Positions 1 through 64,000 of a stretch of DNA of 64,000 nt are shown piece after piece (positions within the stretch are counted from its first letter, which is position 1; the number at the start of each line of letters is the position of its first letter). The stretch covers positions 1 through 64,000 of the forward strand of contig JBDKTA010000008.1 of assembly GCA_039680605.1 (NCBI GenBank). Direction: 5' to 3'. The notes under the pieces were generated by a model. That model was not told the DNA's origin and did not search any database. It was given only the letters and a program-made list of their open reading frames with translations. This DNA is from Planctomycetaceae bacterium (GTDB lineage Bacteria > Planctomycetota > Phycisphaerae > SM23-33). Made by a program: the position numbers and the translations under genes.

Positions 1-26
1 GCGTCGACGACGTAATAGACTTTCAT
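1..26 (-). CDS. Start of a phage late gene cut by the window edge
   Basis: An ATG at 26-24 on the minus strand begins M-K-V-Y-Y-V-V-D-A and runs off the window. It overlaps the TGA of the upstream gene as ATGA, suggesting translational coupling, and a G-rich AAGGGGG sequence lies just upstream as a ribosome binding site. Too little is visible to name a function; by position it is a structural or tail gene. Confidence 0.55.
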
Positions 27-436
27 TTGGCCCCCCTTGCCGCCGCCAAACGGGATTCGGCTGCTGAGGCGTAATCTTCCGCCGCCAGCGATTCCTTCAC
101 CTGCGCGCGGGCCTTGGCGTGTTTGCCAGCCGTCGACGGGTCCAGCGGGTCGCTGCTCATGGCTTCGACCGTGAGCTTGCTCGTCATCCGCTTCATGCCC
201 TCAGCCTGCGCCCGTGCGGCGGTCGCCCGCTGACTGAGCTTGTTCACCGCCAGCGACAGGCGCTTGGCCGGCGTGTCATGCACAGCGAGGTCAACCAGCA
301 ACGAATTGCCCGGCTCAAGGACGGTCTTTGCCGGGATGCCCCCGCTAAACGTGCGGATCACGTCGCCGGGCTTGCGGCCTTTGGCGTCGCCCTCCAGAGC
401 GATCACCGCGACGGAGTTTTTCAGAGCCTTGGCCAT
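23..436 (-). CDS. Hypothetical phage late protein
   Basis: 137 residues starting M-A-K-A-L-K-N-S-V; the ATG follows AGAGGTC, so I prefer it to an in-frame ATG 69 bases upstream. The N-terminal 60 residues look beta-rich and hydrophobic (VAVIALEGD, GNSLLVDLAVHD); the C-terminal half is a charged Ala/Lys/Arg helix. I do not recognise the family. It lies directly downstream of the cement-protein gene in the late operon and its stop overlaps the next gene, so a small structural role (head completion or accessory decoration) is plausible but unproven. Confidence 0.6.
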   Translation of the reverse strand: MAKALKNSVAVIALEGDAKGRKPGDVIRTFSGGIPAKTVLEPGNSLLVDLAVHDTPAKRLSLAVNKLSQRATAARAQAEGMKRMTSKLTVEAMSSDPLDPSTAGKHAKARAQVKESLAAEDYASAAESRLAAARGAK

Positions 437-469
437 GACCTCTATTCGGCAAAGCCCGCCCAAACGGCT

Positions 470-503
470 GCGGCCGCCCCTGCAACGAGCAGGGAGCGGC
501 CGC
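470..503 (-). other. Strong intercistronic hairpin
   Basis: GCGGCCGC (470-477) pairs with the same self-complementary octamer at 496-503, and CCCTGC (478-483) pairs with GCAGGG (489-494), leaving a five-base loop and one bulged A. It lies between two late genes and is not followed by a T tract, so it may stabilise or process mRNA rather than terminate. Confidence 0.5.
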
Positions 504-529
504 AAGGCCTTGGCATTGAGTGCTGTCGA

Positions 530-1879
530 TTACGCCGGGTTGAGCCACGCCGAGGCGGTGACCGACGCCACGCGGCCGGCGACGTACCAGCGCAGGCGCA
601 CGTAGCGCTGCGTGATGCCCACCAGCTTGACGATCTGCTCTGCGGCCGTCACGGCGAACCTCAGGCCGGTCGAGGCGTACGTTACGCCGTCGGCGCTTTC
701 CTGGACCTCGCATTCCAGCGGTTCGAGAATGCTGACATGCGCGTCGGCGGTCAGGCTCGACGCGGTGCCCGCCAGCACGAACGCCAGCTTGACGTAGCGG
801 GCGAGGGCCTTGAATCCGATCTCGTACTCAGCGGCCTCATCGACGACGATCCGGGCCCCGGTCGAGGTCCACGTTTCGCCGTCGGCGCTCTCCATCACCT
901 CGACGGCGTAGCTCTCGCTGGCGACGATCGCCGCAGAGGCGGTCAGGCTCGACGCCGTGCCCGCCAGGGCGAAGGCCAGCTTCACGTACCGCTGCGAGGC
1001 CACAAACGGGATCGTGTATTCCGTCGCCGCAGCGACGGTGATCTTCGCCCCGGTGGAGGTCCAGGCCTGCTCGTCGGCGCTTTCCATGACCTCGGCGGTG
1101 TACGCCTCGTAGGCGGTGATCGCCGCGTCGAGCGTCATCGACGGCTCGTCGCCGCCCAGGGTCGCGACGAACTTGACGTAGCGCTTGGAGGCGGTGAAGT
1201 GGCCGCTGACTGCGGCCGCCGCCGCGACGGTGAACTTCAGGCCCGTGGTTGTCCACGCCTGCTCGTCGGCCGACTCGAACACTTCGACAGTGTAGGTCTC
1301 CGTGCCGGCCGAGGTCTTGACGGCCGTCACGTCCATCGTGAACTCCATCGGCCCGTCGATTACGCGGCCCAGGTCCACGGTCGATTCGCTGTCGGCGGTA
1401 GCCGCGATCACCTGGGCCGACGCCAGCTCCAGATCGGCCGGGTCGAACGCCGCCAGGGCCGTCACGTCCAGGCTGATCGCCATCGGCCCGCCCGCCGCCG
1501 TCGCGCCCAGATCCACCGTCGATTCGCTGTCGCCGTCTGCAACGACTGCCTGGGCGTCCATCAGTTCCAGATCGTCGCTGTCGAACAGCGCCAGGTCCGT
1601 CACGTCCAGCAGGACCTTGAGCGGAACGTCGCGGTCGGGCTCGAACGCCTCGCCCAGATCGGCGACGGCCTCGCTGTCGCCGCTGGCGGTCACCGCCTGG
1701 GCGGTCATCAGGTCCAGATCGCCCGCCGCATGGGCGGTCAGGGCCGTGACGTTCAGATCCAGAAGCACCGGCATGTGCGGGACGGGGGCAAAGCCTTCGC
1801 CCAGGTCGATCACGGCAGCGCTGACGCCGTCTGCGGCGAGGGTCTGGGCGTTCATCAACTGGGACAGTACGTCTTTCAT
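530..1879 (-). CDS. Giant multi-module Bbp16-like capsid cement protein
   Basis: 449 residues from the ATG that begins M-K-D-V-L-S-Q (GAGGATC upstream). It is built from the same two half-domains as the 117-residue protein encoded next to it. The N-terminal part has four copies of a half-domain with the pattern AQxxxAxGDSExxVDLG followed by LDVTAL. The C-terminal part has four copies of a half-domain with ExxESADEQAWTSTG, then FxASxRYVKL and GTxxSLTA. The small protein has one of each. The family resembles the Bordetella phage BPP-1 Bbp16 cement/decoration proteins encoded beside the major capsid gene (recognised by motif, not searched). The 4N+4C order instead of (NC)x4 is unusual. Role inferred: capsid decoration or a capsid-associated fibre. 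Confidence 0.6.
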   Translation of the reverse strand: MKDVLSQLMNAQTLAADGVSAAVIDLGEGFAPVPHMPVLLDLNVTALTAHAAGDLDLMTAQAVTASGDSEAVADLGEAFEPDRDVPLKVLLDVTDLALFDSDDLELMDAQAVVADGDSESTVDLGATAAGGPMAISLDVTALAAFDPADLELASAQVIAATADSESTVDLGRVIDGPMEFTMDVTAVKTSAGTETYTVEVFESADEQAWTTTGLKFTVAAAAAVSGHFTASKRYVKFVATLGGDEPSMTLDAAITAYEAYTAEVMESADEQAWTSTGAKITVAAATEYTIPFVASQRYVKLAFALAGTASSLTASAAIVASESYAVEVMESADGETWTSTGARIVVDEAAEYEIGFKALARYVKLAFVLAGTASSLTADAHVSILEPLECEVQESADGVTYASTGLRFAVTAAEQIVKLVGITQRYVRLRWYVAGRVASVTASAWLNPA

Positions 1880-1908
1880 GGCATGATCCTCATGTGAGTT
1901 TGTGATAT

Positions 1909-1941
1909 CCCGCGCACCTAGCGGGACGCATTGGTCCAATG
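1909..1941. promoter_or_regulatory. Two short dyads upstream of the giant cement gene
   Basis: CCCGC and GCGGG (1909-1925) can form a small hairpin and CATTGGTCCAATG (1929-1941) is a perfect 13-base palindrome. They lie between the terminator of the upstream gene and the start at 1879, where a promoter or operator for the giant cement gene would be expected. No clear -35/-10 pair was found. Confidence 0.3.
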
Positions 1942-1950
1942 GTCATTCGG

Positions 1951-1990
1951 TAAAAACAAAGACGCGCCGTTTGCGGGCGGCGCGTCTTTG
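1951..1990 (-). terminator. Rho-independent terminator after the small cement gene
   Basis: On the minus strand AAAGACGCGCCG pairs with CGGCGCGTCTTT around a short loop, followed by GTTTTTACC. It lies about 45 bases past the stop of the 117-residue cement gene. Confidence 0.85.
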
Positions 1991-2034
1991 CGGCACTTGA
2001 ACCCGTTCCAACAAGGAACGGAGCAAAAGGACAC

Positions 2035-2388
2035 TTACGGTAAGCTGATCCAGGCCGAGGCCGTCACGGACGGCGTCGTGCCCCCCAGCGTCCAGACCAG
2101 CTTCTGGTAGCGCTTGGTGGCGCTGAAGAGCTTGCTGATCTGGCCGACCGCCGCGACGGTCAGCAGCAGCCCCGTCGCGGTCCAGGCCTGCAGGTCATCC
2201 GATTCCTGCACCTCGGCGGTGTAGGTCTCGTTGCCGGTGACTGCATCGAGGGCCGTGACGTTCATATCGAGCCGGGCGGCCTTGTCCGGGGTCGGGGCGA
2301 AGCCCACGCCCAGATCGACGACGCTTTCGCTGTCGCCGGTTTCGGCCAGCGTCTGGGCGTTCATCAGTTGTTGTAGTGCATCGAGCAA
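2035..2388 (-). CDS. Bbp16-like capsid cement protein (single module)
   Basis: 117 residues. The start is TTG at 2388, chosen because GGAGAC lies upstream at normal spacing. One N half-domain (MNAQTLAETGDSESVVDLG, then LDMNVTALD) is followed by one C half-domain (YTAEVQESDDLQAWTATG, then FSATKRYQKLVW and GGTTPSVTASAW). The gene sits directly downstream of the major capsid gene, as cement genes do in BPP-1-like phages, and has terminators on both sides. Known role of the family: trimeric decoration stabilising the capsid. Assignment is by motif and context. Confidence 0.65.
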   Translation of the reverse strand: MLDALQQLMNAQTLAETGDSESVVDLGVGFAPTPDKAARLDMNVTALDAVTGNETYTAEVQESDDLQAWTATGLLLTVAAVGQISKLFSATKRYQKLVWTLGGTTPSVTASAWISLP

Positions 2389-2414
2389 GTCAGTGTCTCC
2401 TGAAAAGGGTCCGT

Positions 2415-2460
2415 GAAAAAGTTACGCCGCCGGCCGCTCTGCCCATCAGCGGCCGGCGGC
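2415..2460 (-). terminator. Rho-independent terminator after the major capsid gene
   Basis: A 13-bp stem (GCCGCCGGCCGCT with AGCGGCCGGCGGC) is followed on the minus strand by GTAACTTTTTC. It starts within ten bases of the capsid stop codon. Confidence 0.85.
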
Positions 2461-2469
2461 ACGTTTGGC

Positions 2470-3405
2470 TTACGCCGGGTTACTGTTGAGGATGCCCGCG
2501 TAGCGCACGGCGCAGCGGGGGTGATGGGCGGCCATGCCGGCCCGGCCTTCGACCACCGTGATATCCTGAGTGCCGCTCATGCCGCGATCGGCGACTTCCA
2601 GGAAGTTGTTGGCGTTGCGGGCCAGGCCCACCACGTCTTCCTCGTCGTTGACGCCGGGCACGAAGACGATGATCGAGCCGCTCACCGACGAGTTGCCCCG
2701 CGTCTCGTTGAAGGCCATGATCTCGGCGCCCAGTTCGTCATCGCCGGGGACGATGATCTGAGCCCCGCCGTAGCGGGTCACGATGTTCTGGCCCTGCCAC
2801 TCGGCCATCGAGATGACCGTGGCGCCACGGGTCCGCAGCACCGAGCCCAGGCGGATCTGCATCGCCGAGCCCATCAGCAGGACCTTGCGCGTGTTGTCGC
2901 CGGGCACGCGGGCGATCAGGCCGTCCAGGACTTCCAGGTCGATCGTGCCGCCGTGGGTTCCGGCGTACACCAGGTTGTCCCCGGCGATGCGGCGGTAGAG
3001 GCCGTCGAAGCCGGTGGGTCTGGTGGCCGTCGAGCCCTTGATGAAGTTCTTGACGTAGAACCTCGCCGCCGCCTTGGTCTTCTTGGCGATGCGGTCGGCC
3101 TTGACGCGGGTATTGCCCGAGAGCTGGCGGTCGATGTTGACCTCGCCGCCCATGATCGCCAGCCGTTCGATCACGGGGTTGTTGATGCCGCTGGTCTTTT
3201 CAGCGGCGGTGTAGTCGGCGTTGAGCGCGCGGAAGCCGACGCCGCCCAGGGACGCCTCGCGATTGTATTCGTAGCTGATCGCCTCGGCCGTGTCCTGGAA
3301 CCGCAGGACGTTGAACAGCGGATTGGTCGCCACGAACGTTTCGACCACGCCGCGAGCCACTGCGTTGGGGGTCATCGCGGCGTACTGAATGAGCAACTCT
3401 GCCAT
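2470..3405 (-). CDS. Phage major capsid protein
   Basis: 311 residues; the ATG at 3405 follows CGGAGAATAGAC. The protein opens with an N-arm (MTPNAVARGVVETFVATNPLFNVLRF), has a central stretch GGEVNIDRQL and ends with GVRYAGI-like residues (AVRYAGILN), a layout typical of HK97-fold major capsid proteins of the BPP-1/podovirus-like group. The gene lies between a putative scaffold gene and two cement-protein genes, the usual head order. It has its own terminator, consistent with a highly expressed transcript. Function inferred from size, motifs and neighbours; the HK97 fold was not tested. Confidence 0.8.
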   Translation of the reverse strand: MAELLIQYAAMTPNAVARGVVETFVATNPLFNVLRFQDTAEAISYEYNREASLGGVGFRALNADYTAAEKTSGINNPVIERLAIMGGEVNIDRQLSGNTRVKADRIAKKTKAAARFYVKNFIKGSTATRPTGFDGLYRRIAGDNLVYAGTHGGTIDLEVLDGLIARVPGDNTRKVLLMGSAMQIRLGSVLRTRGATVISMAEWQGQNIVTRYGGAQIIVPGDDELGAEIMAFNETRGNSSVSGSIIVFVPGVNDEEDVVGLARNANNFLEVADRGMSGTQDITVVEGRAGMAAHHPRCAVRYAGILNSNPA

Positions 3406-3438
3406 GTCTATTCTCCGATACAGGATGTCACGTTGGGA

Positions 3439-3459
3439 CCGGCCGCCACAAGCGGCCGG
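3439..3459 (-). other. Hairpin between scaffold-like and capsid genes
   Basis: CCGGCCGC (3439-3446) and GCGGCCGG (3452-3459) form a perfect 8-bp stem with loop CACAA. No T tract follows on the minus strand, so it is more likely an mRNA processing or stability element than a terminator. Confidence 0.4.
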
Positions 3460-3477
3460 CCCCGCCGCGATGTCGTC

Positions 3478-4017
3478 TTACTTCTTCGCCGCTTCGGCCA
3501 GGCCGGCGGCGATCTTCTGGGTGGGGCTGAGCTTCTCGATGTCGGCGGCCGAGGAACTGGCGGCGGCCGGGGCGGCAGCGCCAACGTCGGCGGGCTTGAA
3601 CGCTCCGCTGTCCACGTCGCCCTTGTACGCGGCGGCGGCGGCGTCGACGGCGGCCTTGAGGGCGTCGGGGTCTTCGGTTTCGGGAACGCCCTTGAGGTAC
3701 GCCGCCGGGATCTTGGGCGCGTTGGCGGCGATGTAGTCGTCGCGGGCCTTGGCGGCCTTGGCCTTGTCGGCCTTGGCCTGCTCGTCCTTGGCGGCAGCGG
3801 CGGCGGCCGCGTCCTGCTGGGCCTTGATCGTGTCGGCGACAATCGCCTTGATGGCCGACTCGTCGACGGGCTTGCCGTTGACCTTGATGCCTTCGAGCTG
3901 CGCGGCGATCTGGTCGCTGAGGTCCTTGATCTGTTTCTTGGTCATCTCGGCAGCGCCGCTGATGGCGTTGTCGATAATGCCGATGATCTCCTGTCTGTCT
4001 TCCGCTGCGATGGCCAT
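3478..4017 (-). CDS. Ala/Lys-rich putative capsid scaffold protein
   Basis: 179 residues from the ATG at 4017 (AAAGGACGG upstream); an in-frame upstream ATG at 4053 lacks a good site. The sequence is very rich in Ala, Lys, Asp and Glu with a predicted long helix in the middle (QQDAAAAAAAKDEQAKADKAK) and a low-complexity Ala/Ser tail. Phage scaffolding proteins are commonly short, helical and acidic/basic and lie directly upstream of the major capsid gene, exactly as here. No enzyme motif is visible, so the call rests on composition and position. Confidence 0.6.
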   Translation of the reverse strand: MAIAAEDRQEIIGIIDNAISGAAEMTKKQIKDLSDQIAAQLEGIKVNGKPVDESAIKAIVADTIKAQQDAAAAAAAKDEQAKADKAKAAKARDDYIAANAPKIPAAYLKGVPETEDPDALKAAVDAAAAAYKGDVDSGAFKPADVGAAAPAAASSSAADIEKLSPTQKIAAGLAEAAKK

Positions 4018-4081
4018 AAGCCGTCCTTTCGTTGTTAGCCGGCAGTGTTCCATGCGGCCCGCCGTCGCCGCTCAATAACGT

Positions 4082-4348
4082 CTATTCGGAATTTCTCTTT
4101 GCCTTGCGCTTCTTGCCGGGCTTGTACCCTGGCACCGGCATCCAGTGTGTAAGGCTCAGATTCTTGCGGCCGAATGAATCACGCCAACAACTCTTGCCCT
4201 TCGCATTTGGGTGGTAATAGTCCCACATGTAAGTCGACGGGAAGTTCCACGGGCAGAGGCGGCCGTCCTTTTCAACCATCGGCATGGTGCATGCGAGTAC
4301 AGGCGTTCCGTCTTTGGGCGCTGTGTCTATTGGCTGCCATTCGTTCAT
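4082..4348 (-). CDS. DUF551 family protein
   Basis: 88 residues from an ATG preceded by GGAGAAGATT; an in-frame GTG four codons upstream is less likely. The N-terminus WQPIDTAPKDGTPVL and the C-terminal LTHWMPVPGY are the family signature of DUF551, a small domain common in phages and with unknown role. Here it is inserted in the head operon between the minor capsid gene and the scaffold-like gene, an unusual place because such genes are usually found in early regions. The end is basic (KPGKKRKAKRNSE), which would suit nucleic acid or capsid binding. Confidence 0.75.
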   Translation of the reverse strand: MNEWQPIDTAPKDGTPVLACTMPMVEKDGRLCPWNFPSTYMWDYYHPNAKGKSCWRDSFGRKNLSLTHWMPVPGYKPGKKRKAKRNSE

Positions 4349-4360
4349 AATCTTCTCCAC

Positions 4361-5440
4361 CTATTCCGGACCTACCGGCTCGGCCGGCCCGCCGCGCTGG
4401 CCGTCGTACTTCTTGCGGGCGGCGAACATCTTGTCGATGCCCTGGTACGCCTTCTGAGCCTGGCGGCCGTCCATGCCGAGGAACTTTTCGTTGATCCGTC
4501 CGGTCGACAATTCTTTGGCCGTTGCCAGCTTCGCCACGAACGGAGCGAGGTTGTGCGTGCAATTGGGGTGGAACGGCGGTCCGCTCGATGGGATCGACGA
4601 CAGCGGCGGATACTCCCCGCTCTGACCCGAGACGCTGAAAATCTTGCCCACGTAGAAATCGCAGAAGTCCCCGCTGAAGGGACCGGTGATGGTGACCAGG
4701 TCCAGCAGCATCGGGTCGCCAAGCTCCTCGCCTGTCTCCTGCAGGCGCTGCTTGGTCGCCTCGCTGACCGCCTGGCGAAGCTGGTAGCTGGCGACCAGCG
4801 TGCAGTACTGGGTGACTCGGATGGGATGGTCGCTGCGGCCGGGGGTGATGTACCCGTCCTGAAAGTCGGCGATCTGTTTGAGCTGCTCATCGGACAGTGC
4901 GCCGCTTTCGGCGAGCTCGCGGCCGCCCTCGGCCAGGCGGTCCCGCACGTTGCGTGCGATCTTGCCGATGGATCCTCCGCTGATCAGGCCCTTGGCGATC
5001 ACCGTCGAGAGCTCGGGATTGCTCACCAGGACCTGCTGAGTCGTCGCGATGATGCGCCGGCAGTTGTCGGCCATCGACTTGTTCGCCCCCGCCAGGTCCC
5101 GCGCGAGCTGAGAGGCAAACGTGTTCACCGCCCGCTCATTGATCTTCATCCACTGGGCGTCGATCCCACCGGCCAGCGGAGTCTTCAGGCCAATCCGCAG
5201 CAGCTCGTTATCCGCCCACGCCGCCCCGGCCCGGTACAGCGGCCCGACGTTTCCGCCTACCCAGCGGTCGGAGGCGATGCCCAGCCGCCGCTCGATCGCC
5301 CGCACCTGGGGGATCAGCACGGCGGCCTTGCCACGCTGAAAGTCGGTCCCAGAGAGCAGCCCCACCAGGTCCTTTTGGGCCTGTCCGTAGAGCCGCTGGA
5401 GGACGGCCAACTGCTGATCGGATGGTTGGGGTGTCTGCAT
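4361..5440 (-). CDS. Phage minor capsid / head morphogenesis protein
   Basis: 359 residues. The C-terminal third has the hallmarks of the SPP1 gp7 / phage minor capsid protein 2 group: GDFCDFYVGKIFS, then PPLSSIPSSGPPFHPNCTH, where the H-P-N-C element is conserved and may bind metal. The N-terminal 200 residues are helical. It follows the portal gene, as in SPP1-like head operons, where the protein assists procapsid assembly and DNA ejection. The ribosome binding site is weak, and the upstream gap holds two hairpins. Function from motif and order. Confidence 0.75.
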   Translation of the reverse strand: MQTPQPSDQQLAVLQRLYGQAQKDLVGLLSGTDFQRGKAAVLIPQVRAIERRLGIASDRWVGGNVGPLYRAGAAWADNELLRIGLKTPLAGGIDAQWMKINERAVNTFASQLARDLAGANKSMADNCRRIIATTQQVLVSNPELSTVIAKGLISGGSIGKIARNVRDRLAEGGRELAESGALSDEQLKQIADFQDGYITPGRSDHPIRVTQYCTLVASYQLRQAVSEATKQRLQETGEELGDPMLLDLVTITGPFSGDFCDFYVGKIFSVSGQSGEYPPLSSIPSSGPPFHPNCTHNLAPFVAKLATAKELSTGRINEKFLGMDGRQAQKAYQGIDKMFAARKKYDGQRGGPAEPVGPE

Positions 5441-5589
5441 AGGGGCAAAAATCCGCTTTCGCTACCTCAATCCGGCCCGCCAGAAGGCCCTGCTACGCCG
5501 TAGAAATGCCCCTGTGGGGCATTCAAGGGCGTCCGGGCTACAACCGGACGGGCTAAATCAACCTGGGGCCAATTCTCCGCTTTGCCGGA
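5441..5589 (-). other. Non-coding spacer with tandem hairpins
   Basis: Between portal and minor capsid genes. AATGCCCC/GGGGCATT (5505-5523, loop TGT) and CGTCCGG/CCGGACG (5530-5550) are perfect stems only six bases apart. There is no T tract. The density of hairpins resembles dispersed host intergenic elements rather than phage sequence. Confidence 0.45.
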
Positions 5590-7041
5590 TCACCCCTGCG
5601 GGGCGGTCTGGGCGTCCGGATCGGCCTGGCTTTCGTCGATCACGCTGGCCGGATCGGCAAATCCGGTCGGCAGGCTCGCGGCCTCTTCGTCGGCCAGCAG
5701 TTGGAGCTCTTCCTCGACGACGTTCATGTCGCCGTCATGGATCCACATCAGCGCCCGCTTGCGCGACAGCAGCCCCGCGCTGCGATAGCCGACGATGACC
5801 CTCATGTCGTCCTCGGGGTCAGACGGCAGCCCGTCGCTCCAGGTCAGCGACACCGCCTTGACCTCGTAGCGCCCCACGCCCAGGCCGAAGGCGTTGTCCA
5901 TCAGCATCATCACGCGGATGGACCGCTTGACCGCAGGCGACATGTAGAGGCGCTTGCGCTTCACGCGGGCCATCGTCTGGTTGACCTGGAGCTTGAACTT
6001 CTTCCACGTCTCTGCAGAGGTCGCCCCGCCGCCGACGCCCATGAGCACGGGGGCCATCTCCAGCTCGCCGTAGACGCTGTCGCGGGCGTTGACCAGAGAG
6101 GCCGCCGCGTCAGGGAGCTTGGCGTCCCACGTGACGTAGCGCATCGCGTCTTTGGACATGTCGTCGACGGCCAGCACGTCGCCGGTCTTCAGGTTGCCCT
6201 GGGCGTCGAACAGGCTCTCCAGCGCCTGGGCGACCGGGTCGCCGTGCTTGTCGAGTATGCGGCTGATCTGGGAGCGGCGGTTGTTGACCTCGTCGATCAG
6301 GCTGTTCACTTCGCCGCAGTAGTCCGTCGCCCCGACGCCGCCGGTGGAGAAGTTGCAGACCTCGATCACGGTCAGTTCGTCGATCTTGGTTTCCTGGACT
6401 TCCTCAATGCCCGCCTCGACGACGGCCAGATCCACGCGGGCCTTGACGGCGTTGCCGTCGAGCAGATACGCCTGGTGGACGATCTTGCCCACCGTGTGCT
6501 CGATCACGCGGACGTACTTATTCCCGGCGACCGTCACGACGTACTTCACCACGGCGGCGATGAGGTTCTTGCCCGTGGCGTCGTAGCGGGGGTGGATGTT
6601 CTCGGGCGTGATCGAGTCGAGCTTCACCACGCCGCCCTGGACGATCACCTGCCAGTACGCACGGCCCGCCCATGAGGCCGTCGCCGCCGCCTCGTAGTGC
6701 ATCGTCGCCAGGCTCGACTGCTCTGAAAGACGGGTGATGGCGGCCTTGGCTTTGGGGTCGGAGTCTTCCGGCTCGATCGTCAGCGGCTCGCCGCACAGGA
6801 GGTCGGCGTACTTGAGGCTCGCGCGGCCGGCGATGTTCTCGGTGAGGTACATCACATTGGCGGCGTTAGGACCCAGGGCCTTGTAGATGTGCTGGGTGCG
6901 GTTGCCCCGGTAGAAGTATTCCTTGTGTCGGCCCTCGTAGATCTGGCGCAGCCCTTCGAGGTTCTTGATGCGAGAGCGCTCCGCTTCGCTCATCCACGGT
7001 GCGTTGTTGGTCAGCAGGTCGGGGGTCTTGAACGTAGCCAT
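5590..7041 (-). CDS. Phage portal protein, SPP1 Gp6-like
   Basis: 483 residues; the ATG at 7041 follows CAGGAG. The order of motifs fits SPP1 Gp6-type portals: N-terminal helices with RIKNLEGLRQIYEGRHKEYF, a wing region, the stem with LDKHGDPVAQALESLFD, and a C-terminal region with VNQTMARVKRKRLYMSPAVKR. Portal proteins form the dodecameric ring at the capsid vertex through which DNA is packed. The gene sits directly after the large terminase and before the minor capsid protein, the standard order. Confidence 0.85.
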   Translation of the reverse strand: MATFKTPDLLTNNAPWMSEAERSRIKNLEGLRQIYEGRHKEYFYRGNRTQHIYKALGPNAANVMYLTENIAGRASLKYADLLCGEPLTIEPEDSDPKAKAAITRLSEQSSLATMHYEAAATASWAGRAYWQVIVQGGVVKLDSITPENIHPRYDATGKNLIAAVVKYVVTVAGNKYVRVIEHTVGKIVHQAYLLDGNAVKARVDLAVVEAGIEEVQETKIDELTVIEVCNFSTGGVGATDYCGEVNSLIDEVNNRRSQISRILDKHGDPVAQALESLFDAQGNLKTGDVLAVDDMSKDAMRYVTWDAKLPDAAASLVNARDSVYGELEMAPVLMGVGGGATSAETWKKFKLQVNQTMARVKRKRLYMSPAVKRSIRVMMLMDNAFGLGVGRYEVKAVSLTWSDGLPSDPEDDMRVIVGYRSAGLLSRKRALMWIHDGDMNVVEEELQLLADEEAASLPTGFADPASVIDESQADPDAQTAPQG

Positions 7042-7053
7042 GAAAAACTCCTG

Positions 7054-8835
7054 TTACCAGCCGGCGGGCTTTGCCAGCACGCGGGCGGTGCCGCGCGGCT
7101 TGGCGTCCCGCGCCGCCTCGACGGCCCACAGCGTGGCCTCAAGGTAGTCATCCTTGATCCACGTCTTCTGGCGCGTGACGATCCCCGTGACGGCGTCGGG
7201 GCGGTCCAGTTCGACATTGCCGTCGCGCTTGCCGCCAAACGACGGCACGGATGTTGAGGCGTCCTCGCGATAGTTGGTGAACTCGCGGCGAAGGACGCTG
7301 TACGTCGGGCTGGCCTTGAAGCGGCGGGTGATGACCAGGTTGTGCATGAACGTCACCAGCTGCAGCTTGGCCTGGCTGGTCATATGGTCCGCTGACGTGC
7401 GCGGTCCGAACCGCTGACCCTTGCACCATTCCCACAGGTCGCTGGCCTGGTACGCTTCGAGCTTGAGACGTCCGATGCCCCACGTGCGGTCGATCTGCAG
7501 CAGCTTGTCTTTGATCGGATCGGCCAGGGCGTACATGAACTCCCACGCCCCGATCAGCATGTACATCGAGCCGTCGCAGATCTCGGCGGCGATCTTGTTG
7601 CCCCGCTCGTCGAACACGTCGACGGGCATGCCGGTGATGCCCGGTATGACGACACGCGCCACGGCCGCCAGCACCGATCTATCGGGCGTCTTGCTGAAGG
7701 CACTGGCGCGGTCGAGCCCGACGCCGACGGAAATCGAAGTGCCCCCTAACATCCCGCGCAGCGCATCGAGTTTTCCGCCCTCGATGATGGCCGGCAGGGA
7801 ATTGTCAAACAGCGGGTCGATCTGCTCTGCGCTCCAAAGCGCCTCGCCGGATCCCGATGGAATGTTGCAGTGGTTTCGCAGAAACTCCCCGCGCGTCATG
7901 TTGGCGTAGCGGCCGCGAACCCACGCCGCCGACAGCCAGGGGTGGATCGGCTCGACGCCCTCTTCCAGACCCTCGCCGCAGCCGCGCTTCAGGCAGTCGG
8001 CCAGATCGGCGAAGTGGATCCACACGCAGCCGATGGTGGGGTCCCCGACCATCGGGTCTATCTCGCGCCCCTGCTCGGCAGCCGCAGCGGCCTCGGCCTC
8101 AGCCGCTTCAGCACGGTCGCGCATCTGTGCGACCTGGCCGGTGGCATCGCCCATGTTGGAATCGACGATCGTCACGCCGCACCACGCGTCGCCAGTACTC
8201 GACGCGCCGGTCTGGAACACGCTGTCGTCCGGCGCTTTGCAGAGCTCCGTGTTGTGGTAGACGTGGATCTTGCGGCCGTAGGTGGACTTCTCGGAGGCCG
8301 GGAGGACCTCGATGCGCGAGCCGGTTTTGTGGAAGTGGATCACGTCGGCCAGCAGTTCGATCTCGCCACGGTCGACCAGTTCGCGAAGGGCAGGCGAAAA
8401 CTGCAGCGTGAGCTTGGCCTCTCCGAAAACGGTCCCCTCGGCCTGGTCTGCCGAGTTGGCCTGGATGACCACCACCTGATTCTTGAACGCCAGGCAGCGG
8501 TGGATGTCGTAGCGGTGGGTCATGCCGCTCTTGTCGCAGCGGCGGGGGAAGCAGGGCATGATCGTCAGGTACCGCAGCAGCCCGTCATCCGTGACGGCCA
8601 GCAGCTTGCGGATGGCGTCGCGCTGCCACGCGCGGTACGTGCACGGCTGCCAGCCTATCCCCTTGGTGTCGCGATAGCAGTTGGCCTCCACCCAGGCAAT
8701 ATGCTCATCGGCCGCGAAGTGCCGCATCGTCTCGCGCTTTGCGGCGACGGGCTTATCGCCCAGCAGCGCAGCGATCTTCGCCTTGTTGCGGACGTTGGAT
8801 GGAGTTTTCTTCACACGCGGGGCCATAAGCCTCAT
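7054..8835 (-). CDS. Phage terminase large subunit
   Basis: 593 residues. The N-terminal ATPase has a deviant Walker A region FPRRCDKSG and the downstream stretch VVVIQANSADQAEGTVF, typical of terminases; a later CGVTIVDSNMGD could belong to the ATPase/nuclease transition and the C-terminal region ends in VTFMHNLVITRRF. It powers DNA packaging into the procapsid with the small subunit and portal. The start at 8835 overlaps an AAATTCCGAAT sequence also found near two other late genes. The gene is separated from the small subunit by a 290-base repeat-rich spacer with a terminator, so it probably has its own promoter. Confidence 0.8.
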   Translation of the reverse strand: MRLMAPRVKKTPSNVRNKAKIAALLGDKPVAAKRETMRHFAADEHIAWVEANCYRDTKGIGWQPCTYRAWQRDAIRKLLAVTDDGLLRYLTIMPCFPRRCDKSGMTHRYDIHRCLAFKNQVVVIQANSADQAEGTVFGEAKLTLQFSPALRELVDRGEIELLADVIHFHKTGSRIEVLPASEKSTYGRKIHVYHNTELCKAPDDSVFQTGASSTGDAWCGVTIVDSNMGDATGQVAQMRDRAEAAEAEAAAAAEQGREIDPMVGDPTIGCVWIHFADLADCLKRGCGEGLEEGVEPIHPWLSAAWVRGRYANMTRGEFLRNHCNIPSGSGEALWSAEQIDPLFDNSLPAIIEGGKLDALRGMLGGTSISVGVGLDRASAFSKTPDRSVLAAVARVVIPGITGMPVDVFDERGNKIAAEICDGSMYMLIGAWEFMYALADPIKDKLLQIDRTWGIGRLKLEAYQASDLWEWCKGQRFGPRTSADHMTSQAKLQLVTFMHNLVITRRFKASPTYSVLRREFTNYREDASTSVPSFGGKRDGNVELDRPDAVTGIVTRQKTWIKDDYLEATLWAVEAARDAKPRGTARVLAKPAGW

Positions 8836-8864
8836 TCGGAATTTCTGGCATGAACAGCCGGTTC

Positions 8865-8971
8865 ACCGCAGAGGTCGCTGAGGACGCAGAGGCGATTGAG
8901 CTTGGGAATCTTCAAGGGGTTAGTCGTCTTCCCCACTCACTGCCTCTGCGTCCTCAGCGACCTCAGCGGCT
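8865..8971. repeat. Dispersed CGCAGAG repeat, inverted pair inside the prophage
   Basis: A unit ACCGCAGAGGTCGCTGAGG plus ACGCAGAGGCG (8865-8894) is followed 47 bases later by its inverse (8942-8971), giving a long stem. Very similar pairs or single units occur in host spacers at 27316-27390, 29531-29556, 32050-32080, 34371-34398 and 34513-34540, and single inverse copies lie at 9092-9121 and 14286-14315. Confidence 0.8.
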
Positions 8972-9011
8972 AAAAAAAAGGTGCGGCCCGGTGTGAGTGG
9001 CACCGGGCCGC
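8972..9011 (-). terminator. Rho-independent terminator after the small terminase
   Basis: On the minus strand an 11-bp stem GCGGCCCGGTG/CACCGGGCCGC is followed by ACC and eight T residues. It ends transcription coming from the small terminase and lysogeny genes before the large terminase. Confidence 0.85.
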
Positions 9012-9091
9012 GTGGGCTGAAGCTTGGAGTCGGTGTCTCGGGCAAGACGCCCCAGCCCATGCCCGCGCCCGCTGGAGTTTCTTAACAGTCA

Positions 9092-9121
9092 ACCTCTGCG
9101 TTCTCCGCGACCTCTGCGGTG
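9092..9121 (-). repeat. Single inverse copy of the CGCAGAG repeat
   Basis: CCTCTGCGTTCTCCGCGACC followed by TCTGCGGTGA, five bases before the stop of the small terminase gene. It belongs to the same family as the inverted pair at 8865-8971. Confidence 0.7.
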
Positions 9122-9126
9122 AATCC

Positions 9127-9672
9127 TCATCCCGCTGCGGCCGTCGCGCCCTCGCGGGCGTTGACCAGCCGCTGCCATTCGATCTTGATGGCCGGCTCGT
9201 ACTTCTCGAAGTTCGGCACGGTGCGGCGGATCGCCTCCATGAGGCAGTCGATCGCGTCCTTCTTTCGCGTCTCTTCGGCCAGGCGGCTGTCCAGGGCGTT
9301 ATCGGCGAACTTGCTGACATTGATCATCGCGAACACTTCCTGGGACAGGCTGCCCTCCTCGGCGTCTTCGACCATCCGCAGCACGCGGCCGGCCAGCTTC
9401 TCGCGCAGCTGCAGCATGTCGGCCATGACGCGCGAGCGGGCCGACACGTACTCCGTGCTCACGGCGTCCTGGCTGGCCTTCTCCGCTTCGTAGCGGCGCT
9501 CGGACCAGGTCTTTCCTTCCTTGGGGACGTAGGCCCAGTTCTCGATGGTCTTGGCGCTGGGCACGTCTTTGCCGACGTGGCGGCGCTTGAGCTCGCGGGC
9601 GATGTCGCCCGGCGAGTTGCCGGCCAGGTACAGCTCAAACGCTTCGGTTCGGATCGCAGGATCGTAGCTCAC
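9127..9672 (-). CDS. Putative terminase small subunit
   Basis: 181 residues starting at GTG 9672 with CAGGAG upstream. The N-terminus is a helix-turn-helix (AFELYLAGNSPGDIARELKRR, then PSAKTIENW) followed by a long charged helix and a C-terminal hydrophobic segment, the layout of small terminases that recognise packaging sites. It lies just upstream of the large terminase, though a terminator and repeat spacer separate them. Family assignment by HTH and position; sequence search would be needed to name the family. Confidence 0.7.
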   Translation of the reverse strand: MSYDPAIRTEAFELYLAGNSPGDIARELKRRHVGKDVPSAKTIENWAYVPKEGKTWSERRYEAEKASQDAVSTEYVSARSRVMADMLQLREKLAGRVLRMVEDAEEGSLSQEVFAMINVSKFADNALDSRLAEETRKKDAIDCLMEAIRRTVPNFEKYEPAIKIEWQRLVNAREGATAAAG

Positions 9673-9817
9673 GGTTGGACTCCTGTTGGGCTTGCCGGGC
9701 GCAGCTCGCCGCCATGGCCGCCACGCGCGTCGTGCGCCGGTGCAGCAGCAGCACGCGCAGCTGGTACATCCGTTCGATGATCGAGTCGCTGGCGATTTCG
9801 ACTGTGCATGCCGTCAT
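9635..9817 (-). CDS. Small hypothetical phage protein
   Basis: 60 residues starting M-T-A-C-T-V-E-I with an excellent GGAGGTAA site, so I think it is translated. It overlaps the small terminase start by 38 bases. The middle is a helix rich in Arg and Leu (RMYQLRVLLLHRRTTRVAA). No family recognised; position suggests an accessory of packaging or a leader for the terminase gene. Confidence 0.5.
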   Translation of the reverse strand: MTACTVEIASDSIIERMYQLRVLLLHRRTTRVAAMAASCARQAQQESNRELRSCDPNRSV

Positions 9818-9822
9818 CGGAG

Positions 9823-10140
9823 TTACCTCCCCGACTGCATGTAGGCCTGGTAATCGCCCCGCACGCGAAGGCGGCTGGCCAGGGCGTCTTTCACGTCGCG
9901 CAGGATCCCGCTGAGCATGGCGAACATCGCCAGGTCCTGCTCGCTGACGAACGTCTTGTTGGTCGTGATGTCGAAGAGCATCACGCCCACCAGGTCCATC
10001 GCCGCCAGGATCGACAGTTCCTCGTCGCTGAAGGCGTGGCCGTCAGCACCCATGATGGTTCCGACCTTTTCCAGCAGGCTCTTGGCCTGCAGGCCAAGCT
10101 CGCGGATCTGCATCGCCCGATTGTCATTGATCGCGCTCAT
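9823..10140 (-). CDS. Hypothetical phage protein
   Basis: 105 residues from the ATG at 10140 with AAGGAGC upstream. It is mainly helical (RELGLQAKSLLEKVGTIM, then ELSILAAMDLVGVMLFDI) and soluble. I do not recognise it. Codons for L-G-L-Q-A-K coincide with an 18-base perfect palindrome at 10081-10098. It lies between the lysis-like membrane protein and the small terminase. Confidence 0.6.
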   Translation of the reverse strand: MSAINDNRAMQIRELGLQAKSLLEKVGTIMGADGHAFSDEELSILAAMDLVGVMLFDITTNKTFVSEQDLAMFAMLSGILRDVKDALASRLRVRGDYQAYMQSGR

Positions 10141-10157
10141 GTGCGCTCCTTGTGTTT

Positions 10158-10520
10158 CTACCGCCATGCGGCAATAATCGCTTTCACCAGTTCGATCAGC
10201 CCCCAGGTCGCCAGGGCCCCGCCCACCGACCAGAGCATCTTCTGGAGGGCCTCGCGTCGGGCGCTCCTGGCCTTGGTCTGTTCGGAAAACCGCTCGATCA
10301 CGCCCGCCTGCCAGCGCATCAGTTGATCCACGTCGGAGCGGATGGAGGCCACGGCCCCGGCGTCGACGGACGCGCGGAACTCCTCCAGCCTCACCAGCCG
10401 TTCGCGGATGTCGCCGATGGACCGCACGTGCGGTGCGATGTCCTGGCGGAATCCGCTCTCGACGGCGCGCAGCTTGGCGTCGATATTCTCCAGCAGTCTC
10501 AGGGCGTCGATACCAGCCAT
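10158..10520 (-). CDS. Coiled-coil protein with C-terminal membrane anchor
   Basis: 120 residues. Residues 1-90 form a long amphipathic helix (ENIDAKLRAVESGFRQ, RERLVRLEEFRASVD); residues 94-118 (LWSVGGALATWGLIELVKAI) form a single membrane segment. This resembles XhlA/holin-associated or other phage coiled-coil membrane proteins, so a role in lysis is possible. No SD is clear; the ATG follows a TCACC stretch. An AAATTCCGAAT motif lies nine bases upstream. Confidence 0.55.
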   Translation of the reverse strand: MAGIDALRLLENIDAKLRAVESGFRQDIAPHVRSIGDIRERLVRLEEFRASVDAGAVASIRSDVDQLMRWQAGVIERFSEQTKARSARREALQKMLWSVGGALATWGLIELVKAIIAAWR

Positions 10521-10641
10521 GAGGTGATATTCGGAATTTTGCGACGTGGCCCCATGTCACGGGGGGAGCTTACGATTCAGGGACGGGGATCTACCACAGA
10601 GGCACAGAGGGCAGGTGAGGTAAGAGGCAAAGGGTCGGCCG

Positions 10642-11001
10642 CTACGTGCGGTTAAGCGCCGCGCCGGCCGCAAGTCTTTGCACGGGCGGGCGCGGCCGTC
10701 CCCGCTCGTCGTAATCGATCAGCGGCGGGGCAACCTCCACGGCCACGGGCACATCCTTCTGCAGCGAACGCGGCGGGGACCAACAATTCCCGTGGCAGAT
10801 CGGGCATCGTTCATTCTTCGCCGCTGATGCGATGGCGATAAACAGCGGCCCTGCAGCAGCACCTATGATCCAGCCAATGATCGGGATCCAGATGAACAGA
10901 CCCACGACCGCAGGGACGATCACCAGGAAGAGCAGCAGATCGAGGATCGTCCAGCTACGCCTGGGCTCGACATTGCGATTGCAGATCTTGCAGTACTTCA
11001 T
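10642..11001 (-). CDS. Small membrane protein with zinc-ribbon cysteines
   Basis: 119 residues from an ATG with GGGAG upstream. It starts MKYCKICNRNVEP (C-x2-C), has two adjacent membrane segments (LLLFLVIVPAVVGLFIWIPI and GWIIGAAAGPLFIAIASA) and then CPICHGNC, so the two Cys pairs could join as a zinc ribbon facing the cytoplasm. Its ATG overlaps the stop of the upstream XRE gene. Located in the lysogeny module, it could act in superinfection exclusion or immunity; this is inference from place and topology. Confidence 0.6.
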   Translation of the reverse strand: MKYCKICNRNVEPRRSWTILDLLLFLVIVPAVVGLFIWIPIIGWIIGAAAGPLFIAIASAAKNERCPICHGNCWSPPRSLQKDVPVAVEVAPPLIDYDERGRPRPPVQRLAAGAALNRT

Positions 11002-11258
11002 CGCGTGACTCCCTGTCTCGTACCCGACCCGGTCAGCAGCCAGTCGGCGCTGATGTTCAGGATGATACACGCCCCGGCCAGAAACGCCAGCGGGATCGGC
11101 GCCGAGCCGTCCAGGAACGCGGCGGCCTCAGCCTCGCTCCAGCCGGTAAAGTCGGCCAGGTCCTTTACCGTCGTCTCGCCCATCGACTGGCGGATTCTCA
11201 GCCCCACGATCTGCGAGACTTCCAGTTCGTTCGACTTGAGCGTGTACGTGTCGGTCAT
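10998..11258 (-). CDS. XRE-family HTH protein, second repressor-like
   Basis: 86 residues; AAGGAT precedes the ATG. The middle shows an HTH (TTVKDLADFTGWSEAEAAAFL) followed by the sequence NISADWLLTGSG, which matches the end of many CI-like repressor DNA-binding domains. The start overlaps the stop of the longer repressor gene as ATGA, so both are made from one mRNA. The protein lacks any C-terminal domain; it may modulate the longer repressor or form heterodimers. Confidence 0.75.
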   Translation of the reverse strand: MTDTYTLKSNELEVSQIVGLRIRQSMGETTVKDLADFTGWSEAEAAAFLDGSAPIPLAFLAGACIILNISADWLLTGSGTRQGVTR

Positions 11259-11782
11259 TTTTTATCCTTGCGGAGTCGCTTCATCTTATCGGCTTCGCTC
11301 TCGAATCCCGATGGAGGCGTGTAGGTATCGTCAAGAGCGGCGTCGGCAATCTGCACAGCCTCAAGTTCGCGCTTGGCGGCGACCAGTCGGCGCAGTTTCT
11401 CCATCCGCTGCATCAGGTCATCGCGCTTCTTCTTCATCAAAGGTTCGGCCTTCTCCGTGTATGCCCGCTGCGTCAAGGCAAGTTCATCCTCAACACGCCG
11501 CGCCTCTTCATGGATGGACAGCGCGTCGATGAGCGACCAGTCGAAGCTCCCACGTCGCTTGGGACCTTGGCCGGTGAGCAGCCATTCGGCGCTGACGTTG
11601 AGGAACTCACACGCGGAGAAAAAGAACGGAAGAGGCATAGGGCGCTGGCCGGCCAGGTAAAGGCTCACGGCCGAAGTTCCGTAGCCCAGGGCGCGAGAAA
11701 ATTCAGCCTGCTTAATTCTTCCGAGGGATTCCTTGATCCGGTCCCCGATCTCTGCGGCAAGTTTCGCTTCGTCAACGCCCAT
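11255..11782 (-). CDS. XRE-family phage repressor-like protein
   Basis: 175 residues. An N-terminal HTH (IKQAEFSRALGYGTSAVSLYLAG) leads to LNVSAEWLLTGQG, the signature of CI-type repressors; the rest is a long coiled coil (EARRVEDELALTQRAYTEKA and RDDLMQRMEKLRRLV) rather than an autocleaving S24 peptidase domain, so SOS-type self-cleavage is not expected. It is transcribed leftward from the control region that also faces the Cro/Ner-like gene, the layout of a lysis-lysogeny switch. Likely role: keeping the rightward early promoter off. Confidence 0.8.
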   Translation of the reverse strand: MGVDEAKLAAEIGDRIKESLGRIKQAEFSRALGYGTSAVSLYLAGQRPMPLPFFFSACEFLNVSAEWLLTGQGPKRRGSFDWSLIDALSIHEEARRVEDELALTQRAYTEKAEPLMKKKRDDLMQRMEKLRRLVAAKRELEAVQIADAALDDTYTPPSGFESEADKMKRLRKDKK

Positions 11783-11943
11783 AAGAATTCGTTTGCCAGT
11801 AGCAATTTTATTGTTGCCAGCCAGCCGAGCTACCCGATATCATTGACTGACAGTTAACAAGTTTCCTGTTTTGGTGACTGTCGGAAAACGAAGCAAGCGA
11901 AGGATTCCGTTCCAGACAGGCACCCAGGACAAGCGAGTGTACC
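11783..11943. promoter_or_regulatory. Divergent lysis-lysogeny control region
   Basis: The 161-base gap separates the leftward repressor from the rightward Cro/Ner-like gene. TTGCCAG occurs at 11793-11799 and 11814-11820, 21 bases apart (two helical turns). TTGACTGACAGTTAAC and a second TGACTGT lie further right, and GTTAAC is palindromic. These are candidate operators and rightward promoter parts; I could not define a convincing -10 box. Confidence 0.5.
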
Positions 11944-12183
11944 ATGAACAAGACGTTAGTCAAGTATACGGTGGGGCTGAGGCTGGCCAAGGCCGGCATC
12001 AAGACATTTGCCGAAGCGGCGCGTCGGATGAGGATCAGCCGCGCGTATCTCTCAAACCTTCTTTCTTGCAGGCGGCGCAACCCAGACAAGCAGAAGGCCC
12101 TGGCCGACCTGTGCCGCTGCAGGCCTCAGGACATCTTCGGCGCGTACACGCATCCATCCCTTTTGAAACACCGAGCCGCTTGA
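11944..12183 (+). CDS. Cro/Ner-like HTH regulator
   Basis: 79 residues, first gene of the rightward early operon. It holds one HTH (TFAEAARRMRISRAYLSNLL) followed by KQKALADLCRCRPQDIFG. The C-terminal 55 residues resemble the C-terminal domain of the gene product at 12891-13412, so the two are paralogous modules. The gene faces the repressor across the control region, as Cro or Mu Ner do. There is no strong SD. The stop codon lies in the loop of a GC hairpin. Confidence 0.75.
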   Translation: MNKTLVKYTVGLRLAKAGIKTFAEAARRMRISRAYLSNLLSCRRRNPDKQKALADLCRCRPQDIFGAYTHPSLLKHRAA

Positions 12184-12191
12184 GTGGCGGC
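12175..12191 (+). other. Stop-codon hairpin GCCGC-TTGAGTG-GCGGC (copy 1)
   Basis: A 17-base sequence containing the TGA stop in its loop. The identical sequence ends the other HTH gene at 13404-13420, and a related hairpin with TGAGT in the loop follows the transposase gene at 17712-17729. Confidence 0.7.
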
Positions 12192-12208
12192 AGAACAGGA
12201 GTCGAGCC

Positions 12209-12652
12209 ATGAACGAATGGAAAGATTACATCGAGCGGTTTGAAGCGAGGGGATTCGCGGTCTGGACCCGCGCAGCGGCGATGATCGTCGAAGCCGCCAC
12301 GCTCAGCCAGTACGCCGGGGAGACGGTGGCCCGAATCGTCCGCGACACCCGAAGGCTGACCGACGCATCGAAAGTGAGGTATTGGCGAGATAATCCGTGG
12401 ACTGAAAATGACGTAGCCAAGGCCATCCGGTCTCTGCGCGGCATGGACCGCGAACTTGACCTGGTCGAGGCGCACATCGCCGACGCCGTGCGTGATGGGC
12501 ACCTCGAACGGATCAAGGATCAGAAGTGGCAGGCGCGCGTTGAAAAAGCAATCGCTGCATCGCAGCATCTTCTTGATCTTGTAACGGGGAAGAACTCGCA
12601 ACTGCCTACGCAACTCAAGGCCCGTCGCACCCGCAAGGCGGTGCAGGCATGA
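12209..12652 (+). CDS. Hypothetical early phage protein
   Basis: 147 residues starting after GGAGTCGA. The protein is highly charged, mostly helical (MIVEAATLSQYAGETVARIV, WRDNPWTENDVAKAIRSLRG) and ends with a Lys/Arg-rich tail (KARRTRKAVQA), consistent with nucleic-acid binding. I do not recognise the family. Its stop overlaps the next start as ATGA, so it belongs to the early operon. Confidence 0.65.
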   Translation: MNEWKDYIERFEARGFAVWTRAAAMIVEAATLSQYAGETVARIVRDTRRLTDASKVRYWRDNPWTENDVAKAIRSLRGMDRELDLVEAHIADAVRDGHLERIKDQKWQARVEKAIAASQHLLDLVTGKNSQLPTQLKARRTRKAVQA

Positions 12653-12894
12653 AGATCCCCGCCATCAAAAACAAGAAGCTGTTCAACGCCCGCCTCAAGG
12701 CCATTCGCGCCGCAGGCGGCACGATCAACCTGATCACCTATCCGTCGCAGACGGATGGCCTGACCGAGTTCGAAGTGCAGATTTCATTCAAGGCCAGCGA
12801 CACCTTCACGCTGACCCACACGGCGCTGTCGACGGACTTCGCAACCGCGTTCGCCCTGGCCTTCGACCGCACGGGACTGGCGGTGCAGGCATGA
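12649..12894 (+). CDS. Small hypothetical early protein
   Basis: 81 residues, starting and ending in ATGA overlaps with its neighbours, which strongly supports translation. The N-terminus is basic (KIPAIKNKKLFNARLKAIRA) and the rest looks beta-stranded (TINLITY, EFEVQISFKASDTFTLTH). No known family. Confidence 0.65.
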   Translation: MKIPAIKNKKLFNARLKAIRAAGGTINLITYPSQTDGLTEFEVQISFKASDTFTLTHTALSTDFATAFALAFDRTGLAVQA

Positions 12895-13412
12895 ACACCA
12901 TCGCCGATCTCAAAGACAAGCTCCACGATGTTGGCTTCGAGGCGCGAAACCTCACGTCGCGGACCAACGCGGCGGCGCGGTCTTCAGGAGTCGAAGTGCT
13001 GACGGCGCTCAGGGCAGTCGGATCCCTGATGATCAGAGCAGCGACCTTGATCGAACTGGACAGCGTTGGAACGCATCCGTGGGGACGGATCGAATCGGCC
13101 TGCATGGCTGCCGACGAGGCGATGATCAGGATTAACGAGGCCGACGCCGCCATCGCGGCCGGAGAGGACAAAGGCCCCGGCTACGCCCCCGTCGTCGGCG
13201 AGAAGCTCAAGGTCCACATCATGCGCCTTCTCAAGGCCAGGGGCATCAATACCTTCACCCAGGCGGCCGGTCTTCTTGGGATCGGCAGGCCAGACATGAG
13301 CAAGCTGGCGCGCGGCGTGTGGAGATCCGCCCGCTACCGCGCAGCCCTGGCGGATCTGTGCGGCATGAGCGTGAGCGAACTGTTCGACATCAGCAAACCA
13401 ACGGCCGCTTGA
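12891..13412 (+). CDS. Early protein with C-terminal Cro/Ner-like HTH
   Basis: 173 residues. The N-terminal 95 residues are helical and of unknown type; residues about 100-165 (VHIMRLLKARGINTFTQAAG, then RAALADLCGMSVSELF) align by eye with the Cro/Ner-like protein at 11944-12183. It therefore looks like a fusion of an unknown domain to a second copy of the switch HTH. Start overlaps the upstream stop as ATGA; the stop lies in the same 17-base hairpin as in the paralogue. Confidence 0.7.
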   Translation: MNTIADLKDKLHDVGFEARNLTSRTNAAARSSGVEVLTALRAVGSLMIRAATLIELDSVGTHPWGRIESACMAADEAMIRINEADAAIAAGEDKGPGYAPVVGEKLKVHIMRLLKARGINTFTQAAGLLGIGRPDMSKLARGVWRSARYRAALADLCGMSVSELFDISKPTAA

Positions 13413-13420
13413 GTGGCGGC
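13404..13420 (+). other. Stop-codon hairpin GCCGC-TTGAGTG-GCGGC (copy 2)
   Basis: Identical over 17 bases to 12175-12191 and likewise overlapping the stop codon of a gene encoding the same HTH type. Confidence 0.7.
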
Positions 13421-13442
13421 CTCTGTAATTTCAGATTTGAGA

Positions 13443-13456
13443 TTTGAGATCTCAAA
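13443..13456. promoter_or_regulatory. 14-base palindrome upstream of the IclR-type gene
   Basis: TTTGAGATCTCAAA is a perfect palindrome, preceded by two more partial AGATTTGAG units, and ends seven bases before the ribosome binding site. It is a candidate operator, or part of a dispersed repeat of ATTTGAG type. Confidence 0.35.
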
Positions 13457-13472
13457 GCGAAAGGAGTCGGCG

Positions 13473-13871
13473 ATGACCAAGGCAAACGGAATTGCGGTAG
13501 ACGAGGCGGCGGCCAAGGGCGAGGCCCGCAAGCTGCCCGATGAGTTCATGATCCTCGAATTGTTCCAGACCAGCGGCCTTGTCGTACTGGGCCCCACCGA
13601 CGTGGAGCGGGCCACGGGCATCAGCAAGGGCACCATCTCGGGCAAGCTCCGCTCGCTGGCCGATGGCGGGTACCTGGAGGAAGTCACCGCCGGCAAATAT
13701 CAGATCGGCCCGCGCCTCTTCCAGATCACCACGGCCTACATCGGCTGCGTGGCCGCCCAGCTCGTGCAGCTGCAGGCCCTGACCGACCAGAAGGTATCGG
13801 CCGTGCTGGGCGCTCTGCAGAACATCAAGGGCGCGTTCACGTTCGGCCAGGGTCAGGAGGGTCAGTCGTGA
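13473..13871 (+). CDS. IclR-type winged-helix protein
   Basis: 132 residues from the ATG after AAAGGAGTCGG. The middle is an IclR-like winged helix (LGPTDVERATGISKGTISGK, then LRSLADGGYLEEVTAGKYQI). The usual large IclR effector domain is missing; instead a short helix follows (VAAQLVQLQALTDQKVSAVL). It probably acts as a small DNA-binding regulator of early genes. Stop overlaps the next start. Confidence 0.7.
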   Translation: MTKANGIAVDEAAAKGEARKLPDEFMILELFQTSGLVVLGPTDVERATGISKGTISGKLRSLADGGYLEEVTAGKYQIGPRLFQITTAYIGCVAAQLVQLQALTDQKVSAVLGALQNIKGAFTFGQGQEGQS

Positions 13872-14602
13872 AGCACGTCGGAACCTACTACAGCGGGCTC
13901 GATCTTTGTGACGGCGGCAACAGCGGACCGAACGGATGCAACCCGGCGCAGCCTCCACAGGCCGCTCATGGACGAGCGGCCTTGCGCCTCCGCTGGCCTC
14001 TGACCGACCGGGGCACCGTGCTGGCGGCGGCGCTGTTCGCCGCCCTGGCCTGCGCCGTCGGGGCGGGCATCCAGCACGGGCGGCGTCAGGCGCGACAGAT
14101 GACCGCCGCGCCGATCCGGCCGTACCTCAGGCCCGCGCCCAGGCGAGCCGACGTGTACCCGCCTCTGCTGGACTGGAGCGCCCAGCCGGTGCAAGGGACC
14201 AGCCTTCGCCAAGGCTTCGGCGGGCAGGCCCAAGGGACCGCAGCGACCCCAGCGACAAAGCCTGCGGCTCCCCGTCAACAGTCTTCCTCTGCGACCTCCG
14301 CGACCTCTGCGGTGAGTTCTTCCCTGATCTGGCGGGCGGTGGAGTACACGCACTATCGCGAGAGCCGCTACGGGATGGATCCCCGCAGCGGGCGCGGGCA
14401 CGTCGGGCAGGCCGGCGAGCGCGGCGAGTTCCAGCTTACCCCGATCTGGCTGGACGATTACTACCGGCTCTTTCGCGTCAGGCTCGACCCGCACGCCCCG
14501 ACGCCCGTGCTGCAGCAGGCCGTGGCCAACTGGTACGCCGCGCGGGGGCGGCGCTTCGGCGACATCGACAGGCTTTACGAACTGTACCGAACAGGGAGCT
14601 AG
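13868..14602 (+). CDS. Membrane-anchored lysozyme-like protein
   Basis: 244 residues starting with GTG that overlaps the upstream stop. Residues about 50-72 (GTVLAAALFAALACAVGAGI) form a membrane segment. The C-terminal domain has YRESRYGMDPRSGRGHVGQA and GEFQLTPIWLDDYYR, resembling lytic transglycosylase or goose-type lysozyme folds with a catalytic Glu. The linker between (about residues 113-155) is encoded by two dispersed repeats, giving SLRQGFGGQAQ and the Ser/Ala/Thr-rich SSSATSATSAVSSS. Role inferred: peptidoglycan cleavage for entry or exit, although it lies in the early region. Confidence 0.6.
   Translation: MKHVGTYYSGLDLCDGGNSGPNGCNPAQPPQAAHGRAALRLRWPLTDRGTVLAAALFAALACAVGAGIQHGRRQARQMTAAPIRPYLRPAPRRADVYPPLLDWSAQPVQGTSLRQGFGGQAQGTAATPATKPAAPRQQSSSATSATSAVSSSLIWRAVEYTHYRESRYGMDPRSGRGHVGQAGERGEFQLTPIWLDDYYRLFRVRLDPHAPTPVLQQAVANWYAARGRRFGDIDRLYELYRTGS
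14201..14315 (+). repeat. Two dispersed repeats inside the lysozyme-like gene
   Basis: 14209-14230 carries AGCCTTCGCCAAGGCTTCGG plus GC-rich continuation, a sequence type I know from many bacterial intergenic repeats. 14286-14315 is an inverse copy of the CGCAGAG family found between host genes. Both read through in frame. Confidence 0.65.
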
Positions 14603-14606
14603 GCCC

Positions 14607-14936
14607 ATGCATCAGGAACAAACCATCAGCGTGCCGCTGTCGCTGTTCAACGCCCTGTACATGCAGGCCCGCCAGGCCCCGCCGTGCGGCGAGCGCTGGG
14701 CGGCGTTGAAGCTGGCCCGCCGCCTCTACGAGCGGCACCTCAAGGCCGACATCAAAGCCGCCGCCCGCTACGAGACGTGGCGGCGCCGGGGGCTGCTCAT
14801 GCAGCTGCGCCGCGACTTCACCCGCGACGAGGTCTTCTACACCATCGCCCAGGCGATGTTCCCCCAGTTCAGCGACAGCCGCATCCGCCTGGAACTCGAA
14901 CTGGCCGAGCGCTTCGCAGCGGAGGGCCGGCGATGA
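14607..14936 (+). CDS. Hypothetical early protein
   Basis: 109 residues, basic and helical (ERWAALKLARRLYERHLKAD, AARYETWRRRGLLMQLRRDF). Its stop overlaps the next ATG. No family recognised. By composition a DNA-binding or membrane-surface role is possible. Confidence 0.6.
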   Translation: MHQEQTISVPLSLFNALYMQARQAPPCGERWAALKLARRLYERHLKADIKAAARYETWRRRGLLMQLRRDFTRDEVFYTIAQAMFPQFSDSRIRLELELAERFAAEGRR

Positions 14937-15241
14937 ACTTCGGCGAACTCACGCCCGAGGAGCGCGACGAGATCAACGAAGCGATCTTTGGCCATGCCTA
15001 CGTCGCACTTAGGGAAATCCTTCGGCCGCTCGATGAACACGAGTTCGAAGTGCTGAACACAAATTGCCCGTGCACGCCCTTCGGCGGGCGGCCTGTCAAG
15101 CGCGTCGTCAGCCACACCATCGAGAGCAAGCCCCTCAGCAATATTAGACAGCAGGACCATGACCAAATTCGACACGTGTCCAATTTGGAAAAGTCAATAG
15201 TTATTAGACAGGAGAAGAATGATGGCACGGAAAGCCTCTGA
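14933..15241 (+). CDS. Small hypothetical protein spanning an operator-like palindrome
   Basis: 102 residues starting at an ATGA overlap. The first 60 residues (NFGELTPEERDEINEAIFGH, EHEFEVLNTNCPCTPFGGRP) look like a compact domain with one CPC motif. The last 40 codons run through a 26-base near-palindrome and into the next gene by 20 bases, so the C-terminus may be constrained by the DNA element rather than by protein function. Confidence 0.5.
   Translation: MNFGELTPEERDEINEAIFGHAYVALREILRPLDEHEFEVLNTNCPCTPFGGRPVKRVVSHTIESKPLSNIRQQDHDQIRHVSNLEKSIVIRQEKNDGTESL
15142..15211. promoter_or_regulatory. 26-base near-palindrome upstream of the transposition genes
   Basis: CCAAATTCGACAC (15163-15175) and GTGTCCAATTTGG (15176-15188) form a gap-free dyad with one mismatched pair. 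It is flanked by two copies of TATTAGACAG at 15142-15151 and 15202-15211. The DUF3102-like and transposase genes follow, so this is a candidate operator. Confidence 0.6.
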
Positions 15242-16049
15242 CAGCAAGAGCGGCAGCATTCCAGAGTTCATGATCCAGGCCGGGCAGCATCAACTGGACA
15301 AGTTCAAGCTGGTGAGCAAAGACCTGCGAACGGCCTTCACGCCTGGCAACATCGACAAGGCTGTGATGATCGTCAACTACATTCACCAGTCGATCCAGGA
15401 CATGAGCCTCAGTGGGGGCATCATGGCCGGAGAGTTCCTCGTCAGCCTGAAGATCAGCCTCACCACTCACGGAGAGTGGATGAAGTTCTGCAGCGAAAGA
15501 TTCCCGACCATATCGCACCGAACCATCAACCGATGGATGCAGCGGTACCTGATCTCCTCGGGTGAGAAGAAGCCCAAGGAACTGCCGGCCATCAGCGACG
15601 ACGACGCCGACGATGTGGAACTTCTCGACGCCATGATGAACCCCAAGTCCGAACAGGACGACAAGCTCCCCCGCGCCGCCCTGGTCGATCACAACAAGAA
15701 ACTCCGCAAGGGCATCGAGAAGGGGCAGGAGCAACTGGCGGCCCTCAGCGAGCAGGTTGCCGAACTGACTCGGAAGCTTGAGCAGGCGCAGCAGGGCTAC
15801 CAGATCCCCGAGCACGTCAAAGACGAGACGCTGCGCGTGGAGCATCTGCGAAACCAGTTCTGGGGATTCGTCAAGGCCTGGAAGTACGCCCTGCCCCGCA
15901 AGGCAGACCTCATCAAGCTTCACTCCGCGCTTTATTCCGAACTCAGGGATGAGATGAACGACCTGTGGATCAACCACTTCGGGGACTTCGTGCAGGAAGT
16001 CGTCGACAACGAGCTTGTTGCCAAAGCCAAGAAGGCGCGTAAGGAATAA
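15222..16049 (+). CDS. DUF3102-like early protein
   Basis: 275 residues; of two adjacent ATGs I chose the second because GGAGAAG is then at normal spacing. Residues about 60-95 (AGEFLVSLKISLTTHGEWMK followed by TISHRTINRWMQ) match the pattern of DUF3102/plasmid-type proteins, in which a cell-size 'hGEW' helix precedes an HTH. A coiled coil follows (LRKGIEKGQEQLAALSEQVA). It lies 1 base upstream of the transposase gene and under the palindrome, so it may regulate or assist transposition. Function is inference. Confidence 0.6.
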   Translation: MARKASDSKSGSIPEFMIQAGQHQLDKFKLVSKDLRTAFTPGNIDKAVMIVNYIHQSIQDMSLSGGIMAGEFLVSLKISLTTHGEWMKFCSERFPTISHRTINRWMQRYLISSGEKKPKELPAISDDDADDVELLDAMMNPKSEQDDKLPRAALVDHNKKLRKGIEKGQEQLAALSEQVAELTRKLEQAQQGYQIPEHVKDETLRVEHLRNQFWGFVKAWKYALPRKADLIKLHSALYSELRDEMNDLWINHFGDFVQEVVDNELVAKAKKARKE

Positions 16050-16050
16050 C

Positions 16051-17694
16051 GTGGCTATCGATCCGGTCATCATAGTCGAGATGGTTGCCCGCCTGGCGAC
16101 CTGCGCCCGCCGCAGCGAACGCGGCGACGTGGTGTCGTACTACGCGCGGCTGTGCGGCGTGACGGCCGCCACGATGCGACGCGCCGCCGCCAATGCCGGG
16201 GCGTCCTTCGGCTACAAACAGCGGGCCGACAAGGGCGTCGTCAAAGACGCCGATCGCGCTGCGGCCTGCGAGGCCGTCGCCAACATCATCATCAAGTCAG
16301 GCGGCCGGATGCCCGCGTGGGTCGCCATCGACCGCGCTATCCAGATCGGCGTTCTTGGACCGGAGTTCGGCCTCAAGCCTCACCACGTGCAGCGGCACAT
16401 GAGGATGCTCAAGGCCGGCGGAGTCGAGGCCGTCGAGGCCTCAGGACCCAAGAGCAGCCGCGTGATCAACTGGGGCGCTGTCGGCCACGTGCTGCAGATG
16501 GACTCGACCAACTGCAGCCAGTGGTTCTTCACCGAGCCCACCGGCGAAATCCGCTACACGCGGCGGGGCGAAGTCTACCGCAACAAGCCTGCAAAGACCC
16601 CTCCGGTCATCCGCTACGCCGCCATCGATCCCCCCAGCGGCATGTTCCGCGTCCGCTACTACCAGACGGCCGGTGAGTCTGCCGACATCACGCTGCAGTT
16701 CCTGTACTTCGCGATGACGCCCTCGGCCCTGGGCGACCGGCTGCCCATGGCAGGCCAGCCCGACGTGCTCGTGCTGGACAAGGGGCCCGGCAACAAGTCC
16801 TCGGCCGTGCTGAACGTCTGCCAGGCCCTGGGCATCGAGCATCGCACCCACGCCGCCGGCCACTCATGGGCCAAGGGGCACGTCGAGGGCCTCATGCGGC
16901 TGTGGGAGCAGTTCTTTGAATCGGAGCTCATGCTCTGGCCGGCAAAGAGCCTGGACGAACTCAACGAGCGGGCAGAGCTCTACAACGCCCGCTTCTGCCA
17001 GACCCGAATTTTCACCCGCACCAAGTCCACGCGAACGGCCCACTACGCCGCCAACCGCACGGCCATCGTCCTGCCGCCGGCGTGGGATGTGTTCGTCGAG
17101 ATGGCGACCTCCACCCGCGAGACCCGCAGCGTCGCCGGCGGGCACCTGATTTCCTATGAGGGTCATGAGTATTACGTAGGCACGTTGCAGGGCCTGGCTA
17201 CCGGCGACAGCGTCGAGGTCGCCAAGGCGGTCCTGGAATGGGACGAGCAGACCCGCCCGGTGAGGATCTATCACGACGGCCAGATGATCATCGAACGCGC
17301 CCAGGTCAAAGACGCCTCGGGCGTCTACGCCGATCACCGCGTGTACGAGAAACGCAGCGACGCGATCCTTGAAGCGGCGGCGCAAGATCGCGAGCTTCGC
17401 CTGGCCAAGCCCGTTCCGCCGCTACCCCAAGCGGACATCGAATCGATCAAGCCCATGCCCGTGGCGGCCGGGCATCGGCCGGCCGTCATGCGGCCCGCCC
17501 AGCCGGTGCGGATGTACGCACGCACCGACGCGCTATTGAAGCTCTCCGACAAGATCGGCCGCGAGCTGACCCGCTTCGACGTGCACGGCCTGGGCTGGGG
17601 CGAGAGCGTGTCTGCGGCGCAGATCGCGGCGGCCGTTGCCGACCTGTCCCGCGGGGCCGACAAGGGCGAAGGCCGCAACGTCGCTGCAGGATAG
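16051..17694 (+). CDS. Mu-type DDE transposase (MuA-like)
   Basis: 547 residues, starting at GTG 16051 with AAGGAAT upstream. The catalytic triad is Asp151 (VLQMDSTN), Asp243 (LVLDKGPGN) and Glu279 (KGHVEGLM), with exactly 35 residues between the second Asp and the Glu, the DD35E signature of the integrase/transposase core. An N-terminal DNA-binding part (residues 1-120) and a C-terminal beta domain plus tail that could contact the ATPase are present. Known role of the family: joining phage ends to target DNA in integration and replicative transposition. The next gene encodes its MuB-like partner. Confidence 0.92.
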   Translation: MAIDPVIIVEMVARLATCARRSERGDVVSYYARLCGVTAATMRRAAANAGASFGYKQRADKGVVKDADRAAACEAVANIIIKSGGRMPAWVAIDRAIQIGVLGPEFGLKPHHVQRHMRMLKAGGVEAVEASGPKSSRVINWGAVGHVLQMDSTNCSQWFFTEPTGEIRYTRRGEVYRNKPAKTPPVIRYAAIDPPSGMFRVRYYQTAGESADITLQFLYFAMTPSALGDRLPMAGQPDVLVLDKGPGNKSSAVLNVCQALGIEHRTHAAGHSWAKGHVEGLMRLWEQFFESELMLWPAKSLDELNERAELYNARFCQTRIFTRTKSTRTAHYAANRTAIVLPPAWDVFVEMATSTRETRSVAGGHLISYEGHEYYVGTLQGLATGDSVEVAKAVLEWDEQTRPVRIYHDGQMIIERAQVKDASGVYADHRVYEKRSDAILEAAAQDRELRLAKPVPPLPQADIESIKPMPVAAGHRPAVMRPAQPVRMYARTDALLKLSDKIGRELTRFDVHGLGWGESVSAAQIAAAVADLSRGADKGEGRNVAAG

Positions 17695-17711
17695 TCCCTG
17701 GAAAAAGAGTC

Positions 17712-17729
17712 GGGCGGTGAGTGCCGCCC
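17712..17729 (+). other. Hairpin between transposase and ATPase genes
   Basis: GGGCGG (17712-17717) pairs with CCGCCC (17724-17729) around TGAGTG. It shares its GAGTG loop with the two stop-codon hairpins after the HTH genes. It may set the transposase to ATPase ratio; no T tract follows. Confidence 0.5.
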
Positions 17730-17773
17730 GTGAACGCTGGAAGTTTTTGACCGTTAACACGAGGAGTCGAACG

Positions 17774-18637
17774 ATGGACCTGAATCGCAAGTGCAAGGAT
17801 TTCTGGGGCCTCAACCCCGCCGCCACGCCATTCGGCAAGCACATGGAAGACGAAGGCGGCATGTTCGTCTGGCCTGCTTTTGAAGACGTAGTCGAAAAGA
17901 TCGTCCACGTCATCAAGCACCGCTCGTTTCTGGTGATGAGCGGCGAGGCCTGCAGCTGCAAGACGGCCGCGTGGAGCCACGCCAAGCGGCTGCTGGTCGA
18001 GGAGAGCATCGCCCCCAAGTTCTCCCAGCCGATGGGGCTCAATCCCAGCAAGTACAACGAGAGCACGATCTATCACGCCATCGTCTACTCGATCGCGCCT
18101 CCGGACGGATCGGCACAGTCGGCCTTCAAGCGCACGCGCGAGGACCGGGCGCACCAGTGCCGCCAATTGCTGGAGGCCCAGAACGCCCGCCAGGTGCCCG
18201 TGGTGCTGGCCGTCAATGATGCACACGACTGCCAGCTTGCCTTCCTGAAAATGTGCAAGCGGCTCTGGGACGATCTGTACGGATTCGACCGGCTGCTGAG
18301 CGTGATCCTGATCGGCCATCCGTCGCTGCTGGCCATGGCCCGCTCGTGCAAGGAAATCGACGAACGCATGGAGATCGTCGAAATGCCCGACCTGGGCGAC
18401 TCGCTTGAGGATTATCTGGCATTCGAGTTCAACCGCTGCGGCAGCGAGTCGATGCCCATCACGCCAGACGGCGTTGCCCGCCTGGGCAGCATCGTCAAGC
18501 GCCACCCGCTGCTGATCAACAACGTCGTCAGCCGCGCGCTGTTCGAGGGCTTCCGGATCAAGGCCGACGCCATCGACGCCCGCCTGATCGAACGCGCCGC
18601 CAGCGCCGAACGCGGGGCCGAAGGCGGTGCAAAATGA
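17774..18637 (+). CDS. MuB-like AAA+ ATPase
   Basis: 287 residues from an ATG after GAGGAGTCGA. Walker A is GEACSCKT (Gly57 to Thr64); the Walker B-like segment is VVLAVNDAHDC. The layout resembles ExeA/MuB/TnsC-type ATPases that bind DNA, select target sites and activate the transposase. It directly follows the transposase gene, as MuB follows MuA. C-terminal helices (SLEDYLAFEFNRCGSE onward) form the AAA lid. The next gene overlaps as ATGA. Confidence 0.88.
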   Translation: MDLNRKCKDFWGLNPAATPFGKHMEDEGGMFVWPAFEDVVEKIVHVIKHRSFLVMSGEACSCKTAAWSHAKRLLVEESIAPKFSQPMGLNPSKYNESTIYHAIVYSIAPPDGSAQSAFKRTREDRAHQCRQLLEAQNARQVPVVLAVNDAHDCQLAFLKMCKRLWDDLYGFDRLLSVILIGHPSLLAMARSCKEIDERMEIVEMPDLGDSLEDYLAFEFNRCGSESMPITPDGVARLGSIVKRHPLLINNVVSRALFEGFRIKADAIDARLIERAASAERGAEGGAK

Positions 18638-18963
18638 AGACCGTCCGTAGCCTGGTCGATAATCTCGCGATGGATCCGGAGTTCTTTATCCAGGCAATGA
18701 ACCGGGCGGCCCAGGAATGCGACATCATGGACCGCGTCTTCGACGCGGCGTACCGCCTGCACTGCTGCGATGAGCAGTGCCAGGGCCAGGCCCTTGAACT
18801 CTTCAAGGCCAATGCCGCTGACGATCTTCGGGCAGCCTTCGACGAAGCCAAAGCGATCAACTTCTATCCCGCCTGCCACAAGAGCAACACCTCCTGCAGG
18901 CACATCCAGAAATCCCACGGAAGGGACAGCCATGGCACGGAAGCGCACACAACTGACGCCTGA
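18634..18963 (+). CDS. Small hypothetical early protein
   Basis: 109 residues, ATGA-coupled to the ATPase gene and overlapping the sigma-factor start by 32 bases. It has several Cys and His residues (YRLHCCDEQCQ; ACHKSNTSCRHIQKSH), some of which could bind metal. No family recognised. The last 15 residues lie over the ribosome binding site of the sigma factor gene, so translation of this gene may affect the next one. Confidence 0.55.
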   Translation: MKTVRSLVDNLAMDPEFFIQAMNRAAQECDIMDRVFDAAYRLHCCDEQCQGQALELFKANAADDLRAAFDEAKAINFYPACHKSNTSCRHIQKSHGRDSHGTEAHTTDA

Positions 18964-19525
18964 GCAGCAGGACCTCTTCGATGCCAATACCGGCGTGGCC
19001 GACCGCGTCGCGGCGTACGCCCGCGAACGCATGGGCCTGCACAACGGACTGACCATCGACGACTACCGGCAGATCTCCATGATGGGCCTGTGCCGGGCGA
19101 TCCTGGCCCTGGACAAGAAGCCGGCGAACGTCTCGCTGCAATCATTCCTGTTCAACAAGGTCAGAACGCACCTTCTCGACGAGGTCCGCAAAGCCGACGA
19201 GGTCGGGCGCTCGCGGCGGGCCATCGGCATCGAAGGGCCCATCAGCATCGACCAGGCGATGGCCGAAGGGACGCGGCCGATCAAGGATTACCTTGGGGCG
19301 ATGGCCGTCTACCCCAGCGAGCGGGCCGCCAGCCTCGAACGCATCGGCAGTATCTTCTACGGCCTGCTGCCGCTGACGCGGGCCGTGATGTACATGCACA
19401 TCGTCCAGGAAATGCCGGTCAAGGAAATCGCCGCCGTCGTCGGCATCCGGCAGGATCAGGCCAGCGAAGCGCTGGCCAAGGGCATGGAAGTCATCCAGGG
19501 GCGGCCGTCGCTCCTGAACGTTTGA
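18932..19525 (+). CDS. Phage-encoded sigma-70-family factor
   Basis: 197 residues from the ATG after GAAGGGAC. Region 2 is visible as DYRQISMMGLCRAILALD followed by SLQSFLFNKVRTHLLDEVRK, equal in pattern to the core-binding and -10 recognition helices. Region 4 is LTRAVMYMHIVQEMPVKEIA followed by GIRQDQASEALAKGM, an HTH for -35 recognition. The size and lack of region 1 fit group 3/4 (FliA-like or ECF) factors. In Mu the Mor and C activators switch on middle and late genes; I found neither in the window, so this sigma factor is a candidate late-gene switch. Confidence 0.8.
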   Translation: MARKRTQLTPEQQDLFDANTGVADRVAAYARERMGLHNGLTIDDYRQISMMGLCRAILALDKKPANVSLQSFLFNKVRTHLLDEVRKADEVGRSRRAIGIEGPISIDQAMAEGTRPIKDYLGAMAVYPSERAASLERIGSIFYGLLPLTRAVMYMHIVQEMPVKEIAAVVGIRQDQASEALAKGMEVIQGRPSLLNV

Positions 19526-19545
19526 ACCACGAATGGAGTCGAACC

Positions 19546-20169
19546 ATGGTTAAGAGCAACAAGATCTCGCCGGAAGAACTGGACCGAAGGGCAGACAGCG
19601 TGCTTCGCTGCCTGCAGGAAAACCCCGGACTCTCAGCCGCCGACATCGGCCGGCGCCTCGGGGACGTGTCTGGAAGGCAGGTGCGCGAGCGGATCCACAA
19701 CCTGCGCGATCGCGGCCACGCCATCACCATCGCCGAGAATGGCAAAGGCTACATCCTGCTGGACCGGGTCGAAAGCGAGCAGCGCCGGGCATCCCTGGTC
19801 AAGGCCCACCGCAGCCGCACCCGCTGCTACCTCAGCGACCATGCCAAGCTGATGACGCAGATCACCGGCATGTCGGCCACGGCCGTGGCGGAACTGACAA
19901 TGTTCGACCAGCTCATCAGCGTAGCCGACGAGGAGGCCGACGCCGACCGCCCGAGCACCTGGGCCGAAATCGCCAAGCTGCCGGTGGAGCGGAGAACGGG
20001 CCTGTTCTCCCTGCTGCGGCGCATGCTCGTCGGCATCAAGGAAGACCCGGTCGCCTTCGCCGCCGAACGCACCTGCCTGGCCGATGAGTTCGGGGCGATC
20101 TTCCTGACCAAGGCCGACAAGGCCAATCTCGACAAGGCCCGCCAACTCCTGCAGGAAATTGGCGCGTAA
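19546..20169 (+). CDS. Winged-helix protein
   Basis: 207 residues after GGAGTCGA. Residues 15-70 form an HTH_11-type winged helix (PGLSAADIGRRLGDVSGRQV, then RERIHNLRDRGHAITI and GYILLD). The C-terminal 130 residues are helical and unknown (LISVADEEADADRPSTWAEI). It lies between the sigma factor and the tRNA. Likely an early regulator; could also bind replication or transposition sites. Confidence 0.65.
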   Translation: MVKSNKISPEELDRRADSVLRCLQENPGLSAADIGRRLGDVSGRQVRERIHNLRDRGHAITIAENGKGYILLDRVESEQRRASLVKAHRSRTRCYLSDHAKLMTQITGMSATAVAELTMFDQLISVADEEADADRPSTWAEIAKLPVERRTGLFSLLRRMLVGIKEDPVAFAAERTCLADEFGAIFLTKADKANLDKARQLLQEIGA

Positions 20170-20180
20170 CGATGGAACGT

Positions 20181-20259
20181 GCAGCGGTAGCTCAGATGGC
20201 AGAGCAGACGGCCAGTGCACATGGACCGTTGGTCGCAGGTTCGAGTCCTGCCCGCTGCA
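20181..20259 (+). tRNA. tRNA-like gene, anticodon GCA, with extended anticodon arm
   Basis: 79 bases. Acceptor GCAGCGG/CCGCTGC (7 bp), T8-A9, D arm GCTC-AGATGGCA-GAGC with A14, G18G19 and A21, T arm GCAGG-TTCGAGT-CCTGC, G15 to C48 pair and discriminator A are all normal. The anticodon arm is not: GACGGCCA pairs with TGGACCGTT as eight base pairs plus one bulged A, closing a seven-base loop GTGCACA. U33 is in place and the central triplet is GCA (Cys), but position 37 is C and the discriminator is A rather than the U usual for tRNA-Cys. CCA is not encoded. It could be a functional tRNA, or a decoy. Confidence 0.75.
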
Positions 20260-20281
20260 GTGAGAATAAGGAGTCGATGAG

Positions 20282-20701
20282 ATGACCATTACAGAACGAA
20301 AGCTTTGGGAATACCACGTCAGGCACTACGGAGAGGGCGTCAATGTCCCAAAGACGGTCAGGAAGTTCATGGAGGAAGTTGGTGAGCTCTGCGAGGCCAT
20401 CATCGTCGGCAAGAAGCTGGACATCATGGAAGAGCTCGGCGACGCGGCAACCGTTCTCTTTGTCCTGTCTGTCGGCCTTGGATTTGATGGCCTTGAGCAT
20501 GTCATGCGTTCGACCGCCGCCAAGCTCGAAGATCGCGATAATCCTGCAGCGCCGCATGACGACCAACAGGAGTGGCGCAACACATCTTTTGCCAATTGCA
20601 GTCACGTCCACTCTGAGCCCGCAGGAACGTGCAGCAAGGGCATAATGCCACGATTCCATTGCCTTGATTGCGGCCTGTACTTTCTGACCGTTGAGAGATG
20701 A
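20282..20701 (+). CDS. MazG-like nucleotide pyrophosphohydrolase with Cys/His tail
   Basis: 139 residues after AAGGAGTCGATGAG. Residues 20-60 show the all-alpha NTP-PPase pattern KFMEEVGELCEAIIVGKKLD and IMEELGDAATVL, with the E-E-x-x-E and E-E-L-x-D metal ligands. Known MazG-type enzymes hydrolyse NTPs or ppGpp-like nucleotides; phages use them to adjust host nucleotide or stress state. The C-terminal 45 residues (FANCSHVHSE, GTCSKG, FHCLDCGLYF) carry a Cys/His set that could form a zinc ribbon, not part of the usual domain. Confidence 0.75.
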   Translation: MTITERKLWEYHVRHYGEGVNVPKTVRKFMEEVGELCEAIIVGKKLDIMEELGDAATVLFVLSVGLGFDGLEHVMRSTAAKLEDRDNPAAPHDDQQEWRNTSFANCSHVHSEPAGTCSKGIMPRFHCLDCGLYFLTVER

Positions 20702-20712
20702 GGGCTTGGTGA

Positions 20713-20931
20713 ATGGCACAGGCGCATGTCATCAAGGGCACGGTGATGGTGGACGCCGGCGGCCGCGTCGCTTCGACGTGGGGCAGCGTGGCGTTCCATA
20801 TCTCCCATCAGCCCGACCTCGACCAGGCCCAGGCCGCCTACCACGCCGCCATCCTCGAAGAACTCTGGCCCCACCGGGGGCCGTTCGCAGCCGTCGCCGC
20901 CGAGCTGCACCTGGCGGCAAAGGAGATTTGA
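20713..20931 (+). CDS. Small hypothetical early protein
   Basis: 72 residues. The first half looks beta-stranded (HVIKGTVMVDAGGRVASTWG), the second helical (QAQAAYHAAILEELWPHRGP). No family recognised. Ribosome binding site is weak (TGAGGG at long spacing). Confidence 0.5.
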   Translation: MAQAHVIKGTVMVDAGGRVASTWGSVAFHISHQPDLDQAQAAYHAAILEELWPHRGPFAAVAAELHLAAKEI

Positions 20932-20935
20932 TCAG

Positions 20936-21160
20936 GTGCTTAATTTTGAACAGCTACACATCATCGGAAAGAGTCCTAGGAAATACATGGACCGGATCAA
21001 AGAATGCCATCGTGCAGCAGTAAAAGAAGATCTTCCGGTTCTCCATTATCTAAGCCTCTACGCAGAGGGCGACTGGAGAAGGTCCCTTATCGATCACACC
21101 ATCGTACGGCTGGAGGAAGAGGCCTCGGTGAAAACCAATGTCAAAAAGGAAGAGTGGTAG
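20936..21160 (+). CDS. Small hypothetical early protein
   Basis: 74 residues starting at GTG after GGAGATTTGATCAG. Charged and helical (KYMDRIKECHRAAVKEDLPV, LIDHTIVRLEEEASVKTNVK). Base composition here is less GC-rich than the neighbours, which hints at separate acquisition. Function unknown. Confidence 0.5.
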   Translation: MLNFEQLHIIGKSPRKYMDRIKECHRAAVKEDLPVLHYLSLYAEGDWRRSLIDHTIVRLEEEASVKTNVKKEEW

Positions 21161-21162
21161 CC

Positions 21163-21396
21163 ATGATCGTAGAAGCAACCTATTCCGGCAAAGGGCTCAA
21201 GATCTACTTGACGGTACCCGAGGCGCAGCGCCTGCTGACCATCGTCGCCCGAGGCAACGCCCTGGACGCCTTCGGCCATAAGTTCCGCCTGGACCTGCTG
21301 CCTCGCGTCAGCCAGTTCGCCTGGGGCGACCGTGACACCTGGCACAAGATTAAAGGCGCCCTCGACGCCGACACCCAGATCGGGGGCGGATCATGA
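21163..21396 (+). CDS. Small hypothetical early protein
   Basis: 77 residues; begins MIVEATYSGKGLKIYLTVPE and ends GALDADTQIGGGS. Mixed alpha/beta. The stop overlaps the next ATG as ATGA. No family recognised. Confidence 0.55.
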   Translation: MIVEATYSGKGLKIYLTVPEAQRLLTIVARGNALDAFGHKFRLDLLPRVSQFAWGDRDTWHKIKGALDADTQIGGGS

Positions 21397-21644
21397 ACTA
21401 CTGGATCTGGCTTTGCAGAAGAGACGGCAGCCGCCGCGTGCACCGCGATTCGTTCCTGGCCGGCCTCATCCCCCAGCGCGTGATCGACATGCTGACGATT
21501 GCCTTCGCCGATGGGCTGGGTCTCTGCCACGGCTGCACCATGGCAAGCCGCTGCCACGTCATCGGTCCCGATGGAACCAAGTACTGCACGGTCCTGTTCC
21601 ACGACGCCGTTCGCCCCGCGTGGAGAATCGAGGCTGTTTTATGA
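21393..21644 (+). CDS. Small Cys-containing early protein
   Basis: 83 residues in an ATGA chain with both neighbours. Has LCHGCTMASRCHV, a possible metal-binding cluster (C-x2-C-x5-C-H). Function unknown; conserved coupling suggests real expression. Confidence 0.55.
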   Translation: MNYWIWLCRRDGSRRVHRDSFLAGLIPQRVIDMLTIAFADGLGLCHGCTMASRCHVIGPDGTKYCTVLFHDAVRPAWRIEAVL

Positions 21645-21922
21645 CGATGCTCTTTGAACTGCCCAAGAAGGCATACCGACTCAGGTGCACGCGGCCAGTC
21701 CGTGCTGCGTTCATTGATAATCCAAACAAGAGCGACAACGGATTAGGCGCACTCAGGGAATTGCTTTCTGACCAGATCAGGGAGGTTCGTGAGACCGGCT
21801 GGGTGACCTGTCCGTGCGGGCGCACGCTGCACCTGATGATGGCCTACAAGTGCCTCTACTGCGGCCTGTGGTTCTGCAAGGAATGTGCAACCCGCCACTT
21901 CGGCCCGGAGCAAACAGCATGA
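21641..21922 (+). CDS. Small zinc-ribbon early protein
   Basis: 93 residues, overlapping both neighbours as ATGA. The C-terminal 35 residues hold CPCGRTLHL, then CLYCGLWFCKECATRHFG: at least three Cys pairs, consistent with one or two zinc sites. Likely a nucleic-acid or protein binding accessory; it is co-translated with the DNA methyltransferase gene. Confidence 0.6.
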   Translation: MTMLFELPKKAYRLRCTRPVRAAFIDNPNKSDNGLGALRELLSDQIREVRETGWVTCPCGRTLHLMMAYKCLYCGLWFCKECATRHFGPEQTA

Positions 21923-22833
21923 AGACTATCGACGCTATTGATCTTTGCTGCGGGGGGGGGGGATGGGCCGTGGCAGCACGCGGCCTTGGCATCAACATTG
22001 TGGCAGCCGTGGACCTCTGGAGGCCAGCCTGCATGACGTACCAAATCAATAACCCACGGACAACAGTCATCAACGGCGACCTGAGAGACGCAGCCCTTCA
22101 GCGCAGGGTGATCGATGACTACTCAGGAAAGGTCCAGCTTATCCTTGGCGGCATTCCATGCGAGTGGCTGTCCATCCGGCGCAACGTCGGGAACGGCGTC
22201 GGCGATGAGGAGTTAGAACAGCAGAGGGCGACTCTCAATAGCGTTCTCGATCTTGTTGCCGCGATAGGTCCTCAGTGGTACTGCCTGGAAGATGTCAAGG
22301 GCCTTGCAAAGGAACTTCCGGCCGGAACTCCGTGGATTGAAATCGACGCTGCAGCGTATTCTCCCCAGCGCCGCAAACGAATCTACGTCGGCAATTTCCC
22401 CCGTCCGACAGGAGTTGGACCGCTTCTTGAGCCAGAGTCGAAAGAGGTCCTGAAAGACCGCCTTCGTGCTGGTCCATTCAGGATCGGTGCCAGGTCGCAT
22501 GGCCGCGAGTTTGTAACCAGCAACGCCTTCAGCCCGGACAAAGCCTATGTCGCTCCGGTCGAAGGCAAGTCACCTACCATTTGCACTCTGACCTCAAGGC
22601 ATGATCCTGAGTTCCTGGTCTACGATGAGCGGCTGCCTGGCGGCGTGAGGCAACTGGAGTGGCAGGAAGCTGCGCGTCTTCAGGGTTTCCCCGAAGACTA
22701 CATGTTCTTTGGATCCCCGACTGACGTTGGTACCCAGATCGGCAGGGCTGTGCAGATCGACACGGCGCGGGTGATTCTGAGCGGGATAGCTAAAGAAGCC
22801 GGATGCCTCTCAAGCGATGGAGTAATGCAATGA
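21919..22833 (+). CDS. DNA C5-cytosine methyltransferase
   Basis: 304 residues. Motif I is DLCCGGGGW, motif IV is GGIPCEWLS with the catalytic Cys81, motif VI is LEDVKG, motif VIII is SPQRRKRIYVG, and motif X-like GTQIGRAVQ is near the end. The enzyme would methylate a specific DNA site at cytosine C5; in phages this protects against host restriction. No cognate restriction gene is beside it. The motif I Gly codons contain ten consecutive G bases (21953-21962), an obvious slippage site. The PC motif with E-D-V instead of E-N-V is a small deviation. Confidence 0.9.
   Translation: MKTIDAIDLCCGGGGWAVAARGLGINIVAAVDLWRPACMTYQINNPRTTVINGDLRDAALQRRVIDDYSGKVQLILGGIPCEWLSIRRNVGNGVGDEELEQQRATLNSVLDLVAAIGPQWYCLEDVKGLAKELPAGTPWIEIDAAAYSPQRRKRIYVGNFPRPTGVGPLLEPESKEVLKDRLRAGPFRIGARSHGREFVTSNAFSPDKAYVAPVEGKSPTICTLTSRHDPEFLVYDERLPGGVRQLEWQEAARLQGFPEDYMFFGSPTDVGTQIGRAVQIDTARVILSGIAKEAGCLSSDGVMQ
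21953..21962 (+). repeat. G10 homopolymer in methyltransferase motif I
   Basis: Ten G residues encode the Gly stretch of motif I near codon 12. A one-base change would frameshift and inactivate the enzyme. The frame is intact as read here. Confidence 0.85.
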
Positions 22834-23393
22834 ACGCCACCCAGCGACTCCAGCAGTACGGCCGGATCCACAAGGCCAAGAAGAACCTCGGCCTGGACGA
22901 CGCCGCGTATCGCCAACTGCTCACGTCACTGACCGGAGTCGACAGTTGCAAGGCGATGACCGACCGCCAGGTCAACCACGCTCTGGACTGGCTTAACTAC
23001 TTCGCCGGCGTCCGGTACAAAATGCCAACGCCGTTCGGCCGCGTGGGTGCCTCAGGAGACGCCAAGGCCAACCTCGTGGCCCTGTGCTACGCCATAGCCC
23101 ACATCGTGCCGCCTGGGTGGACCAAGCCGCCGCTGAGGTCCATGCAGTGGCAAGAGCGGACGTGCGGCCGCTGCTCGCCGGCGTTCGAGGACATGGAGAT
23201 TGAGGACCTCACGAAGCTGATCGAGGGCGTCAAGGCCATCTTCTACCGCATGGGCCTCAGGTCAAATGTGCCGCTTGCCACTGACGTGAAACTTGACAGG
23301 AACGGCCGTCTTTACCAGCCGTGGCACGAGCCACTGCCGACAAGACAGCAGTCAGACTCCAGCCGTTCAGGAGACGCCGCCAGTGCGGGCTGA
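22830..23393 (+). CDS. GemA/gp16-like (DUF1018) phage protein
   Basis: 187 residues; ATGA overlap with the methyltransferase. The N-terminus RLQQYGRIHKAKKNLGLDDA followed by YRQLLTSLTGVDSCKAMTDR is characteristic of the Mu gp16/GemA family, which in Mu affects host gene expression and DNA supercoiling. Residues 90-140 contain a second helical domain seen in longer family members (MQWQERTCGRCSPAFEDMEI, IEGVKAIFYRMG). It is the last gene before the host flank. Confidence 0.8.
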   Translation: MNATQRLQQYGRIHKAKKNLGLDDAAYRQLLTSLTGVDSCKAMTDRQVNHALDWLNYFAGVRYKMPTPFGRVGASGDAKANLVALCYAIAHIVPPGWTKPPLRSMQWQERTCGRCSPAFEDMEIEDLTKLIEGVKAIFYRMGLRSNVPLATDVKLDRNGRLYQPWHEPLPTRQQSDSSRSGDAASAG

Positions 23394-23576
23394 TCTGCAA
23401 AACCCCGTTCTGTTGCCCTCACTTTCCCCCCCATCTTTACCCCCTCTTTCCCCCAAGTCTTGCTGCCCGAAAGAGCGCTTCTGCCTATCCTAAAGACCGT
23501 CCCCCTACACCAACCATCCAACCATCCAACCATCCAACCATCCAATCATCCAACCATCCAACCCCTCTTCCTGCCG
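23394..23576. repeat. Prophage/host junction with 8-base tandem repeat
   Basis: No gene. Pyrimidine-rich DNA with C and T runs is followed at 23511-23558 by six units of CAACCATC, one with a single change. A related CATCCAATCATCCATCC stretch occurs in the host at 31989-32017, so this part is host-like and the prophage end lies to its left. No TG...CA terminal repeats could be assigned. Confidence 0.6.
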
Positions 23577-25067
23577 TTATTCCCGCTCGATCTTCATCTC
23601 GACGGCCGTCATGTCCGAACCCCACCATTTGTTGGGGTCGATCACCAGGCGGATGGCCTGGCCCTGTTTGACGTCGAAAGAATCGGTCTTGAAGTCCATC
23701 GAGTCGGGCCTGTCGTGGCCGTCGCCGACGGGTCCGCCGGCGGCGATTTTGGTTCCGGCTGTGCCGTCCCAGGGGGCCACTTCGACGCGCCACGACACGC
23801 CGTCATGCTGGGGGAACTCCGGCTGCACCTGCAGGTCGGTCACTTTGCCGGTGACGGCGTACTTGCCCGCCTTGGCCACCAGGTACGTCACGGCTATGCC
23901 CATGTGCGTGTTCTTCTCGACGTACGGGTAGAGGATGACCTGGTTGGCTTTCTTGTCGCCCCAGACGCCTTCGAAGCAGCCGTTCCAGTCGCTGTGGAAG
24001 ATCCAGCCCTCGCTGTCGGCGGGGTTGGGCAGCTTGCTGGCGATGGGGCCTTGCACCTTCTTCTGCCCGCGCTTGGCCTTGAGGTCTACGATCCCGTTCT
24101 GTCGCTGGTCGGGCGTCATCGTCGCCGTCGCCAGGTCCAGGCGCACGAAATTGCCCGGCGCGTGAACGGTCTCGAGCCAGAAGCCCCACGTGTCGTCGGG
24201 GGTGTTGCCCTTGCGGTCGGGGCCGTCGCCGGTCACATCGCGCACGGCATCGGCGGTCAGCGTGGCGGTCTTGGGGGCGGTCTTGGCCCGCTCGTCGAGC
24301 ACGTCCATGATCTGGTCGTGCAGGGCCTGTTTCGCGCGGGAGGCTTGCTGTTCTTTGGCGAGGCGTGCGGCCTCTTCGGCCTCGTAGTCCTTCGCCAGTT
24401 CGGCCACCTTGTCTGCCGGCGGGTCTTTCTCCATCAGGGCTTTATAGACGACGATGGCGACGGCCTGCATGCCCTTGACGGACAAATGTACCCCGTCGCT
24501 GGTGATGCCCTTCTGGGTTTTGAGTTCGTTGTAGGTGTCGATGAGCGGGGCGGCGGCTTCCTTGGCGGTCTTGCGGATGACCGGGTCGAACTGCCCGTGG
24601 AGGATGTCGGCCTGGATGCCGTAATTGTCCTTCTCGACTGGCACTGGTGCGCAGCAGTAGACCTTGGGCTTGGACGAACAGCCGCGCACGTAGTCGATGG
24701 TGTAGCGGTAGTCGCCGCCGTAGCGGGTGACGTAATGCTGCACGCCCTTGCGGGCGGAGTTGGCCGCGAGCATGATGAGCACGATGTTGGGCTTGAACTC
24801 CATCAGGTGGGGCAGTTCGCTCTTGGACCAGAGGTTGATCGACGGCACGCGCAGGCAGTCGACGCCGTTGGCGCTGAAGGTCTGCACGTCGTATCCCTCG
24901 CCCAACAGCTTGCCCAGGTACATCGGCCAGCCCTTGCCCCCGGCGGCTGTGCGATTCTTCGAAATGCTGTCGCCCAGCACGCCGATCTTGATCTTCTCGC
25001 CCGCCATCGCAGCCGTGCCGAGAATTAACACCACCACCGCAACAATCCATTGCCTCGCATTGGACAT
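23577..25067 (-). CDS. Secreted SGNH/GDSL hydrolase
   Basis: 496 residues with AGGAGCTTAG upstream. A signal peptide (RQWIVAVVVLILGTAAMAG) precedes the SGNH domain: block I GVLGDSIS (nucleophile Ser), a middle block LIMLAANSA in place of GxND, and SDGVHLSVKG with catalytic Asp and His. A helical linker follows and a C-terminal beta-sandwich-like domain of about 220 residues (FVRLDLATATM, YAVTGKVTDLQV) suggests carbohydrate binding. Likely an exported esterase acting on acetylated polysaccharide. It is convergent with the prophage end. Confidence 0.75.
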   Translation of the reverse strand: MSNARQWIVAVVVLILGTAAMAGEKIKIGVLGDSISKNRTAAGGKGWPMYLGKLLGEGYDVQTFSANGVDCLRVPSINLWSKSELPHLMEFKPNIVLIMLAANSARKGVQHYVTRYGGDYRYTIDYVRGCSSKPKVYCCAPVPVEKDNYGIQADILHGQFDPVIRKTAKEAAAPLIDTYNELKTQKGITSDGVHLSVKGMQAVAIVVYKALMEKDPPADKVAELAKDYEAEEAARLAKEQQASRAKQALHDQIMDVLDERAKTAPKTATLTADAVRDVTGDGPDRKGNTPDDTWGFWLETVHAPGNFVRLDLATATMTPDQRQNGIVDLKAKRGQKKVQGPIASKLPNPADSEGWIFHSDWNGCFEGVWGDKKANQVILYPYVEKNTHMGIAVTYLVAKAGKYAVTGKVTDLQVQPEFPQHDGVSWRVEVAPWDGTAGTKIAAGGPVGDGHDRPDSMDFKTDSFDVKQGQAIRLVIDPNKWWGSDMTAVEMKIERE

Positions 25068-25173
25068 ACTAAGCTCCTGAAAATGTCTGTTCCGTTCAAC
25101 CCGCCCGGCCGTCTATCGAATCGGGAAAAGCGAACCGCAGAGCACGCAAAGGCTGTCCTTCCGAACAACTCCC

Positions 25174-25203
25174 AAAGCGGCAGCCAGGGCTGCCGCACTC
25201 CAT
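25174..25203 (-). repeat. REP-like palindromic repeat, family GGAGTGCGGCAGCC
   Basis: Inverse copy: AAAGCGGCAGCC AGGG CTGCCGCACTCC. Other copies at 29561-29590, 29667-29695 (inverse) and 42481-42510, with a partial one at about 42551-42578. The core forms a short GGCAGC hairpin. Confidence 0.8.
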
Positions 25204-25211
25204 ATAAGAAA

Positions 25212-25239
25212 CGCCCCCGGCCGGCGAGGCTCGGGGGCG
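25212..25239 (-). terminator. Terminator after the oxidoreductase gene
   Basis: CGCCCCCG and CGGGGGCG form an 8-bp stem; on the minus strand TTTCTTAT follows. It is 37 bases past the stop. Confidence 0.75.
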
Positions 25240-25275
25240 TAATCCGCAATCCGAAATCCAAAATCCGCAATCGAG

Positions 25276-26469
25276 CTACTTCACATCCGCCATCTTGACC
25301 CACTTCTTGCTCGAGGCCGACAGCAGGGCGGCTTCGAGGACGCGCTGGGTCTGGTAGGCGTCGTTGAAGTCCGGGATCGGCACCACCGGCTTTTGGCCGC
25401 TCAGCACCTGCAGGATGTCGTACGCCTGATTCACGAATCCGTGCTCGTAACCCAGGATGTGCGCGTCCGGCCACCAGGCTTCGATGTACGGATGATCGCC
25501 GCCGTGGGTGACCATGATCTTCGTCCAACCCTGCACGTGGCGGGGGGCGGTGGCGTCGTAGTACTCCAGATAGTTCATGTCCTCGAAGCTGAACTTCAGG
25601 GAGCCTTTCGTGCCGTTGATCTCGACGCCGTTGTCGTTCTGGTGTCCGGTGGCCTGGCGGGCGGCTTCGAAGGAGCCCACAGCCCCGCCGCTGAAGCGGG
25701 CCAGGAACAGCACCGTGTCGTCGACGGTGACCTTGCCCTTCTTGGCTGCTCCCTTGCCGCCGCTGTCGGCGATCTTGCCCCCGGCCGTGCCGCTGGCCAG
25801 GGCGCGTTCCTTAATGAACGTCTCGGCGATGGCGCCGCAGATTTCGGTGACTTCCTGGCCGGTGACGAATCGGGCCATGTCGATCACGTGGGCGTTGAGG
25901 TCGCCGTGGGCGCCCGAGCCGGCGAGCTTCTTATCGAATCGCCACACCAGCGGCACCGAGTCGCCGGCCCAGTCCTGCAGATAGCGGGCGCGCACGTGGC
26001 GGATCTCGCCGATGCGCCCTTCCTGCACCAGCTTGTACGCCAGCGCCACGGCAGGGCAGCGCCGGTAGTTGTACCATACGAAGGTTTTGACGCGGGCTTT
26101 CTTGGCGGCCGCGACCATGTCGCGGGCTTCGGCCAGCGTGCCGGCGATGGGTTTTTCGCAGGAGACGTTCTTGCCGGCGGCCAGGGCGGCCATGGCGACC
26201 TTGGCATGCATGTAGTTGGGGGTGACGACGTCGACGAGGTCGATGTCGGAACTCTTGACGGTTTTCTGCCAGTTGTCCGAGACGTTCTGCCAGCCCCAAC
26301 GCTCGGCGAAGACTGCGGGGTTCTCTTCCGGCTGACCGAAGCTGGTATGCATCACCGGCTTGACGGGCACCTTGAAGAATTTAGCGACCTGCCCCCACGC
26401 ATTGGAGTGGGTGCGGCCCATGAAACCCTGTCCGATCAACGCGACATTCAAACTGGTCTTCTTTGCCAT
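25276..26469 (-). CDS. Gfo/Idh/MocA family oxidoreductase
   Basis: 397 residues, AAGGAGCCTGAC before the ATG. The N-terminal Rossmann domain has GQGFMGRTH as dinucleotide motif and CEKPIAGT, the conserved E-K-P of the family; the C-terminal domain (residues 140-390) is the substrate-binding beta sheet with H-x-x-D-like GDLNAHVIDMARF. No signal peptide, so cytoplasmic. These enzymes oxidise or reduce sugars and cyclitols with NAD(P). An insertion of about 20 Gly/Lys-rich residues (SGTAGGKIADSGGKGAAKK) sits mid-domain. Substrate unknown. Confidence 0.85.
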   Translation of the reverse strand: MAKKTSLNVALIGQGFMGRTHSNAWGQVAKFFKVPVKPVMHTSFGQPEENPAVFAERWGWQNVSDNWQKTVKSSDIDLVDVVTPNYMHAKVAMAALAAGKNVSCEKPIAGTLAEARDMVAAAKKARVKTFVWYNYRRCPAVALAYKLVQEGRIGEIRHVRARYLQDWAGDSVPLVWRFDKKLAGSGAHGDLNAHVIDMARFVTGQEVTEICGAIAETFIKERALASGTAGGKIADSGGKGAAKKGKVTVDDTVLFLARFSGGAVGSFEAARQATGHQNDNGVEINGTKGSLKFSFEDMNYLEYYDATAPRHVQGWTKIMVTHGGDHPYIEAWWPDAHILGYEHGFVNQAYDILQVLSGQKPVVPIPDFNDAYQTQRVLEAALLSASSKKWVKMADVK

Positions 26470-26825
26470 GTCAGGCTCCTTGTCTTAAGGACCATATTGT
26501 ATTCGCCGAATTGCGCAAGGCTGGAAATATACACCTGAGCCGCCGGGGCGTAAACAGGAATCCGCTGCGGTGCGGTGCGGTCGGGGGACGGGGAGTGCGG
26601 GATTACGCGGATGGGAACCGGATTAAGAGGATTGGAAACCAGAGGGCGGGAAGAATGGAAGGGGGCGCATATGTCCAATTCGTCTCATGTGTGTCCCATC
26701 GGTCCTATCCTGGCCATTGGCGAAATTTTCAGAATGTTCTTGCCATTGTCCGCTAATCTACATAAAATCTATCGAGATTAAAGGAATTGCAATCACCTGT
26801 TACTTGCCGGGTTAGGATTACGAAA
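26470..26825. other. Intergenic region with repeat and Rrf2 promoter
   Basis: 356 bases between the divergent oxidoreductase and Rrf2 genes. 26579-26640 carries the dispersed GGGGAGTGCGGGATTACGCGG repeat with GATTAAGAGGATT; the right-hand part holds the promoter described separately. No open frame looks coding. Confidence 0.6.
26740..26780 (+). promoter_or_regulatory. Sigma-70-type promoter of the Rrf2/sulfur operon with dyad
   Basis: -35 TTGCCA (26740-26745), a 17-base spacer and -10 TAAAAT (26763-26768). TAATCT (26754-26759) and AGATTA (26775-26780) form a dyad that straddles the -10 box, a likely Rrf2 operator for autoregulation. Confidence 0.65.
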
Positions 26826-27260
26826 TTGGCGCTATCGCAGAAATGTCAGTACGCTCTCCAGGCGGTGCTGGAGTTGGCGGCCCGGGATGGGCAGCTTACG
26901 ATCATCAGCGACATTGCGGCCGCCCGGGGTATTCCGGTGCGATTCCTGGAGCTGATCCTCAACGAATTGCGGCAGGGCGGCGTGGTCGAGTCGCGGCGGG
27001 GGCGCTATGGCGGCTACGCCCTGGCGCTGGCGCCGGCGGAATTGACGCTCGGGCGCGTCATCCGCCTGATAGACGGTCCGCTGTGGCCGACGGCTTGCGT
27101 CGCCGCGTCGAACGGGCAGCATTGCGGTCATTCGTGCGCGTTTGCGGCCGTCTGGGACCGCGCGCAACAGTCGATCACCGACGTGTACGACGGCACGACG
27201 TTCCAGGACGTCCTGACGCGCGAGCGCGCCGCGGCGTCGGTACCGAGCTATGCGATCTAA
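26826..27260 (+). CDS. Rrf2-family transcriptional regulator
   Basis: 144 residues from TTG 26826, chosen because family members begin just here (ALSQKCQYALQAVLELA) and AGGAT lies upstream. The winged helix has SDIAAARGIPVRFLELILNE followed by RQGGVVESRRGRYGGYALA. Three cysteines in CVAASNGQHCGHSC match the place of iron-sulfur ligands in IscR/NsrR-type members. It heads the gene set for sulfite and APS reduction, so a role as sensor of cysteine, sulfide or Fe-S status controlling sulfur assimilation is likely. Confidence 0.85.
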   Translation: MALSQKCQYALQAVLELAARDGQLTIISDIAAARGIPVRFLELILNELRQGGVVESRRGRYGGYALALAPAELTLGRVIRLIDGPLWPTACVAASNGQHCGHSCAFAAVWDRAQQSITDVYDGTTFQDVLTRERAAASVPSYAI

Positions 27261-27315
27261 GGAAGAAGCTTTGCCACAAAGGTCACAAAGAACACGAAGC
27301 GAAGAAGAAAGACTA

Positions 27316-27390
27316 GCCGCTGAGGTCGCTGAGGACGCAGAGGAAAGGTGTTGTTTTATCTCCTACGACCTCAGCGACCTCAGCGGCTTA
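27316..27390. repeat. CGCAGAG repeat, inverted pair
   Basis: GCCGCTGAGGTCGCTGAGG with ACGCAGAGG (27316-27343) faces CGACCTCAGCGACCTCAGCGG (27366-27390). The arms give about 20 bp of stem. Same layout as in the prophage at 8865-8971. It lies between the regulator and the reductase and could act as attenuator. Confidence 0.75.
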
Positions 27391-27407
27391 AAAAGGAAAA
27401 GAAGCTG

Positions 27408-28775
27408 ATGGAGAATGATTTCGCCAAGGACGTGTTTCCGTGCAGCTCGATGGACGCTGCGCCGGCGCGGCTTCGGCTGGCCGGGTTGTACCCGCAGCGA
27501 CAGGAGGGGCTCTGGATGCAGCGAATCAAAATTCTCGGCGGGCGCCTCAGTGGCGCGCAGTGGCGGGCGCTGGCCGATCTGGCCGAGCGGTTCACGCCGG
27601 ACGCGCCGCTGCACCTGACGACGCGCCAGGATATCGAGTTCCACAACGTCCCCGCAGCCGATGTGCCCGACCTGCAGGCCGCCCTTGTCGCGGCGGGCTT
27701 CACCGGCGCCGGCGCCTGCGGCGACACCGTCCGCAATATCACCGTCGACCCCGCCTCGGGCGCTCTGGACGGCAGTGTCGACCTCGAGCCGCTGGCCTGG
27801 CAGATCCGCCGCCTGCTCGAAGACGCACCCGGCGTCGGCGAACTGCCTCGCAAGTTCAAGATCAGCCTCTCATCGTCGGACTTGGCCGACGCGCAGCCGT
27901 TCATTAACGACCTGGGTTTCATCGCCGTCCGCAATGGCGCCGGCGAGCGGGGCTTCCGCGTGATCGCCGCCGGCTCGCTCGGGGCGCTGCCAGCCACCGG
28001 CATCGAGTTCCGCCCGTTCCTGCCCGCCGCCGACGTGCTGCCCCTGACCGCCGCGGCGCTGGAATTGTTCGCGGCCGAGGGCGACCGCACCAATCGCCGC
28101 AAGGCCCGCCTGCGCCACGTGCGCCAGCGTCTGGGCGACGAGGCGTTCAAGGCCGCCCTGACCGAGCGGTTCGAAAAACTCGCCGCCAGCCGCGAGTTCG
28201 AGTGGCCGCCGATGCCCGTTGCGGCGACCGGTCTTCGCGCTGAGCGTTCGCTATGTTTTGCCGGCGGGGATGTCTCGCCCGCACAAGCCCGCGCGCTGGG
28301 CGAACTTGCCGACGGCGGGCAGTGCCTCGTGCGGCTGGGCAACCAGCATCGCGTGGTGGTTTTCGCCGCCGACCGCAGCAGCCTGCTGCAGGCGCTGGGG
28401 CGACAGGAGGTCCTCGCCGCCGCGATGAACGAGCCCGCCGCCATCATCGCCTGCCCCGGCACACGATGGTGCTCTCACGGGTTGACAGACACTGTCGCGG
28501 CCGCCGCGGCCATTCGCGACGCCCTGGGCGCGAGGCTGGAGCAGGGGACGACCGTCGGCATTTCCGGATGCCCCAACGGGTGCAGCCACTCCGCCGTGGC
28601 GGAGATCGGCCTGGTGGGCGGCCGCTGCGACGGCGCCGACGCCTACACGCTGACCGTCGGCGGCGGCATGGGGCGCAGCGACCAGCTCGGCCGCGAACTG
28701 GGTCGCAAGCTCACCGTCGCGCAGGTGGTGGAGGAAATCGCCCGCCACCTCGACTCCTCAAGGCCGCCGGGGTGA
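27408..28775 (+). CDS. Sirohaem and [4Fe-4S] sulfite/nitrite reductase
   Basis: 455 residues; AAGGAAAAGAAGCTG precedes the ATG. The cofactor motif is Cys349-x5-Cys355 (CPGTRWC) and Cys388-x3-Cys392 (CPNGC), which ligates the [4Fe-4S] cluster bridged to sirohaem. Ferredoxin-like repeats (LHLTTRQDIEFHNV near residue 60) and the tandem-repeat layout fit the family. The neighbour encodes APS/PAPS reductase, so I infer assimilatory sulfite reduction to sulfide, with nitrite reduction as alternative. Electron donor is probably ferredoxin, as no flavoprotein gene is adjacent. Confidence 0.88.
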   Translation: MENDFAKDVFPCSSMDAAPARLRLAGLYPQRQEGLWMQRIKILGGRLSGAQWRALADLAERFTPDAPLHLTTRQDIEFHNVPAADVPDLQAALVAAGFTGAGACGDTVRNITVDPASGALDGSVDLEPLAWQIRRLLEDAPGVGELPRKFKISLSSSDLADAQPFINDLGFIAVRNGAGERGFRVIAAGSLGALPATGIEFRPFLPAADVLPLTAAALELFAAEGDRTNRRKARLRHVRQRLGDEAFKAALTERFEKLAASREFEWPPMPVAATGLRAERSLCFAGGDVSPAQARALGELADGGQCLVRLGNQHRVVVFAADRSSLLQALGRQEVLAAAMNEPAAIIACPGTRWCSHGLTDTVAAAAAIRDALGARLEQGTTVGISGCPNGCSHSAVAEIGLVGGRCDGADAYTLTVGGGMGRSDQLGRELGRKLTVAQVVEEIARHLDSSRPPG

Positions 28776-28786
28776 ATGGAGGCTTC

Positions 28787-29530
28787 ATGCTGCAGACACG
28801 GATGAACATCGACGACGTGGACCTGGAAGCCCTCGAGGCCATGGGTCCCGAGGACCTGATCCGCTACGCGATCGAGAACTTCTCCGACCGCTGCGCCATC
28901 GGCACGTCGCTGCAGAAGACCGGCGTGATCATCATCGACATGGCCGCGGCGCTGGCGCGCCCATACCGCGTGTTCTTCGTCGACACGCTGCAGAACTTCC
29001 CCGAGACGTACGACCTGCTGGAGGAAATCGAGAAGCGTTACGCCATCACCGTCGAGCGGTTCGCCCCGGCGCCCGAGGAGGTCGACTGGCTGCACAAGAC
29101 CTTCGGACAGTGGCCGCACTTCCTGGCCCGCGAGCACTGCTGCCGCGTCCGCAAGGGGCGTCCGCACGAGCGGGCGATGGCCACGCTGGACGTGTGGATT
29201 ACCGGCCTGCGAGCCGACCAGAGCGACCACCGCCGCGAGCACGCCCGCAAGGCGTCCTTCGAGCCCGCCGCCAAGGGACGCAAGGTCCTCAAGCTCAGCC
29301 CGCTGCTGCACTGGACGGGCGAGCAGGTGGACGAGTACACGCGCGCCCGCGCCCTGCCGTACAACAAGCTCTACGACTACGTCTCGCCCCTGGGCGAGCG
29401 CTACGGCGTGATTGGCTGCCCCGCCTGCCACATCCCCGTCAAGGAAGAGTTCGGCAAACGAGCCGGCAAGTTCCCCTGGGAACACGGCAAAAAAGAATGC
29501 GGCCTGCACAAGGACGGGGAGGGGATTTAA
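28787..29530 (+). CDS. cysH: Adenylylsulfate / PAPS reductase
   Basis: 247 residues from an ATG with TGGAGGCTTC upstream, 11 bases after the sulfite reductase stop. The nucleotide site is AIGTSLQKTG followed by FVDTLQNFPETY. The paired Cys in EHCCRVRK and CPACH form the CC...CxxC set that ligates a [4Fe-4S] cluster in APS-type reductases, and KKECGLH near the end carries the catalytic Cys238. The protein therefore is more likely an APS reductase than a cluster-free PAPS reductase. It supplies sulfite to the enzyme of the preceding gene, using thioredoxin. Confidence 0.9.
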   Translation: MLQTRMNIDDVDLEALEAMGPEDLIRYAIENFSDRCAIGTSLQKTGVIIIDMAAALARPYRVFFVDTLQNFPETYDLLEEIEKRYAITVERFAPAPEEVDWLHKTFGQWPHFLAREHCCRVRKGRPHERAMATLDVWITGLRADQSDHRREHARKASFEPAAKGRKVLKLSPLLHWTGEQVDEYTRARALPYNKLYDYVSPLGERYGVIGCPACHIPVKEEFGKRAGKFPWEHGKKECGLHKDGEGI

Positions 29531-29697
29531 CCGCGGAGTTCGCAAAGGTCGCAGAGCCCTATGGAGTGCGGCAGCCTTAGCTGCCGCTTTGGCAGTTGTT
29601 GGCAGTCAGACCACGTCGAATACATGTTTTCGCCACTAATGCGGATCACGAAATTGAACAACATCGAAAGCGGCAGCTAAGGCTGCCGCACTCCACA
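29531..29697. repeat. Repeat cluster: CGCAGAG unit and an inverted REP pair
   Basis: 29531-29556 is one CGCAGAG-family unit. 29561-29590 (ATGGAGTGCGGCAGCC and CTGCCGCTTT) and its inverse 29667-29695 frame 76 bases of non-coding DNA. The pair could fold into a long stem or act as transcription barrier between the sulfur operon and the sulfatase gene. Confidence 0.75.
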
Positions 29698-29739
29698 TGC
29701 GGCATGCTCACGTCTTGATTTTCGGGTATCATGCTCGCC

Positions 29740-31095
29740 ATGAAACGCCCGAACATTCTGCTCATTCAATCCGACCAGCACGCCCCGACGGCTTTAAGCT
29801 GCCGGGGGAACCCGTATGTTCGCACGCCGAATCTTGACCGCCTGGCGGCGGGGGGCGTGAGCTTTGCCAATGCGTATTGCACCTCGCCGGTGTGTACGCC
29901 GGCGAGGGCATCGATTGCCACCGGGCGCATGCCGCACGAGTTGGGCATCAACGTCAACGAGCGGGCCGTTCCGGCGGATGTGCCGACGGTGGGGCACATG
30001 GTGACGGCCGCGGGGTACAAGGCCGCATGGGCGGGCAAGTGGCACGTGCCGGAGAACTACCCCCAGCACGTCGACGAGATTCCGGGCTTTGAGAACCTGC
30101 TGTTCGACATGCCCAACGGCTGGCACCTGGGCGCGAATGTGGACGCTCCGACGGCCGACCGGGCCATCAAGTTCATCCGCGGCCCGCACGAGAGGCCGTT
30201 CCTGCTGACGGCGTCGTTCTACAATCCCCATGACATCTGCTACTGGGTGATGGACCAGGGGCACGAGGTCTTCAACAAGCTGTATCCGGAGATGGGGTCG
30301 TGGCTGTCGGGTCCTTCGGACCCTCCCGCCACGGCACCCGAATTACCGCCGCTGCCGACGAATTTTGAGTTGCCCGATGTCGAGTCGGAGTTCGTCGAGT
30401 TCTGCCGCCATCGCGGGCACTACGGCAACGAGATCGACTGGACGCACACATGGGACGAACTGCACTGGCGGCGGTACCTGTACGCGTACCATCGCTTCGT
30501 TGAGCATACCGACGCGACCGTCGGCCGCGTGCTCGGAGCCCTGCGCGAAAGCGGCCTTGAAGACGACACGCTGGTGATCTACACGTGCGACCACGGCGAG
30601 GGCGTCGCCACTCACCGCTGGGTCGTCAAGCTGATGCTCTACGAGAACCCCGTCAAGGTGCCGCTGATCGTGCGATGGCCGGCGGGCATCGCACGCCGCG
30701 GCCTGGACTGCGAGCACATCGTCAGCGCGCTGGACGTGCCGGCTACCATCGCCGACTACGCCGGTACGGCCATGCCTAAAGAATGCGGCGGCGTGAGCCT
30801 GCGAGGGATTATCGAGAACCCCTCCGCGCCCGGGCGCGATTACGCCGTGACGGAACTCCAGCCCGACCCCCAGCGCCTCGAGCACAAGGGCCGCCTGCTC
30901 CGCACGAAGCGGTACAAGTACATGGCGTTCTCGCACGGGCGAAATCCGGAGATGCTCTTCGACCTGCAGGACGACCCCGGCGAGACGCGCAACCTGGCGG
31001 TGCAATCATCGGCGGCCGGCGAACTCGTCCGCCATCGCCGGATGCTCCAGGACTGGATCGCGCGCAGCGGCGACGACTTTACCCTGGGCGGTTAG
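29740..31095 (+). CDS. Sulfatase (arylsulfatase/choline-sulfatase type)
   Basis: 451 residues beginning MKRPNILLIQSDQH, the usual family start; an in-frame ATG three codons earlier is possible. The signature C-x-P-x-R is CTPAR with Cys52 as formylglycine precursor, followed by ASIATGR. Metal ligands D-Q (SDQH) and YTCDHGEG are present. No signal peptide, so cytoplasmic or exported in another way. Planctomycetes carry many sulfatases for sulfated polysaccharides. Placement after the sulfur-assimilation genes may be coincidence, but release of sulfate would feed them. Needs a formylglycine-generating enzyme, not seen here. Confidence 0.88.
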   Translation: MKRPNILLIQSDQHAPTALSCRGNPYVRTPNLDRLAAGGVSFANAYCTSPVCTPARASIATGRMPHELGINVNERAVPADVPTVGHMVTAAGYKAAWAGKWHVPENYPQHVDEIPGFENLLFDMPNGWHLGANVDAPTADRAIKFIRGPHERPFLLTASFYNPHDICYWVMDQGHEVFNKLYPEMGSWLSGPSDPPATAPELPPLPTNFELPDVESEFVEFCRHRGHYGNEIDWTHTWDELHWRRYLYAYHRFVEHTDATVGRVLGALRESGLEDDTLVIYTCDHGEGVATHRWVVKLMLYENPVKVPLIVRWPAGIARRGLDCEHIVSALDVPATIADYAGTAMPKECGGVSLRGIIENPSAPGRDYAVTELQPDPQRLEHKGRLLRTKRYKYMAFSHGRNPEMLFDLQDDPGETRNLAVQSSAAGELVRHRRMLQDWIARSGDDFTLGG

Positions 31096-31117
31096 CTCAG
31101 GGGCCGTCGGCTCTCTC

Positions 31118-31912
31118 TTAAGTCATCACCGTATAGGCGCACGTCTGCGGAATGTGAAAGACCTCAAGCTGCGGAAAGGTCTCCGCCAGATATCGCGCCA
31201 GATTCGCCACGCCCCATTCCTCGGCCACGCCGTGATTGACCGTCAGCGTCGGGAAGTCCAGTTCGCGGGCGTGGGTGCCCATGCGGACGAAGCAATAGTA
31301 GTCGTCGGTGATGATTCCCGCGTCGGCCCCGGCGTCGATCATCGCGATCGGGTCGACGGTCACGCCGGTGCCGGTGGCCACGCGGCGGACGATCTTGCCG
31401 CCGTCGCCGCCCAGCAGCAGACCGTTCTGCCCCAGCGGGCGAATCTTGCCCAGCACGTGCTGCGCCAGATCGGCCGCGCGCATCGGGGCGATCTCCGTCA
31501 CCAGCAAGCTGCCGGTCTCGTTGACGATCTTGCCCCCCAGTTCCAGCCCACGCTGCCAGGCGTCGCGGATGCCGATCTTCGGGAAGCGGTCCCACAGGTC
31601 GTGGCAGCGGTAGACGACCAGGGCGCTCTGGGCCAGCCAGTCGAACTTGGGCTTTTCGCTTGGCAAAGCCGAGATCGACTCCGGTTGCGTCGAGTTGTTC
31701 GACGCGCAAACGCAGATCGACTCGTGCGAAATGAACAGCTCCGCCCCGCGCGCGTGAGCTTCCTTCAAGGCTGCCCACGACGCCTTCCACGCCACCGCCA
31801 CTCTTGTAACAGGTTGCTCAGGATCGCCGGCCTTGAACGTGTCAGCCGTCGAATCCCAGTTCACCCAAGAGCCCTGGGTCTTGAGATGCTCGTGAATATC
31901 GCGACAGATCAT
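31118..31912 (-). CDS. Nif3-like dinuclear metal protein
   Basis: 264 residues from the ATG at 31912 with AAAGGAC upstream; a longer frame through the upstream microsatellite is unlikely. Conserved metal site elements appear as ELFISHESI in the N-terminal part and TVNHGVAEEWG near the C-terminus, and LLLGGDGGKIVRRV matches the family core. Nif3/YbgI proteins form toroidal hexamers; the true function is unsettled (GTP cyclohydrolase-type and other hydrolase activities have been proposed). The usual double His is reduced to one His (SHES). Confidence 0.65.
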   Translation of the reverse strand: MICRDIHEHLKTQGSWVNWDSTADTFKAGDPEQPVTRVAVAWKASWAALKEAHARGAELFISHESICVCASNNSTQPESISALPSEKPKFDWLAQSALVVYRCHDLWDRFPKIGIRDAWQRGLELGGKIVNETGSLLVTEIAPMRAADLAQHVLGKIRPLGQNGLLLGGDGGKIVRRVATGTGVTVDPIAMIDAGADAGIITDDYYCFVRMGTHARELDFPTLTVNHGVAEEWGVANLARYLAETFPQLEVFHIPQTCAYTVMT

Positions 31913-31954
31913 TGAAGAGTCCTTTCCAGAAAGCCAAAACCAAACACGAAAAAC

Positions 31955-32017
31955 CGACGACGAGGACGAGGACGACGACGAGGACGAACATCCAATCATC
32001 CATCCATCCATCCCATC
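31955..32017. repeat. GAC/GAG microsatellite and CATCC repeats
   Basis: 31955-31988 consists of (GAC/GAG) triplets; 31989-32017 has CATCCAATCATCCATCCATC. It lies between the Nif3-like and UvrC-like genes and is a probable site of length variation. Confidence 0.75.
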
Positions 32018-32037
32018 CTCTCTTCCACCGTCCGTCT

Positions 32038-33414
32038 CTACTCTTTCTTCCTCTGCGGTCTCCGCGTGCACTGCGGTGAATCTTCCTCCAGCGTCTTCTT
32101 GCGGCGCAGGATGTGATGGTATACCTGCACGAAGCGGTGGGCTTCGTCGCGCACGGCCTGGAGCAACTGCAGCGCGGGGTCGTGGCGCGAGAGCTTGAGC
32201 GGTTCCTCGCGGCCGAGAACGAACAGCGTCTCTTCCTTCTTGGCCAGGGCGACCATCATCGGCGGCGTGAAGGCCATGTCTTCAAACGCCGACAGTGCTG
32301 CGTTGAGCTGCCCGCGGCCGCCGTCGATCAGGATCACGTCGGGGAACAGCTCGGCTTCCATACCGGCGTATTTGTACCGCCGCCAAACCACCTCGCGGAT
32401 GCAGGCGTAATCGTCGTTGCCGGCGACGGTCTTGATCCGGTAGCGGCGATAGGAGTTCTTGAACGGCCGCGCGTCGATGAAGCACACCATGGCCCCGCAC
32501 ATTTCCTGCCCGCCCAGGTGGGCGATGTCGATGCCCTCGATCGTGCGCGGCGGCGTGGCCAGGTGCAGCACCTCGCCCAGGCGCGCCAGTCCGGCGGCCT
32601 GGTCCACGTAGAACACCTCGGGCTGCACGTGTTCCGCCGCCAGTCCGCGCTGCTGAAGGCCTTGCATCGCTCGCAGTTCGTCGCGGATGTTGGCGGCACG
32701 CTCGAAATCGAGCGCCTCGGCGGCCGCCTGCATCTCGGCGGTAAGCTTGCGTCGCAGGGGTGCGGCTTTGGAGTCCATAAACTGCATGAAGTCTTTGATG
32801 CGGCGCAGGTAGTCTTCTCGGCTGATCAGGGCCGCGCACGGGGCCGAGCACTGCTTGATGCTGTGGAGGATGCACGGGCGGTAGGTTTTGCGATCGGGGC
32901 CGTCGTCGAAGTCGAGGTGGCAGGTGCAGAACTTGAAGACGCGCTGCATCAGCGGCAGGGCGGCCCGCAGGTCCGCCGGCGAGACGAACGGTCCGTACAG
33001 CTTGACGCCCTTATGGCGCGGCTGGCGGGTGACCGAGACGCGCGGGAAGTCTTCGCCGGTGGTGATCTGCAGATAGGGAAAGCTCTTGTCGTCCTTCTGC
33101 ATCGCGTTGAATCGCGGCTGCGTGTCCTTGATCAGGCGGCTCTCGTGCAGGAGGGCGTCGACCTCGCTGTCGCATTCGAGGTACTCGACGTCGGTCACCA
33201 GGTCGGCCACCATGCGGGCGACGTCGGGTCCGCGGCTGGCCAGCAGATTCGCCGCGGGCTGAAAGTAGCTGGCCACGCGAGAGCGCAGGCACTTGGCCTT
33301 TCCGATATAGATGACCACGCCCGCGGCGTCCTTGAACAGGTACACGCCCGGCCCGGTCGGGAACTGGCCGACCTTGCTCCGGATGGCGTCCAGGATTTCG
33401 TTTCGCGTGGGCAC
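32038..33414 (-). CDS. uvrC: UvrC-like excinuclease subunit lacking the HhH domain
   Basis: 458 residues, GTG start. N-terminal GIY-YIG nuclease (GPGVYLFKD, YIGKAKCLRSRVASYF), a Cys-rich segment (CTCHLDFDD, CILHSIKQCSAPC), the UVR helix pair (EMQAAAEALDFERAANIRDE) and the RNase H-like C-terminal nuclease (GIDIAHLGG, LIDGGRGQL, RDEAHRF) are all present, so both incision centres look intact. Typical UvrC has about 600 residues and ends in two helix-hairpin-helix motifs; here the protein stops about 20 residues after DEAHRF, inside a copy of the CGCAGAG repeat. It may be the sole UvrC or a paralogue like Cho. Confidence 0.85.
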   Translation of the reverse strand: MPTRNEILDAIRSKVGQFPTGPGVYLFKDAAGVVIYIGKAKCLRSRVASYFQPAANLLASRGPDVARMVADLVTDVEYLECDSEVDALLHESRLIKDTQPRFNAMQKDDKSFPYLQITTGEDFPRVSVTRQPRHKGVKLYGPFVSPADLRAALPLMQRVFKFCTCHLDFDDGPDRKTYRPCILHSIKQCSAPCAALISREDYLRRIKDFMQFMDSKAAPLRRKLTAEMQAAAEALDFERAANIRDELRAMQGLQQRGLAAEHVQPEVFYVDQAAGLARLGEVLHLATPPRTIEGIDIAHLGGQEMCGAMVCFIDARPFKNSYRRYRIKTVAGNDDYACIREVVWRRYKYAGMEAELFPDVILIDGGRGQLNAALSAFEDMAFTPPMMVALAKKEETLFVLGREEPLKLSRHDPALQLLQAVRDEAHRFVQVYHHILRRKKTLEEDSPQCTRRPQRKKE

Positions 33415-33419
33415 GCACC

Positions 33420-33425
33420 CATTAT
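33420..33425 (-). promoter_or_regulatory. TATAAT box close to the uvrC start
   Basis: On the minus strand TATAAT ends six bases before the GTG start, and no ribosome binding site is present, so a leaderless mRNA is possible. No clear -35 box was seen. Confidence 0.4.
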
Positions 33426-33437
33426 ACGTTCAAAAGA

Positions 33438-33530
33438 AGATCCTAGATCCCAGGTCCTCGATCCTAGGAAGATATCAGCCCCCGGAGCTCGCGTTCTCTC
33501 CTGGGACCTAGGACCTAGGATCGAGGATCT
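33438..33530. repeat. CCTAGG/GATCCTAG dyad repeat
   Basis: GATCCTAGATCCCAGGTCC with CGATCCTAGG on the left (33438-33468) faces CCTGGGACCTAGGACCTAGG with ATCGAGGATC on the right (33499-33530). The arms are inverse of each other with small register shifts. It lies between the divergent uvrC and isomerase genes. Confidence 0.65.
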
Positions 33531-33550
33531 GTTTTTGGTACCTTCGCCGC

Positions 33551-34354
33551 ATGAGCCAACCCAAGAAGTTTTCCATGTGGACGAGTTTCCTGTGGGACAT
33601 TCCCATCGAGGACGCGCTGCGCGAGCAGGCGGCTGCGGGGTGGATGTTCGCGGAGCTTTCCGACGAACATAGCATCGAGCTGATCCAGCGGGGGCGCGGC
33701 TCAGGCGAGGCCCTGCGCAAAGTCGCGGATGATCTGGGGGTGAGCGTCGAGCAGGGGCACCTGGACCTGCCTGCCGACATCGCTTCGACCGATGCCATCG
33801 ACAACATGATGGCTTCGATCAAGCGGCGGATCGACCTGTTCGCCGAGGCAGGCATCACGGCGGCGGTGATTCATCCCGGCGGGGGCAGGATCAGCGATCC
33901 TCACGAGCGGTTGAAACGTCAACTCGACGGGCTGCACGAATTGACCGTTCACGCCCAGGGCACGGGCGTGGTGATGTGCCTGGAACCTTGCTGCAGCGGC
34001 TGGGAGTTGGCGCCGCTGCTGCGGGCGACCGCCCCGGCCCAGGTGGGCGTCTGCCTGGACAGCGGCCACGTGAACCTGACCGCCGAAGACCAGGCGGACC
34101 TGATCCGTTCCTGGGGCCCGCGCCTGCGCGGGCTGCATATCTCCGACAACGACGGCAAGACCGACCTGCACATCTTCCCGCGCCAGCCGCGCGGCACAGT
34201 CAAGTGGTGGCCGCTCATCGCGGCGCTGGAAGAGATCGGATACGCCGGCCTCTACAACTTCGAGTTGCCCGGCGAGAACCGCGTCTCGCTGGACGAGCGC
34301 CGGGCCAAACTGCGGACGTTCATCACAGCCGCCCGCGAGATGTTCGGCCGCTAG
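33551..34354 (+). CDS. Sugar phosphate isomerase/epimerase family TIM barrel
   Basis: 267 residues. The AP_endonuc_2/xylose isomerase-like barrel is seen in AAVIHPGGG, VVMCLEPCC with the metal-binding Glu, GVCLDSGHVNL with Asp and His, LRGLHISDNDGKTDLH and NFELPGE with the last Glu, the standard metal ligand set. No signal peptide. Such proteins isomerise or epimerise sugars or inositol derivatives. Substrate not predictable; the nearby Gfo/Idh/MocA enzyme often pairs with this family. Confidence 0.8.
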   Translation: MSQPKKFSMWTSFLWDIPIEDALREQAAAGWMFAELSDEHSIELIQRGRGSGEALRKVADDLGVSVEQGHLDLPADIASTDAIDNMMASIKRRIDLFAEAGITAAVIHPGGGRISDPHERLKRQLDGLHELTVHAQGTGVVMCLEPCCSGWELAPLLRATAPAQVGVCLDSGHVNLTAEDQADLIRSWGPRLRGLHISDNDGKTDLHIFPRQPRGTVKWWPLIAALEEIGYAGLYNFELPGENRVSLDERRAKLRTFITAAREMFGR

Positions 34355-34664
34355 CCCAAAAACTTCATGAACCGCAGAGACCGCAAAGACCGCAGAGAAG
34401 CAAGTAGGCTCAAAACCAGACCATCTAACGCCGCGGTCGACGTTAATCGGAAAAACAGACTGTCCAGGCGACCCACTTCCGTAATTCTCTGTAAGTCATT
34501 TCATTCAAAAGACCTCTGCGGTCTCTGCGATCTCCGCGGTGAAATATCCGGCCGCTAGGGCAGTTGATCAATGAGACCGCAAAGGGCGGATGGCATGGCG
34601 ACACGCGCAGCGGGTCGCCATGGGTGTGCGCTGACCGTCATGGCCACCCGTCGCCGTCAGAAGT
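34355..34664. repeat. Gene-free stretch with an inverted CGCAGAG repeat pair
   Basis: Copies at 34371-34398 (ACCGCAGAGACCGCAAAGAC) and inverse 34513-34540 (CTCTGCGGTCTCTGCGATCT) frame about 115 bases of lower-GC DNA. No coding frame is convincing. Confidence 0.7.
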
Positions 34665-35021
34665 CTATGCACTCTGATACCACGCGATGCCGTGGGCGCC
34701 CGCCCAGACCGCCACGGCCAGAGCGCCCAGGATCAGGAGGTATCGCCTCCAGTGTTCCAGCGTGGCGGGGCGGTCGTCGGCGAGGCGGCCGTGCATCTTC
34801 GTGATATCCACCCGCTTTAGCACGGCCATGATGATCACGACGCCCCAGAACACAGCGTCGGCGAATGACAGCTCCACCACGGGGTTGCGGATGATCTTCA
34901 TGATGCAAATGACCAGGGCCGCCGGACCCAGAAGCATCCATCCCAGTCGCAGCAGGCACCCGCTGCCGCTGATGTCACCGGGGGAATTTGCAGACTCGGT
35001 CTTATTGGCAGATTCAGGCAT
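34665..35021 (-). CDS. Small membrane protein, three membrane segments
   Basis: 118 residues after CCGGAGCGACCC. Segments: LGWMLLGPAALVICIMKII, FADAVFWGVVIIMAVL and LLILGALAVAVWAGAHGIAW. The N-terminus is polar and soluble. No family recognised and no functional residues stand out. Confidence 0.6.
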   Translation of the reverse strand: MPESANKTESANSPGDISGSGCLLRLGWMLLGPAALVICIMKIIRNPVVELSFADAVFWGVVIIMAVLKRVDITKMHGRLADDRPATLEHWRRYLLILGALAVAVWAGAHGIAWYQSA

Positions 35022-35165
35022 GGGTCGCTCCGGAAAACACTGTTTCCCGGACGGTGGCCCGACCGCCCGCCAAACCTGCGACAGCCCGCGCCGCCGCACC
35101 CTTTTTAAAACGTCATTTCATTATATCGATCGCCCGGCCAAAAGCCATCTTTCTCCGACAGCGCG

Positions 35166-35981
35166 TCAATCATCTACTACGAACATGCAGCGGGCGGGGG
35201 CGTCGAAGAGGAACGCCAGGTCGTCGATTCCCGGGCGGTTGATCGTGTCGCTCTGCCATCGCATCGACACGATCGTCTGCCGCGGCGGGGCGGCGAAATA
35301 GAAGAACACGTCGTCGGCGCCCGCCCCGGCGGCCAATCGCTCGCTCTGCGATTCCGACAGCCCGCCGCTGAAGAAGACCGTGATCGTCATCGTCTGCGGC
35401 GCATTGGCCGACAGGGCAGTCACCCCGAGCTGGCGGATCTGACCGTTGCTGAAGTTCAGCTTGGCGACTTTGTCGTTGTCGATGTTGGTGCCCGGCGTGA
35501 GAAACGCCCCTGCCGTCGCGGGTCGGCCGTCGTTCTTGATCATCGGACCTGAAATCGGCGTCGAGTGAAGGCGGTTGCCCTGCCAGATATCCAGCATCGA
35601 GTAGGATGAACGGCCACGGCTGTTGGTCATCACCACGCGGTCGACGCTCATCTCCAGCGACGACGCCTGGTCGAGACCGAAGAAGATCGACAGCCGGTCG
35701 TCGGGATAATTGCCCGACCGCCCGTTCGACCCGTCGGGGTCGATCCCCGGCCGCGCGCGGTCGAAGGTGATCACCCCGCCGGTGCCGTTGGCAAACGCGG
35801 CGGCCACATCGAGCTTGAACTGCGCGAGCGTCTGGCGGTTTGCCGCCGCCTCGCGGTCAACGGCGTTGGGCTCTTGTGCTGCGTCGTAGGCGCCGGAGGT
35901 GAACAGGGCCGAGATGCCACGAGCCCATCCCGGCGAGGTCGCCAGCGTCAGGCCGATCAGCAGCAGCAGGTAACGTTTCAT
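35166..35981 (-). CDS. Secreted protein of unknown function
   Basis: 271 residues with a signal peptide (KRYLLLLIGLTLATSPGWA). The mature part is rich in Gly, Asn and beta strands (VITFDRARPGIDPDG, TMTITVFFSGGL, VFFYFAAP), which would fit an extracellular beta-sandwich. Not recognised. It is encoded 10 bases after the large propeller protein on the same strand and may be co-transcribed with it. Confidence 0.6.
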   Translation of the reverse strand: MKRYLLLLIGLTLATSPGWARGISALFTSGAYDAAQEPNAVDREAAANRQTLAQFKLDVAAAFANGTGGVITFDRARPGIDPDGSNGRSGNYPDDRLSIFFGLDQASSLEMSVDRVVMTNSRGRSSYSMLDIWQGNRLHSTPISGPMIKNDGRPATAGAFLTPGTNIDNDKVAKLNFSNGQIRQLGVTALSANAPQTMTITVFFSGGLSESQSERLAAGAGADDVFFYFAAPPRQTIVSMRWQSDTINRPGIDDLAFLFDAPARCMFVVDD

Positions 35982-35991
35982 CGAAGCTCCA

Positions 35992-38900
35992 TTACTTTGC
36001 GGCGGTGAAAACATGGACGCCGCCGGCGTCGGTCACCACGACCGCACGGTCCAGGATTTCCGCGTGGGTATCATATCCGCTCTGTCCGCCCGTGCAGTAG
36101 GCCAGCCCCTCGAGCGTCTGGCGCCCCAGGTGCCGCCGCGTGACGCTGTCGAAGACATCCACATACACGCGCCCCTGCTGGCGCTGGCGGGCGGCCAGCC
36201 CCGAGACGACGATCATGCGCTGGCCCGAGGCGCGGCAGGCGAGGATCTCGTGAACCCCCGCCATGTCGGGCTTGGGCAACTCGTACACCGCTCGTCCGGG
36301 CGCCGCGCCGGCGGCGATGCGGACCGCCGGGTCGGCCCCGGCGTTGACCAGCCCGCGCCCGGAGAACCAGATGCCTTCCTGCGGCGGCGGGGCGAAGGGC
36401 ACGATCGTCGTGACCGCGCCGCCGGCGGGGTTCAACTCGACGCGTCCGCCCTGCCAGCCGTTGTCGAACAGCGTCCGCAGCACCACCGACACGGTCCGGG
36501 CGGCGCCGGCCCCGCGGCCCAGTTCGACGCGGTATATGCCCCCGCGGAAGCGGGCCGCCTCGACCAGTCCGCGCGTCCAGAGGAGCTTACCGGCCGCCGG
36601 GTCGATCGCCGCAAGGCGAGCCGCTCCGTAGCTGCCGGGCAAGGCCGTCACCAGCGAGTCGTTGCCGCCCACGTCGTACGGCACCAGCGGCACCGAGAGC
36701 GTCCACTGGTCCGCACCGTCAGAGCGGTCCAGTGCCGCCAGCCGCCGGTCGCCCGAGAGCAGGACCCGCCCACCGACGATGTGGGCGGCCAGAGGACGCA
36801 GCGCCAGCGTCCGTTGCCAGGCGATCGTCAACTGCGGTTGTGTCATGACGCGCAGCAATCGCCTGCCTGAGAGGATGCAGAAGCCCGCCTCGTCGCCCTT
36901 GGGGGATACGACCAGCGAGGGTTCGTCGGCGCCGATATACGCCGCCTTCGCCAGTGGCAAGGCCAGGGGGGCGGCCAAAACCGCCCCGGGGGCGATCTGC
37001 GCCACGCGCGGCGGCAGCAGCTCGGCCAGCGCGCCGTCGGCCAGAAACGCGTACTGGGCGTCGCGGTCGCCGTCGAGGGTTTTCTCTTCCAGCGTCTTGC
37101 CCGTCCGGGCCGACAGCAGGTGCAGGCGGCGGTTTTCCAGCACGATGACGTTCGCGCCGGACAGGGCGCCCTGGACAGGCGCGCCTTGGGCAAAGCGGCG
37201 CTGCCACAGCGGCCTGCCCGTGGCGACGTCCAGAGCGGCAACCCACTGGCCGCTGAGAGTCACCAGCGAGCCGCCGCTGACGCCCAGCATGCGGTCCGAG
37301 GGCGCCATCGCCACGCTCCAGAGCAGCTCGCCCGTGTCGGCCTGCAGTGCCGTCACGCCGCTGCTGTCTCGCGGGGCCACGAAAAGGCGGCCGTCGGCAC
37401 GGATGGGCGACGTGCCCTCGCGAGAGTAGACCAAGGCGTCGGCCATCGCGACATTGCCCACGGCAGAGGGATATCCGCGCACCCACATCAGCCGCCCGTC
37501 CCGCGCGTCGCAGCGGGCCACAAGCCCCATGCCCGGGCAGCAGTAGACCGAGTCGGCGTCGATGGTCACCGCCGTGCCGTCTCGGGCCAGATCCAACTCG
37601 CCGCTGTCGGACCACGAAAGCGGCGTCTTCCAGACGATGCCCCCGCTGCGCCCGTCCAGGCAGACCAGGTGCCACGGGCCCTTCGACGCCATGGGCTTGG
37701 CGGCTGCCCGGTCGCTTTCGGCCGCCGGCACCGCCAGCACGTACACGCGTCCGTCCGCGGCGGCGGGGTAGTTCATCGCCGCCAGGCCGCGCCACTGCGG
37801 GTCTGTCGCGGTGGACCAGAGGTCTTTGCCCGTGCGCGAGTCAACGGCTGACACCGCGCCGCCGCCCGAGAGGCGGTAGACCGCCTGCCCATCTTCGGCG
37901 ACGGCGCTGGAGCCGGCGGCGGGCGAGCCGACGGGGCGGCAATAGACGTCGCGCCATGGGTGCTGCATGTACTGCGACGGCGGCTGGGCCTCGGCCGGCG
38001 CAGCGGCGGCCGAGGCGCGAACCTGCCAGAGCGGCGCGGCGCTGCCGGCCTGGAAGCGAGCCAGCCGCCCGGGTCCGCTGACGAAGAACGCTGCGCCCAC
38101 TCGCTCGATGCGGGTGACCGGCCACGGCGCGTGCAAACCGAAGTTCCGCACCGGACCCTCGCGGTGGCGCTGCATCAGAGGCCAGTCCGCCGGCAGGGCG
38201 ATCGGCACGCGCGGCAGATCCGACAGCGCCCGCGGCGGTTCGCCGCCGGAGGTCCCCGCCAGAAGCGAGGCCTTTATCTGCCCCGCCGGCGCAGTGGCGC
38301 CGCGCCAGGGCACCTCGGCCGCATCCGGAACCGCCGCCAGGATCGCGCGGGCTTCTTCGTCCGAGCCCCGCCCGGCGCCCAGCGCCAGGCACAGGCCGAT
38401 CTGCGCCGCTGCCCGCAGCGTCGAGTCTTGACTATAACGGACCACGTGGCGAAAGGCCGCCGTTGCGGCGGTGAAGTGCCCCGCCCGCAGCGCCCGCTCG
38501 CCCACGTCCACCAGCGCCTCGTGTACGCCGACGGCGTAGGGGTACAGTCGCGTCAACCTCGCCACCGCTGCCGGGTCTTCCGCACTTCGGATGGCCATAG
38601 CCAGCCGTCCTGCGGCGTTATTTTGAAGAGCCCGCAGCGGCGCCAGGTTCGCCTCCGGCAGCGCGTCCAGGACGCTCTGTGCCAGCGTCCGATACGAGAC
38701 GTAGTGTACATCGCCGCGCGCGGCGAAGGCGTCGCCCGCCGCGGCCAGATCGAGAATCCGCTGCACCTGATCGGCGTCGATGGGGCGGGAGGCGTCGACG
38801 CCCTGGGCTCCGCGAGCAAAGGCCTCCCAGCGCGTCTCAAGCTCGGCGTTGCGCGGCGGCGGGGGCAGGTTTCCAGGGGTCGGGCGGACCGCCTCGGCGC

Positions 38901-39639
38901 CCCAGCGGGCGTCTTCTTTCTGGGGCATCAGCGACGCCGCCAGTTCCGATTCGCCGAAATGGTTCAGCATCTCCGCGATGGTCTTGTAGATTCGCTCGTC
39001 GGTGCGGGCGAGCTTCGTGAAGCGATCCAGGTCGCCGGCAAAGCGGTCGTAGCGCATCTCGTCGCAGATGCGGCGGCGGACCTGTTCGCAGACGGCCGGC
39101 ACGGCCGGGTGCCCGCGCGGGATCGCCCCGCGCTGGGCCAGGTCCAGCGCCTCGTCGAGAGCCTTCGTCCAGGCGGCGTCGTCCGCGTCGATTCCGGCCG
39201 AGCAATCCGCCAATTCCAGATACGCCTGGGCGACAAGATCGCCCTGGCCGCCGAACTCGCGCGTGACCTTCCAGGCGTAATGCGCCCCGGCTTGGGGCAG
39301 GCCGGCCCGGCGGCACAGGGCTGCCATCGCCAGGTATGCCTGGGCGTGCTGGTCCCGGCGCTGCGGGAAATGAGCTATCATCGCCTTGTACAGTTCGATC
39401 TCGCGCAGGACCGCGATGGTCGCCGGCGCGGGGTTATCGCCCTTGGCAGCCGCGGCCGCGGCTCGCAGGGGCGCAAGATTCTCGGCCAGGGTCTGCTCCC
39501 ACGAATCCTTCCATTGCACGCTGATCTGTCGCCACGGGGCGGGGATGAAGTCCTCCTGCGGACCGGGGAGAGTTTCTGCCGCCGCCGCGGCGCCCGCCGC
39601 GCAGCACAACATCGCGACCGCCGCCAGACAGCGGCGCAT
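35992..39639 (-). CDS. Large secreted TPR/PQQ-like propeller protein
   Basis: About 1215 residues. I start at MRRCLAAVAMLCCAAGAAAA, a signal peptide; an upstream in-frame ATG would add 15 residues and no clear SD supports either. Residues 30-400 are helical TPR-like repeats (AYLAMAALCRRAGLPQAGAH, AALRAAAQIGLCLALG). From about 500 on are PQQ-propeller repeats: VYRLSGGGAVSAVDSRTGKD, HLVCLDGRSGGIVWK, VTALQADTGELLWSV and WVAALDVATGRPLWQ. It probably works in the periplasm as a scaffold. A similar architecture is encoded at 45076-48819. Confidence 0.75.
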   Translation of the reverse strand: MRRCLAAVAMLCCAAGAAAAAETLPGPQEDFIPAPWRQISVQWKDSWEQTLAENLAPLRAAAAAAKGDNPAPATIAVLREIELYKAMIAHFPQRRDQHAQAYLAMAALCRRAGLPQAGAHYAWKVTREFGGQGDLVAQAYLELADCSAGIDADDAAWTKALDEALDLAQRGAIPRGHPAVPAVCEQVRRRICDEMRYDRFAGDLDRFTKLARTDERIYKTIAEMLNHFGESELAASLMPQKEDARWGAEAVRPTPGNLPPPPRNAELETRWEAFARGAQGVDASRPIDADQVQRILDLAAAGDAFAARGDVHYVSYRTLAQSVLDALPEANLAPLRALQNNAAGRLAMAIRSAEDPAAVARLTRLYPYAVGVHEALVDVGERALRAGHFTAATAAFRHVVRYSQDSTLRAAAQIGLCLALGAGRGSDEEARAILAAVPDAAEVPWRGATAPAGQIKASLLAGTSGGEPPRALSDLPRVPIALPADWPLMQRHREGPVRNFGLHAPWPVTRIERVGAAFFVSGPGRLARFQAGSAAPLWQVRASAAAAPAEAQPPSQYMQHPWRDVYCRPVGSPAAGSSAVAEDGQAVYRLSGGGAVSAVDSRTGKDLWSTATDPQWRGLAAMNYPAAADGRVYVLAVPAAESDRAAAKPMASKGPWHLVCLDGRSGGIVWKTPLSWSDSGELDLARDGTAVTIDADSVYCCPGMGLVARCDARDGRLMWVRGYPSAVGNVAMADALVYSREGTSPIRADGRLFVAPRDSSGVTALQADTGELLWSVAMAPSDRMLGVSGGSLVTLSGQWVAALDVATGRPLWQRRFAQGAPVQGALSGANVIVLENRRLHLLSARTGKTLEEKTLDGDRDAQYAFLADGALAELLPPRVAQIAPGAVLAAPLALPLAKAAYIGADEPSLVVSPKGDEAGFCILSGRRLLRVMTQPQLTIAWQRTLALRPLAAHIVGGRVLLSGDRRLAALDRSDGADQWTLSVPLVPYDVGGNDSLVTALPGSYGAARLAAIDPAAGKLLWTRGLVEAARFRGGIYRVELGRGAGAARTVSVVLRTLFDNGWQGGRVELNPAGGAVTTIVPFAPPPQEGIWFSGRGLVNAGADPAVRIAAGAAPGRAVYELPKPDMAGVHEILACRASGQRMIVVSGLAARQRQQGRVYVDVFDSVTRRHLGRQTLEGLAYCTGGQSGYDTHAEILDRAVVVTDAGGVHVFTAAK

Positions 39640-39742
39640 GGCTATGGCATGGAGCACAAGACCGACCGGGCATGGCATCACCCGGTTAAACCGCCGCCTG
39701 TCCCGGGTGTGTCGCACAAGAAGAAGTTGGCGGCCCTGAAGA

Positions 39743-41329
39743 TCATTCATCTTCGGGCTTTTCGGCCACGGGCAGCTTGCCGATCTTGTCGCGGTCGGCT
39801 TTGGCTTTGTCGTGCAGGCCGAGTCTTTCGTAGGCCTGGGCCCGCTCGAAATAGGCGGCGTCGTGCAGGCCTCCGCTGTGCTGGGCAACGACGGCGCTGA
39901 AGTCCTTGACGGCAGGGCGATACTGCCCCGCCCGCAGGCGCGAGGCGCCGCGGAGCAGGTAGAGCACGTAGTCGTTTGGCGTCAGGCGGATCATGTCGGT
40001 GAAGGTTTCGGCGGCGCCCTGGTAATCGGCGGCGTCGAACTGCAGACCGCCCAGGCAGTCCTTGCAGATGCGGTCGTCCGGCCAGGTGCGGCAGGCCTCC
40101 TTGAGCATCGCGATGGCCTGGGGCTTCTTGCCCTCGCCCGCCAGGGCGCTGGCGCGGGTGGGCAGGCCCTGGAGGCCTTGCGGGGCAGTCAACTGGCTCA
40201 ACAGCAGCCGCATGTCGTCGGGGAACACGCGCTTGTACGTGATGGGCGTCCACGGATGCCCTGCCGTCATCACGTCGGAGTACGGTTTGTCGGGGTACCA
40301 CGGCGGGTGCCCCAGCCCGGCCATGTGCCCGATCTCGTGGGCGATGGTCGCCGCGGCCATCTCGTCGGTCAGTTCCAGCCCGCGGGCGGTGAGGATAGCC
40401 CAGTTGAGCGCGTCGCCCATCCGCGCGTCGGCGGGGCGGTAGTGGTCCCAGATGCTGACGGAATTGCACGCCGTCAGCGCCTCGCGGCTGGCGACGAACG
40501 TGCAGCGAACGTGAAGGTCGACCCCGCTGCGGCCATAGCACGCCTCGACCAGCCTGAGGATGTCGGCCAGCTGCTGCTCGACCTTCATGCGATTGGCCTT
40601 GCGACCGGCGTAGAAGAGCGAGACGTCCAGCGAAAGGTTGGCGCGGCCGCCTTTCTTGGACAGCGTGTAGTTGATTTTTCGGTGTCCGGGATAGGTGGTC
40701 GGTCCGGAATCGTAGGCGACTTTCACGCTGGCGCCCTCGGGCACCTTGGCCAAGGCGCCGCTCAGCCAGGCGTCGAACGTGCGGAAGCTCTCGTGCAGCG
40801 TCCGGCAGCGCTGGGCGGCCGCGGCCGCGGCGGTGTTCTTCGGCTCGCCTTTGGCGGCGCGTTGATAGGCGTCGGCGGCCTTGTCGAACTGGAGCATGCC
40901 CTCGTAGCTCTCAGCCAGAGCCTCGTCGACCATCACCAGATGGGCTGAGGGTTGCTTGAAGCTCTCGATGATCTTGCGTTCCCGCAGGAGCGACTTGAGC
41001 CCCTGGGGATATTGCCCGGTGAGGTTCTGGTAGACGCCCAGACCGAGGTTGAAGGCTGTGTTGCCCGGGAACTCCTTGGCGCCCTGGGCGTAGAGCCGGA
41101 TGGCGGCTTTCATTTCGGCGGCGGCGCGGACATAGTCCAGCGACGTGTACAGGTCGTTGTAGGCGTTGTGGTGAGCGACGGCCTTGTTGAGCAGTTCCTG
41201 CGGTCCGGCGGCGGCAGGTCGCGACTGCGCAGCGGCCGGATGCACGGCGGCGATCAGGCAGGCGGCGATCAGCCAGCCCGGCCATCGGCGTGTGACGGGT
41301 TCAGCGGTAAGCATTCGTTCGCAGGCCAT
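39743..41329 (-). CDS. Secreted metzincin metalloprotease flanked by TPRs
   Basis: 528 residues. A signal-like segment (WPGWLIAACLIAAVHPAAA) is followed by TPR-like helices (residues 50-190). The zinc motif HEIGHMAGLGH spans His331-Glu332-His335-His341, exactly the HExxHxxGxxH form of metzincins, and DVMTAG downstream supplies the Met-turn. C-terminal TPRs follow (residues 400-520, e.g. LYLLRGASRLRAGQYRPAVK). The start overlaps the stop of the upstream membrane-protein gene. Probably an exported protease whose TPRs recruit substrates or partners. Confidence 0.8.
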   Translation of the reverse strand: MACERMLTAEPVTRRWPGWLIAACLIAAVHPAAAQSRPAAAGPQELLNKAVAHHNAYNDLYTSLDYVRAAAEMKAAIRLYAQGAKEFPGNTAFNLGLGVYQNLTGQYPQGLKSLLRERKIIESFKQPSAHLVMVDEALAESYEGMLQFDKAADAYQRAAKGEPKNTAAAAAAQRCRTLHESFRTFDAWLSGALAKVPEGASVKVAYDSGPTTYPGHRKINYTLSKKGGRANLSLDVSLFYAGRKANRMKVEQQLADILRLVEACYGRSGVDLHVRCTFVASREALTACNSVSIWDHYRPADARMGDALNWAILTARGLELTDEMAAATIAHEIGHMAGLGHPPWYPDKPYSDVMTAGHPWTPITYKRVFPDDMRLLLSQLTAPQGLQGLPTRASALAGEGKKPQAIAMLKEACRTWPDDRICKDCLGGLQFDAADYQGAAETFTDMIRLTPNDYVLYLLRGASRLRAGQYRPAVKDFSAVVAQHSGGLHDAAYFERAQAYERLGLHDKAKADRDKIGKLPVAEKPEDE

Positions 41330-41843
41330 CGCGTAACGTCGGGCCGTAGCGGTCCATCCGGGCTCGCTCGACCAGCAGCCAGACCAGGAAGGTCACCCAC
41401 ACCAGCACCGCCACGGCCAGCATGACCGGAAGGGAGAGGCTGTTGGCCAGTTCCCAGGCGTTCTGGGGGTCCGCCGGCGGCGTGGGAATCATAGCGCGGC
41501 AGGCCACGCCGGCCAGCATCGCTGCGCCGGCGGCCAGGAGCATCTGGCAGGCCGACGACACCCACGCCCACGAGACGCTGCACCGCTGGCGGCTGGCACG
41601 GACCACCAGCGCCAGCGACAGGCACAGCCATGCCAGCCCCGCCAGGTTGAGCACCAGTGCGCCGTCGACAAAAAGCCCCTTGGCCACATCCGAAAGCGGC
41701 GTCTGCCCTTGCCCCGGCGACGCCGTCGCCAGCATCCATCGCCCCACGCCGGCTGCGGCGGCCCAGGCCAGATACCCAAAACCGGCGAAGGACAGCGCCA
41801 AGGCTACGTCAAACCGGGTTGTGCGACGCAAACGACCAAGCAT
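41301..41843 (-). CDS. Polytopic membrane protein
   Basis: 180 residues with about four membrane segments (LALSFAGFGYLAWAAAAG, LVLNLAGLAWLCLSLALVV, MLLAAGAAMLAGVACRAM, MLAVAVLVWVTFLVWLLV). No known family. The 29-base overlap with the metalloprotease gene implies coupling, so it may anchor, secrete or regulate that protease. Confidence 0.65.
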   Translation of the reverse strand: MLGRLRRTTRFDVALALSFAGFGYLAWAAAAGVGRWMLATASPGQGQTPLSDVAKGLFVDGALVLNLAGLAWLCLSLALVVRASRQRCSVSWAWVSSACQMLLAAGAAMLAGVACRAMIPTPPADPQNAWELANSLSLPVMLAVAVLVWVTFLVWLLVERARMDRYGPTLRDGLRTNAYR

Positions 41844-42031
41844 GATTGCATTACACCAAGGCGACGGCGGCGCGTCAAAGGCAAAAGTCGCCTGTAACCG
41901 CTCCACGGCGGCGGGCTACTATGATTATGAAGTGCAATAGCGGCCGGGGCGTTGCGTTTCGCATGAGGTGTCCGTCAGGTCGCTCACGTGCGTGGGCGGA
42001 TGGCGGACGTGCAAACCGAAAGGGTTCTACC

Positions 42032-42406
42032 GTGAAGAAGATTGCTGTAATGTTGGTGGCCGCTCTGGTGCTGACGGGGTTTGTGGTGTCTCAGGCGATG
42101 GCCCAGGACGGGGCCAAGCCCGGCAAGAAGCGGGGCGCTGGGCTGCGCGGCGAGGTCGTCAAGGTCGAAGATAAAGCCCTGACGATCAAGGACAAGGCCG
42201 GCAAGGAAACGGTCGTCACGACCGATGAGAAGACTGTCGTGATGGTCGACCGCAAGGAAGCCAAGCTCGCTGACGTCAAGCCCGGAATGCGCGTCATGAT
42301 CACGCCCGCCACCGGCGTGGCGACAAAGATTGTGGCCCACACCCCCAAGGCCAAACCCGAGGCCAAGCCCGAGGAACCAGCGCCGGCCGAAAAACCGGCT
42401 GAGTGA
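42032..42406 (+). CDS. Small secreted protein with SH3/OB-like core
   Basis: 124 residues from GTG with AAAGGG upstream. Signal peptide KKIAVMLVAALVLTGFVVSQAMA; the core GEVVKVEDKALTIKDKAGKE and VDRKEAKLADVKPGMRVMI resembles small beta-barrel domains that bind metal or act as periplasmic chaperones; the end is a Lys/Pro/Glu tail (KAKPEAKPEEPAPAEKP). Function unknown. Confidence 0.65.
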   Translation: MKKIAVMLVAALVLTGFVVSQAMAQDGAKPGKKRGAGLRGEVVKVEDKALTIKDKAGKETVVTTDEKTVVMVDRKEAKLADVKPGMRVMITPATGVATKIVAHTPKAKPEAKPEEPAPAEKPAE

Positions 42407-42428
42407 AACCCAGGATTGACCGACTGCA

Positions 42429-42466
42429 AACACATGCCCGCGGGCGATGGCTCGCGGGCATGTTTG
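42429..42466 (+). terminator. Hairpin terminator after the small secreted protein
   Basis: CATGCCCGCG (42433-42442) pairs with CGCGGGCATG (42453-42462); flanking GCAAA and TTTGC extend the stem. It separates convergent genes and may work on both strands. Confidence 0.7.
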
Positions 42467-42480
42467 CATCTCAGCGGTAT

Positions 42481-42578
42481 ATGGAGTGCGGCAGCCTTAG
42501 CTGCCGCTTTCAAAGTTGTTGCGGGCGCTGCCTCGTTTGAGAAACATCCAGGGCGGCGTCGGGGCCGCCGCACTCCAG
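42481..42578. repeat. REP-like repeat with a partial inverse copy
   Basis: 42481-42510 is a full ATGGAGTGCGGCAGCC...CTGCCGCTTT unit; about 42551-42578 is a diverged inverse unit (GGGCCGCCGCACTCC). Confidence 0.7.
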
Positions 42579-42611
42579 GCTCGCCTTGCGGCGACGGGCC
42601 CCGGCAAATTT

Positions 42612-43205
42612 TCACTTCTGTCTGTGGCTCATCTTCTTCGCCGCCGGGACAGCGGCGGCGAGATAATCCGCCAGCGACCAGAGCGTCACCGCGATGACCA
42701 GCGATGCCGTGATGACGCGGCTGGAGGAAACCAGCAGCCCCGAGCCGCCCGCGTGGGCGATCCAGGCGGTGATGATGAAGCTGAAGAGCCCAGCGCCCTG
42801 GATGATGGCTTTGATCTTGCCGCTGAGGCGGGCGGCGGTGCTCGTGCCGGACAGGGCGGCCACCACGCGGGCGTAGGAGACGATAATATCGCGTGCGGCC
42901 ATGGTCAGGGGGATGGCGATAGTCGCCCAGCCGGCCAGCGCCAGGGCGAAGTAGATCGTCAGGCGGGCCAGCGAGTCGGCCAGCGGGTCGAGAATGCCGC
43001 CGAGCATCGAGGCCGTTCCCGCGCGGCGGGCGGCGATGCCATCGAAGATGTCGGAGGCTTCTTCCAGCGCCGCCAGCGCCAGCAGGGCGATGAACGTCGC
43101 CGCCGTCGCGCCGCCAAAGGCGATCAGCGCCGCCATCGCGGCGGCGAGTATGATTCGCGCGAATGTCAGGATGTATGCGAGGTATCTGAGCACTTCATTT
43201 CCCAA
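42612..43205 (-). CDS. CDP-alcohol phosphatidyltransferase family protein
   Basis: About 197 residues; TTG at 43205 or GTG at 43193, neither with a good SD. The family motif D-x2-D-G-x2-A-R-x8-G-x3-D-x3-D is present as DIFDGIAARR, then GTASMLGGILDPLAD. Five to six membrane segments follow. Such enzymes transfer phosphatidyl groups from CDP-diacylglycerol, for example PgsA or cardiolipin-type synthases. Substrate is not predictable from sequence alone. Confidence 0.8.
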   Translation of the reverse strand: MGNEVLRYLAYILTFARIILAAAMAALIAFGGATAATFIALLALAALEEASDIFDGIAARRAGTASMLGGILDPLADSLARLTIYFALALAGWATIAIPLTMAARDIIVSYARVVAALSGTSTAARLSGKIKAIIQGAGLFSFIITAWIAHAGGSGLLVSSSRVITASLVIAVTLWSLADYLAAAVPAAKKMSHRQK

Positions 43206-43236
43206 CAGATGCCAAGCCGCAAGCGGCGGATGCGAA

Positions 43237-43962
43237 TCAAAACGGGGCGCTGGTGCGGCGGCGGATGTAGATCTCGTCCACCGCGGCGCGGTCCGACAGG
43301 CTCAGCAGGTACAGCACGGCCTGGGCGATGTCTTCAGGCGAAAGCAGGATCGACGGGTCCAGGTCGGGGCGCGAGCGGCGGACCATCTCGGTGTCGACTC
43401 CGCCGGGCGAAATCACGCTGACGCGGATGCCGTGCTCCTGCGCCTCGACGGCCAGGCTTCTGGTCAGCCCCATCACCGCGTGCTTGGTGGCGGTGTAGGC
43501 CCCCTGGTTGGCGTAGCCCTTGAACCCCAGCACGCTGGAGATGTTGATGATGTACCCGCTGCGATGCGGGATCATCAGCTTCATCGCCTCGCGGCAGCAC
43601 AACGCCGTGCCGCGGATGTTGACGGCCATCATGGCGTCGACGTCGGCGGCCGATAGCTCCGCCACGCGGGCGTACCGCCCGACGCCGGCGTTGTTGACCA
43701 GCACGTCCAGCCGCCCGAGACGGTCGACGACCTGCGTGAAGAGATTCACCACGCTGGACTCGTCGGCCAGGTCCACCGCGATAGCGCTGGCCGCCCCGCC
43801 GGCGGCGGTGATCTCCTTCGCCACGGCCGCAATCTCATCGCCCGACCGCGCCGCGACGACGACGTGCGCCCCGGCCCGTCCCAGCGCCAGGGCGATCGCC
43901 CGCCCGATCCCCCGCCCGCCGCCGCTAACCAGGGCGACCTTGCCTTTTACGTTTGCTGCCAT
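43237..43962 (-). CDS. Short-chain dehydrogenase/reductase
   Basis: 241 residues from MAANVKGKVAL. Classical SDR motifs: GGGRGIG (cofactor), DLAD, NNAGVG, the Ser in NISSVLG and Y-T-A-T-K (catalytic Tyr and Lys). NADP preference is likely because Arg and Ser follow the second strand (AARSGDE). Substrate unknown; the sequence resembles 3-oxoacyl-ACP reductase-type SDRs. Confidence 0.85.
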   Translation of the reverse strand: MAANVKGKVALVSGGGRGIGRAIALALGRAGAHVVVAARSGDEIAAVAKEITAAGGAASAIAVDLADESSVVNLFTQVVDRLGRLDVLVNNAGVGRYARVAELSAADVDAMMAVNIRGTALCCREAMKLMIPHRSGYIINISSVLGFKGYANQGAYTATKHAVMGLTRSLAVEAQEHGIRVSVISPGGVDTEMVRRSRPDLDPSILLSPEDIAQAVLYLLSLSDRAAVDEIYIRRRTSAPF

Positions 43963-44042
43963 TGGAGCAGATGATACCCGGTCCTCCACGGGCTGGAAAG
44001 CCTGTGCCACCGCAGGAGCCGATACGCTAGAATAGCCCAGCT

Positions 44043-44930
44043 ATGACTGACGATCGCCGCAAGAAACTCGAAGACCTCAAACGCGCCGTTGGCGGCAAGA
44101 TCATATCGGCTGCCGATCTGCTCAAGAACGCGCCCAAGCCGCGGCCGCTGCCGCCGCCGCCGTCCCTTCCGGAAGAACCCGTTGAGGAGCCCGTTGCCGA
44201 CACGATGGGCAGCACTCTTGCCATTGGCACGGGGTCCTGCCGTCGCATCGAGACCGATCCGGCAGAGGTACACAACCGCGGCGGGCAGATCGTCGCCGAG
44301 TTCGACCGCGTCATGCGCGGGGCGCGACAGCGATTTGACGAGCTCGATGCCTCGCCGGGATTGTGTGCGGCCTCCGACGCCCGCGGCGAGGACGTGCTCT
44401 TTCTGCGCCTCGAGCGCAGCGGCGGCGCCGAGGCGCCGATCTTCCTGGCCGGCATGGCGTCGCTGCGCGGCCACGACATGATCATCGAACAGTTCCTGGC
44501 CCTGGAGGAAACCGAAGAGCCCGCCCTGCTGCAGGCAATCGCTGACAGGCTCGGGCAGGCAAGCGTGGCCGTGACCTTCGACACGGCGCGATCGGGCGAC
44601 GTGGCCGCCTTCCGCCGGCGCGCCGACCTGCATCCGGTGAGTCTGCCCGACCGCATGCCAGCCGGGCTCAATCTGAGGGCGGATTTTCGCCAGCGCTACC
44701 GCGGTCAACTGCGCAGCTTCTCCCTGGCGGCGCTGGAGCAAGCCTTTGGCGGCCGCCGCCGCAAGGCCTCCCTCGACCGCCGGGCCGTGCCCGAGATTCA
44801 CCGCTATTTCATAGAAACCGGCGACGAGGCCCCTCTGCTGCGCGTGCTCAAGTCTAATCGCGAAGACCTGCTGGCGATGGTTCAACTGCTGACGATGCTC
44901 CTGACCGGCAGCGAACCGGCGGGGGAATGA
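44043..44930 (+). CDS. Divergent YprB-type RNase H-like protein
   Basis: 295 residues. A Pro-rich linker (KPRPLPPPPSLPEEPVEEPV) follows the first helix. The later part parallels YprB: APIFLAGMASLRGHDMIIEQ, EETEEPALLQAIADRLG, VAVTFDTARSGDVAAF, LRSFSLAALEQAFGGRR and NREDLLAM. The D-x-E pair of active enzymes (DTETTGL in YprB) is reduced to a region LDASPGL, so one acidic residue is missing. The protein may be an inactive or altered member. Confidence 0.55.
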   Translation: MTDDRRKKLEDLKRAVGGKIISAADLLKNAPKPRPLPPPPSLPEEPVEEPVADTMGSTLAIGTGSCRRIETDPAEVHNRGGQIVAEFDRVMRGARQRFDELDASPGLCAASDARGEDVLFLRLERSGGAEAPIFLAGMASLRGHDMIIEQFLALEETEEPALLQAIADRLGQASVAVTFDTARSGDVAAFRRRADLHPVSLPDRMPAGLNLRADFRQRYRGQLRSFSLAALEQAFGGRRRKASLDRRAVPEIHRYFIETGDEAPLLRVLKSNREDLLAMVQLLTMLLTGSEPAGE

Positions 44931-45075
44931 AACTTACCCCAGTCGAACATGAACCTTCGGTTCACCGGCTGGGGCTTCGGACGGGGCGACGTGAGAGCCA
45001 CTTTCAGCGAACCGGCGTTGGGGCGCGCGGGTTCAATATGGGGTGCATACCTGCATAAGACATACGGAGCTTGGG

Positions 45076-48000
45076 ATGAGCGGGCAACGGGTGTTGACGT
45101 CGTTGGCGGTCGGGGCGGTTGTCATTCTGGCCAGCCAAGGGGCGCTGTGGGCCCAGGCGGCGGTCTGGGACGCGCCGGACCAGCTTGGTGGGCCCGCCCA
45201 TGCCTGGGCGGCGATGGTCCAGGCCACGCCGGCTGTGCCCGAGGCCATCACGGTCGAGGAGTTCAAGTCGTGGTTCGCCGCGGCGGAAGGGGCCAAGAGC
45301 AAAGCTGAACTGGCGGCAGGGGTGGTTCGTTTCTCGGGGCTTTGGAAGCTTCTGTCGCCCTGGCCTGACGACGCGGCGCTGCGGATTCGCCCCTGGGGCG
45401 GCGGGCGCATCCGCATTCACCTCTGGTCCGGTCAGCGCGGGGTCTCGCTGTGGTACGACCACGCCGCAACGGTCTGCCGCTGGTATGCCTACGAGGCCGC
45501 ACGCAGCGGCGAGTCCCCGCGGCCGGCGAGTGTGGCGTTGGCGGCGGGTGACAACGGCAAGCACGTTCGCCTGCAGCCTCCGGCGGAACCGAACAAACCG
45601 CAGGTCGTGCTGCCGACGGACATCCGCTGGCAGGGCGGGCAGCTTGTGCTCTCGTGCGCGGGGGTGCATCTGCTGAGCGTGGCGATGCCGGCGGCCCCGA
45701 AGGCGGTCTACATCGAGCACGACCCCAGCGGCGGCGCCACGGCGGGGCTGAGCAGCATTGACATGGTCCGAACCGAGCCCGCCCCCGCGGCGCCGGAGGC
45801 GCTCAAGGCGCTGCCTCCGCAGGCGCCGGCGGCGATGGCGTGGAAGACCTCGCCGGCGGCGGACCTGGCCAAGCTGCCCGACGGTCGCGTCAAGCTGACT
45901 CTGGCCAAGGATGCGCAGCTCACATGGGCGTCGGTCGAGGCGCCGCGGGTGGGCGTCTGCGAGTACATCTTCGAGGTCGAAGACGCCGCCGGCAGCACGG
46001 GGGTGTACATCGGCGACAGCGACGGCGTTCCCCAGGCCGGGGCGCGGTTAGCGCCGGCGGCTGCGGGCGGGCCTAACCTTATAATGTTGTGCCCGCCTGC
46101 CCAGGGTGCGGGCGGATACGGTGCGGGCGGTCCGGCGGCGGCGGAGCCGATCGTCGGCAAGACCGTTCGCGTGCGGATGCTCTGGGCGTGCGGGGCGGTG
46201 AAAGTGTGGGTGGGCACGGCCAACGGCGGATGGGCGCGGCTGTACGAAACGCCCGCCCCGGTCTCGGCCAAGCCGGTCACGACGGTGGGCATCTACTGCG
46301 CCCCCGGGGCGGTGGGCGAGAAGGACCCGCCGCGGGCGATCACGCTCAAGAGCCTGCAGGTTCGCCCGTATGCGGCGATCAATGCCCTGGCGGCGGAGAA
46401 CCAGATCGCCGGCGCTCCGGACCTGCACGCGGTGGCGACGGCTGCGGAGTGGCTGACCAAAGCGCCCGGCGGTTCGCCCGAGGCGCTGCGGGCCTGCGCG
46501 ATCCGCAGCATCGCCGACGGTGCGCCGTACGCGCTGGCCGGGGCGCTGTGCGATGCGCTGGCGGCTGAGGCCGCAAGCGGCAGCGGACCCTGGCAGCAGC
46601 GGCTTGAGGCGCTGCATCAACTTAATGACATCATTCCGGCGACGACGGCAGACGGCGGGGCGATGGCGGCTCGCTGGGCGAGTTTCGAAGACGCCTATGA
46701 TCGGCTCTGCCGCCAGGGCGGCACGGATGTGGGTCTGGGGGCGGGCGTCTTTGAGCTTGAGCCGCCGTCGGGAAGAACGGTCGAGGCCCTGTGGCAGCGC
46801 GTGGTGCGGCGGCAGATCGCCTCGACCGTGGTGGCGCAGAACCCGGCGGTCGAGAAGCTGGTAGCCCAATCGCGGGGGATGCACCGCTGGGCGGCCCGGG
46901 ACCTGCTGGACTGGGCGTCCAAGCCGGACGTTGCGGCCGACGAGGCAGCCCGCAAGCACCCGCTGACATTCGAGGACGCCCGGACCGAGCGCACCTTCAA
47001 GCTGGACTACGCCTCGGCGATTGCCGGCGGGCAGATCGAGCAAGCGGCCAAGCTGTTCATCGCGAGGTATGTCGACCCCGACAACGCGGGCCTGGTTCAG
47101 AACGCCGCCGACCCGCACGGGTGGGTGAGCATGGAAGTCAGCGCCGCCGAGCTGATGGCCAAAAACCCTCGCGTGCAGCAGGAGCTCAACAAGCACGTGC
47201 TCCGCGGGCGGCTGCGGGTGCGGCAGGCCATCGCCGACAAAGACCCCCTCCGCGTGGGCTTCGCCGCGGCGCAGTTCTTCGGCACCGCAGCCGCTGCCGA
47301 GGCCAAGACGTGGCTGGGCGACCAGAGTTTCCTTGCCGGGCACTACAGCCAGGCGATGGAGCATTATGCCTCGGCGGTCGCATCGGCCGATGTCGTCGCC
47401 CGCGCGGGCGCCGCGGCGCGGATGCGTCTGGCGGCGGCGCGCGCGGGGCGGCAGGCGGGTCAGGCGGCCTCCGAGAGCGTCACCATCGGCGAGCAGACCT
47501 TCACGCCCGGGCAGATCGAGCAGGAAGTTTCTCGGGCCGCCGCGGTGGCGCAGTCGCGCCAGGGCGCGGCAAATCTGCCCTGGACGATCGCCCCGGCGGG
47601 CAAATACGCCGCCGCAGTGGGACAATTGCCCCCCGCCCCGGCGGGCGTGCCGGCGCAGATGTGGAATGTGCATGAGATCGCCCTGCTGATGGCCGCCCGT
47701 CCGCACGCGTTGCCGTTTAGCGGGCAGTGGCTGGCCCAGCGGCAGGGGCACGAGCTCAAGTGCATCGACCTGGCGGCGCGGGGCGTCAAGTCCACGCCGG
47801 CCCCGACGAGCGGGATCAAGTCGACTCCGGCCCCGGCCGCCACGCGCACCAAGGTGCTGCCACGCGGATGGGGCAAACGACTGGCGGCGCAGAAGAAGAA
47901 GGAACAACCCAAGCCCGCCGCCCCCGAACCGGGCGTCTTCAAGCCCGTGCCCGGACGCATGGCCTCGCAGCCGGTGGTCGTCGGCAACACGGTCTGGGCG

Positions 48001-48819
48001 CTGTTCGAGGAGAAGACCTCGGACCAGAACGAGGGGCAGGTGAACCTGCGAGGAACGGTCATCGGCGGCGACGGCAAGCCCGCCAGCGATCAACCGATCT
48101 TCCCCCTGGACCAGTTCGCCTCGGCGGATCTGAACCTCCCGCTGAAGATTGTCGACGAGCGGTACATCATCGTCTATGGTCGCGCGGTCCTCTGCGGCGA
48201 CATCGGCGGCGACGTGAACTGGGTTCGCTTCGGCGACTACCTGCCGCTGCGCGAGGGCGCGGCGTCGCCGGCGGCGGGCCTGGACGCGGTGCTGATCGAC
48301 GGGCAGAACGTCTTCATCGGCGACGCCGGCATGAGCTATGTCGAGTGCGTCGACTTCGCCAGCGGCACGCGCCGCTGGGTCAGCCCCGCCCTGGAGGTCC
48401 GCCGCCTCCTGGGCCGGTCCGGCGAGGCGCTGCTGGTCGAGGCCGCCGACGAGGTGGTGGCGCTGGAGGCATCGAGTGGAAAGCTGCTCTGGCGGCGTGC
48501 GGCGGAGCACTGGGGCGGCGCCCTGGCCGGCGGCGAGGCGGGGCTGGTGTACGCCCGTGCGGTCAAGGGCGCGCCGTCGGCGGTCGAGATGGTCTGGGTG
48601 AATGTCACGACCGGACAAACGCAAGCGGTCTCTCGCGTGGATATTCCGCTGGGCGCCGGAGCGTCTATCGGCGGATGCGACGCCCTGACCGGAGTGGGCA
48701 ACGAGATGGTCCTGCTGGTGCGCGGGCCGGCGGGGCTCCAGCCGGTGCGCCTGGGCCCAGGCGGGCCCGCGGGCCCCGCCGACGCGCGGGAACTGTGGCA
48801 GGCAAAACTCGGCGGATAG
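45076..48819 (+). CDS. Large secreted PQQ-like propeller protein
   Basis: 1247 residues from an ATG with GGAGCTTGGG upstream. Signal peptide RVLTSLAVGAVVILASQGAL. Residues 30-430 are beta-rich; 430-850 are helical repeats; a duplicated linker (GVKSTPAP, GIKSTPAP) and a basic stretch (KRLAAQKKKEQPKP) lead to PQQ-like repeats: VYVECVDFASGTRRWV-type VECVDFASGTRRWV, then VVALEASSGKLLWRRA. First gene of the envelope cluster. Likely a periplasmic scaffold or sensor. Confidence 0.7.
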   Translation: MSGQRVLTSLAVGAVVILASQGALWAQAAVWDAPDQLGGPAHAWAAMVQATPAVPEAITVEEFKSWFAAAEGAKSKAELAAGVVRFSGLWKLLSPWPDDAALRIRPWGGGRIRIHLWSGQRGVSLWYDHAATVCRWYAYEAARSGESPRPASVALAAGDNGKHVRLQPPAEPNKPQVVLPTDIRWQGGQLVLSCAGVHLLSVAMPAAPKAVYIEHDPSGGATAGLSSIDMVRTEPAPAAPEALKALPPQAPAAMAWKTSPAADLAKLPDGRVKLTLAKDAQLTWASVEAPRVGVCEYIFEVEDAAGSTGVYIGDSDGVPQAGARLAPAAAGGPNLIMLCPPAQGAGGYGAGGPAAAEPIVGKTVRVRMLWACGAVKVWVGTANGGWARLYETPAPVSAKPVTTVGIYCAPGAVGEKDPPRAITLKSLQVRPYAAINALAAENQIAGAPDLHAVATAAEWLTKAPGGSPEALRACAIRSIADGAPYALAGALCDALAAEAASGSGPWQQRLEALHQLNDIIPATTADGGAMAARWASFEDAYDRLCRQGGTDVGLGAGVFELEPPSGRTVEALWQRVVRRQIASTVVAQNPAVEKLVAQSRGMHRWAARDLLDWASKPDVAADEAARKHPLTFEDARTERTFKLDYASAIAGGQIEQAAKLFIARYVDPDNAGLVQNAADPHGWVSMEVSAAELMAKNPRVQQELNKHVLRGRLRVRQAIADKDPLRVGFAAAQFFGTAAAAEAKTWLGDQSFLAGHYSQAMEHYASAVASADVVARAGAAARMRLAAARAGRQAGQAASESVTIGEQTFTPGQIEQEVSRAAAVAQSRQGAANLPWTIAPAGKYAAAVGQLPPAPAGVPAQMWNVHEIALLMAARPHALPFSGQWLAQRQGHELKCIDLAARGVKSTPAPTSGIKSTPAPAATRTKVLPRGWGKRLAAQKKKEQPKPAAPEPGVFKPVPGRMASQPVVVGNTVWALFEEKTSDQNEGQVNLRGTVIGGDGKPASDQPIFPLDQFASADLNLPLKIVDERYIIVYGRAVLCGDIGGDVNWVRFGDYLPLREGAASPAAGLDAVLIDGQNVFIGDAGMSYVECVDFASGTRRWVSPALEVRRLLGRSGEALLVEAADEVVALEASSGKLLWRRAAEHWGGALAGGEAGLVYARAVKGAPSAVEMVWVNVTTGQTQAVSRVDIPLGAGASIGGCDALTGVGNEMVLLVRGPAGLQPVRLGPGGPAGPADARELWQAKLGG

Positions 48820-48902
48820 TCCGAAGTTTCGCGGGACCCCACAACGCCGCGGGGGTTCAACTTTCCCAGTGCTGAAGCTCAAGATGGGACGATGGGAGTT
48901 TC

Positions 48903-50108
48903 GTGAACAGGCATACGCGACAGATCGCTCTGCTGCTGGTAGCCGTGATAGGCGCCTTGCCCGCCGCCGCCCTGGCCGAGGGAACCTGGGAAGTCACACC
49001 CGAAAGCAAGGCCGCTCTCGAGCGAGGCATCGACTGGCTGGCCAAGAACCAGGGCCCCAAGGGCAACTGGGACAACGAGCAGATGGGCCTGGTCAGCATG
49101 GGGCTGCTGGCGTATCTGTCAGCCGGACATTTGCCCGGTCGCGGCAAGTACGGCCGCAACGTCCAGCAGGCGATGGACTATCTTCTTGACAACGCCAAAC
49201 CGTCTGGCCTGATGAACATCGCCGTTCGCGGCCACGACATGTACAACCACGGTCTCTGCACGTTCGTTCTCGGTCAGCTTTACGGTATGACCGGCGACAA
49301 GCGCGTCGGTCGCACGCTGGACCGGGCGCTGCGGCTGATCCAGGACGCCCAGTGCGCCGACGGCGGGTGGGACTATGTGGCGATCTCGAAGCCGCAGGGT
49401 CACGACCTGTCGCTGACGGTGATGCAGGCCAAGGCGCTTCGCAGCGCGATGGACTGCGGGTTCAAGGTCGACCCCGGCGCGATCCAGCGGGCCGTCGAGT
49501 TCGTTCGGCGCAATTACCGCGCCGAGTTTGCCGTGGGGGTGGACGATCCCAAGCTGGTCAAGCAGATGGGGATGTTCTCGTACTCGCCCGGCAACGTCCG
49601 CAACACGAGCATCACCACCACGGCTATCGGCGTGATCTGCCTGCAGGAGTTCGGTCAGTACGACGACCCGCGCCTGGCGCCGGCGTGCCTGTACCTGCGG
49701 CACATGGTCAAGGTGGGCGAGCCGATCTTCATCAAGCAGTACGCCGACGCCCGCAAGATGAAGAAGGAAACGATGACCGTTCCGGACAACCACGTGCCCT
49801 TCGACGCCTACACGCTGTACTACCTCAGCCAGGCGCTCTACCAGCGCGGCGGTGAGGACTGGAAAATCGGATACACCGTCCTGCGCGACCAGCTTGCCAA
49901 ACGCCAACGCGTGCAGCCGGGCAGCCCCGAGCACGGCACGTGGCAGTCCACCGTCTGGTGGATGCGCGGTAAGGAAGCGCAGTTCTACGGCACTGCGATC
50001 GGTTGTTTCGTGCTGGCCATGCCCAACCGCTACCTGCCGATTCTGCAGGAAGGGCGAATTGAAAGCCTGATCAAGACCGTCGAGGGTTCAAAGACGGACA
50101 ACCCGTGA
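48903..50108 (+). CDS. Secreted alpha/alpha-toroid (prenyltransferase/squalene oxidase repeat) protein
   Basis: 401 residues, GTG start after GGGAGTTTC. Signal peptide RQIALLLVAVIGALPAAALA. Repeats of the toroid type: RGIDWLAKNQGPKGNW, AMDYLLDNA, RALRLIQDAQCADGGWDYV, ITTTAIGVICLQEFG and TVWWMRGKEAQFYGTAIGCF. Catalytic D-x-D-D of true cyclases is absent, so it is probably a binding or structural protein, as is common in planctomycetes. It sits between the propeller and the BatA-like gene. Confidence 0.75.
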   Translation: MNRHTRQIALLLVAVIGALPAAALAEGTWEVTPESKAALERGIDWLAKNQGPKGNWDNEQMGLVSMGLLAYLSAGHLPGRGKYGRNVQQAMDYLLDNAKPSGLMNIAVRGHDMYNHGLCTFVLGQLYGMTGDKRVGRTLDRALRLIQDAQCADGGWDYVAISKPQGHDLSLTVMQAKALRSAMDCGFKVDPGAIQRAVEFVRRNYRAEFAVGVDDPKLVKQMGMFSYSPGNVRNTSITTTAIGVICLQEFGQYDDPRLAPACLYLRHMVKVGEPIFIKQYADARKMKKETMTVPDNHVPFDAYTLYYLSQALYQRGGEDWKIGYTVLRDQLAKRQRVQPGSPEHGTWQSTVWWMRGKEAQFYGTAIGCFVLAMPNRYLPILQEGRIESLIKTVEGSKTDNP

Positions 50109-50121
50109 GAGTGTTTGATCG

Positions 50122-52836
50122 ATGCTGAACTTTCCTCCAGGACTGGCTGTGTTTGCCGTCGCCGGCGTGGTCGCCGCGGCCGTGCCCGTCGCGCTGCACC
50201 TGCTCAACCGCCAGCGATTCCGCACGATCCACTGGGCGCCGATGGAGTTCCTGCGCCTGGCGATGGTCCGCAGCCGCAAGATGCTGCAGGTGCGCGACGT
50301 GCTGCTGATGGTCGTTCGCACCGCGGCGCTGCTGATGCTGGGCTTCGCGCTGTCGCGACCGTTCTTCTCCTCGGGCTACGGGTCCCTCTCGGCGCTGGCG
50401 CTGGTGTGCGGATTCTTCGGGATATTGAGCCTGGTCGCCGCGGCGGTGGTCCAGAAGGCGCTGGGCCGCATCCTGGCGGTGGTGGCCGGGGCGCTGCTGC
50501 TGGCAGTGGCGATCGTGGCGTTTCTGGGCGACTACGCCAGCCGCGTCAGCCAGGACGCCGCGGGGCCCAAGTCCGGCCAGGCGGTACACGTGATCCTGCT
50601 GATCGACAACAGCCTGTCCATGGGCTACCGCCAGACCAACGGAACGCTGCTCGATGACGCCAAGACACGCGCCAAGGACATCATCGACGACCTGCCGACC
50701 GGCAGCCGCGTGACCGTCGTGCCCCTGTGCGGCTCGGCGCGGCCGGTCATGCTCGACCCGTGCGTGTCGATTGACGACGCCAAGTCCGCCGTCAGCGAGA
50801 TCCGCCTGGTCGACCGGGCCGTCACCATGCAGCAGGCGGCGGCACTGGCCGACGAGGCCAGCCGCTACGTCACCGATCTCGACAAGCGCATCGTCCTGCT
50901 GTCCGACCACCAGCGTCGCAACTGGAGCGGCGACAGCCAGGCCGCCTGGAAGCAGGTCAGCGACCTGCAGATCGTCGACCTGTCCCCGCAGGGACAGCGC
51001 GAAAACGCCTGGGTCGCCGACGTGCAGTTGCAGGATCAGGTCGCCGCCAAAGACGCCCCTGCCGTCATCACCGCCACCATCGGCTACGAAGGCCCCCAGC
51101 CGCGACGCGGGGTCGAAGTGGCTTTGAAGGTCCGCGATAAGGTCGTCGACACGCGAAGCGTCGACCTGGCCGGCGGGCAAGGTCAGCCGGTGATCTTCAC
51201 GCACAAGATCGAGTCCGCCGTCAAGGGCGGCCAGACCGAGTTCGTGCCCGTGAGCGTTTCGATCGGTCCGCCGGACCGCCTGCCCCACGACGACGTGCGC
51301 TACGCCGTCGTGCCGGTGGTCGCCGGTCTGCCGGTGCTGTTCGTCGACCAGTACGGCGACCGGGAGGACATCGACGCCAATCTCTTCGGCGAGACGCTGC
51401 AGCTTCGGATGCTGCTGGCGCCGCGCCTGAGCCGGCAGGACCAGACCCTGCCCATCATCGACGTGCGCCACGTGACGATGGAGCGCCTCGCCCAGCAAGG
51501 CCAGGCCGCCCTCGAAGACGCGCGCCTCGTCGTGATCGCCGGGACGACCGACCCCGGACCGATGGTCAAGACCCTCCGCCAGTACGTCGAGCAGGGCGGG
51601 CAGATCTTCATCGCCGCCGGCGGCGACTTTCAGCCTGCCGCCTGGAACCTCTCGGCCTGGCTCGACGGGGCGGGAATCCTGCCGGCCCAGCTTGCCGACG
51701 AACCCTTTGGCAAGACCCTGCGCGAGAGCGGCGAAACGCCCGGATACTTCCAGTGGAACTTCGACTCCCTCATCGGCGAGTACTTCCAGATCCCCGGCGC
51801 CTCGACCGAGACCCTGCGAGACCTCTACGCCGGCGCCGCCGGCCCGTACTTCTTCAAGGCCGTCGTTCCTAAAGTCGAGCCCGTCGACGTGGACAAGGCC
51901 GTCGCCGCCCAGGCCAAGCGCACGGCTGAGAACCTCACGTTCCTCATCGGGACCGATTCCTGGGCCCATGAGGACCGCACGAGCGGCCTGACCGACAAGC
52001 AGCGCGCCGACCGCCTTCGCGACAAGCAGCGCCGCGGCGAGATTCAGCCGCGATGGCTGACCTGGGCCCGCCAGCGTGTGGGCGACCCGATGGACCGCCG
52101 CCCGGCCCAGGGGCAGAGCGTCGAGCAACTGGCCGCCGACCTGGCCGACAAGACCCGCCCGCGCGTGCTGGCGCGGTTCAGCAACGGTCTGCCCGCGGTG
52201 GTGCAGCGGTCGGTGGGGCTGGGCAGCATCGTCATGTGTACCAGCGGCGCCCTGGGCAACTGGGACGGCGGATGGAACACCGTCGGTCTCGACGACGCGG
52301 TGATCGTGTACGACCGGATCCTGCGGTCGATGCTGCACAAGTCGCTGCCCCAGCGCACCAGCGGCGTGGGCACCCCGCTGGTGCTGCCCATCGAAAAGGC
52401 CGACCGCCTCGACACCTTCGCCCTCAAACGCCCCGATGGTCTCAAGGACGACCTGCCCGTCGAGGTGCTCGAAGGCGACACCTACGCCCTGACTGTGCGG
52501 ACCGTCACCCAGCGCGGCGCCTACCACATCCAGCGCACGGCCAGCCGCGACGCCGCAAAGCCGCCCTTCGAAGCCGACGTGGCGTTCAACGGTCTTGCCG
52601 GCGAATCGCAAGTGACGCTGCTCAATCGCGACGAGATCAAAAAAGCCCTTGGCGACGTCAAGTTCACGTGGGTCGGCCAGGGCGACTCGATCAGCCTTCA
52701 GGGCTCGCGGGCCCACGGCGAGAGCCTTTGGAAATGGCTCATATGGTCGGTCCTGCTGCTGATGCTCATCGAGCGGCTGATCGTCATCTGGCCCAACCTT
52801 CGGGCCAAACCGCAACAGGAGGCCGCCCATGGGTGA
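50122..52836 (+). CDS. BatA-like membrane protein with VWA domain
   Basis: 904 residues. The N-terminus has the BatA-type two membrane segments and the LHLLNRQRFRTIHWAPMEFL motif typical of aerotolerance-type proteins. VILLIDNSLSMGYR provides a VWA MIDAS (D-x-S-x-S) and the later part holds a glutamine-amidotransferase-like fold (DARLVVIAGTTDPG) and a C-terminal membrane helix (LIWSVLLLMLIERLIVIW). The stop overlaps the next gene by 8 bases. Known context: BatA-like VWA proteins act with MoxR ATPases. Confidence 0.8.
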   Translation: MLNFPPGLAVFAVAGVVAAAVPVALHLLNRQRFRTIHWAPMEFLRLAMVRSRKMLQVRDVLLMVVRTAALLMLGFALSRPFFSSGYGSLSALALVCGFFGILSLVAAAVVQKALGRILAVVAGALLLAVAIVAFLGDYASRVSQDAAGPKSGQAVHVILLIDNSLSMGYRQTNGTLLDDAKTRAKDIIDDLPTGSRVTVVPLCGSARPVMLDPCVSIDDAKSAVSEIRLVDRAVTMQQAAALADEASRYVTDLDKRIVLLSDHQRRNWSGDSQAAWKQVSDLQIVDLSPQGQRENAWVADVQLQDQVAAKDAPAVITATIGYEGPQPRRGVEVALKVRDKVVDTRSVDLAGGQGQPVIFTHKIESAVKGGQTEFVPVSVSIGPPDRLPHDDVRYAVVPVVAGLPVLFVDQYGDREDIDANLFGETLQLRMLLAPRLSRQDQTLPIIDVRHVTMERLAQQGQAALEDARLVVIAGTTDPGPMVKTLRQYVEQGGQIFIAAGGDFQPAAWNLSAWLDGAGILPAQLADEPFGKTLRESGETPGYFQWNFDSLIGEYFQIPGASTETLRDLYAGAAGPYFFKAVVPKVEPVDVDKAVAAQAKRTAENLTFLIGTDSWAHEDRTSGLTDKQRADRLRDKQRRGEIQPRWLTWARQRVGDPMDRRPAQGQSVEQLAADLADKTRPRVLARFSNGLPAVVQRSVGLGSIVMCTSGALGNWDGGWNTVGLDDAVIVYDRILRSMLHKSLPQRTSGVGTPLVLPIEKADRLDTFALKRPDGLKDDLPVEVLEGDTYALTVRTVTQRGAYHIQRTASRDAAKPPFEADVAFNGLAGESQVTLLNRDEIKKALGDVKFTWVGQGDSISLQGSRAHGESLWKWLIWSVLLLMLIERLIVIWPNLRAKPQQEAAHG

Positions 52837-55264
52837 ACTCTGGCAATTCCTGTTCGGGCTCAAAGACGCCAAGTCGATCACCGCGGCGCCGGAACTGACG
52901 TTTGGCGAGCACTGGGCGGCCGGGGCGCCGGCGTGGGTGTTCTTCGGCTGTGTGGCCCTGGCGGCGCTGGGGATTATTTCGTATCTGAAGTTCGAGCCGC
53001 GCATCCGCGACCGGCGGCGGTTCTGGGGCGCGGCGCTGCGGGCGCTGGTGCTGGCGGCGCTGTTCTTCGTGGCGGCAGACCCCATCCTCAAGATCAGCTA
53101 CCGCCAGTCGCCCAAGCCGCTGGTGTACCTGCTGTTTGACGGTTCGGAGAGCATGGCGATCCGCGACCGCTTCGACAGCGCCCAGCAGCAGGCGCTGTGC
53201 AAGAGCGCGGGCATCGAGCCGGCGCCCGGGACGCCGCCGCCGAGCCGCCTGGAGTACATCCAGGGGCTGCTGAGCAGCAGCGACTTCATCGCCGACATGA
53301 ACAAGAAGGCTCACCTGCGTGCCTTTGCCATCGACCGCCAGGGCGTCCACGCCCTCAAGTCGTCGACGGCTTCCGACGGCGCCGCCGAGGGCAAGACCAT
53401 CGCCGCGGCGCTGACGGCCGCGGCGCCGCTGACGCCGCTGGGCAAGGCCATCGACGACATCGCCCTGGAGTACAAGCGCGACGACCTGGGGGCGGTGGTC
53501 ATGTTCAGCGACTTCAACAAGAACTCCGGACCCGACCCCGACGCCCCGGCGGCCAGGCTCGCTCGACCGATCTACACCGTGGGCCTGGGCCCCGTCGCCA
53601 CGCGAGACCTGTCGGTCAAGATGACCATCTCGCCGGTGCTCAAAAAGGCCGAACGCGACGTCGTGAGCGTCTCGCTCCAGCAGAGCCAGCTCGACGGGCA
53701 GAGCGTCACCGTGCGCGTGACGGCAGAGCCTCTGACAGCCGATGGGGCGGTGGACAAGAGCCGCCAGGGGCGCGTCATCGGCGAGCGCCAGGTGACGCTC
53801 CGCGGCGCCCGCGCGGCGACGGAGATCCCGTTCATTCCCGACGAAGTGGGGCGGGTGCGGCTGACGGCCAAGGTCGATCCCGTCAGCGGCGAGAGCGTCG
53901 AGGAGAACAACGCCTCGTCGCGCGAGGTGAATATTCGCGACGACTTCATGCGGCTGCTGTACGTGGCGTACGAGCCCAACTGGGAGTGGCGGTTCATCAA
54001 GGAAGTGTTCCACCGCGACAAGCTGGTGGGCATGCGGGGCTTCCGCACGTTCCTGTTTTCCAGCGACCCCGACGTGCGGCGGACCAACCCGCTGTTCACG
54101 CCGCGGATCGACTCCAACCGCGGCGAGTTCTTCGCTAACGACGTGATCTTCCTGGGCGACGTGCCCGCCGACGCCCTCACCGGGCGCTTCTGCGACAACG
54201 TCAAGGAGTTCGTCGGCAAGTTCGGCGGCGGCCTGGTCGTGATCGGCGGACCGGTGCATGGACCGGGGCAGTTGGCCGGAACGCCGCTGGCGGACATGCT
54301 GCCGGTGACGCTGGACCCCAAGGCCCGGCGCCGCGACAGCAAGGACTTCCTGATGCGCCTGACGCCGGCGGCCAAGGCCTACGGGTTCATGAAGCTCGGC
54401 GACAATGACGACGAGAACGCCCGCGCCTGGGACAACATCGGCCCGCTGTCCTGGTACAACCCATGCAAGAGCATCGACCCGCGCACGCGCGTGCTGGCCG
54501 AGCACCCCAGCGACACCTGCGAGGACGGCAAGACCAAACAGCCCCTGATCGCCATCCGCCAGTACGGCAAAGGCGAGGTGGCGTACCTGGCGTTCGACGA
54601 GACGTGGCGCCTGCGGCGGCTGCACGGCGAAAAGTACTACCGCCAGTTCTGGGGGCAGTTGATCTACCGCCTGGGCCTGGGCCACGCCACCGGCAGCCAG
54701 AAGCGGTTCATCGCCCGCAGCGACCGCACGCGGTACCAGGTCGACGACGAACTGCGCCTGACCGTCGACGCGTACGACGAAGACTTCCAGCCGCTGACGC
54801 GAGCCAAGCTGCCCAGCGGAAAGCTCGAGGGCGAGCTGATTGTCACCGACGAGGCGGGCAAGGTGCGCCCCGCCCGGGCGATCAGCATTCCGCTGGCCCG
54901 CCAGGAGCAGGGGCAGTACGAGCTGGTGCTTCCGCTGCTGGAAAGCGGCGACTACCGCATCCGCGTCAAGGACTCGGTGACCGGCGAGTTTTCGGAGGTG
55001 GTTTTTTCGGTAACGAATATTTCCGCCGAGCGTCAAAGCGCCGTGCGGAACATCAGCCTCGAACAGGACCTGGCCAAGGCCACCGCCGGCAAGGTGTACG
55101 ACCTGACGACGCTGGACAAGCTGCCCGGCGAGATCCGCTTTGCCGGGGTGGAGAAGACCGACGTGCGGATCTTCCCGCTGTCGAGCACCTGGTTGTGCTT
55201 CCTGCTGCTGGTGGTGCTGGCGGTGGGGGAGTGGGCCTTGCGGAAATGGATCAACGTGCCATGA
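52829..55264 (+). CDS. Second VWA membrane protein
   Basis: 811 residues, ATG overlapping the upstream gene. Two N-terminal membrane segments (PAWVFFGCVALAALGIISYL, ALRALVLAALFFVAADPILK), VYLLFDGSESMAIRD as MIDAS, VVMFSDFNKNSG, a beta domain (residues 270-380), an amidotransferase-like region (GGGLVVIGGPVHGPGQLAGT) and a final membrane helix (SSTWLCFLLLVVLAVGEWAL). It parallels the preceding protein, so the two may form a heterodimer. Stop overlaps the next ATG. Confidence 0.75.
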   Translation: MGELWQFLFGLKDAKSITAAPELTFGEHWAAGAPAWVFFGCVALAALGIISYLKFEPRIRDRRRFWGAALRALVLAALFFVAADPILKISYRQSPKPLVYLLFDGSESMAIRDRFDSAQQQALCKSAGIEPAPGTPPPSRLEYIQGLLSSSDFIADMNKKAHLRAFAIDRQGVHALKSSTASDGAAEGKTIAAALTAAAPLTPLGKAIDDIALEYKRDDLGAVVMFSDFNKNSGPDPDAPAARLARPIYTVGLGPVATRDLSVKMTISPVLKKAERDVVSVSLQQSQLDGQSVTVRVTAEPLTADGAVDKSRQGRVIGERQVTLRGARAATEIPFIPDEVGRVRLTAKVDPVSGESVEENNASSREVNIRDDFMRLLYVAYEPNWEWRFIKEVFHRDKLVGMRGFRTFLFSSDPDVRRTNPLFTPRIDSNRGEFFANDVIFLGDVPADALTGRFCDNVKEFVGKFGGGLVVIGGPVHGPGQLAGTPLADMLPVTLDPKARRRDSKDFLMRLTPAAKAYGFMKLGDNDDENARAWDNIGPLSWYNPCKSIDPRTRVLAEHPSDTCEDGKTKQPLIAIRQYGKGEVAYLAFDETWRLRRLHGEKYYRQFWGQLIYRLGLGHATGSQKRFIARSDRTRYQVDDELRLTVDAYDEDFQPLTRAKLPSGKLEGELIVTDEAGKVRPARAISIPLARQEQGQYELVLPLLESGDYRIRVKDSVTGEFSEVVFSVTNISAERQSAVRNISLEQDLAKATAGKVYDLTTLDKLPGEIRFAGVEKTDVRIFPLSSTWLCFLLLVVLAVGEWALRKWINVP

Positions 55265-56961
55265 GCAGCCTCAAGCCATTGCGAAGTCAACTCTCGGCCC
55301 TGATGCGGCGCCGCGCGGGCGCCCGCGCCTTCATGGGCTGGTCGGCGCTGGTGCTGGCGGGGCTGTGGCTGCTGTACGCGATGTTCCTGGTCGACATCCT
55401 GTTCCTCATGACGCGCCTGCAGCGGGGCATCGCCCTGGCGGCGGTCGCCGCCGCCCTGGCGTGGGTGATGGCGCGGATGGTTCGGCCGTGGCTGGCGCGG
55501 CGCGAAGACGCCATCGACGTGGCGCTCAAGGTCGAGCGCCATCGCAAGATCGACAGCGACCTGGTGGCGGCGATGCAGTTCGAATCGCCCGCGGCGGCAA
55601 CGTGGGGCTCCAAACATCTTGAGCAGGCGGTGATCGACCGCGTGGCCCAGCAGACGCAGCGGTGGCGCCTGGCCAGCGACTTGCCCGAGGGCGGGTTGCG
55701 CCGGCGGCTGTTGGCCGGGGCCGGCACGATGGCGCTGGTGGTGGCGACGCTGGCGATCTTCCCGCAGTACAGCGGCATCTTCCTGATGCGGTTGATGTTC
55801 TCGTCGGCGTTCTATCCCACCGACACCGAGATTCGCGACGTGCGGATCAACAGCCAGTCGCTGGGCGTGCTGCGAGAGCCCGGTTTCACCGCGCACTGCC
55901 CGGTGGGGCGGGCGGTGAACTTCCGCGTCGCCTGGGCCGGCGTGCCTCCCCGCGAGGGGCACATCGACATCAAGCCCGTCGGCCAGGGTCCGGCCCTGAC
56001 GCTGCCCCTGACCGCCCTTGAGGGCGACCAGGTCCACGTGGCCCAGCTCGAGCAGATGAGCGGCGCGTTCGAGTTCCGGATCGCCCTGGGCGACGCCCGC
56101 ACGCAGTGGGCGCGGCTGATCCCCGTGCCCCCGCCGGTGGTGCAGCCGATCTTCAAGCCCACCGTGCCCGATTACGCCCGGGCGGCAGGCGTGGCCGAGG
56201 CGGCTGAGGGCGTCTCCAAGCGCCTCATCGCTGTCTACGACGGCGCCAGCGTCGACCTGCAGGTGCGCTGCCTCAACAAGCCCCTCAAGAGCGTCGAGCT
56301 GGTCGTGGCCGACAAGCGCTACGCCCTGACCGACGCCGGCCAGGACGGGCGCCTGTGGACGTTGCCCGCCACGGGCACGCCGCTGTCGGAAGTGAGCGGC
56401 CCCATCGACTACGAGATCGCCGCGATCGATCGCGACGACCTGCCTCCGGTGGATCCGATCAAAGGCCAGATCCGTCTGGAAGACGACCGCGCTCCGACAC
56501 TCGAGGCCAGCGTCGCCCGCCTGAAAGAAGTGGTCGTGCTGCCTAACGCCCGACCGACGGTGCGGTACAAGCTGGCGGATGATTTCGGCATCAGCGCCCT
56601 GACGATGCGCCTGACGGTTCGCCCGGCTGTCGGCGGCGAGGCCCGCACGAAAACCTATTCGCTGCTGGCCCAGGGCGCCATCGTGCCGCTGCCCAAGCTG
56701 CCGCTGGAAGAGGGCTTCTCGTTCGACCTGGCGCCGCTGGGCCTGGCCAAGGGCGACGCCATCGAACTGGTGCTCGAGGGGTGCGACTATCGCGGCAAGA
56801 GGCCCGGGCGCACGACGGCGGCCACGCCCATCATGCTCAAAGTGACCGACCAGGCCGGGGCGCTGCAGGCGTTGACGAAAGACCCCGACGCCCAGTCGGA
56901 GCAGAAAATTCGCCAGATCATCAATCGGTCGACGACCATTGAGGAAAGGGCAAAGCCATGA
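55261..56961 (+). CDS. Membrane protein with large periplasmic domain
   Basis: 566 residues, ATGA overlap at both ends. Two membrane segments at the start (WSALVLAGLWLLYAMFLVDI, GIALAAVAAALAWVMARMV), a third at about 150 (LAGAGTMALVVATLAIFPQY), then beta-rich repeats (GAFEFRIALGDARTQWAR, DDFGISALTMRLTVRPAV). Related planctomycete and proteobacterial cluster proteins exist beside VWA genes (some annotated DUF4175-like); I cannot assign it firmly. Confidence 0.65.
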   Translation: MSSLKPLRSQLSALMRRRAGARAFMGWSALVLAGLWLLYAMFLVDILFLMTRLQRGIALAAVAAALAWVMARMVRPWLARREDAIDVALKVERHRKIDSDLVAAMQFESPAAATWGSKHLEQAVIDRVAQQTQRWRLASDLPEGGLRRRLLAGAGTMALVVATLAIFPQYSGIFLMRLMFSSAFYPTDTEIRDVRINSQSLGVLREPGFTAHCPVGRAVNFRVAWAGVPPREGHIDIKPVGQGPALTLPLTALEGDQVHVAQLEQMSGAFEFRIALGDARTQWARLIPVPPPVVQPIFKPTVPDYARAAGVAEAAEGVSKRLIAVYDGASVDLQVRCLNKPLKSVELVVADKRYALTDAGQDGRLWTLPATGTPLSEVSGPIDYEIAAIDRDDLPPVDPIKGQIRLEDDRAPTLEASVARLKEVVVLPNARPTVRYKLADDFGISALTMRLTVRPAVGGEARTKTYSLLAQGAIVPLPKLPLEEGFSFDLAPLGLAKGDAIELVLEGCDYRGKRPGRTTAATPIMLKVTDQAGALQALTKDPDAQSEQKIRQIINRSTTIEERAKP

Positions 56962-59900
56962 GACAGACAAGATTGATCGCGGCCGGCGTGGCGGCGGTGC
57001 TGCTGTCGGGCGTGGCGGTTGGGGTGGAGCCCGATGCGCTGCGGACGTACCAGGGGGCCCAGTTGCGGGCGCGCCAGATGGCGGGGGAACTGATCGCCGA
57101 CGTGCTGGACGGGCAACTGGAGCAGTTCCGCTGCAACCAGCTCACCGACCTTCCGGTGTACCAGGATATCGTCTCGATGCGCCAGAACGTGCAGCGGCTC
57201 ACCGACGTCGAGATGAAGGACGTGGTGGTGCTGCTGACCAAGGCCCAGCAGGTGAGTCCCGATCAGCGTGAGGCTTTGTTCGCCCAGGCCCGCTCCAAGG
57301 TGCGAGAGGTCGTCAAGACTCTTGCGGCGGAACGCCAGCGGTTGCTGGAGCGCATGCGGGTGGCCCGCATGTCCGACCAGGCCAACCACCTGCTGGAGAT
57401 GCAGCGGGCGGTACACAAGCTGACGCTGACGCTGCCGGAGATCGCCGACCTCGAGGCCCGCGAGACGCGGGCGGTCTCGGCCGTCCAGGACCAGCGCGAC
57501 GTCAACACGATGCTGCTGGCGCTGGTGGACGAGCTGTCGATCATCAGCGGATGGGGCCCGCCGGCCGGGGCGGCGGCCTCGGATGGGCTTCGAATGCTCC
57601 GCGCCCACAAGGTCAGCGAGCATGCGCTGGCCGCGGCCAGGCTGATTGAATCGGTCGACTACGCCAAGGGCGCCGCCGAGCAGAAGGCCGTCATCGACGG
57701 CTTGACGGCGCTGCTGTACCAGGTAGGCACCAGCGGCGCGACGCGCCTGAGCTTTTCGCAGCTTCTCAACCTGCTGACGGAGTTGCAGCGTCGCCAGCAG
57801 GCGCTGCAGGCGGTCACGCAGAAGGCCTCGGCCGCCGAGGCGCCGCAACTGGCGGACCAGCAGCGCGGCATTCATCGCGACCTGGGCATGCTGGCCCAGC
57901 GATTGACGCACATTCCGCCGACGGCGCCTCATCTGGAAAACGCCAAGGCCTCGGCCCTCAAGGCGGCGCAGGTTCTCGCCGCTGCCGCCATGCCCCAGGC
58001 GATGGAACCGCAGAAGGCGGTCCTGGCGAGCCTGTCTGCCGTCGAGGCGCTGCTGCGGGCGTCGGAACAGACGCTGGGCTCGGACAAAACCGCCGCCCAG
58101 CTTGCTGACGAGCTGACCGCCCTGATGCGCCTCGACGAGGCACTGACGCTCATCCGCGCCCAACACGACCAGATCGAAGGGCAGCTTGGCAACGCCGCCC
58201 AGGCCGCCGCGTCCGAAAAGAGCATTGCCGACTTGGTCGCCGCCGAACATGCCAAGTACCCGATGATCCCCCAAGTCGTTGCCACCCGTCTGGTGCAGGC
58301 CAAAGACGCCGCACTCGAAGCCTTCCGCGTGATCCCCCTGGCGACCGAGCGGGCGCGACCGGCCGTCAAGGCCACCGCCGAGGCCCTCGACCAGGCGCAC
58401 GCGGCTGTCAAGCGGGCGCTGGCCGACGCCAACCGCAAGGCCCTGGGCGTCAAGATCGGCGAATTGGCCCGCGCCATCGACGCCCTCGAACGTGCCAGCG
58501 TGGCCGAACGCGCCCAGGCTGTCCGCGCACGCCTGGCGTCCAATGACGGGGGGTTCAAGCCCGAGGCCGCCAAGAAATTCGTCCAGGAGCAGCAGACCGT
58601 TTCGAACGTCGCCCGCGGCGTGGCCGAGGGCATCAAGGACACCGCCCCCAGCGCCGTCAAGGCGATTCTTCAGGCCCAGGCCCTCGTCGACCAGTCGCGG
58701 GAGCGAATCGCCAAGGACATCGCCGCCGACCCCGCCCGCCAGGCGTCCGTCGAAGCGCTCCAGGCCTCCGACCTGCTCGCCGAGGCCACCAAGCTCGTCC
58801 GCGGCGAGATTGTCGCCGCCGCCGGGCAGCTTGACGAAGCCGCCTCAAGGGAACTGGTCTCGGTCGAGAAGGTCGCCGAAGGCGTCGACGCGGCGCTGAC
58901 CGCCGCGGAGAAGTCCGTCGCCAACCAGCTTGCGGCCGTCGAAGCCGCCCAGCAGAAAGTCCTCACCGCCCGCGCCGATCAGTTGCGAGCGGCAGGGCAG
59001 GAACAGGCCGCCCAGGCGGCGGATATGGCCGACAAGCTTAACCAGGCCGCCACCGCGCAGGCCGCCGCCGCCGCGGCGATCGCTCGCTATGGACGCGGCG
59101 AGGCCAACACGCCCCTCGAAGCCGTCAATGAACTGCAGAAGACTGTCGACCTGGCCCTTGAGATGCTCAAGGACGCCGCCCGACGCCCCGCGGCGCTCGA
59201 AGCCCAGAAGGCCGGACGCGTCGACGGCGTCACCGCCAAACTCCAGGACGTGCAGCAGGCCGCCGAGACGGCCGTCCGCGCCATGCTCGAAGGCAATACC
59301 CCCCAGGCCGCCAAGGCCGTCGCCATCGCCCAGCAGTCGCTGACCGACGCCCAGACGCAGGCGCAGAGCGAAGAGTCCGCCGCCCAGACCGCCGCGCCCG
59401 GGGCGATCAACCTCAAGGCCCAGCAGCGCGTCACCGAAAACGCCACCGCCGCCGCGGCGCTGTCCAAGGACGCCGCACCGCAAGCGGCGGGGCAGCTTGA
59501 CCAGGCAGCCGCAAAGTCTGCCCAGGCGGGCAAGCAGATCGAAGCAGGTGCTGCAGCGCCTGAGGCGCGCAAGACCCAGGCCGACGTCGCGGCGATGCTC
59601 AACAAGGCCCTGAAGGATCTCGAAGCCGCCAAGGCGAAACTCGCCGAAGCGGCCAAGCAGGATCTCGCCGCCCAGCAAGCCAAGGCCGCCGCCCTGGCCG
59701 CACAGGCCAAGAACGTCGAGCCCACCGCCGGCACGGCCCTCAAGCGGGCCGAGCAGGCCGCCGAGCAAGGCGCCAAGAGCGGCACGCAGGCGGGCAAAGC
59801 CGCCCCGCAGGCCCAGCAGGATGTCAAAAAGAACATCGAGCAGGCCGCCGCAAACCTCCAGGCCAAGAAGCAGGAACTTCAGCGAGACAAGAAGCTCGCC

Positions 59901-61718
59901 GACACCTTCAAAGACCTTGCCAAGCAGCAGCAGAAAGCCCGCGAGGAGCTGATCGCCTTGGCCGCCCAGATGGGCGAGGCCGCCCCGCAGCCCAAGCTGC
60001 CCCCCAATAAGCGGAACAATCCCGACCAGCCCAAGCTGCCCGACGACGGCAAGAAGAAGCCCTCCGGCCCCCAGCCGCCCTCGCACGGGGCGATCCCGCA
60101 GGAAAGCAAAGGCGATAAGGACCAGGGGGCAGGCGCCGCCGACCCGACCGCGCAGCTCCAGAAGCCCGGCAAGGCCCCGGCGGCGGAATCGCCCCCCGGA
60201 CAGAGCGGACTGGCCCCGGCAGGTCAGCAGCAGGCCCAGCCGCAACAGCCCGAGATGCCCAAGAGCGATAAGAAGGACGAGGACCTGAACAAGGCCAAAG
60301 CCCTGGCCAGTGCCCTCGGCGACTACATCGGCGCCCAGGAAGAGATGGGCGACATGGCCGAGAAACTCTCGCAGCAGAAGAAGGTCGCCAACAAACCGCT
60401 TAAGGAGGCCCTCAAGGAAGCGGCCAAGCTCAACCCCAATCTCGACCGCGCGCCGCAGCAGGAGTTCATCCCCCCTGAGACGACGCCGATCTTCCCGCCC
60501 AGCAACAAACCGCCGCTGCCGCCGCAGATCGCCGGCGGTGGGGCCATGCCCCAGCAGCGAAAGATGGACAAGAGCGAAGGCGGCGAGAAGATACCCATTC
60601 CCCCGCAGACCCAGGGGCCCCAGAACCCCGCCACCGCTGTCGGGCAGGCCCAGGATACCAACAACCCCCAGGTGCAGAACCCGCCCGAAGAAGGCGTTAA
60701 CGCCTCGACCGTGATTCAGACGGCGCCGATCACCTCGCCGGCGCAACCGGCTGCGCCGCCCTCGGCCCCGGGAGTCTTCGAGCCTAACACGGGCAAGCCC
60801 TCGCCCGCCACCCCGACCGGTCGCAGCACGCCGCCGCCTCCGCCGCCGGCGCCCAAGAAGCAGGACAAGCCCGCCGACAAGCAGGACCAGGTGGCCAAGA
60901 AGCCTGAGGACAAGGACAAGCCCAAGGAAAAGAAGAAGCGCACCATCACCGAGGCGTCAGACCAGCCTCCGCCGGCGCCCAAGCCCCTGGGCGATGAGTT
61001 CAAGCCCGTGGCGCCGGAAGAGACGGCCGAGCAGATCGCCACCAAGCCCGTCGTCGACAAGGCCCTCGAAACGCTGGACAAGAACGGCGAGCTGCCTAAG
61101 GACGATGCGGACAAGGGCGACGAAGACGAGGAAGTCGAGATCGTCAAGGCCCCGCCGCAGCCCAAGCAGGATGACAAGCAGGACGACAAGCCCCCGCCGG
61201 GCAAGACCGGCACCACGCCGGGCGATCTGGGCATGGGCCAGGGCACGCCGGGCAAGGGCGTCGGCGGCGAGAGCACCGGCAACCCGACCGAGGACCGCCC
61301 GCAGAAGGGCAACCAGCACGGAAAGTTCGACGGCAAGCGACCCTGGGCCAAAGTCGGCAAGATGGACGACCTGATCCCCAAGGGCGAGGCGCTGCCTCCG
61401 GGCTTCAAGCCCGAGCCCAAGAACGACGAGCCGCCGGAAGACCCCTTCGCCCTTCCGGAAAAGGCCAAGCCCAATGTCACCCCGCCGGACGTCGACCCCA
61501 ATGCCCCGCAGAACTTCGGCGGCGGCAAGGGCGGCGGGCTCAACAAGCCCGGCCGGCGCACCGCCGACGCCAAAGTCGCGGCCAAGAAACATGATGACAA
61601 ACCGTGGTTTGCCAAACTGCCGCCGGAGTTGCGTGCGGCCATCCAGAGCAGCGCCAAGACGCAGCCGCCGCCTGGATACGAAGAGAAACTTCAAAACTAC
61701 CGCCAGAGCGTCAAGTAG
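56958..61718 (+). CDS. Giant Ala/Gln-rich coiled-coil protein with Pro-rich tail
   Basis: 1586 residues, coupled to the previous gene by ATGA. A signal peptide (TRLIAAGVAAVLLSGVAVG) is followed by about 1000 residues of helix rich in Ala, Gln, Lys and Leu (AVTQKASAAEAPQLADQQRG, QLDQAAAKSAQAGKQIEAGA), then about 450 residues of low-complexity Pro/Lys/Gln sequence (PPPPPPAPKKQDKPADKQD) and a compact C-terminus (PPELRAAIQSSAKTQPPPGY). Likely a long periplasmic rod or envelope spacer made with the VWA proteins. No enzymatic motif. Confidence 0.7.
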   Translation: MRQTRLIAAGVAAVLLSGVAVGVEPDALRTYQGAQLRARQMAGELIADVLDGQLEQFRCNQLTDLPVYQDIVSMRQNVQRLTDVEMKDVVVLLTKAQQVSPDQREALFAQARSKVREVVKTLAAERQRLLERMRVARMSDQANHLLEMQRAVHKLTLTLPEIADLEARETRAVSAVQDQRDVNTMLLALVDELSIISGWGPPAGAAASDGLRMLRAHKVSEHALAAARLIESVDYAKGAAEQKAVIDGLTALLYQVGTSGATRLSFSQLLNLLTELQRRQQALQAVTQKASAAEAPQLADQQRGIHRDLGMLAQRLTHIPPTAPHLENAKASALKAAQVLAAAAMPQAMEPQKAVLASLSAVEALLRASEQTLGSDKTAAQLADELTALMRLDEALTLIRAQHDQIEGQLGNAAQAAASEKSIADLVAAEHAKYPMIPQVVATRLVQAKDAALEAFRVIPLATERARPAVKATAEALDQAHAAVKRALADANRKALGVKIGELARAIDALERASVAERAQAVRARLASNDGGFKPEAAKKFVQEQQTVSNVARGVAEGIKDTAPSAVKAILQAQALVDQSRERIAKDIAADPARQASVEALQASDLLAEATKLVRGEIVAAAGQLDEAASRELVSVEKVAEGVDAALTAAEKSVANQLAAVEAAQQKVLTARADQLRAAGQEQAAQAADMADKLNQAATAQAAAAAAIARYGRGEANTPLEAVNELQKTVDLALEMLKDAARRPAALEAQKAGRVDGVTAKLQDVQQAAETAVRAMLEGNTPQAAKAVAIAQQSLTDAQTQAQSEESAAQTAAPGAINLKAQQRVTENATAAAALSKDAAPQAAGQLDQAAAKSAQAGKQIEAGAAAPEARKTQADVAAMLNKALKDLEAAKAKLAEAAKQDLAAQQAKAAALAAQAKNVEPTAGTALKRAEQAAEQGAKSGTQAGKAAPQAQQDVKKNIEQAAANLQAKKQELQRDKKLADTFKDLAKQQQKAREELIALAAQMGEAAPQPKLPPNKRNNPDQPKLPDDGKKKPSGPQPPSHGAIPQESKGDKDQGAGAADPTAQLQKPGKAPAAESPPGQSGLAPAGQQQAQPQQPEMPKSDKKDEDLNKAKALASALGDYIGAQEEMGDMAEKLSQQKKVANKPLKEALKEAAKLNPNLDRAPQQEFIPPETTPIFPPSNKPPLPPQIAGGGAMPQQRKMDKSEGGEKIPIPPQTQGPQNPATAVGQAQDTNNPQVQNPPEEGVNASTVIQTAPITSPAQPAAPPSAPGVFEPNTGKPSPATPTGRSTPPPPPPAPKKQDKPADKQDQVAKKPEDKDKPKEKKKRTITEASDQPPPAPKPLGDEFKPVAPEETAEQIATKPVVDKALETLDKNGELPKDDADKGDEDEEVEIVKAPPQPKQDDKQDDKPPPGKTGTTPGDLGMGQGTPGKGVGGESTGNPTEDRPQKGNQHGKFDGKRPWAKVGKMDDLIPKGEALPPGFKPEPKNDEPPEDPFALPEKAKPNVTPPDVDPNAPQNFGGGKGGGLNKPGRRTADAKVAAKKHDDKPWFAKLPPELRAAIQSSAKTQPPPGYEEKLQNYRQSVK

Positions 61719-61757
61719 AACGGACCGAAAAACGGGCCCAGCGCCCAGGAGTCGATA

Positions 61758-62789
<1,032 letters not shown>

Positions 62790-63066
62790 CGGCCGGAGAC
62801 GGGGAGTGCGGGATTACGCGGATTGAGAGGATTAAGAGGATTAGAAACGAAGACGGGGACGGGGATGGGTAGGCAGGAAGACCAAGAGGATTAAAACGAA
62901 GATGGGGACGGAGAGTGCGGGATTACGCGGTTTAAGGGATTAAGAGGATTCGGAACAAAGATGAAGACTGTGACAGGTGTCAATCAGTTCTCTTCTTTCT
63001 TAATCCTCTTAATCCTCTTAATCCTCTAAATCCCGCACTCCCCGTCCCCGAACCTGGATGATTGCT
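62790..63066. repeat. Non-coding spacer made of GGGAGTGCGGGATTACGCGG repeats
   Basis: Copies at about 62796-62852 and 62905-62960 (GGAGTGCGGGATTACGCGG followed by GATTAAGAGGATT) face an inverse copy at 62998-63051 (TTAATCCTCTTAATCCTC, then CCCGCACTCCCCGTCCC). The same unit lies at 26579-26640. The outer arms could form a long hairpin between the MoxR and DUF58 genes. Confidence 0.8.
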
Positions 63067-63978
63067 ATGGCACAGACATCAATCTTAACGCGATACTTGA
63101 GCCCGGCCGTGCTGGCGCGGATGGCGGATCAGCGGATCGAGGCCAAGCTGCTGGTCGAGGGAAACCTGGCCGGGGCGCACAAGTCGCCGCGCCATGGGTT
63201 CGCCGTCGAGTTCGCCGGCCATCGCGAGTACGTCCCCGGCGACGACCCCAAGCACATCGACTGGCGCGTGTACTTTACGCGCGAGAAGTATTTCATCAAG
63301 CAGTACGAGATGGAGACCAACTTCGTCTGCCACCTCGTGCTCGATGTCAGCGCGTCGATGCGCTACGGCGAGGGCAGCCAGCAGAAGATGCAGTACGCCG
63401 CCGAGATGGCCGCCACGCTGGGCTATTGCGTGGTGCATCAGAGCGACAAGGTCTCGCTGACGACCTTCGACCAGGACGTCGTCGACCACGTCCCCCCCAG
63501 CAATGCCATGGGGCAGGTCATCCGCATGACGCACGTGCTCGACCAGATCCAACCGGTCAAGAAGACCGACCTGGGCGCCTGCCTGCAGGTGCTGGCCGGG
63601 CGGTTCAAGCGACGCGAGATCGTCATGATCTTCAGCGACTTCTTCTGCGACCTGGAAGGCCTCGAAGGCCCGCTCCAGCAACTGCGCTGGAACAAGCACG
63701 AGGTCGTGCTCTTCCACACGCTCCACCACGATGAGCGAACGTTCGACCTGGCGGGCATGGTCAAGTTTGTTGGCTTGGAGAGCGACCAGAACCTGCTGGC
63801 CCAGCCCGACGACCTGCGCAACAGCTATCTCGATGCCCTGGGAAGACATAACGCTCAGATCGAGGACATCTGCCACCGCAACCAGATCGAGTACGTCCCC
63901 GTCGATACCAGCCGCGACAAAGGCGAAATCCTCTGCGACTACCTCCACCGCCGCAGCCTCCTCAACCGCGGACGATAG
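63067..63978 (+). CDS. DUF58 / VWA-like protein
   Basis: 303 residues from MAQTSILTRY; an ATG three codons upstream is also possible, SD weak for both. The family signature is EFAGHREYVPGDDPKHIDWR followed by VYFTREKYFIKQYEMET; the VWA-like core has LVLDVSASMRYG as MIDAS and VMIFSDFFCDLEG. DUF58 proteins are encoded beside MoxR genes. Stop lies 22 bases before the window end. Confidence 0.88.
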   Translation: MAQTSILTRYLSPAVLARMADQRIEAKLLVEGNLAGAHKSPRHGFAVEFAGHREYVPGDDPKHIDWRVYFTREKYFIKQYEMETNFVCHLVLDVSASMRYGEGSQQKMQYAAEMAATLGYCVVHQSDKVSLTTFDQDVVDHVPPSNAMGQVIRMTHVLDQIQPVKKTDLGACLQVLAGRFKRREIVMIFSDFFCDLEGLEGPLQQLRWNKHEVVLFHTLHHDERTFDLAGMVKFVGLESDQNLLAQPDDLRNSYLDALGRHNAQIEDICHRNQIEYVPVDTSRDKGEILCDYLHRRSLLNRGR

Positions 63979-64000
63979 CAAATCTGAAAATCGCATGCCA

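Follow-up and report, generated by a model that had tools for sequence, protein, structure and literature searches.

Head gene cluster of the prophage

The window, the whole stretch of 64,000 nucleotides analyzed here, begins with base 1 of contig C8 (161,544 bp). Its left end is occupied by prophage head genes on the minus strand, from the large terminase through a gene for a 449-residue protein, hereafter gene A. The following features were recognized at the locus:

530-1879, minus strand: gene A, 449-residue protein with the layout N1-N2-N3-N4-C1-C2-C3-C4
2035-2388, minus strand: gene B, 117-residue ordinary single-domain (NC) cement protein
2470-3405, minus strand: major capsid protein (MCP) of the epsilon15 gp7 type (NCBIfam NF045672, E=8.9e-34, 117.3 bits against a cut-off of 75; phrog_212)
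3478-4053, minus strand: probable scaffold protein
4361-5440, minus strand: minor head protein (phrog_4611, E=3.2e-21)
5590-7041, minus strand: portal protein (phrog_533, E=2.6e-33; PF05133)
7054-8835, minus strand: terminase large subunit (phrog_9, E=3.5e-17)
9127-9672, minus strand: small terminase subunit
11255-11782, minus strand: repressor-like gene
16015-17694, plus strand: transposase (phrog_310, E=5.5e-33)
22803-23393, plus strand: gene matching phrog_286

The probable scaffold gene has no PHROG match and was assigned by its position between the minor head protein and MCP genes, a gene order also found in Streptomyces phage Rowa. The transposase, the small terminase, the repressor-like gene and the phrog_286 match suggest a Mu-like transposable prophage with a head cluster of the BPP-1/epsilon15 type. 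This prophage probably continues on contig C1 (11,839 bp; L077), where the right-hand genes are homologues of the post-cement head-completion and tail genes of the phage in G024 (JAUVIQ010000016, a Planctomycetales MAG), the nearest relative that carries a phage of this type. The prophage thus has a planctomycete as its host. The end of C1 and the start of C8 share no exact overlap, and the join is therefore inferred from gene order. Contig C1 carries head-completion, tail-like and tape-measure-like genes; a gene at 287-1171 resembles, on inspection by eye, a DNA adenine methylase.

The gene for the epsilon15/BPP-1-type MCP is followed by gene B and then by gene A. Gene B is an ordinary Bbp16/phrog_427-type cement protein: it consists of one N and one C half, its TTG start is preceded by AGGAG, and its homologue in the G024 phage (L064) has an ATG at the same start site. 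Both genes match phrog_427 (gene A with E=2.9e-24, gene B with E=7.5e-15), whereas the Bbp16 family PF21190 gives gene A 22.3 bits, under the cut-off of 27.1, and does not match gene B. The size of an ordinary single-domain protein with one N and one C half is found in gene B and not in gene A; with four halves of each kind, the latter was filed as a variant of the cement family rather than as an ordinary member.

The cement identity proposed in the earlier note is supported. Some annotations point elsewhere: phrog_9522, a related profile matching gene B, is labelled major tail protein, and Pfam galactose-binding-like models match gene A weakly. Such matches would suit a protein of nested jellyrolls that does not decorate the head but acts in the neck or tail, perhaps as an adhesin; however, gene A lies directly after the MCP and cement genes and before the head-completion genes, and its N1 unit retains the cement features that in BPP-1 touch the MCP. 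We consider a tail or neck role unlikely, while leaving it a small share of the probability.

Block layout of the 449-residue protein

Gene A starts with an ATG at 1879, preceded by GAGG, and ends with a stop codon at 530-532. The encoded protein is composed of eight units:

1721-1879, minus strand: N1 (residues 1-53), strands B, C and D of the putative outermost domain, still with its extended N-terminus and a long C-D loop
1574-1720, minus strand: N2 (residues 54-102)
1436-1573, minus strand: N3 (residues 103-148), partner of C2 in the models
1301-1435, minus strand: N4 (residues 149-193), partner of C1, with the shortest C-D loop
1106-1300, minus strand: C1 (residues 194-258), innermost domain, predicted strands E to I; the ETYT with which the N|C hairpin begins in ordinary proteins is kept
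914-1105, minus strand: C2 (residues 259-322), partner of N3 in the models
722-913, minus strand: C3 (residues 323-386)
533-721, minus strand: C4 (residues 387-449), putative C half of the outermost domain, where ordinary cement C halves align when offered alone

Counting the respective half of gene B, the N units are 31-57% and the C units 32-64% identical to one another. When gene A was compared with shuffled sequences, N-N pairs reached z values of 5.8-11.9 and C-C pairs of 8.9-23, whereas every N-C pair remained below 3; the N and C units are unrelated in sequence. A single-cement-protein profile finds gene A at E=1.9e-81 and recovers the order N, N, N, NC, C, C, C unaided. The unit statistics and the profile order thus bear out the earlier reading of an N-N-N-N-C-C-C-C protein next to a 117-residue NC neighbor.

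The gene is located on a MAG contig, 530 bases from its end, which could raise the suspicion of an assembly artefact or a decaying gene. However, identity between the copies is only ~42-72% per codon position, third positions included. This divergence excludes a recent duplication in the assembly, in agreement with the argument from codons made in the earlier note. The 449-codon frame is intact, and its GC content by codon position (0.67/0.48/0.89) follows the pattern of coding DNA; an artefact or a gene in decay is scarcely credible here. No second copy of gene A was found elsewhere in its own genome (5.23 Mb). A frame of 592 codons at 119-1897 of the plus strand runs antisense across gene A; the long plus-strand open frames are high-GC shadows, and this one is probably no gene.

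Predicted fold and pairing of the halves

Two AlphaFold2 models were analyzed, one of full-length gene A and one of residues 101-324 (N3-N4-C1-C2, 224 residues); in both, homologous alignment rows covered only N4-C1. In the full-length model (pTM 0.45), the pLDDT is 85-97 for N4-C1, ~50 for N2 and ~30 for N1. The best structural match of N4-C1 is the BPP-1 cement protein 3j4u_H (Z 13.4, rmsd 2.4 Å, 110 aligned residues), and the second best is the Carin1 cement protein 8cjz_A (Z 11.3, rmsd 2.7, 107 aligned residues), with other β-sandwiches matching at Z ~10 and lower. The eight strands of a jellyroll are seen in the modeled N4-C1, the outer domains being at low pLDDT. Thus, the modeling strongly supports a cement fold for N4-C1. 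A sequence search of solved structures returned chance matches only.

In the 224-residue model, strand D spans 76-87 and strand E 95-103, and the N|C cut is located between the two. The strand letters were assigned by order: the N4 strands match B, C and D and the C1 strands match E to I, so that the cut corresponds to the D-E loop. Unrelated folds for the N and C units, the outcome that the earlier note had set against its own reading, were not predicted. As modeled, the two are not independent folds, and N4 and C1 together form one jellyroll split at the D-E loop.

Evidence for a second level comes from both models. In the full-length model, 99 residues over the span 106..321 align to two galactose-binding-type folds, 9g43_A (Z 8.5, rmsd 3.1) and 4lks_A (Z 8.1, rmsd 2.9); the range gives the first and last aligned residues only, and Z ~8 is by itself a common level, but 99 aligned residues over this span place N3 and C2 in one compact domain. 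The 224-residue model (pLDDT 83.6, pTM 0.69) has the strands of N3 and C2 formed, and 95 of its residues over 8..220 align to 4uyb (Z 8.2, rmsd 2.8). The joint between N3-C2 and N4-C1 in this model consists of ~7 residues outward (D of N3 to B of N4) and ~2 residues back (I of C1 to E of C2). The two models support a second β-sandwich or jellyroll made of N3 and C2, with N4-C1 inserted in its D-E loop.

Two other arrangements of the same halves were weighed against these models. The N and C halves could have been amplified separately, with the N units forming one β structure and the C units another, or with irregular pairing. Adjacent copies are indeed the most similar pairs within both the N block and the C block, as stepwise tandem duplication predicts, and the outer units are at low confidence in the full-length model. 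On the other hand, a lone N half holds only the jellyroll strands B, C and D, N4-C1 folds as a cement protein, N3 and C2 are compact in both models without homologous rows, and the distances given below fit mirror pairing better than same-order pairing; we regard separate amplification as improbable. Alternatively, the N array of one chain could complete the C array of another in a domain-swapped oligomer. BPP-1 cement is dimeric on the capsid (PMC3863775), and the arrays could exchange between chains without altering the domain folds. Since the monomer models already bring N3 and C2 together, and N4 and C1 are directly joined as in ordinary single-domain proteins, we rate such a swap as highly improbable.

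Within a single chain, the pairing of the two outer levels, N1-C4 and N2-C3, is suggested by sequence comparisons of several kinds: (i) when offered separately, the N halves from four ordinary cement proteins are placed on N1 and the C halves from three on C4, the placement on C4 being unstable once more sequences are added; (ii) the N-terminal extension is confined to N1, and the C-D loop differs in length from that of gene B by 0 in N1 and N2, -3 in N3 and -4 in N4; and (iii) the pairing N1-C4, N2-C3, N3-C2 and N4-C1 gives the best agreement between the distance matrix of the N units and that of the C units (r=0.94, first of 24 pairings, p ~0.04), versus 0.61 for same-order pairing. With gene B included, the nested pairing has r 0.70 and the runner-up 0.68. 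Shortened C-D loops are expected in distal domains if N1-C4 is the one on the capsid, as this loop is a capsid contact. Single cement proteins aligned at full length mostly fell on N4-C1, and in pairwise scores the C half of gene B is closer to C1 than to C4, C1 scoring highest. The TETYT with which the hairpin of ordinary proteins begins is kept in N4-C1, as would be expected at the tip of a stalk. The net charge is strongly acidic in the inner three domains (-11 to -17) and nearly neutral in N1-C4 (-3), a contrast that weakly fits a capsid base and an exposed stalk.

The nested fold put forward in the earlier note is thus strongly supported for N4-C1 and backed by two models for N3-C2, and for N2-C3 and N1-C4 it is a matter of sequence only.

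A putative self-nested head stalk and its relatives

We propose, with a probability of about three in four, that gene A is a cement paralogue that has been lengthened, through repeated insertion into itself, to a doubly connected stalk on the head. Three rounds would have taken place in which one cement domain was inserted into another at the D-E loop, yielding N1[N2[N3[N4 C1]C2]C3]C4. The termini of a jellyroll (the start of B and the end of I) are located at one end and the D-E loop at the opposite end, so each inserted domain would stack end to end on the previous one, in the distal direction. The product would be a single-chain stalk of four jellyrolls with an estimated length of ~14-16 nm, and, with two covalent crossings at every joint, it would be expected to be stiffer than tandem beads. 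Of the two shapes that the earlier note had considered, a rod would thus follow from jellyroll geometry, whereas a collar found no support.

The outermost domain, N1-C4, would be seated on the capsid like an ordinary cement protein, via the segments at its two termini and the C-D loop. The contacts of BPP-1 cement with the capsid are the N-terminus, the C-terminus and the C-D loop (PMC3863775). The gene A protein would probably fill some of the cement sites as a head spike, the putative role of which could be touching host or surface material, or reinforcing or protecting the shell. Both capsid binding and function are proposed from gene position and homology. That a natural protein has arisen by three successive self-insertions of the same domain at one loop, giving four levels and a stiff stalk on a phage head, is a claim that we favor with more reserve.

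Comparison with known systems revealed both shared and distinct features. Bbp16, the BPP-1 cement protein (PDB 3j4u, PF21190), has the jellyroll unit and the post-MCP gene position in common with gene A, and its capsid-touching elements are present in N1-C4; however, it is a protein of one domain and 140 residues, whereas gene A has four units in a split, mirrored order. The Carin1 cement protein (PDB 8cjz) and epsilon15 gp10 are single-domain decorations of related heads and, unlike gene A, have no nesting. In the birnavirus capsid protein VP2, the jellyroll of the shell carries a second, projecting jellyroll in one of its loops. A VP2 region is among the structural matches of the gene A model, and no sequence relation between VP2 and gene A was found; VP2 is a major capsid protein with two levels at most, whereas four are proposed for gene A.

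Multi-domain decoration proteins are usually pictured as domains in series, and the layout of gene A differs from this picture. The Ig-like domains of Hoc (T4), pb10 (T5) and gp17 (N4) are joined simply in series, whereas the gene A chain would go out through all N halves and back through all C halves. The units of gene A are split and mirrored, and their best matches are cement jellyrolls rather than Ig-like domains. Hoc, pb10 and gp17 are described as elongated or Ig-containing capsid decorations, some with roles in host adhesion, and for epsilon15 gp10 a dimer of predicted jellyroll fold, located at two-fold sites, is given (PMC7602432).

Among the phage, prophage and planctomycete loci reached via cement or MCP searches (57 open frames carrying a single N and a single C unit, some at overlapping or duplicate loci, ~45 distinct), none other than gene A has two N or two C units. 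Genome searches covering the order (38 genomes), the class (397) and the phylum (392) found only single units outside gene A. A tblastn search of phage records with gene A gave one weak match only (BcepC6B), and viral contigs scanned with either gene A or gene B by itself gave no matches. No other protein with the unit order of gene A turned up in these searches, and the open-access literature yielded no prior description of nested cement domains. Some long uncharacterized viral proteins with structure matches, e.g., A0A6J5SRR8 (333 residues), may be multi-domain, perhaps nested, relatives. Phage Percy, which came from a viral-structure match, was dropped as a T7-like phage.

The G024 phage, with an MCP 58% identical to that of the prophage, has a single cement gene only, and in the place of gene A it encodes a 615-residue protein of no known family (L016, 2125-3972, minus strand). 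Large proteins, again dissimilar, occupy the same post-cement slot in the related contigs L081 and L082, suggesting that this slot may be a variable site for surface proteins.

A second insertion at the same junction was found in Erythrobacter phage XM05, which has two adjacent cement paralogues. One of them, XM05_84 (L012, 3083-3811), contains an insert of ~95 residues exactly at the N|C junction in the D-E loop; in contrast to gene A, this insert is single and unrelated to the cement domain. The D-E loop thus accepts insertions in a second paralogue of an unrelated phage. XM05_84 is annotated as 'tail fiber protein' and the adjoining single-domain paralogue as 'major tail protein', and both names look wrong.

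If confirmed, the nested stalk would demonstrate a route from capsid glue to spike, in which repeated insertions at a single exposed loop leave the capsid anchor intact, provide two covalent links per joint and lengthen the protein outward from a fixed base. The D-E loop of the cement family would then be a natural insertion site, as also indicated by the unrelated insert in the second phage, and gene A would provide a clean test case for how deeply nested domains fold and how their structures are predicted.

Two further cement-like genes were noted. In a viral contig with a related MCP, a second cement paralogue follows the normal one (L085, 6556-7410, plus strand); by eye, it consists of an N half, a Ser/Thr-rich insert of ~65 residues and a C half, although alignment did not place the insert. 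In a Candidatus Aenigmatarchaeota MAG contig, a C-half-like domain ends a protein of 930 residues (L069, 1445-4237, plus strand).

Follow-up and report, generated by a model that had tools for sequence, protein, structure and literature searches.

A Mu-like transposable prophage in a planctomycete genome encodes a phage tRNA mimic, in which a complete tRNA body bears an anticodon arm that departs from the canonical form; the mimic is well supported, and this RNA probably does not decode. The gene lies in an accessory block of the early region, and its phage relatives have covarying acceptor and T stems, hypervariable anticodon arms and, as a class, have lost U33. We tentatively favour the view that the RNA would be matured by the host, would act through its top half and, as a decoy or sponge, most likely would compete for those host proteins by which tRNA acceptor ends are recognised. 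The gene is found in the window, by which we mean the whole stretch of 64,000 nucleotides analysed, and its features are as follows.

16015-17694, plus strand: MuA-like DDE transposase gene (phrog_310 transposase, E 5.5e-33; 55% identical relative in genome G028)
17636-18637, plus strand: MuB-like AAA ATPase gene (AAA_22, 2.9e-8; phrog_296 DNA transposition protein)
19549-20169, plus strand: winged-helix/HTH protein gene, ending 11 bases upstream of the tRNA-like gene (homologue in G028)
20181-20259, plus strand: tRNA-like RNA gene, from position 1 to discriminator A73, with no encoded CCA (Rfam tRNA, ARAGORN, minimum free energy fold)
20181-20187, plus strand: acceptor stem 5' strand GCAGCGG, partner of 20252-20258 (sequence, fold)
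20190-20205, plus strand: D arm GCTC AGATGGCA GAGC (sequence, Rfam alignment)
20207-20230, plus strand: non-canonical anticodon arm (sequence, fold, shuffles), with stem 20207-20214 paired to 20222-20224 and 20226-20230, bulged A at 20225 and loop GTGCACA at 20215-20221
20235-20251, plus strand: T arm GCAGG TTCGAGT CCTGC (sequence, fold)
20252-20258, plus strand: acceptor stem 3' strand CCGCTGC (sequence, fold)
20282-20701, plus strand: MazG-like pyrophosphohydrolase gene of the accessory block (MazG, 2.9e-7; absent from the sister prophage)
21163-21396, plus strand: conserved small early gene, where synteny with G028 resumes (tblastn 49% identity, E 5e-20)
22803-23393, plus strand: GemA (Mu gp16-like) gene, right part of the early region (GemA, 3e-7; 54% identity in G028)

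An earlier note on this DNA had described a tRNA body with a seven-pair acceptor stem, D and T arms, U8, A14 and G18G19, and sequence, Rfam alignment and fold reproduce this description exactly. The acceptor stem forms 7/7 pairs and the T stem 5/5; U8A9 follows the acceptor, the D arm reads GCUC-AGAUGGCA-GAGC in the RNA and is followed by A26, the variable loop is GGUC and the T arm is GCAGG-UUCGAGU-CCUGC. The Rfam tRNA model matches from end to end with 52.8 bits (E 1.7e-8, gathering score 29) and is the best match of its clan, by which tmRNA and tRNA-Sec were rejected. The unconstrained minimum free energy fold is a cloverleaf (-36.1 kcal/mol, z -2.1). The anticodon arm, GACGGCCA-GUGCACA-UGG[A]CCGUU, has eight pairs, one of them G-U, a bulged A and a seven-base loop with central GCA, a reading that was likewise borne out by the sequence and the minimum free energy fold. 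When folded alone the arm gives a z of -2.4, with 7 of 200 shuffles equally stable, and it may alternatively be read as the usual five-pair stem with a 14-base loop (CCAGUGCACAUGGA). The Rfam alignment places an anticodon loop insert of 13 bases, the usual number being 6.

ARAGORN labels the gene as tRNA-Cys(gca). The identity of tRNA-Cys lies in U73 together with the GCA anticodon. Compared with such a tRNA, the window RNA has the body and differs in lacking both the five-pair stem with seven-base loop and U73. A73 and C37, by which it had been judged unfit as tRNA-Cys, are both present in the sequence, and the host genome (G000, a planctomycete MAG of 5.2 Mb with 50 tRNA matches) has a normal tRNA-Cys(gca) (L023). 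The broader claim, of a phage tRNA body whose non-canonical arm makes it an improbable decoder as tRNA-Cys, is supported. The closest body to the window RNA is that of planctomycete tRNA-Arg(UCU), so the ARAGORN label tells little about origin.

The gene sits in the early operon of the prophage, in an accessory block with the MazG-like gene. The structural genes, with terminase-, portal- and capsid-like ORFs, lie leftward on the minus strand, and the plus strand carries in order MuA, the MuB-like ATPase, a sigma-like protein, the HTH protein, the tRNA-like gene, MazG, small ORFs, a DNA cytosine methyltransferase and GemA. An AAGGAG motif lies about 8 bases past the 3' end of the tRNA-like gene, ahead of mazG. 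A role in integration as an attP sequence was rejected, the phage being of MuA type. In host DNA of the window there is also an nhaA-I riboswitch candidate (35049-35101, minus strand, 42.4 bits).

Only one related prophage was found, in G028, which is 1 of 397 genomes of the taxonomic class beside the window's own and has a MuA 55% identical. Its contig C47 ends inside the HTH gene and contig C221 continues the prophage, in which the HTH gene is followed by 183 bp, the homologue of the window gene at 21163 and then directly by gemA. This sister prophage has no tRNA-like gene, mazG or methyltransferase at the syntenic site, and the distance from the end of the HTH gene to the 21163 gene is 994 bp in the window versus 183 bp in G028; thus the window gene belongs to an accessory block. 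The phage cytosine methyltransferase (21919-22830) forms a second accessory block that G028 does not have. The neighbours in the accessory blocks resemble phage genes that act against host defences (methyltransferase) or on nucleotide pools (MazG). No relative of the window MuA or of its HTH gene was found in the viral contigs, no relative locus besides that of G028 in the GTDB contigs, and no match in phage or plasmid DNA. As no syntenic homologue of the window arm appeared in the collections searched, its eight-pair form is a single instance.

The body of the window RNA recurs in another genome of the taxonomic class, G061, where a gene with acceptor GCAGCGG and almost the same D and T arms has an 11-pair arm whose sequence is quite unlike that of the window. 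The region is probably an integrated element, phage or other, because an integrase gene abutting tRNA-Arg lies about 1.6 kb away. Another odd-armed tRNA-like gene, G061:C7:21407-21486 (L242), is found in this same planctomycete genome (that of L041).

Much closer comparisons are possible in Mu-like phages of Bacteroidales, to which the window phage does not belong. Five contigs of the odd-armed class are Mu-like phages with a tRNA-like gene near MuA. Between L076 and L124/L225 the MuA proteins are 93% identical, the flanks largely identical and the acceptor stem the same, whereas the anticodon arms are unrelated and differ in length. The series was extended to relatives of the L076-type MuA, with transposases 76-100% identical, and of the 12 loci, beside L076, for which the region upstream of MuA is available, 11 have a tRNA-like gene in it; in L236 none was seen upstream of MuA. 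One member, L227, has an 8-base loop, and the syntenic site of L233, L234 and L237 holds CAT tRNAs that are normal or almost so; this locus also tolerates an ordinary tRNA. In an alignment of the top halves of 12 sequences the acceptor and T pairs are formed in 144/144 cells, with double-sided changes at 9 of the 12 pairs and a covariation score reached by 0 of 500 shuffles. The mean pairwise identity of the arms is 49%, versus 46% for shuffled arms and 73% for the bodies, and the arm is therefore not conserved between syntenic relatives. The earlier note had implied a conserved eight-pair architecture; related phages instead replace the arm, and it is the acceptor and T stems that covary. In these phages (L076, L225, L226, L229, L230, L232 and L233) the tRNA-like gene is preceded, at a distance of a few bases, by a covarying hairpin with a conserved ACCGGCYG-type loop, which was not found by eye in the window phage.

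Another Mu-like copy is that of the Bacteroides Hankyphage p00 (BK010646.1, 1767-1849; L243), located upstream of MuA and scoring 46.7 bits as a tRNA. Its fold is a cloverleaf in which the arm consists of two helices and lacks a normal anticodon loop. Most records leave the gene unannotated, and in some ARAGORN labels it as tRNA-Arg. The architecture of the arm is retained in diverged Hankyphages, where the substitutions comprise a double and a single compensating change and leave one pair broken, a hint that the arm may be held in shape within this lineage. In the Mu-like Porphyromonas phage007a (L245, 2774-2844) the corresponding position upstream of MuA is also occupied by a tRNA-like gene, whose anticodon arm looks shortened and not extended.

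For a broader view of the class, viral contigs were searched for D and T arms of a tRNA lying further apart than normal, and genes with a canonical anticodon arm plus a long variable arm were removed from the set. One pattern matched 39 viral contigs and a looser one at least 120, these and the frequencies given below being pattern-limited samples and not a census. About 100 distinct anticodon arms on tRNA bodies were obtained, unrelated to each other and mostly extended. Their seven-pair acceptor stems are paired in 649/700 cells versus 366 +/- 11 in shuffled sets, and the outer three pairs of the T stem, left free by the search pattern, in 297/300 versus 172 +/- 6. C or T occupies position 48, the partner of G15, in 93 of the class. 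On the other hand, U33 is at chance level (22/101 when counted from the 5' side, 16-19/101 from the 3' side). Since independent phages show an equal departure from the canonical arm, a sequence error is not a credible explanation of the class. An intron within a tRNA was also rejected, as U33 is lost and the arms of the class are irreducible to a canonical loop, and in the window the insert of 7 bases is far too short for a group I intron. Alanine charging through G3:U70 is not a common rule, that pair being present in only 13/100 of the class, and the window has A3-U70.

Regarding its distribution, one exact D arm is associated with odd arms in 5/28 viral contigs, a count that leaves out L071, which has a canonical arm and a longer variable loop; for the D arm of the window itself 6/9 viral contigs are odd, all six being of one lineage. 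Nearly all matches in 100 genomes of the window's taxonomic class are normally spaced, and the three odd ones among the matches listed are the window and two in G061. With the long-spacing pattern the window was the sole match in 392 genomes of the phylum. For 65/100 genes of the class there is no other tRNA within 2 kb in the contig sequence examined, and no partner protein is shared beside them, the best-shared PHROG among the top families of neighbours occurring in 3/64. ARAGORN called 52/100 of the class, with scattered anticodons or none, and missed 48/100.

Some groups deserve separate mention. Ten contigs (L112, L154, L161, L167, L181, L188, L190, L192, L196 and L068) form a subfamily with inserts of 52-57 bases and a common internal motif like CTCATGGTNAAGGRCC, for which an Rfam search of L161 and L181 matched no family; the L181 gene stands within an array of about 13 tRNAs. 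A phage lineage (L122, L145, L147, L149 and L172) shares the odd arm ACTGGCGCGCGCAYAACAAGTACAG and may be a second conserved subfamily. In L033 a zinc-ribbon ORF (569-805), located between the small and large terminase genes, runs in frame through the tRNA-like gene, as also occurs in the related contigs L031, L032, L035 and L037, and this stretch may serve as both RNA and protein. Type II-like tRNAs with a canonical arm, loop CTTATAC (anticodon TAT) and a long variable arm are common in phages (L098, L100, L103, L106, L110, L119, L130, L132, L133, L137, L148, L157, L176, L182 and L191).

Conserved acceptor and T stems with a free arm are what would be expected of an RNA made for proteins that handle tRNA ends, and not for the decoding site of the ribosome. 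In the mechanism that we propose, the tRNA-like RNA would be transcribed within the early accessory region of the prophage, and then excised and matured by the host tRNA enzymes through RNase P, 3' processing and CCA addition, with the tRNA body keeping it stable. It would act via the acceptor/T top half and not by codon reading, as a decoy or sponge for host proteins recognising the acceptor end, for instance defence effectors directed against tRNA ends; besides such effectors, RNase P, 3' nucleases, the CCA-adding enzyme and EF-Tu are candidates for recognising it. The anticodon arm would thus be free, or even pushed, to diverge. For this role the RNA must be abundant. A decoy or regulatory mimic had been proposed before, and either role is possible for the window RNA, although the decoy idea is better not tied to anticodon nucleases: mimicry of their substrate would need a seven-base loop and U33, neither of which is constant in the class, and what the class keeps is the acceptor/T half.

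The place of the gene, 11 bases past the HTH gene and just ahead of the mazG ribosome-binding site, would also suit an operon processing element, at which RNase P and 3' tRNA nucleases cut the early mRNA, separating cistrons and setting their stability (tRNA punctuation). Such an element would need conservation in the top half alone, the arm being irrelevant; indeed, the constraint is on the top half with none on the arm, and the Bacteroidales Mu-like copies sit in the leader before MuA, after the covarying hairpin. However, the sister prophage does without the gene, the downstream genes vary widely between phages, and the retained D arm and C/T48 partner of G15 go beyond the expected needs of a bare RNase P substrate. 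We regard this explanation as rather unlikely; the accessory position, early operon and rapid turnover of the arm fit counter-defence better than an essential processing signal.

The arm itself may have some role of its own, because four to five pairs at its base are kept in about half of the class (49/101 versus 15 expected) and the arms fold better than their shuffles (mean z -1.4). The RNA could be a natural tRNA scaffold, in which the body stabilises and the variable arm, chosen afresh in each phage, is active as an aptamer or antisense RNA. The architecture is that of the engineered tRNA scaffold (PMC3753655), which retains the acceptor, T and D arms of a tRNA, has its anticodon arm replaced by a foreign hairpin and is matured by host enzymes, although that scaffold is man-made and no natural class is described there. 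The folding of the arms, the architecture kept by the Hankyphage variants and the subfamily with a shared internal motif all agree with this possibility. Nevertheless, recognisable relatives exist for just 16/101 arms, and complementarity between arm and carrier locus, covering a few kb on each side of the gene at 125 loci, is not above that of shuffles (mean excess 0.005 nt), by which an antisense or guide arm was rejected. We consider a scaffold doubtful as the main explanation, although processing and scaffold functions are both conceivable besides counter-defence.

It is improbable that the gene is a decayed, functionless tRNA-Arg(UCU), captured by the phage and deprived of its anticodon arm. 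The body is indeed nearest to planctomycete tRNA-Arg(UCU) and the gene is single-copy, but every other helix is perfect, the acceptor and T stems of the class are maintained by compensatory change, and among the Mu-like phages whose MuA is 76-100% identical, the gene has stayed at one locus while arm similarity is at the random level. Least probable is an unusual tRNA that still decodes, the longer stem being tolerated and GCA or a shifted triplet being read: the eight-pair reading does give a seven-base loop with U33 and central GCA, but A73 replaces U73, C37 is present, the stem exceeds the usual length by three pairs, a normal tRNA-Cys is encoded by the host and U33 has been lost in the class.

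Several known systems resemble the window RNA in part. YrlA, a Y RNA of bacteria and phages, mimics a tRNA body; however, the window RNA scores 15.5 bits against RF02553 (E 3.2), far below the gathering score of 69, and a Ro60/TROVE gene was found neither among the window neighbours nor in the top 25 families of class neighbours, so this identity was rejected. tRNA-Sec and allo-tRNAs decode and have a regular anticodon loop. They are similar in that their stem lengths depart from the canonical, but the window matches the Rfam tRNA model and not tRNA-Sec. Defence-evading phage tRNAs reportedly decode and have canonical arms with base changes in the loop, unlike the remodelled arm of the window and the loss of U33 in the class. 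The evasion by phage tRNAs of tRNA-targeting defence (van den Berg 2023, PMC10264068) and their action against retrons (PMC11555353) provide a parallel, as these are also phage genes that differ from host tRNAs at the anticodon region and have a proposed counter-defence role. Temperate phages may carry tRNA genes in tRNA-dependent lysogeny or at attP (PMC10865867; phage L, PMC8022706), but those serve integration into tRNA genes, and here a tRNA-like gene lies inside the early operon of a prophage with a MuA-type transposase. No matching description of the class was found in the open-access literature; subscription papers and preprints were outside this search, and an earlier description is possible.

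Why phages carry tRNA genes is a question that is decades old. According to our data, a fraction of the phage "tRNA genes" appears to be non-decoding, yet with acceptor and T stems under clear selection, and annotation hides such genes, since ARAGORN gives them arbitrary anticodons or none and misses many. Hankyphage is a cultured gut phage with public RNA-seq (PMC12135933), and its copy makes the existence, processing and function of these RNAs testable. It is possible, although we hold it with less confidence than the reading of the window gene itself, that they are a widespread, unnamed class of counter-defence RNAs of diverse phages, whose acceptor/T half would bait host proteins that attack or sense tRNA ends and whose arms would diversify so fast that even near-identical phages no longer share similar arm sequences. 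If they are decoys, defences that target tRNA ends would be a broad pressure on phages. Moreover, the occurrence of similar RNAs with differing odd arms in many phages suggests that tRNA bodies are used beyond translation.
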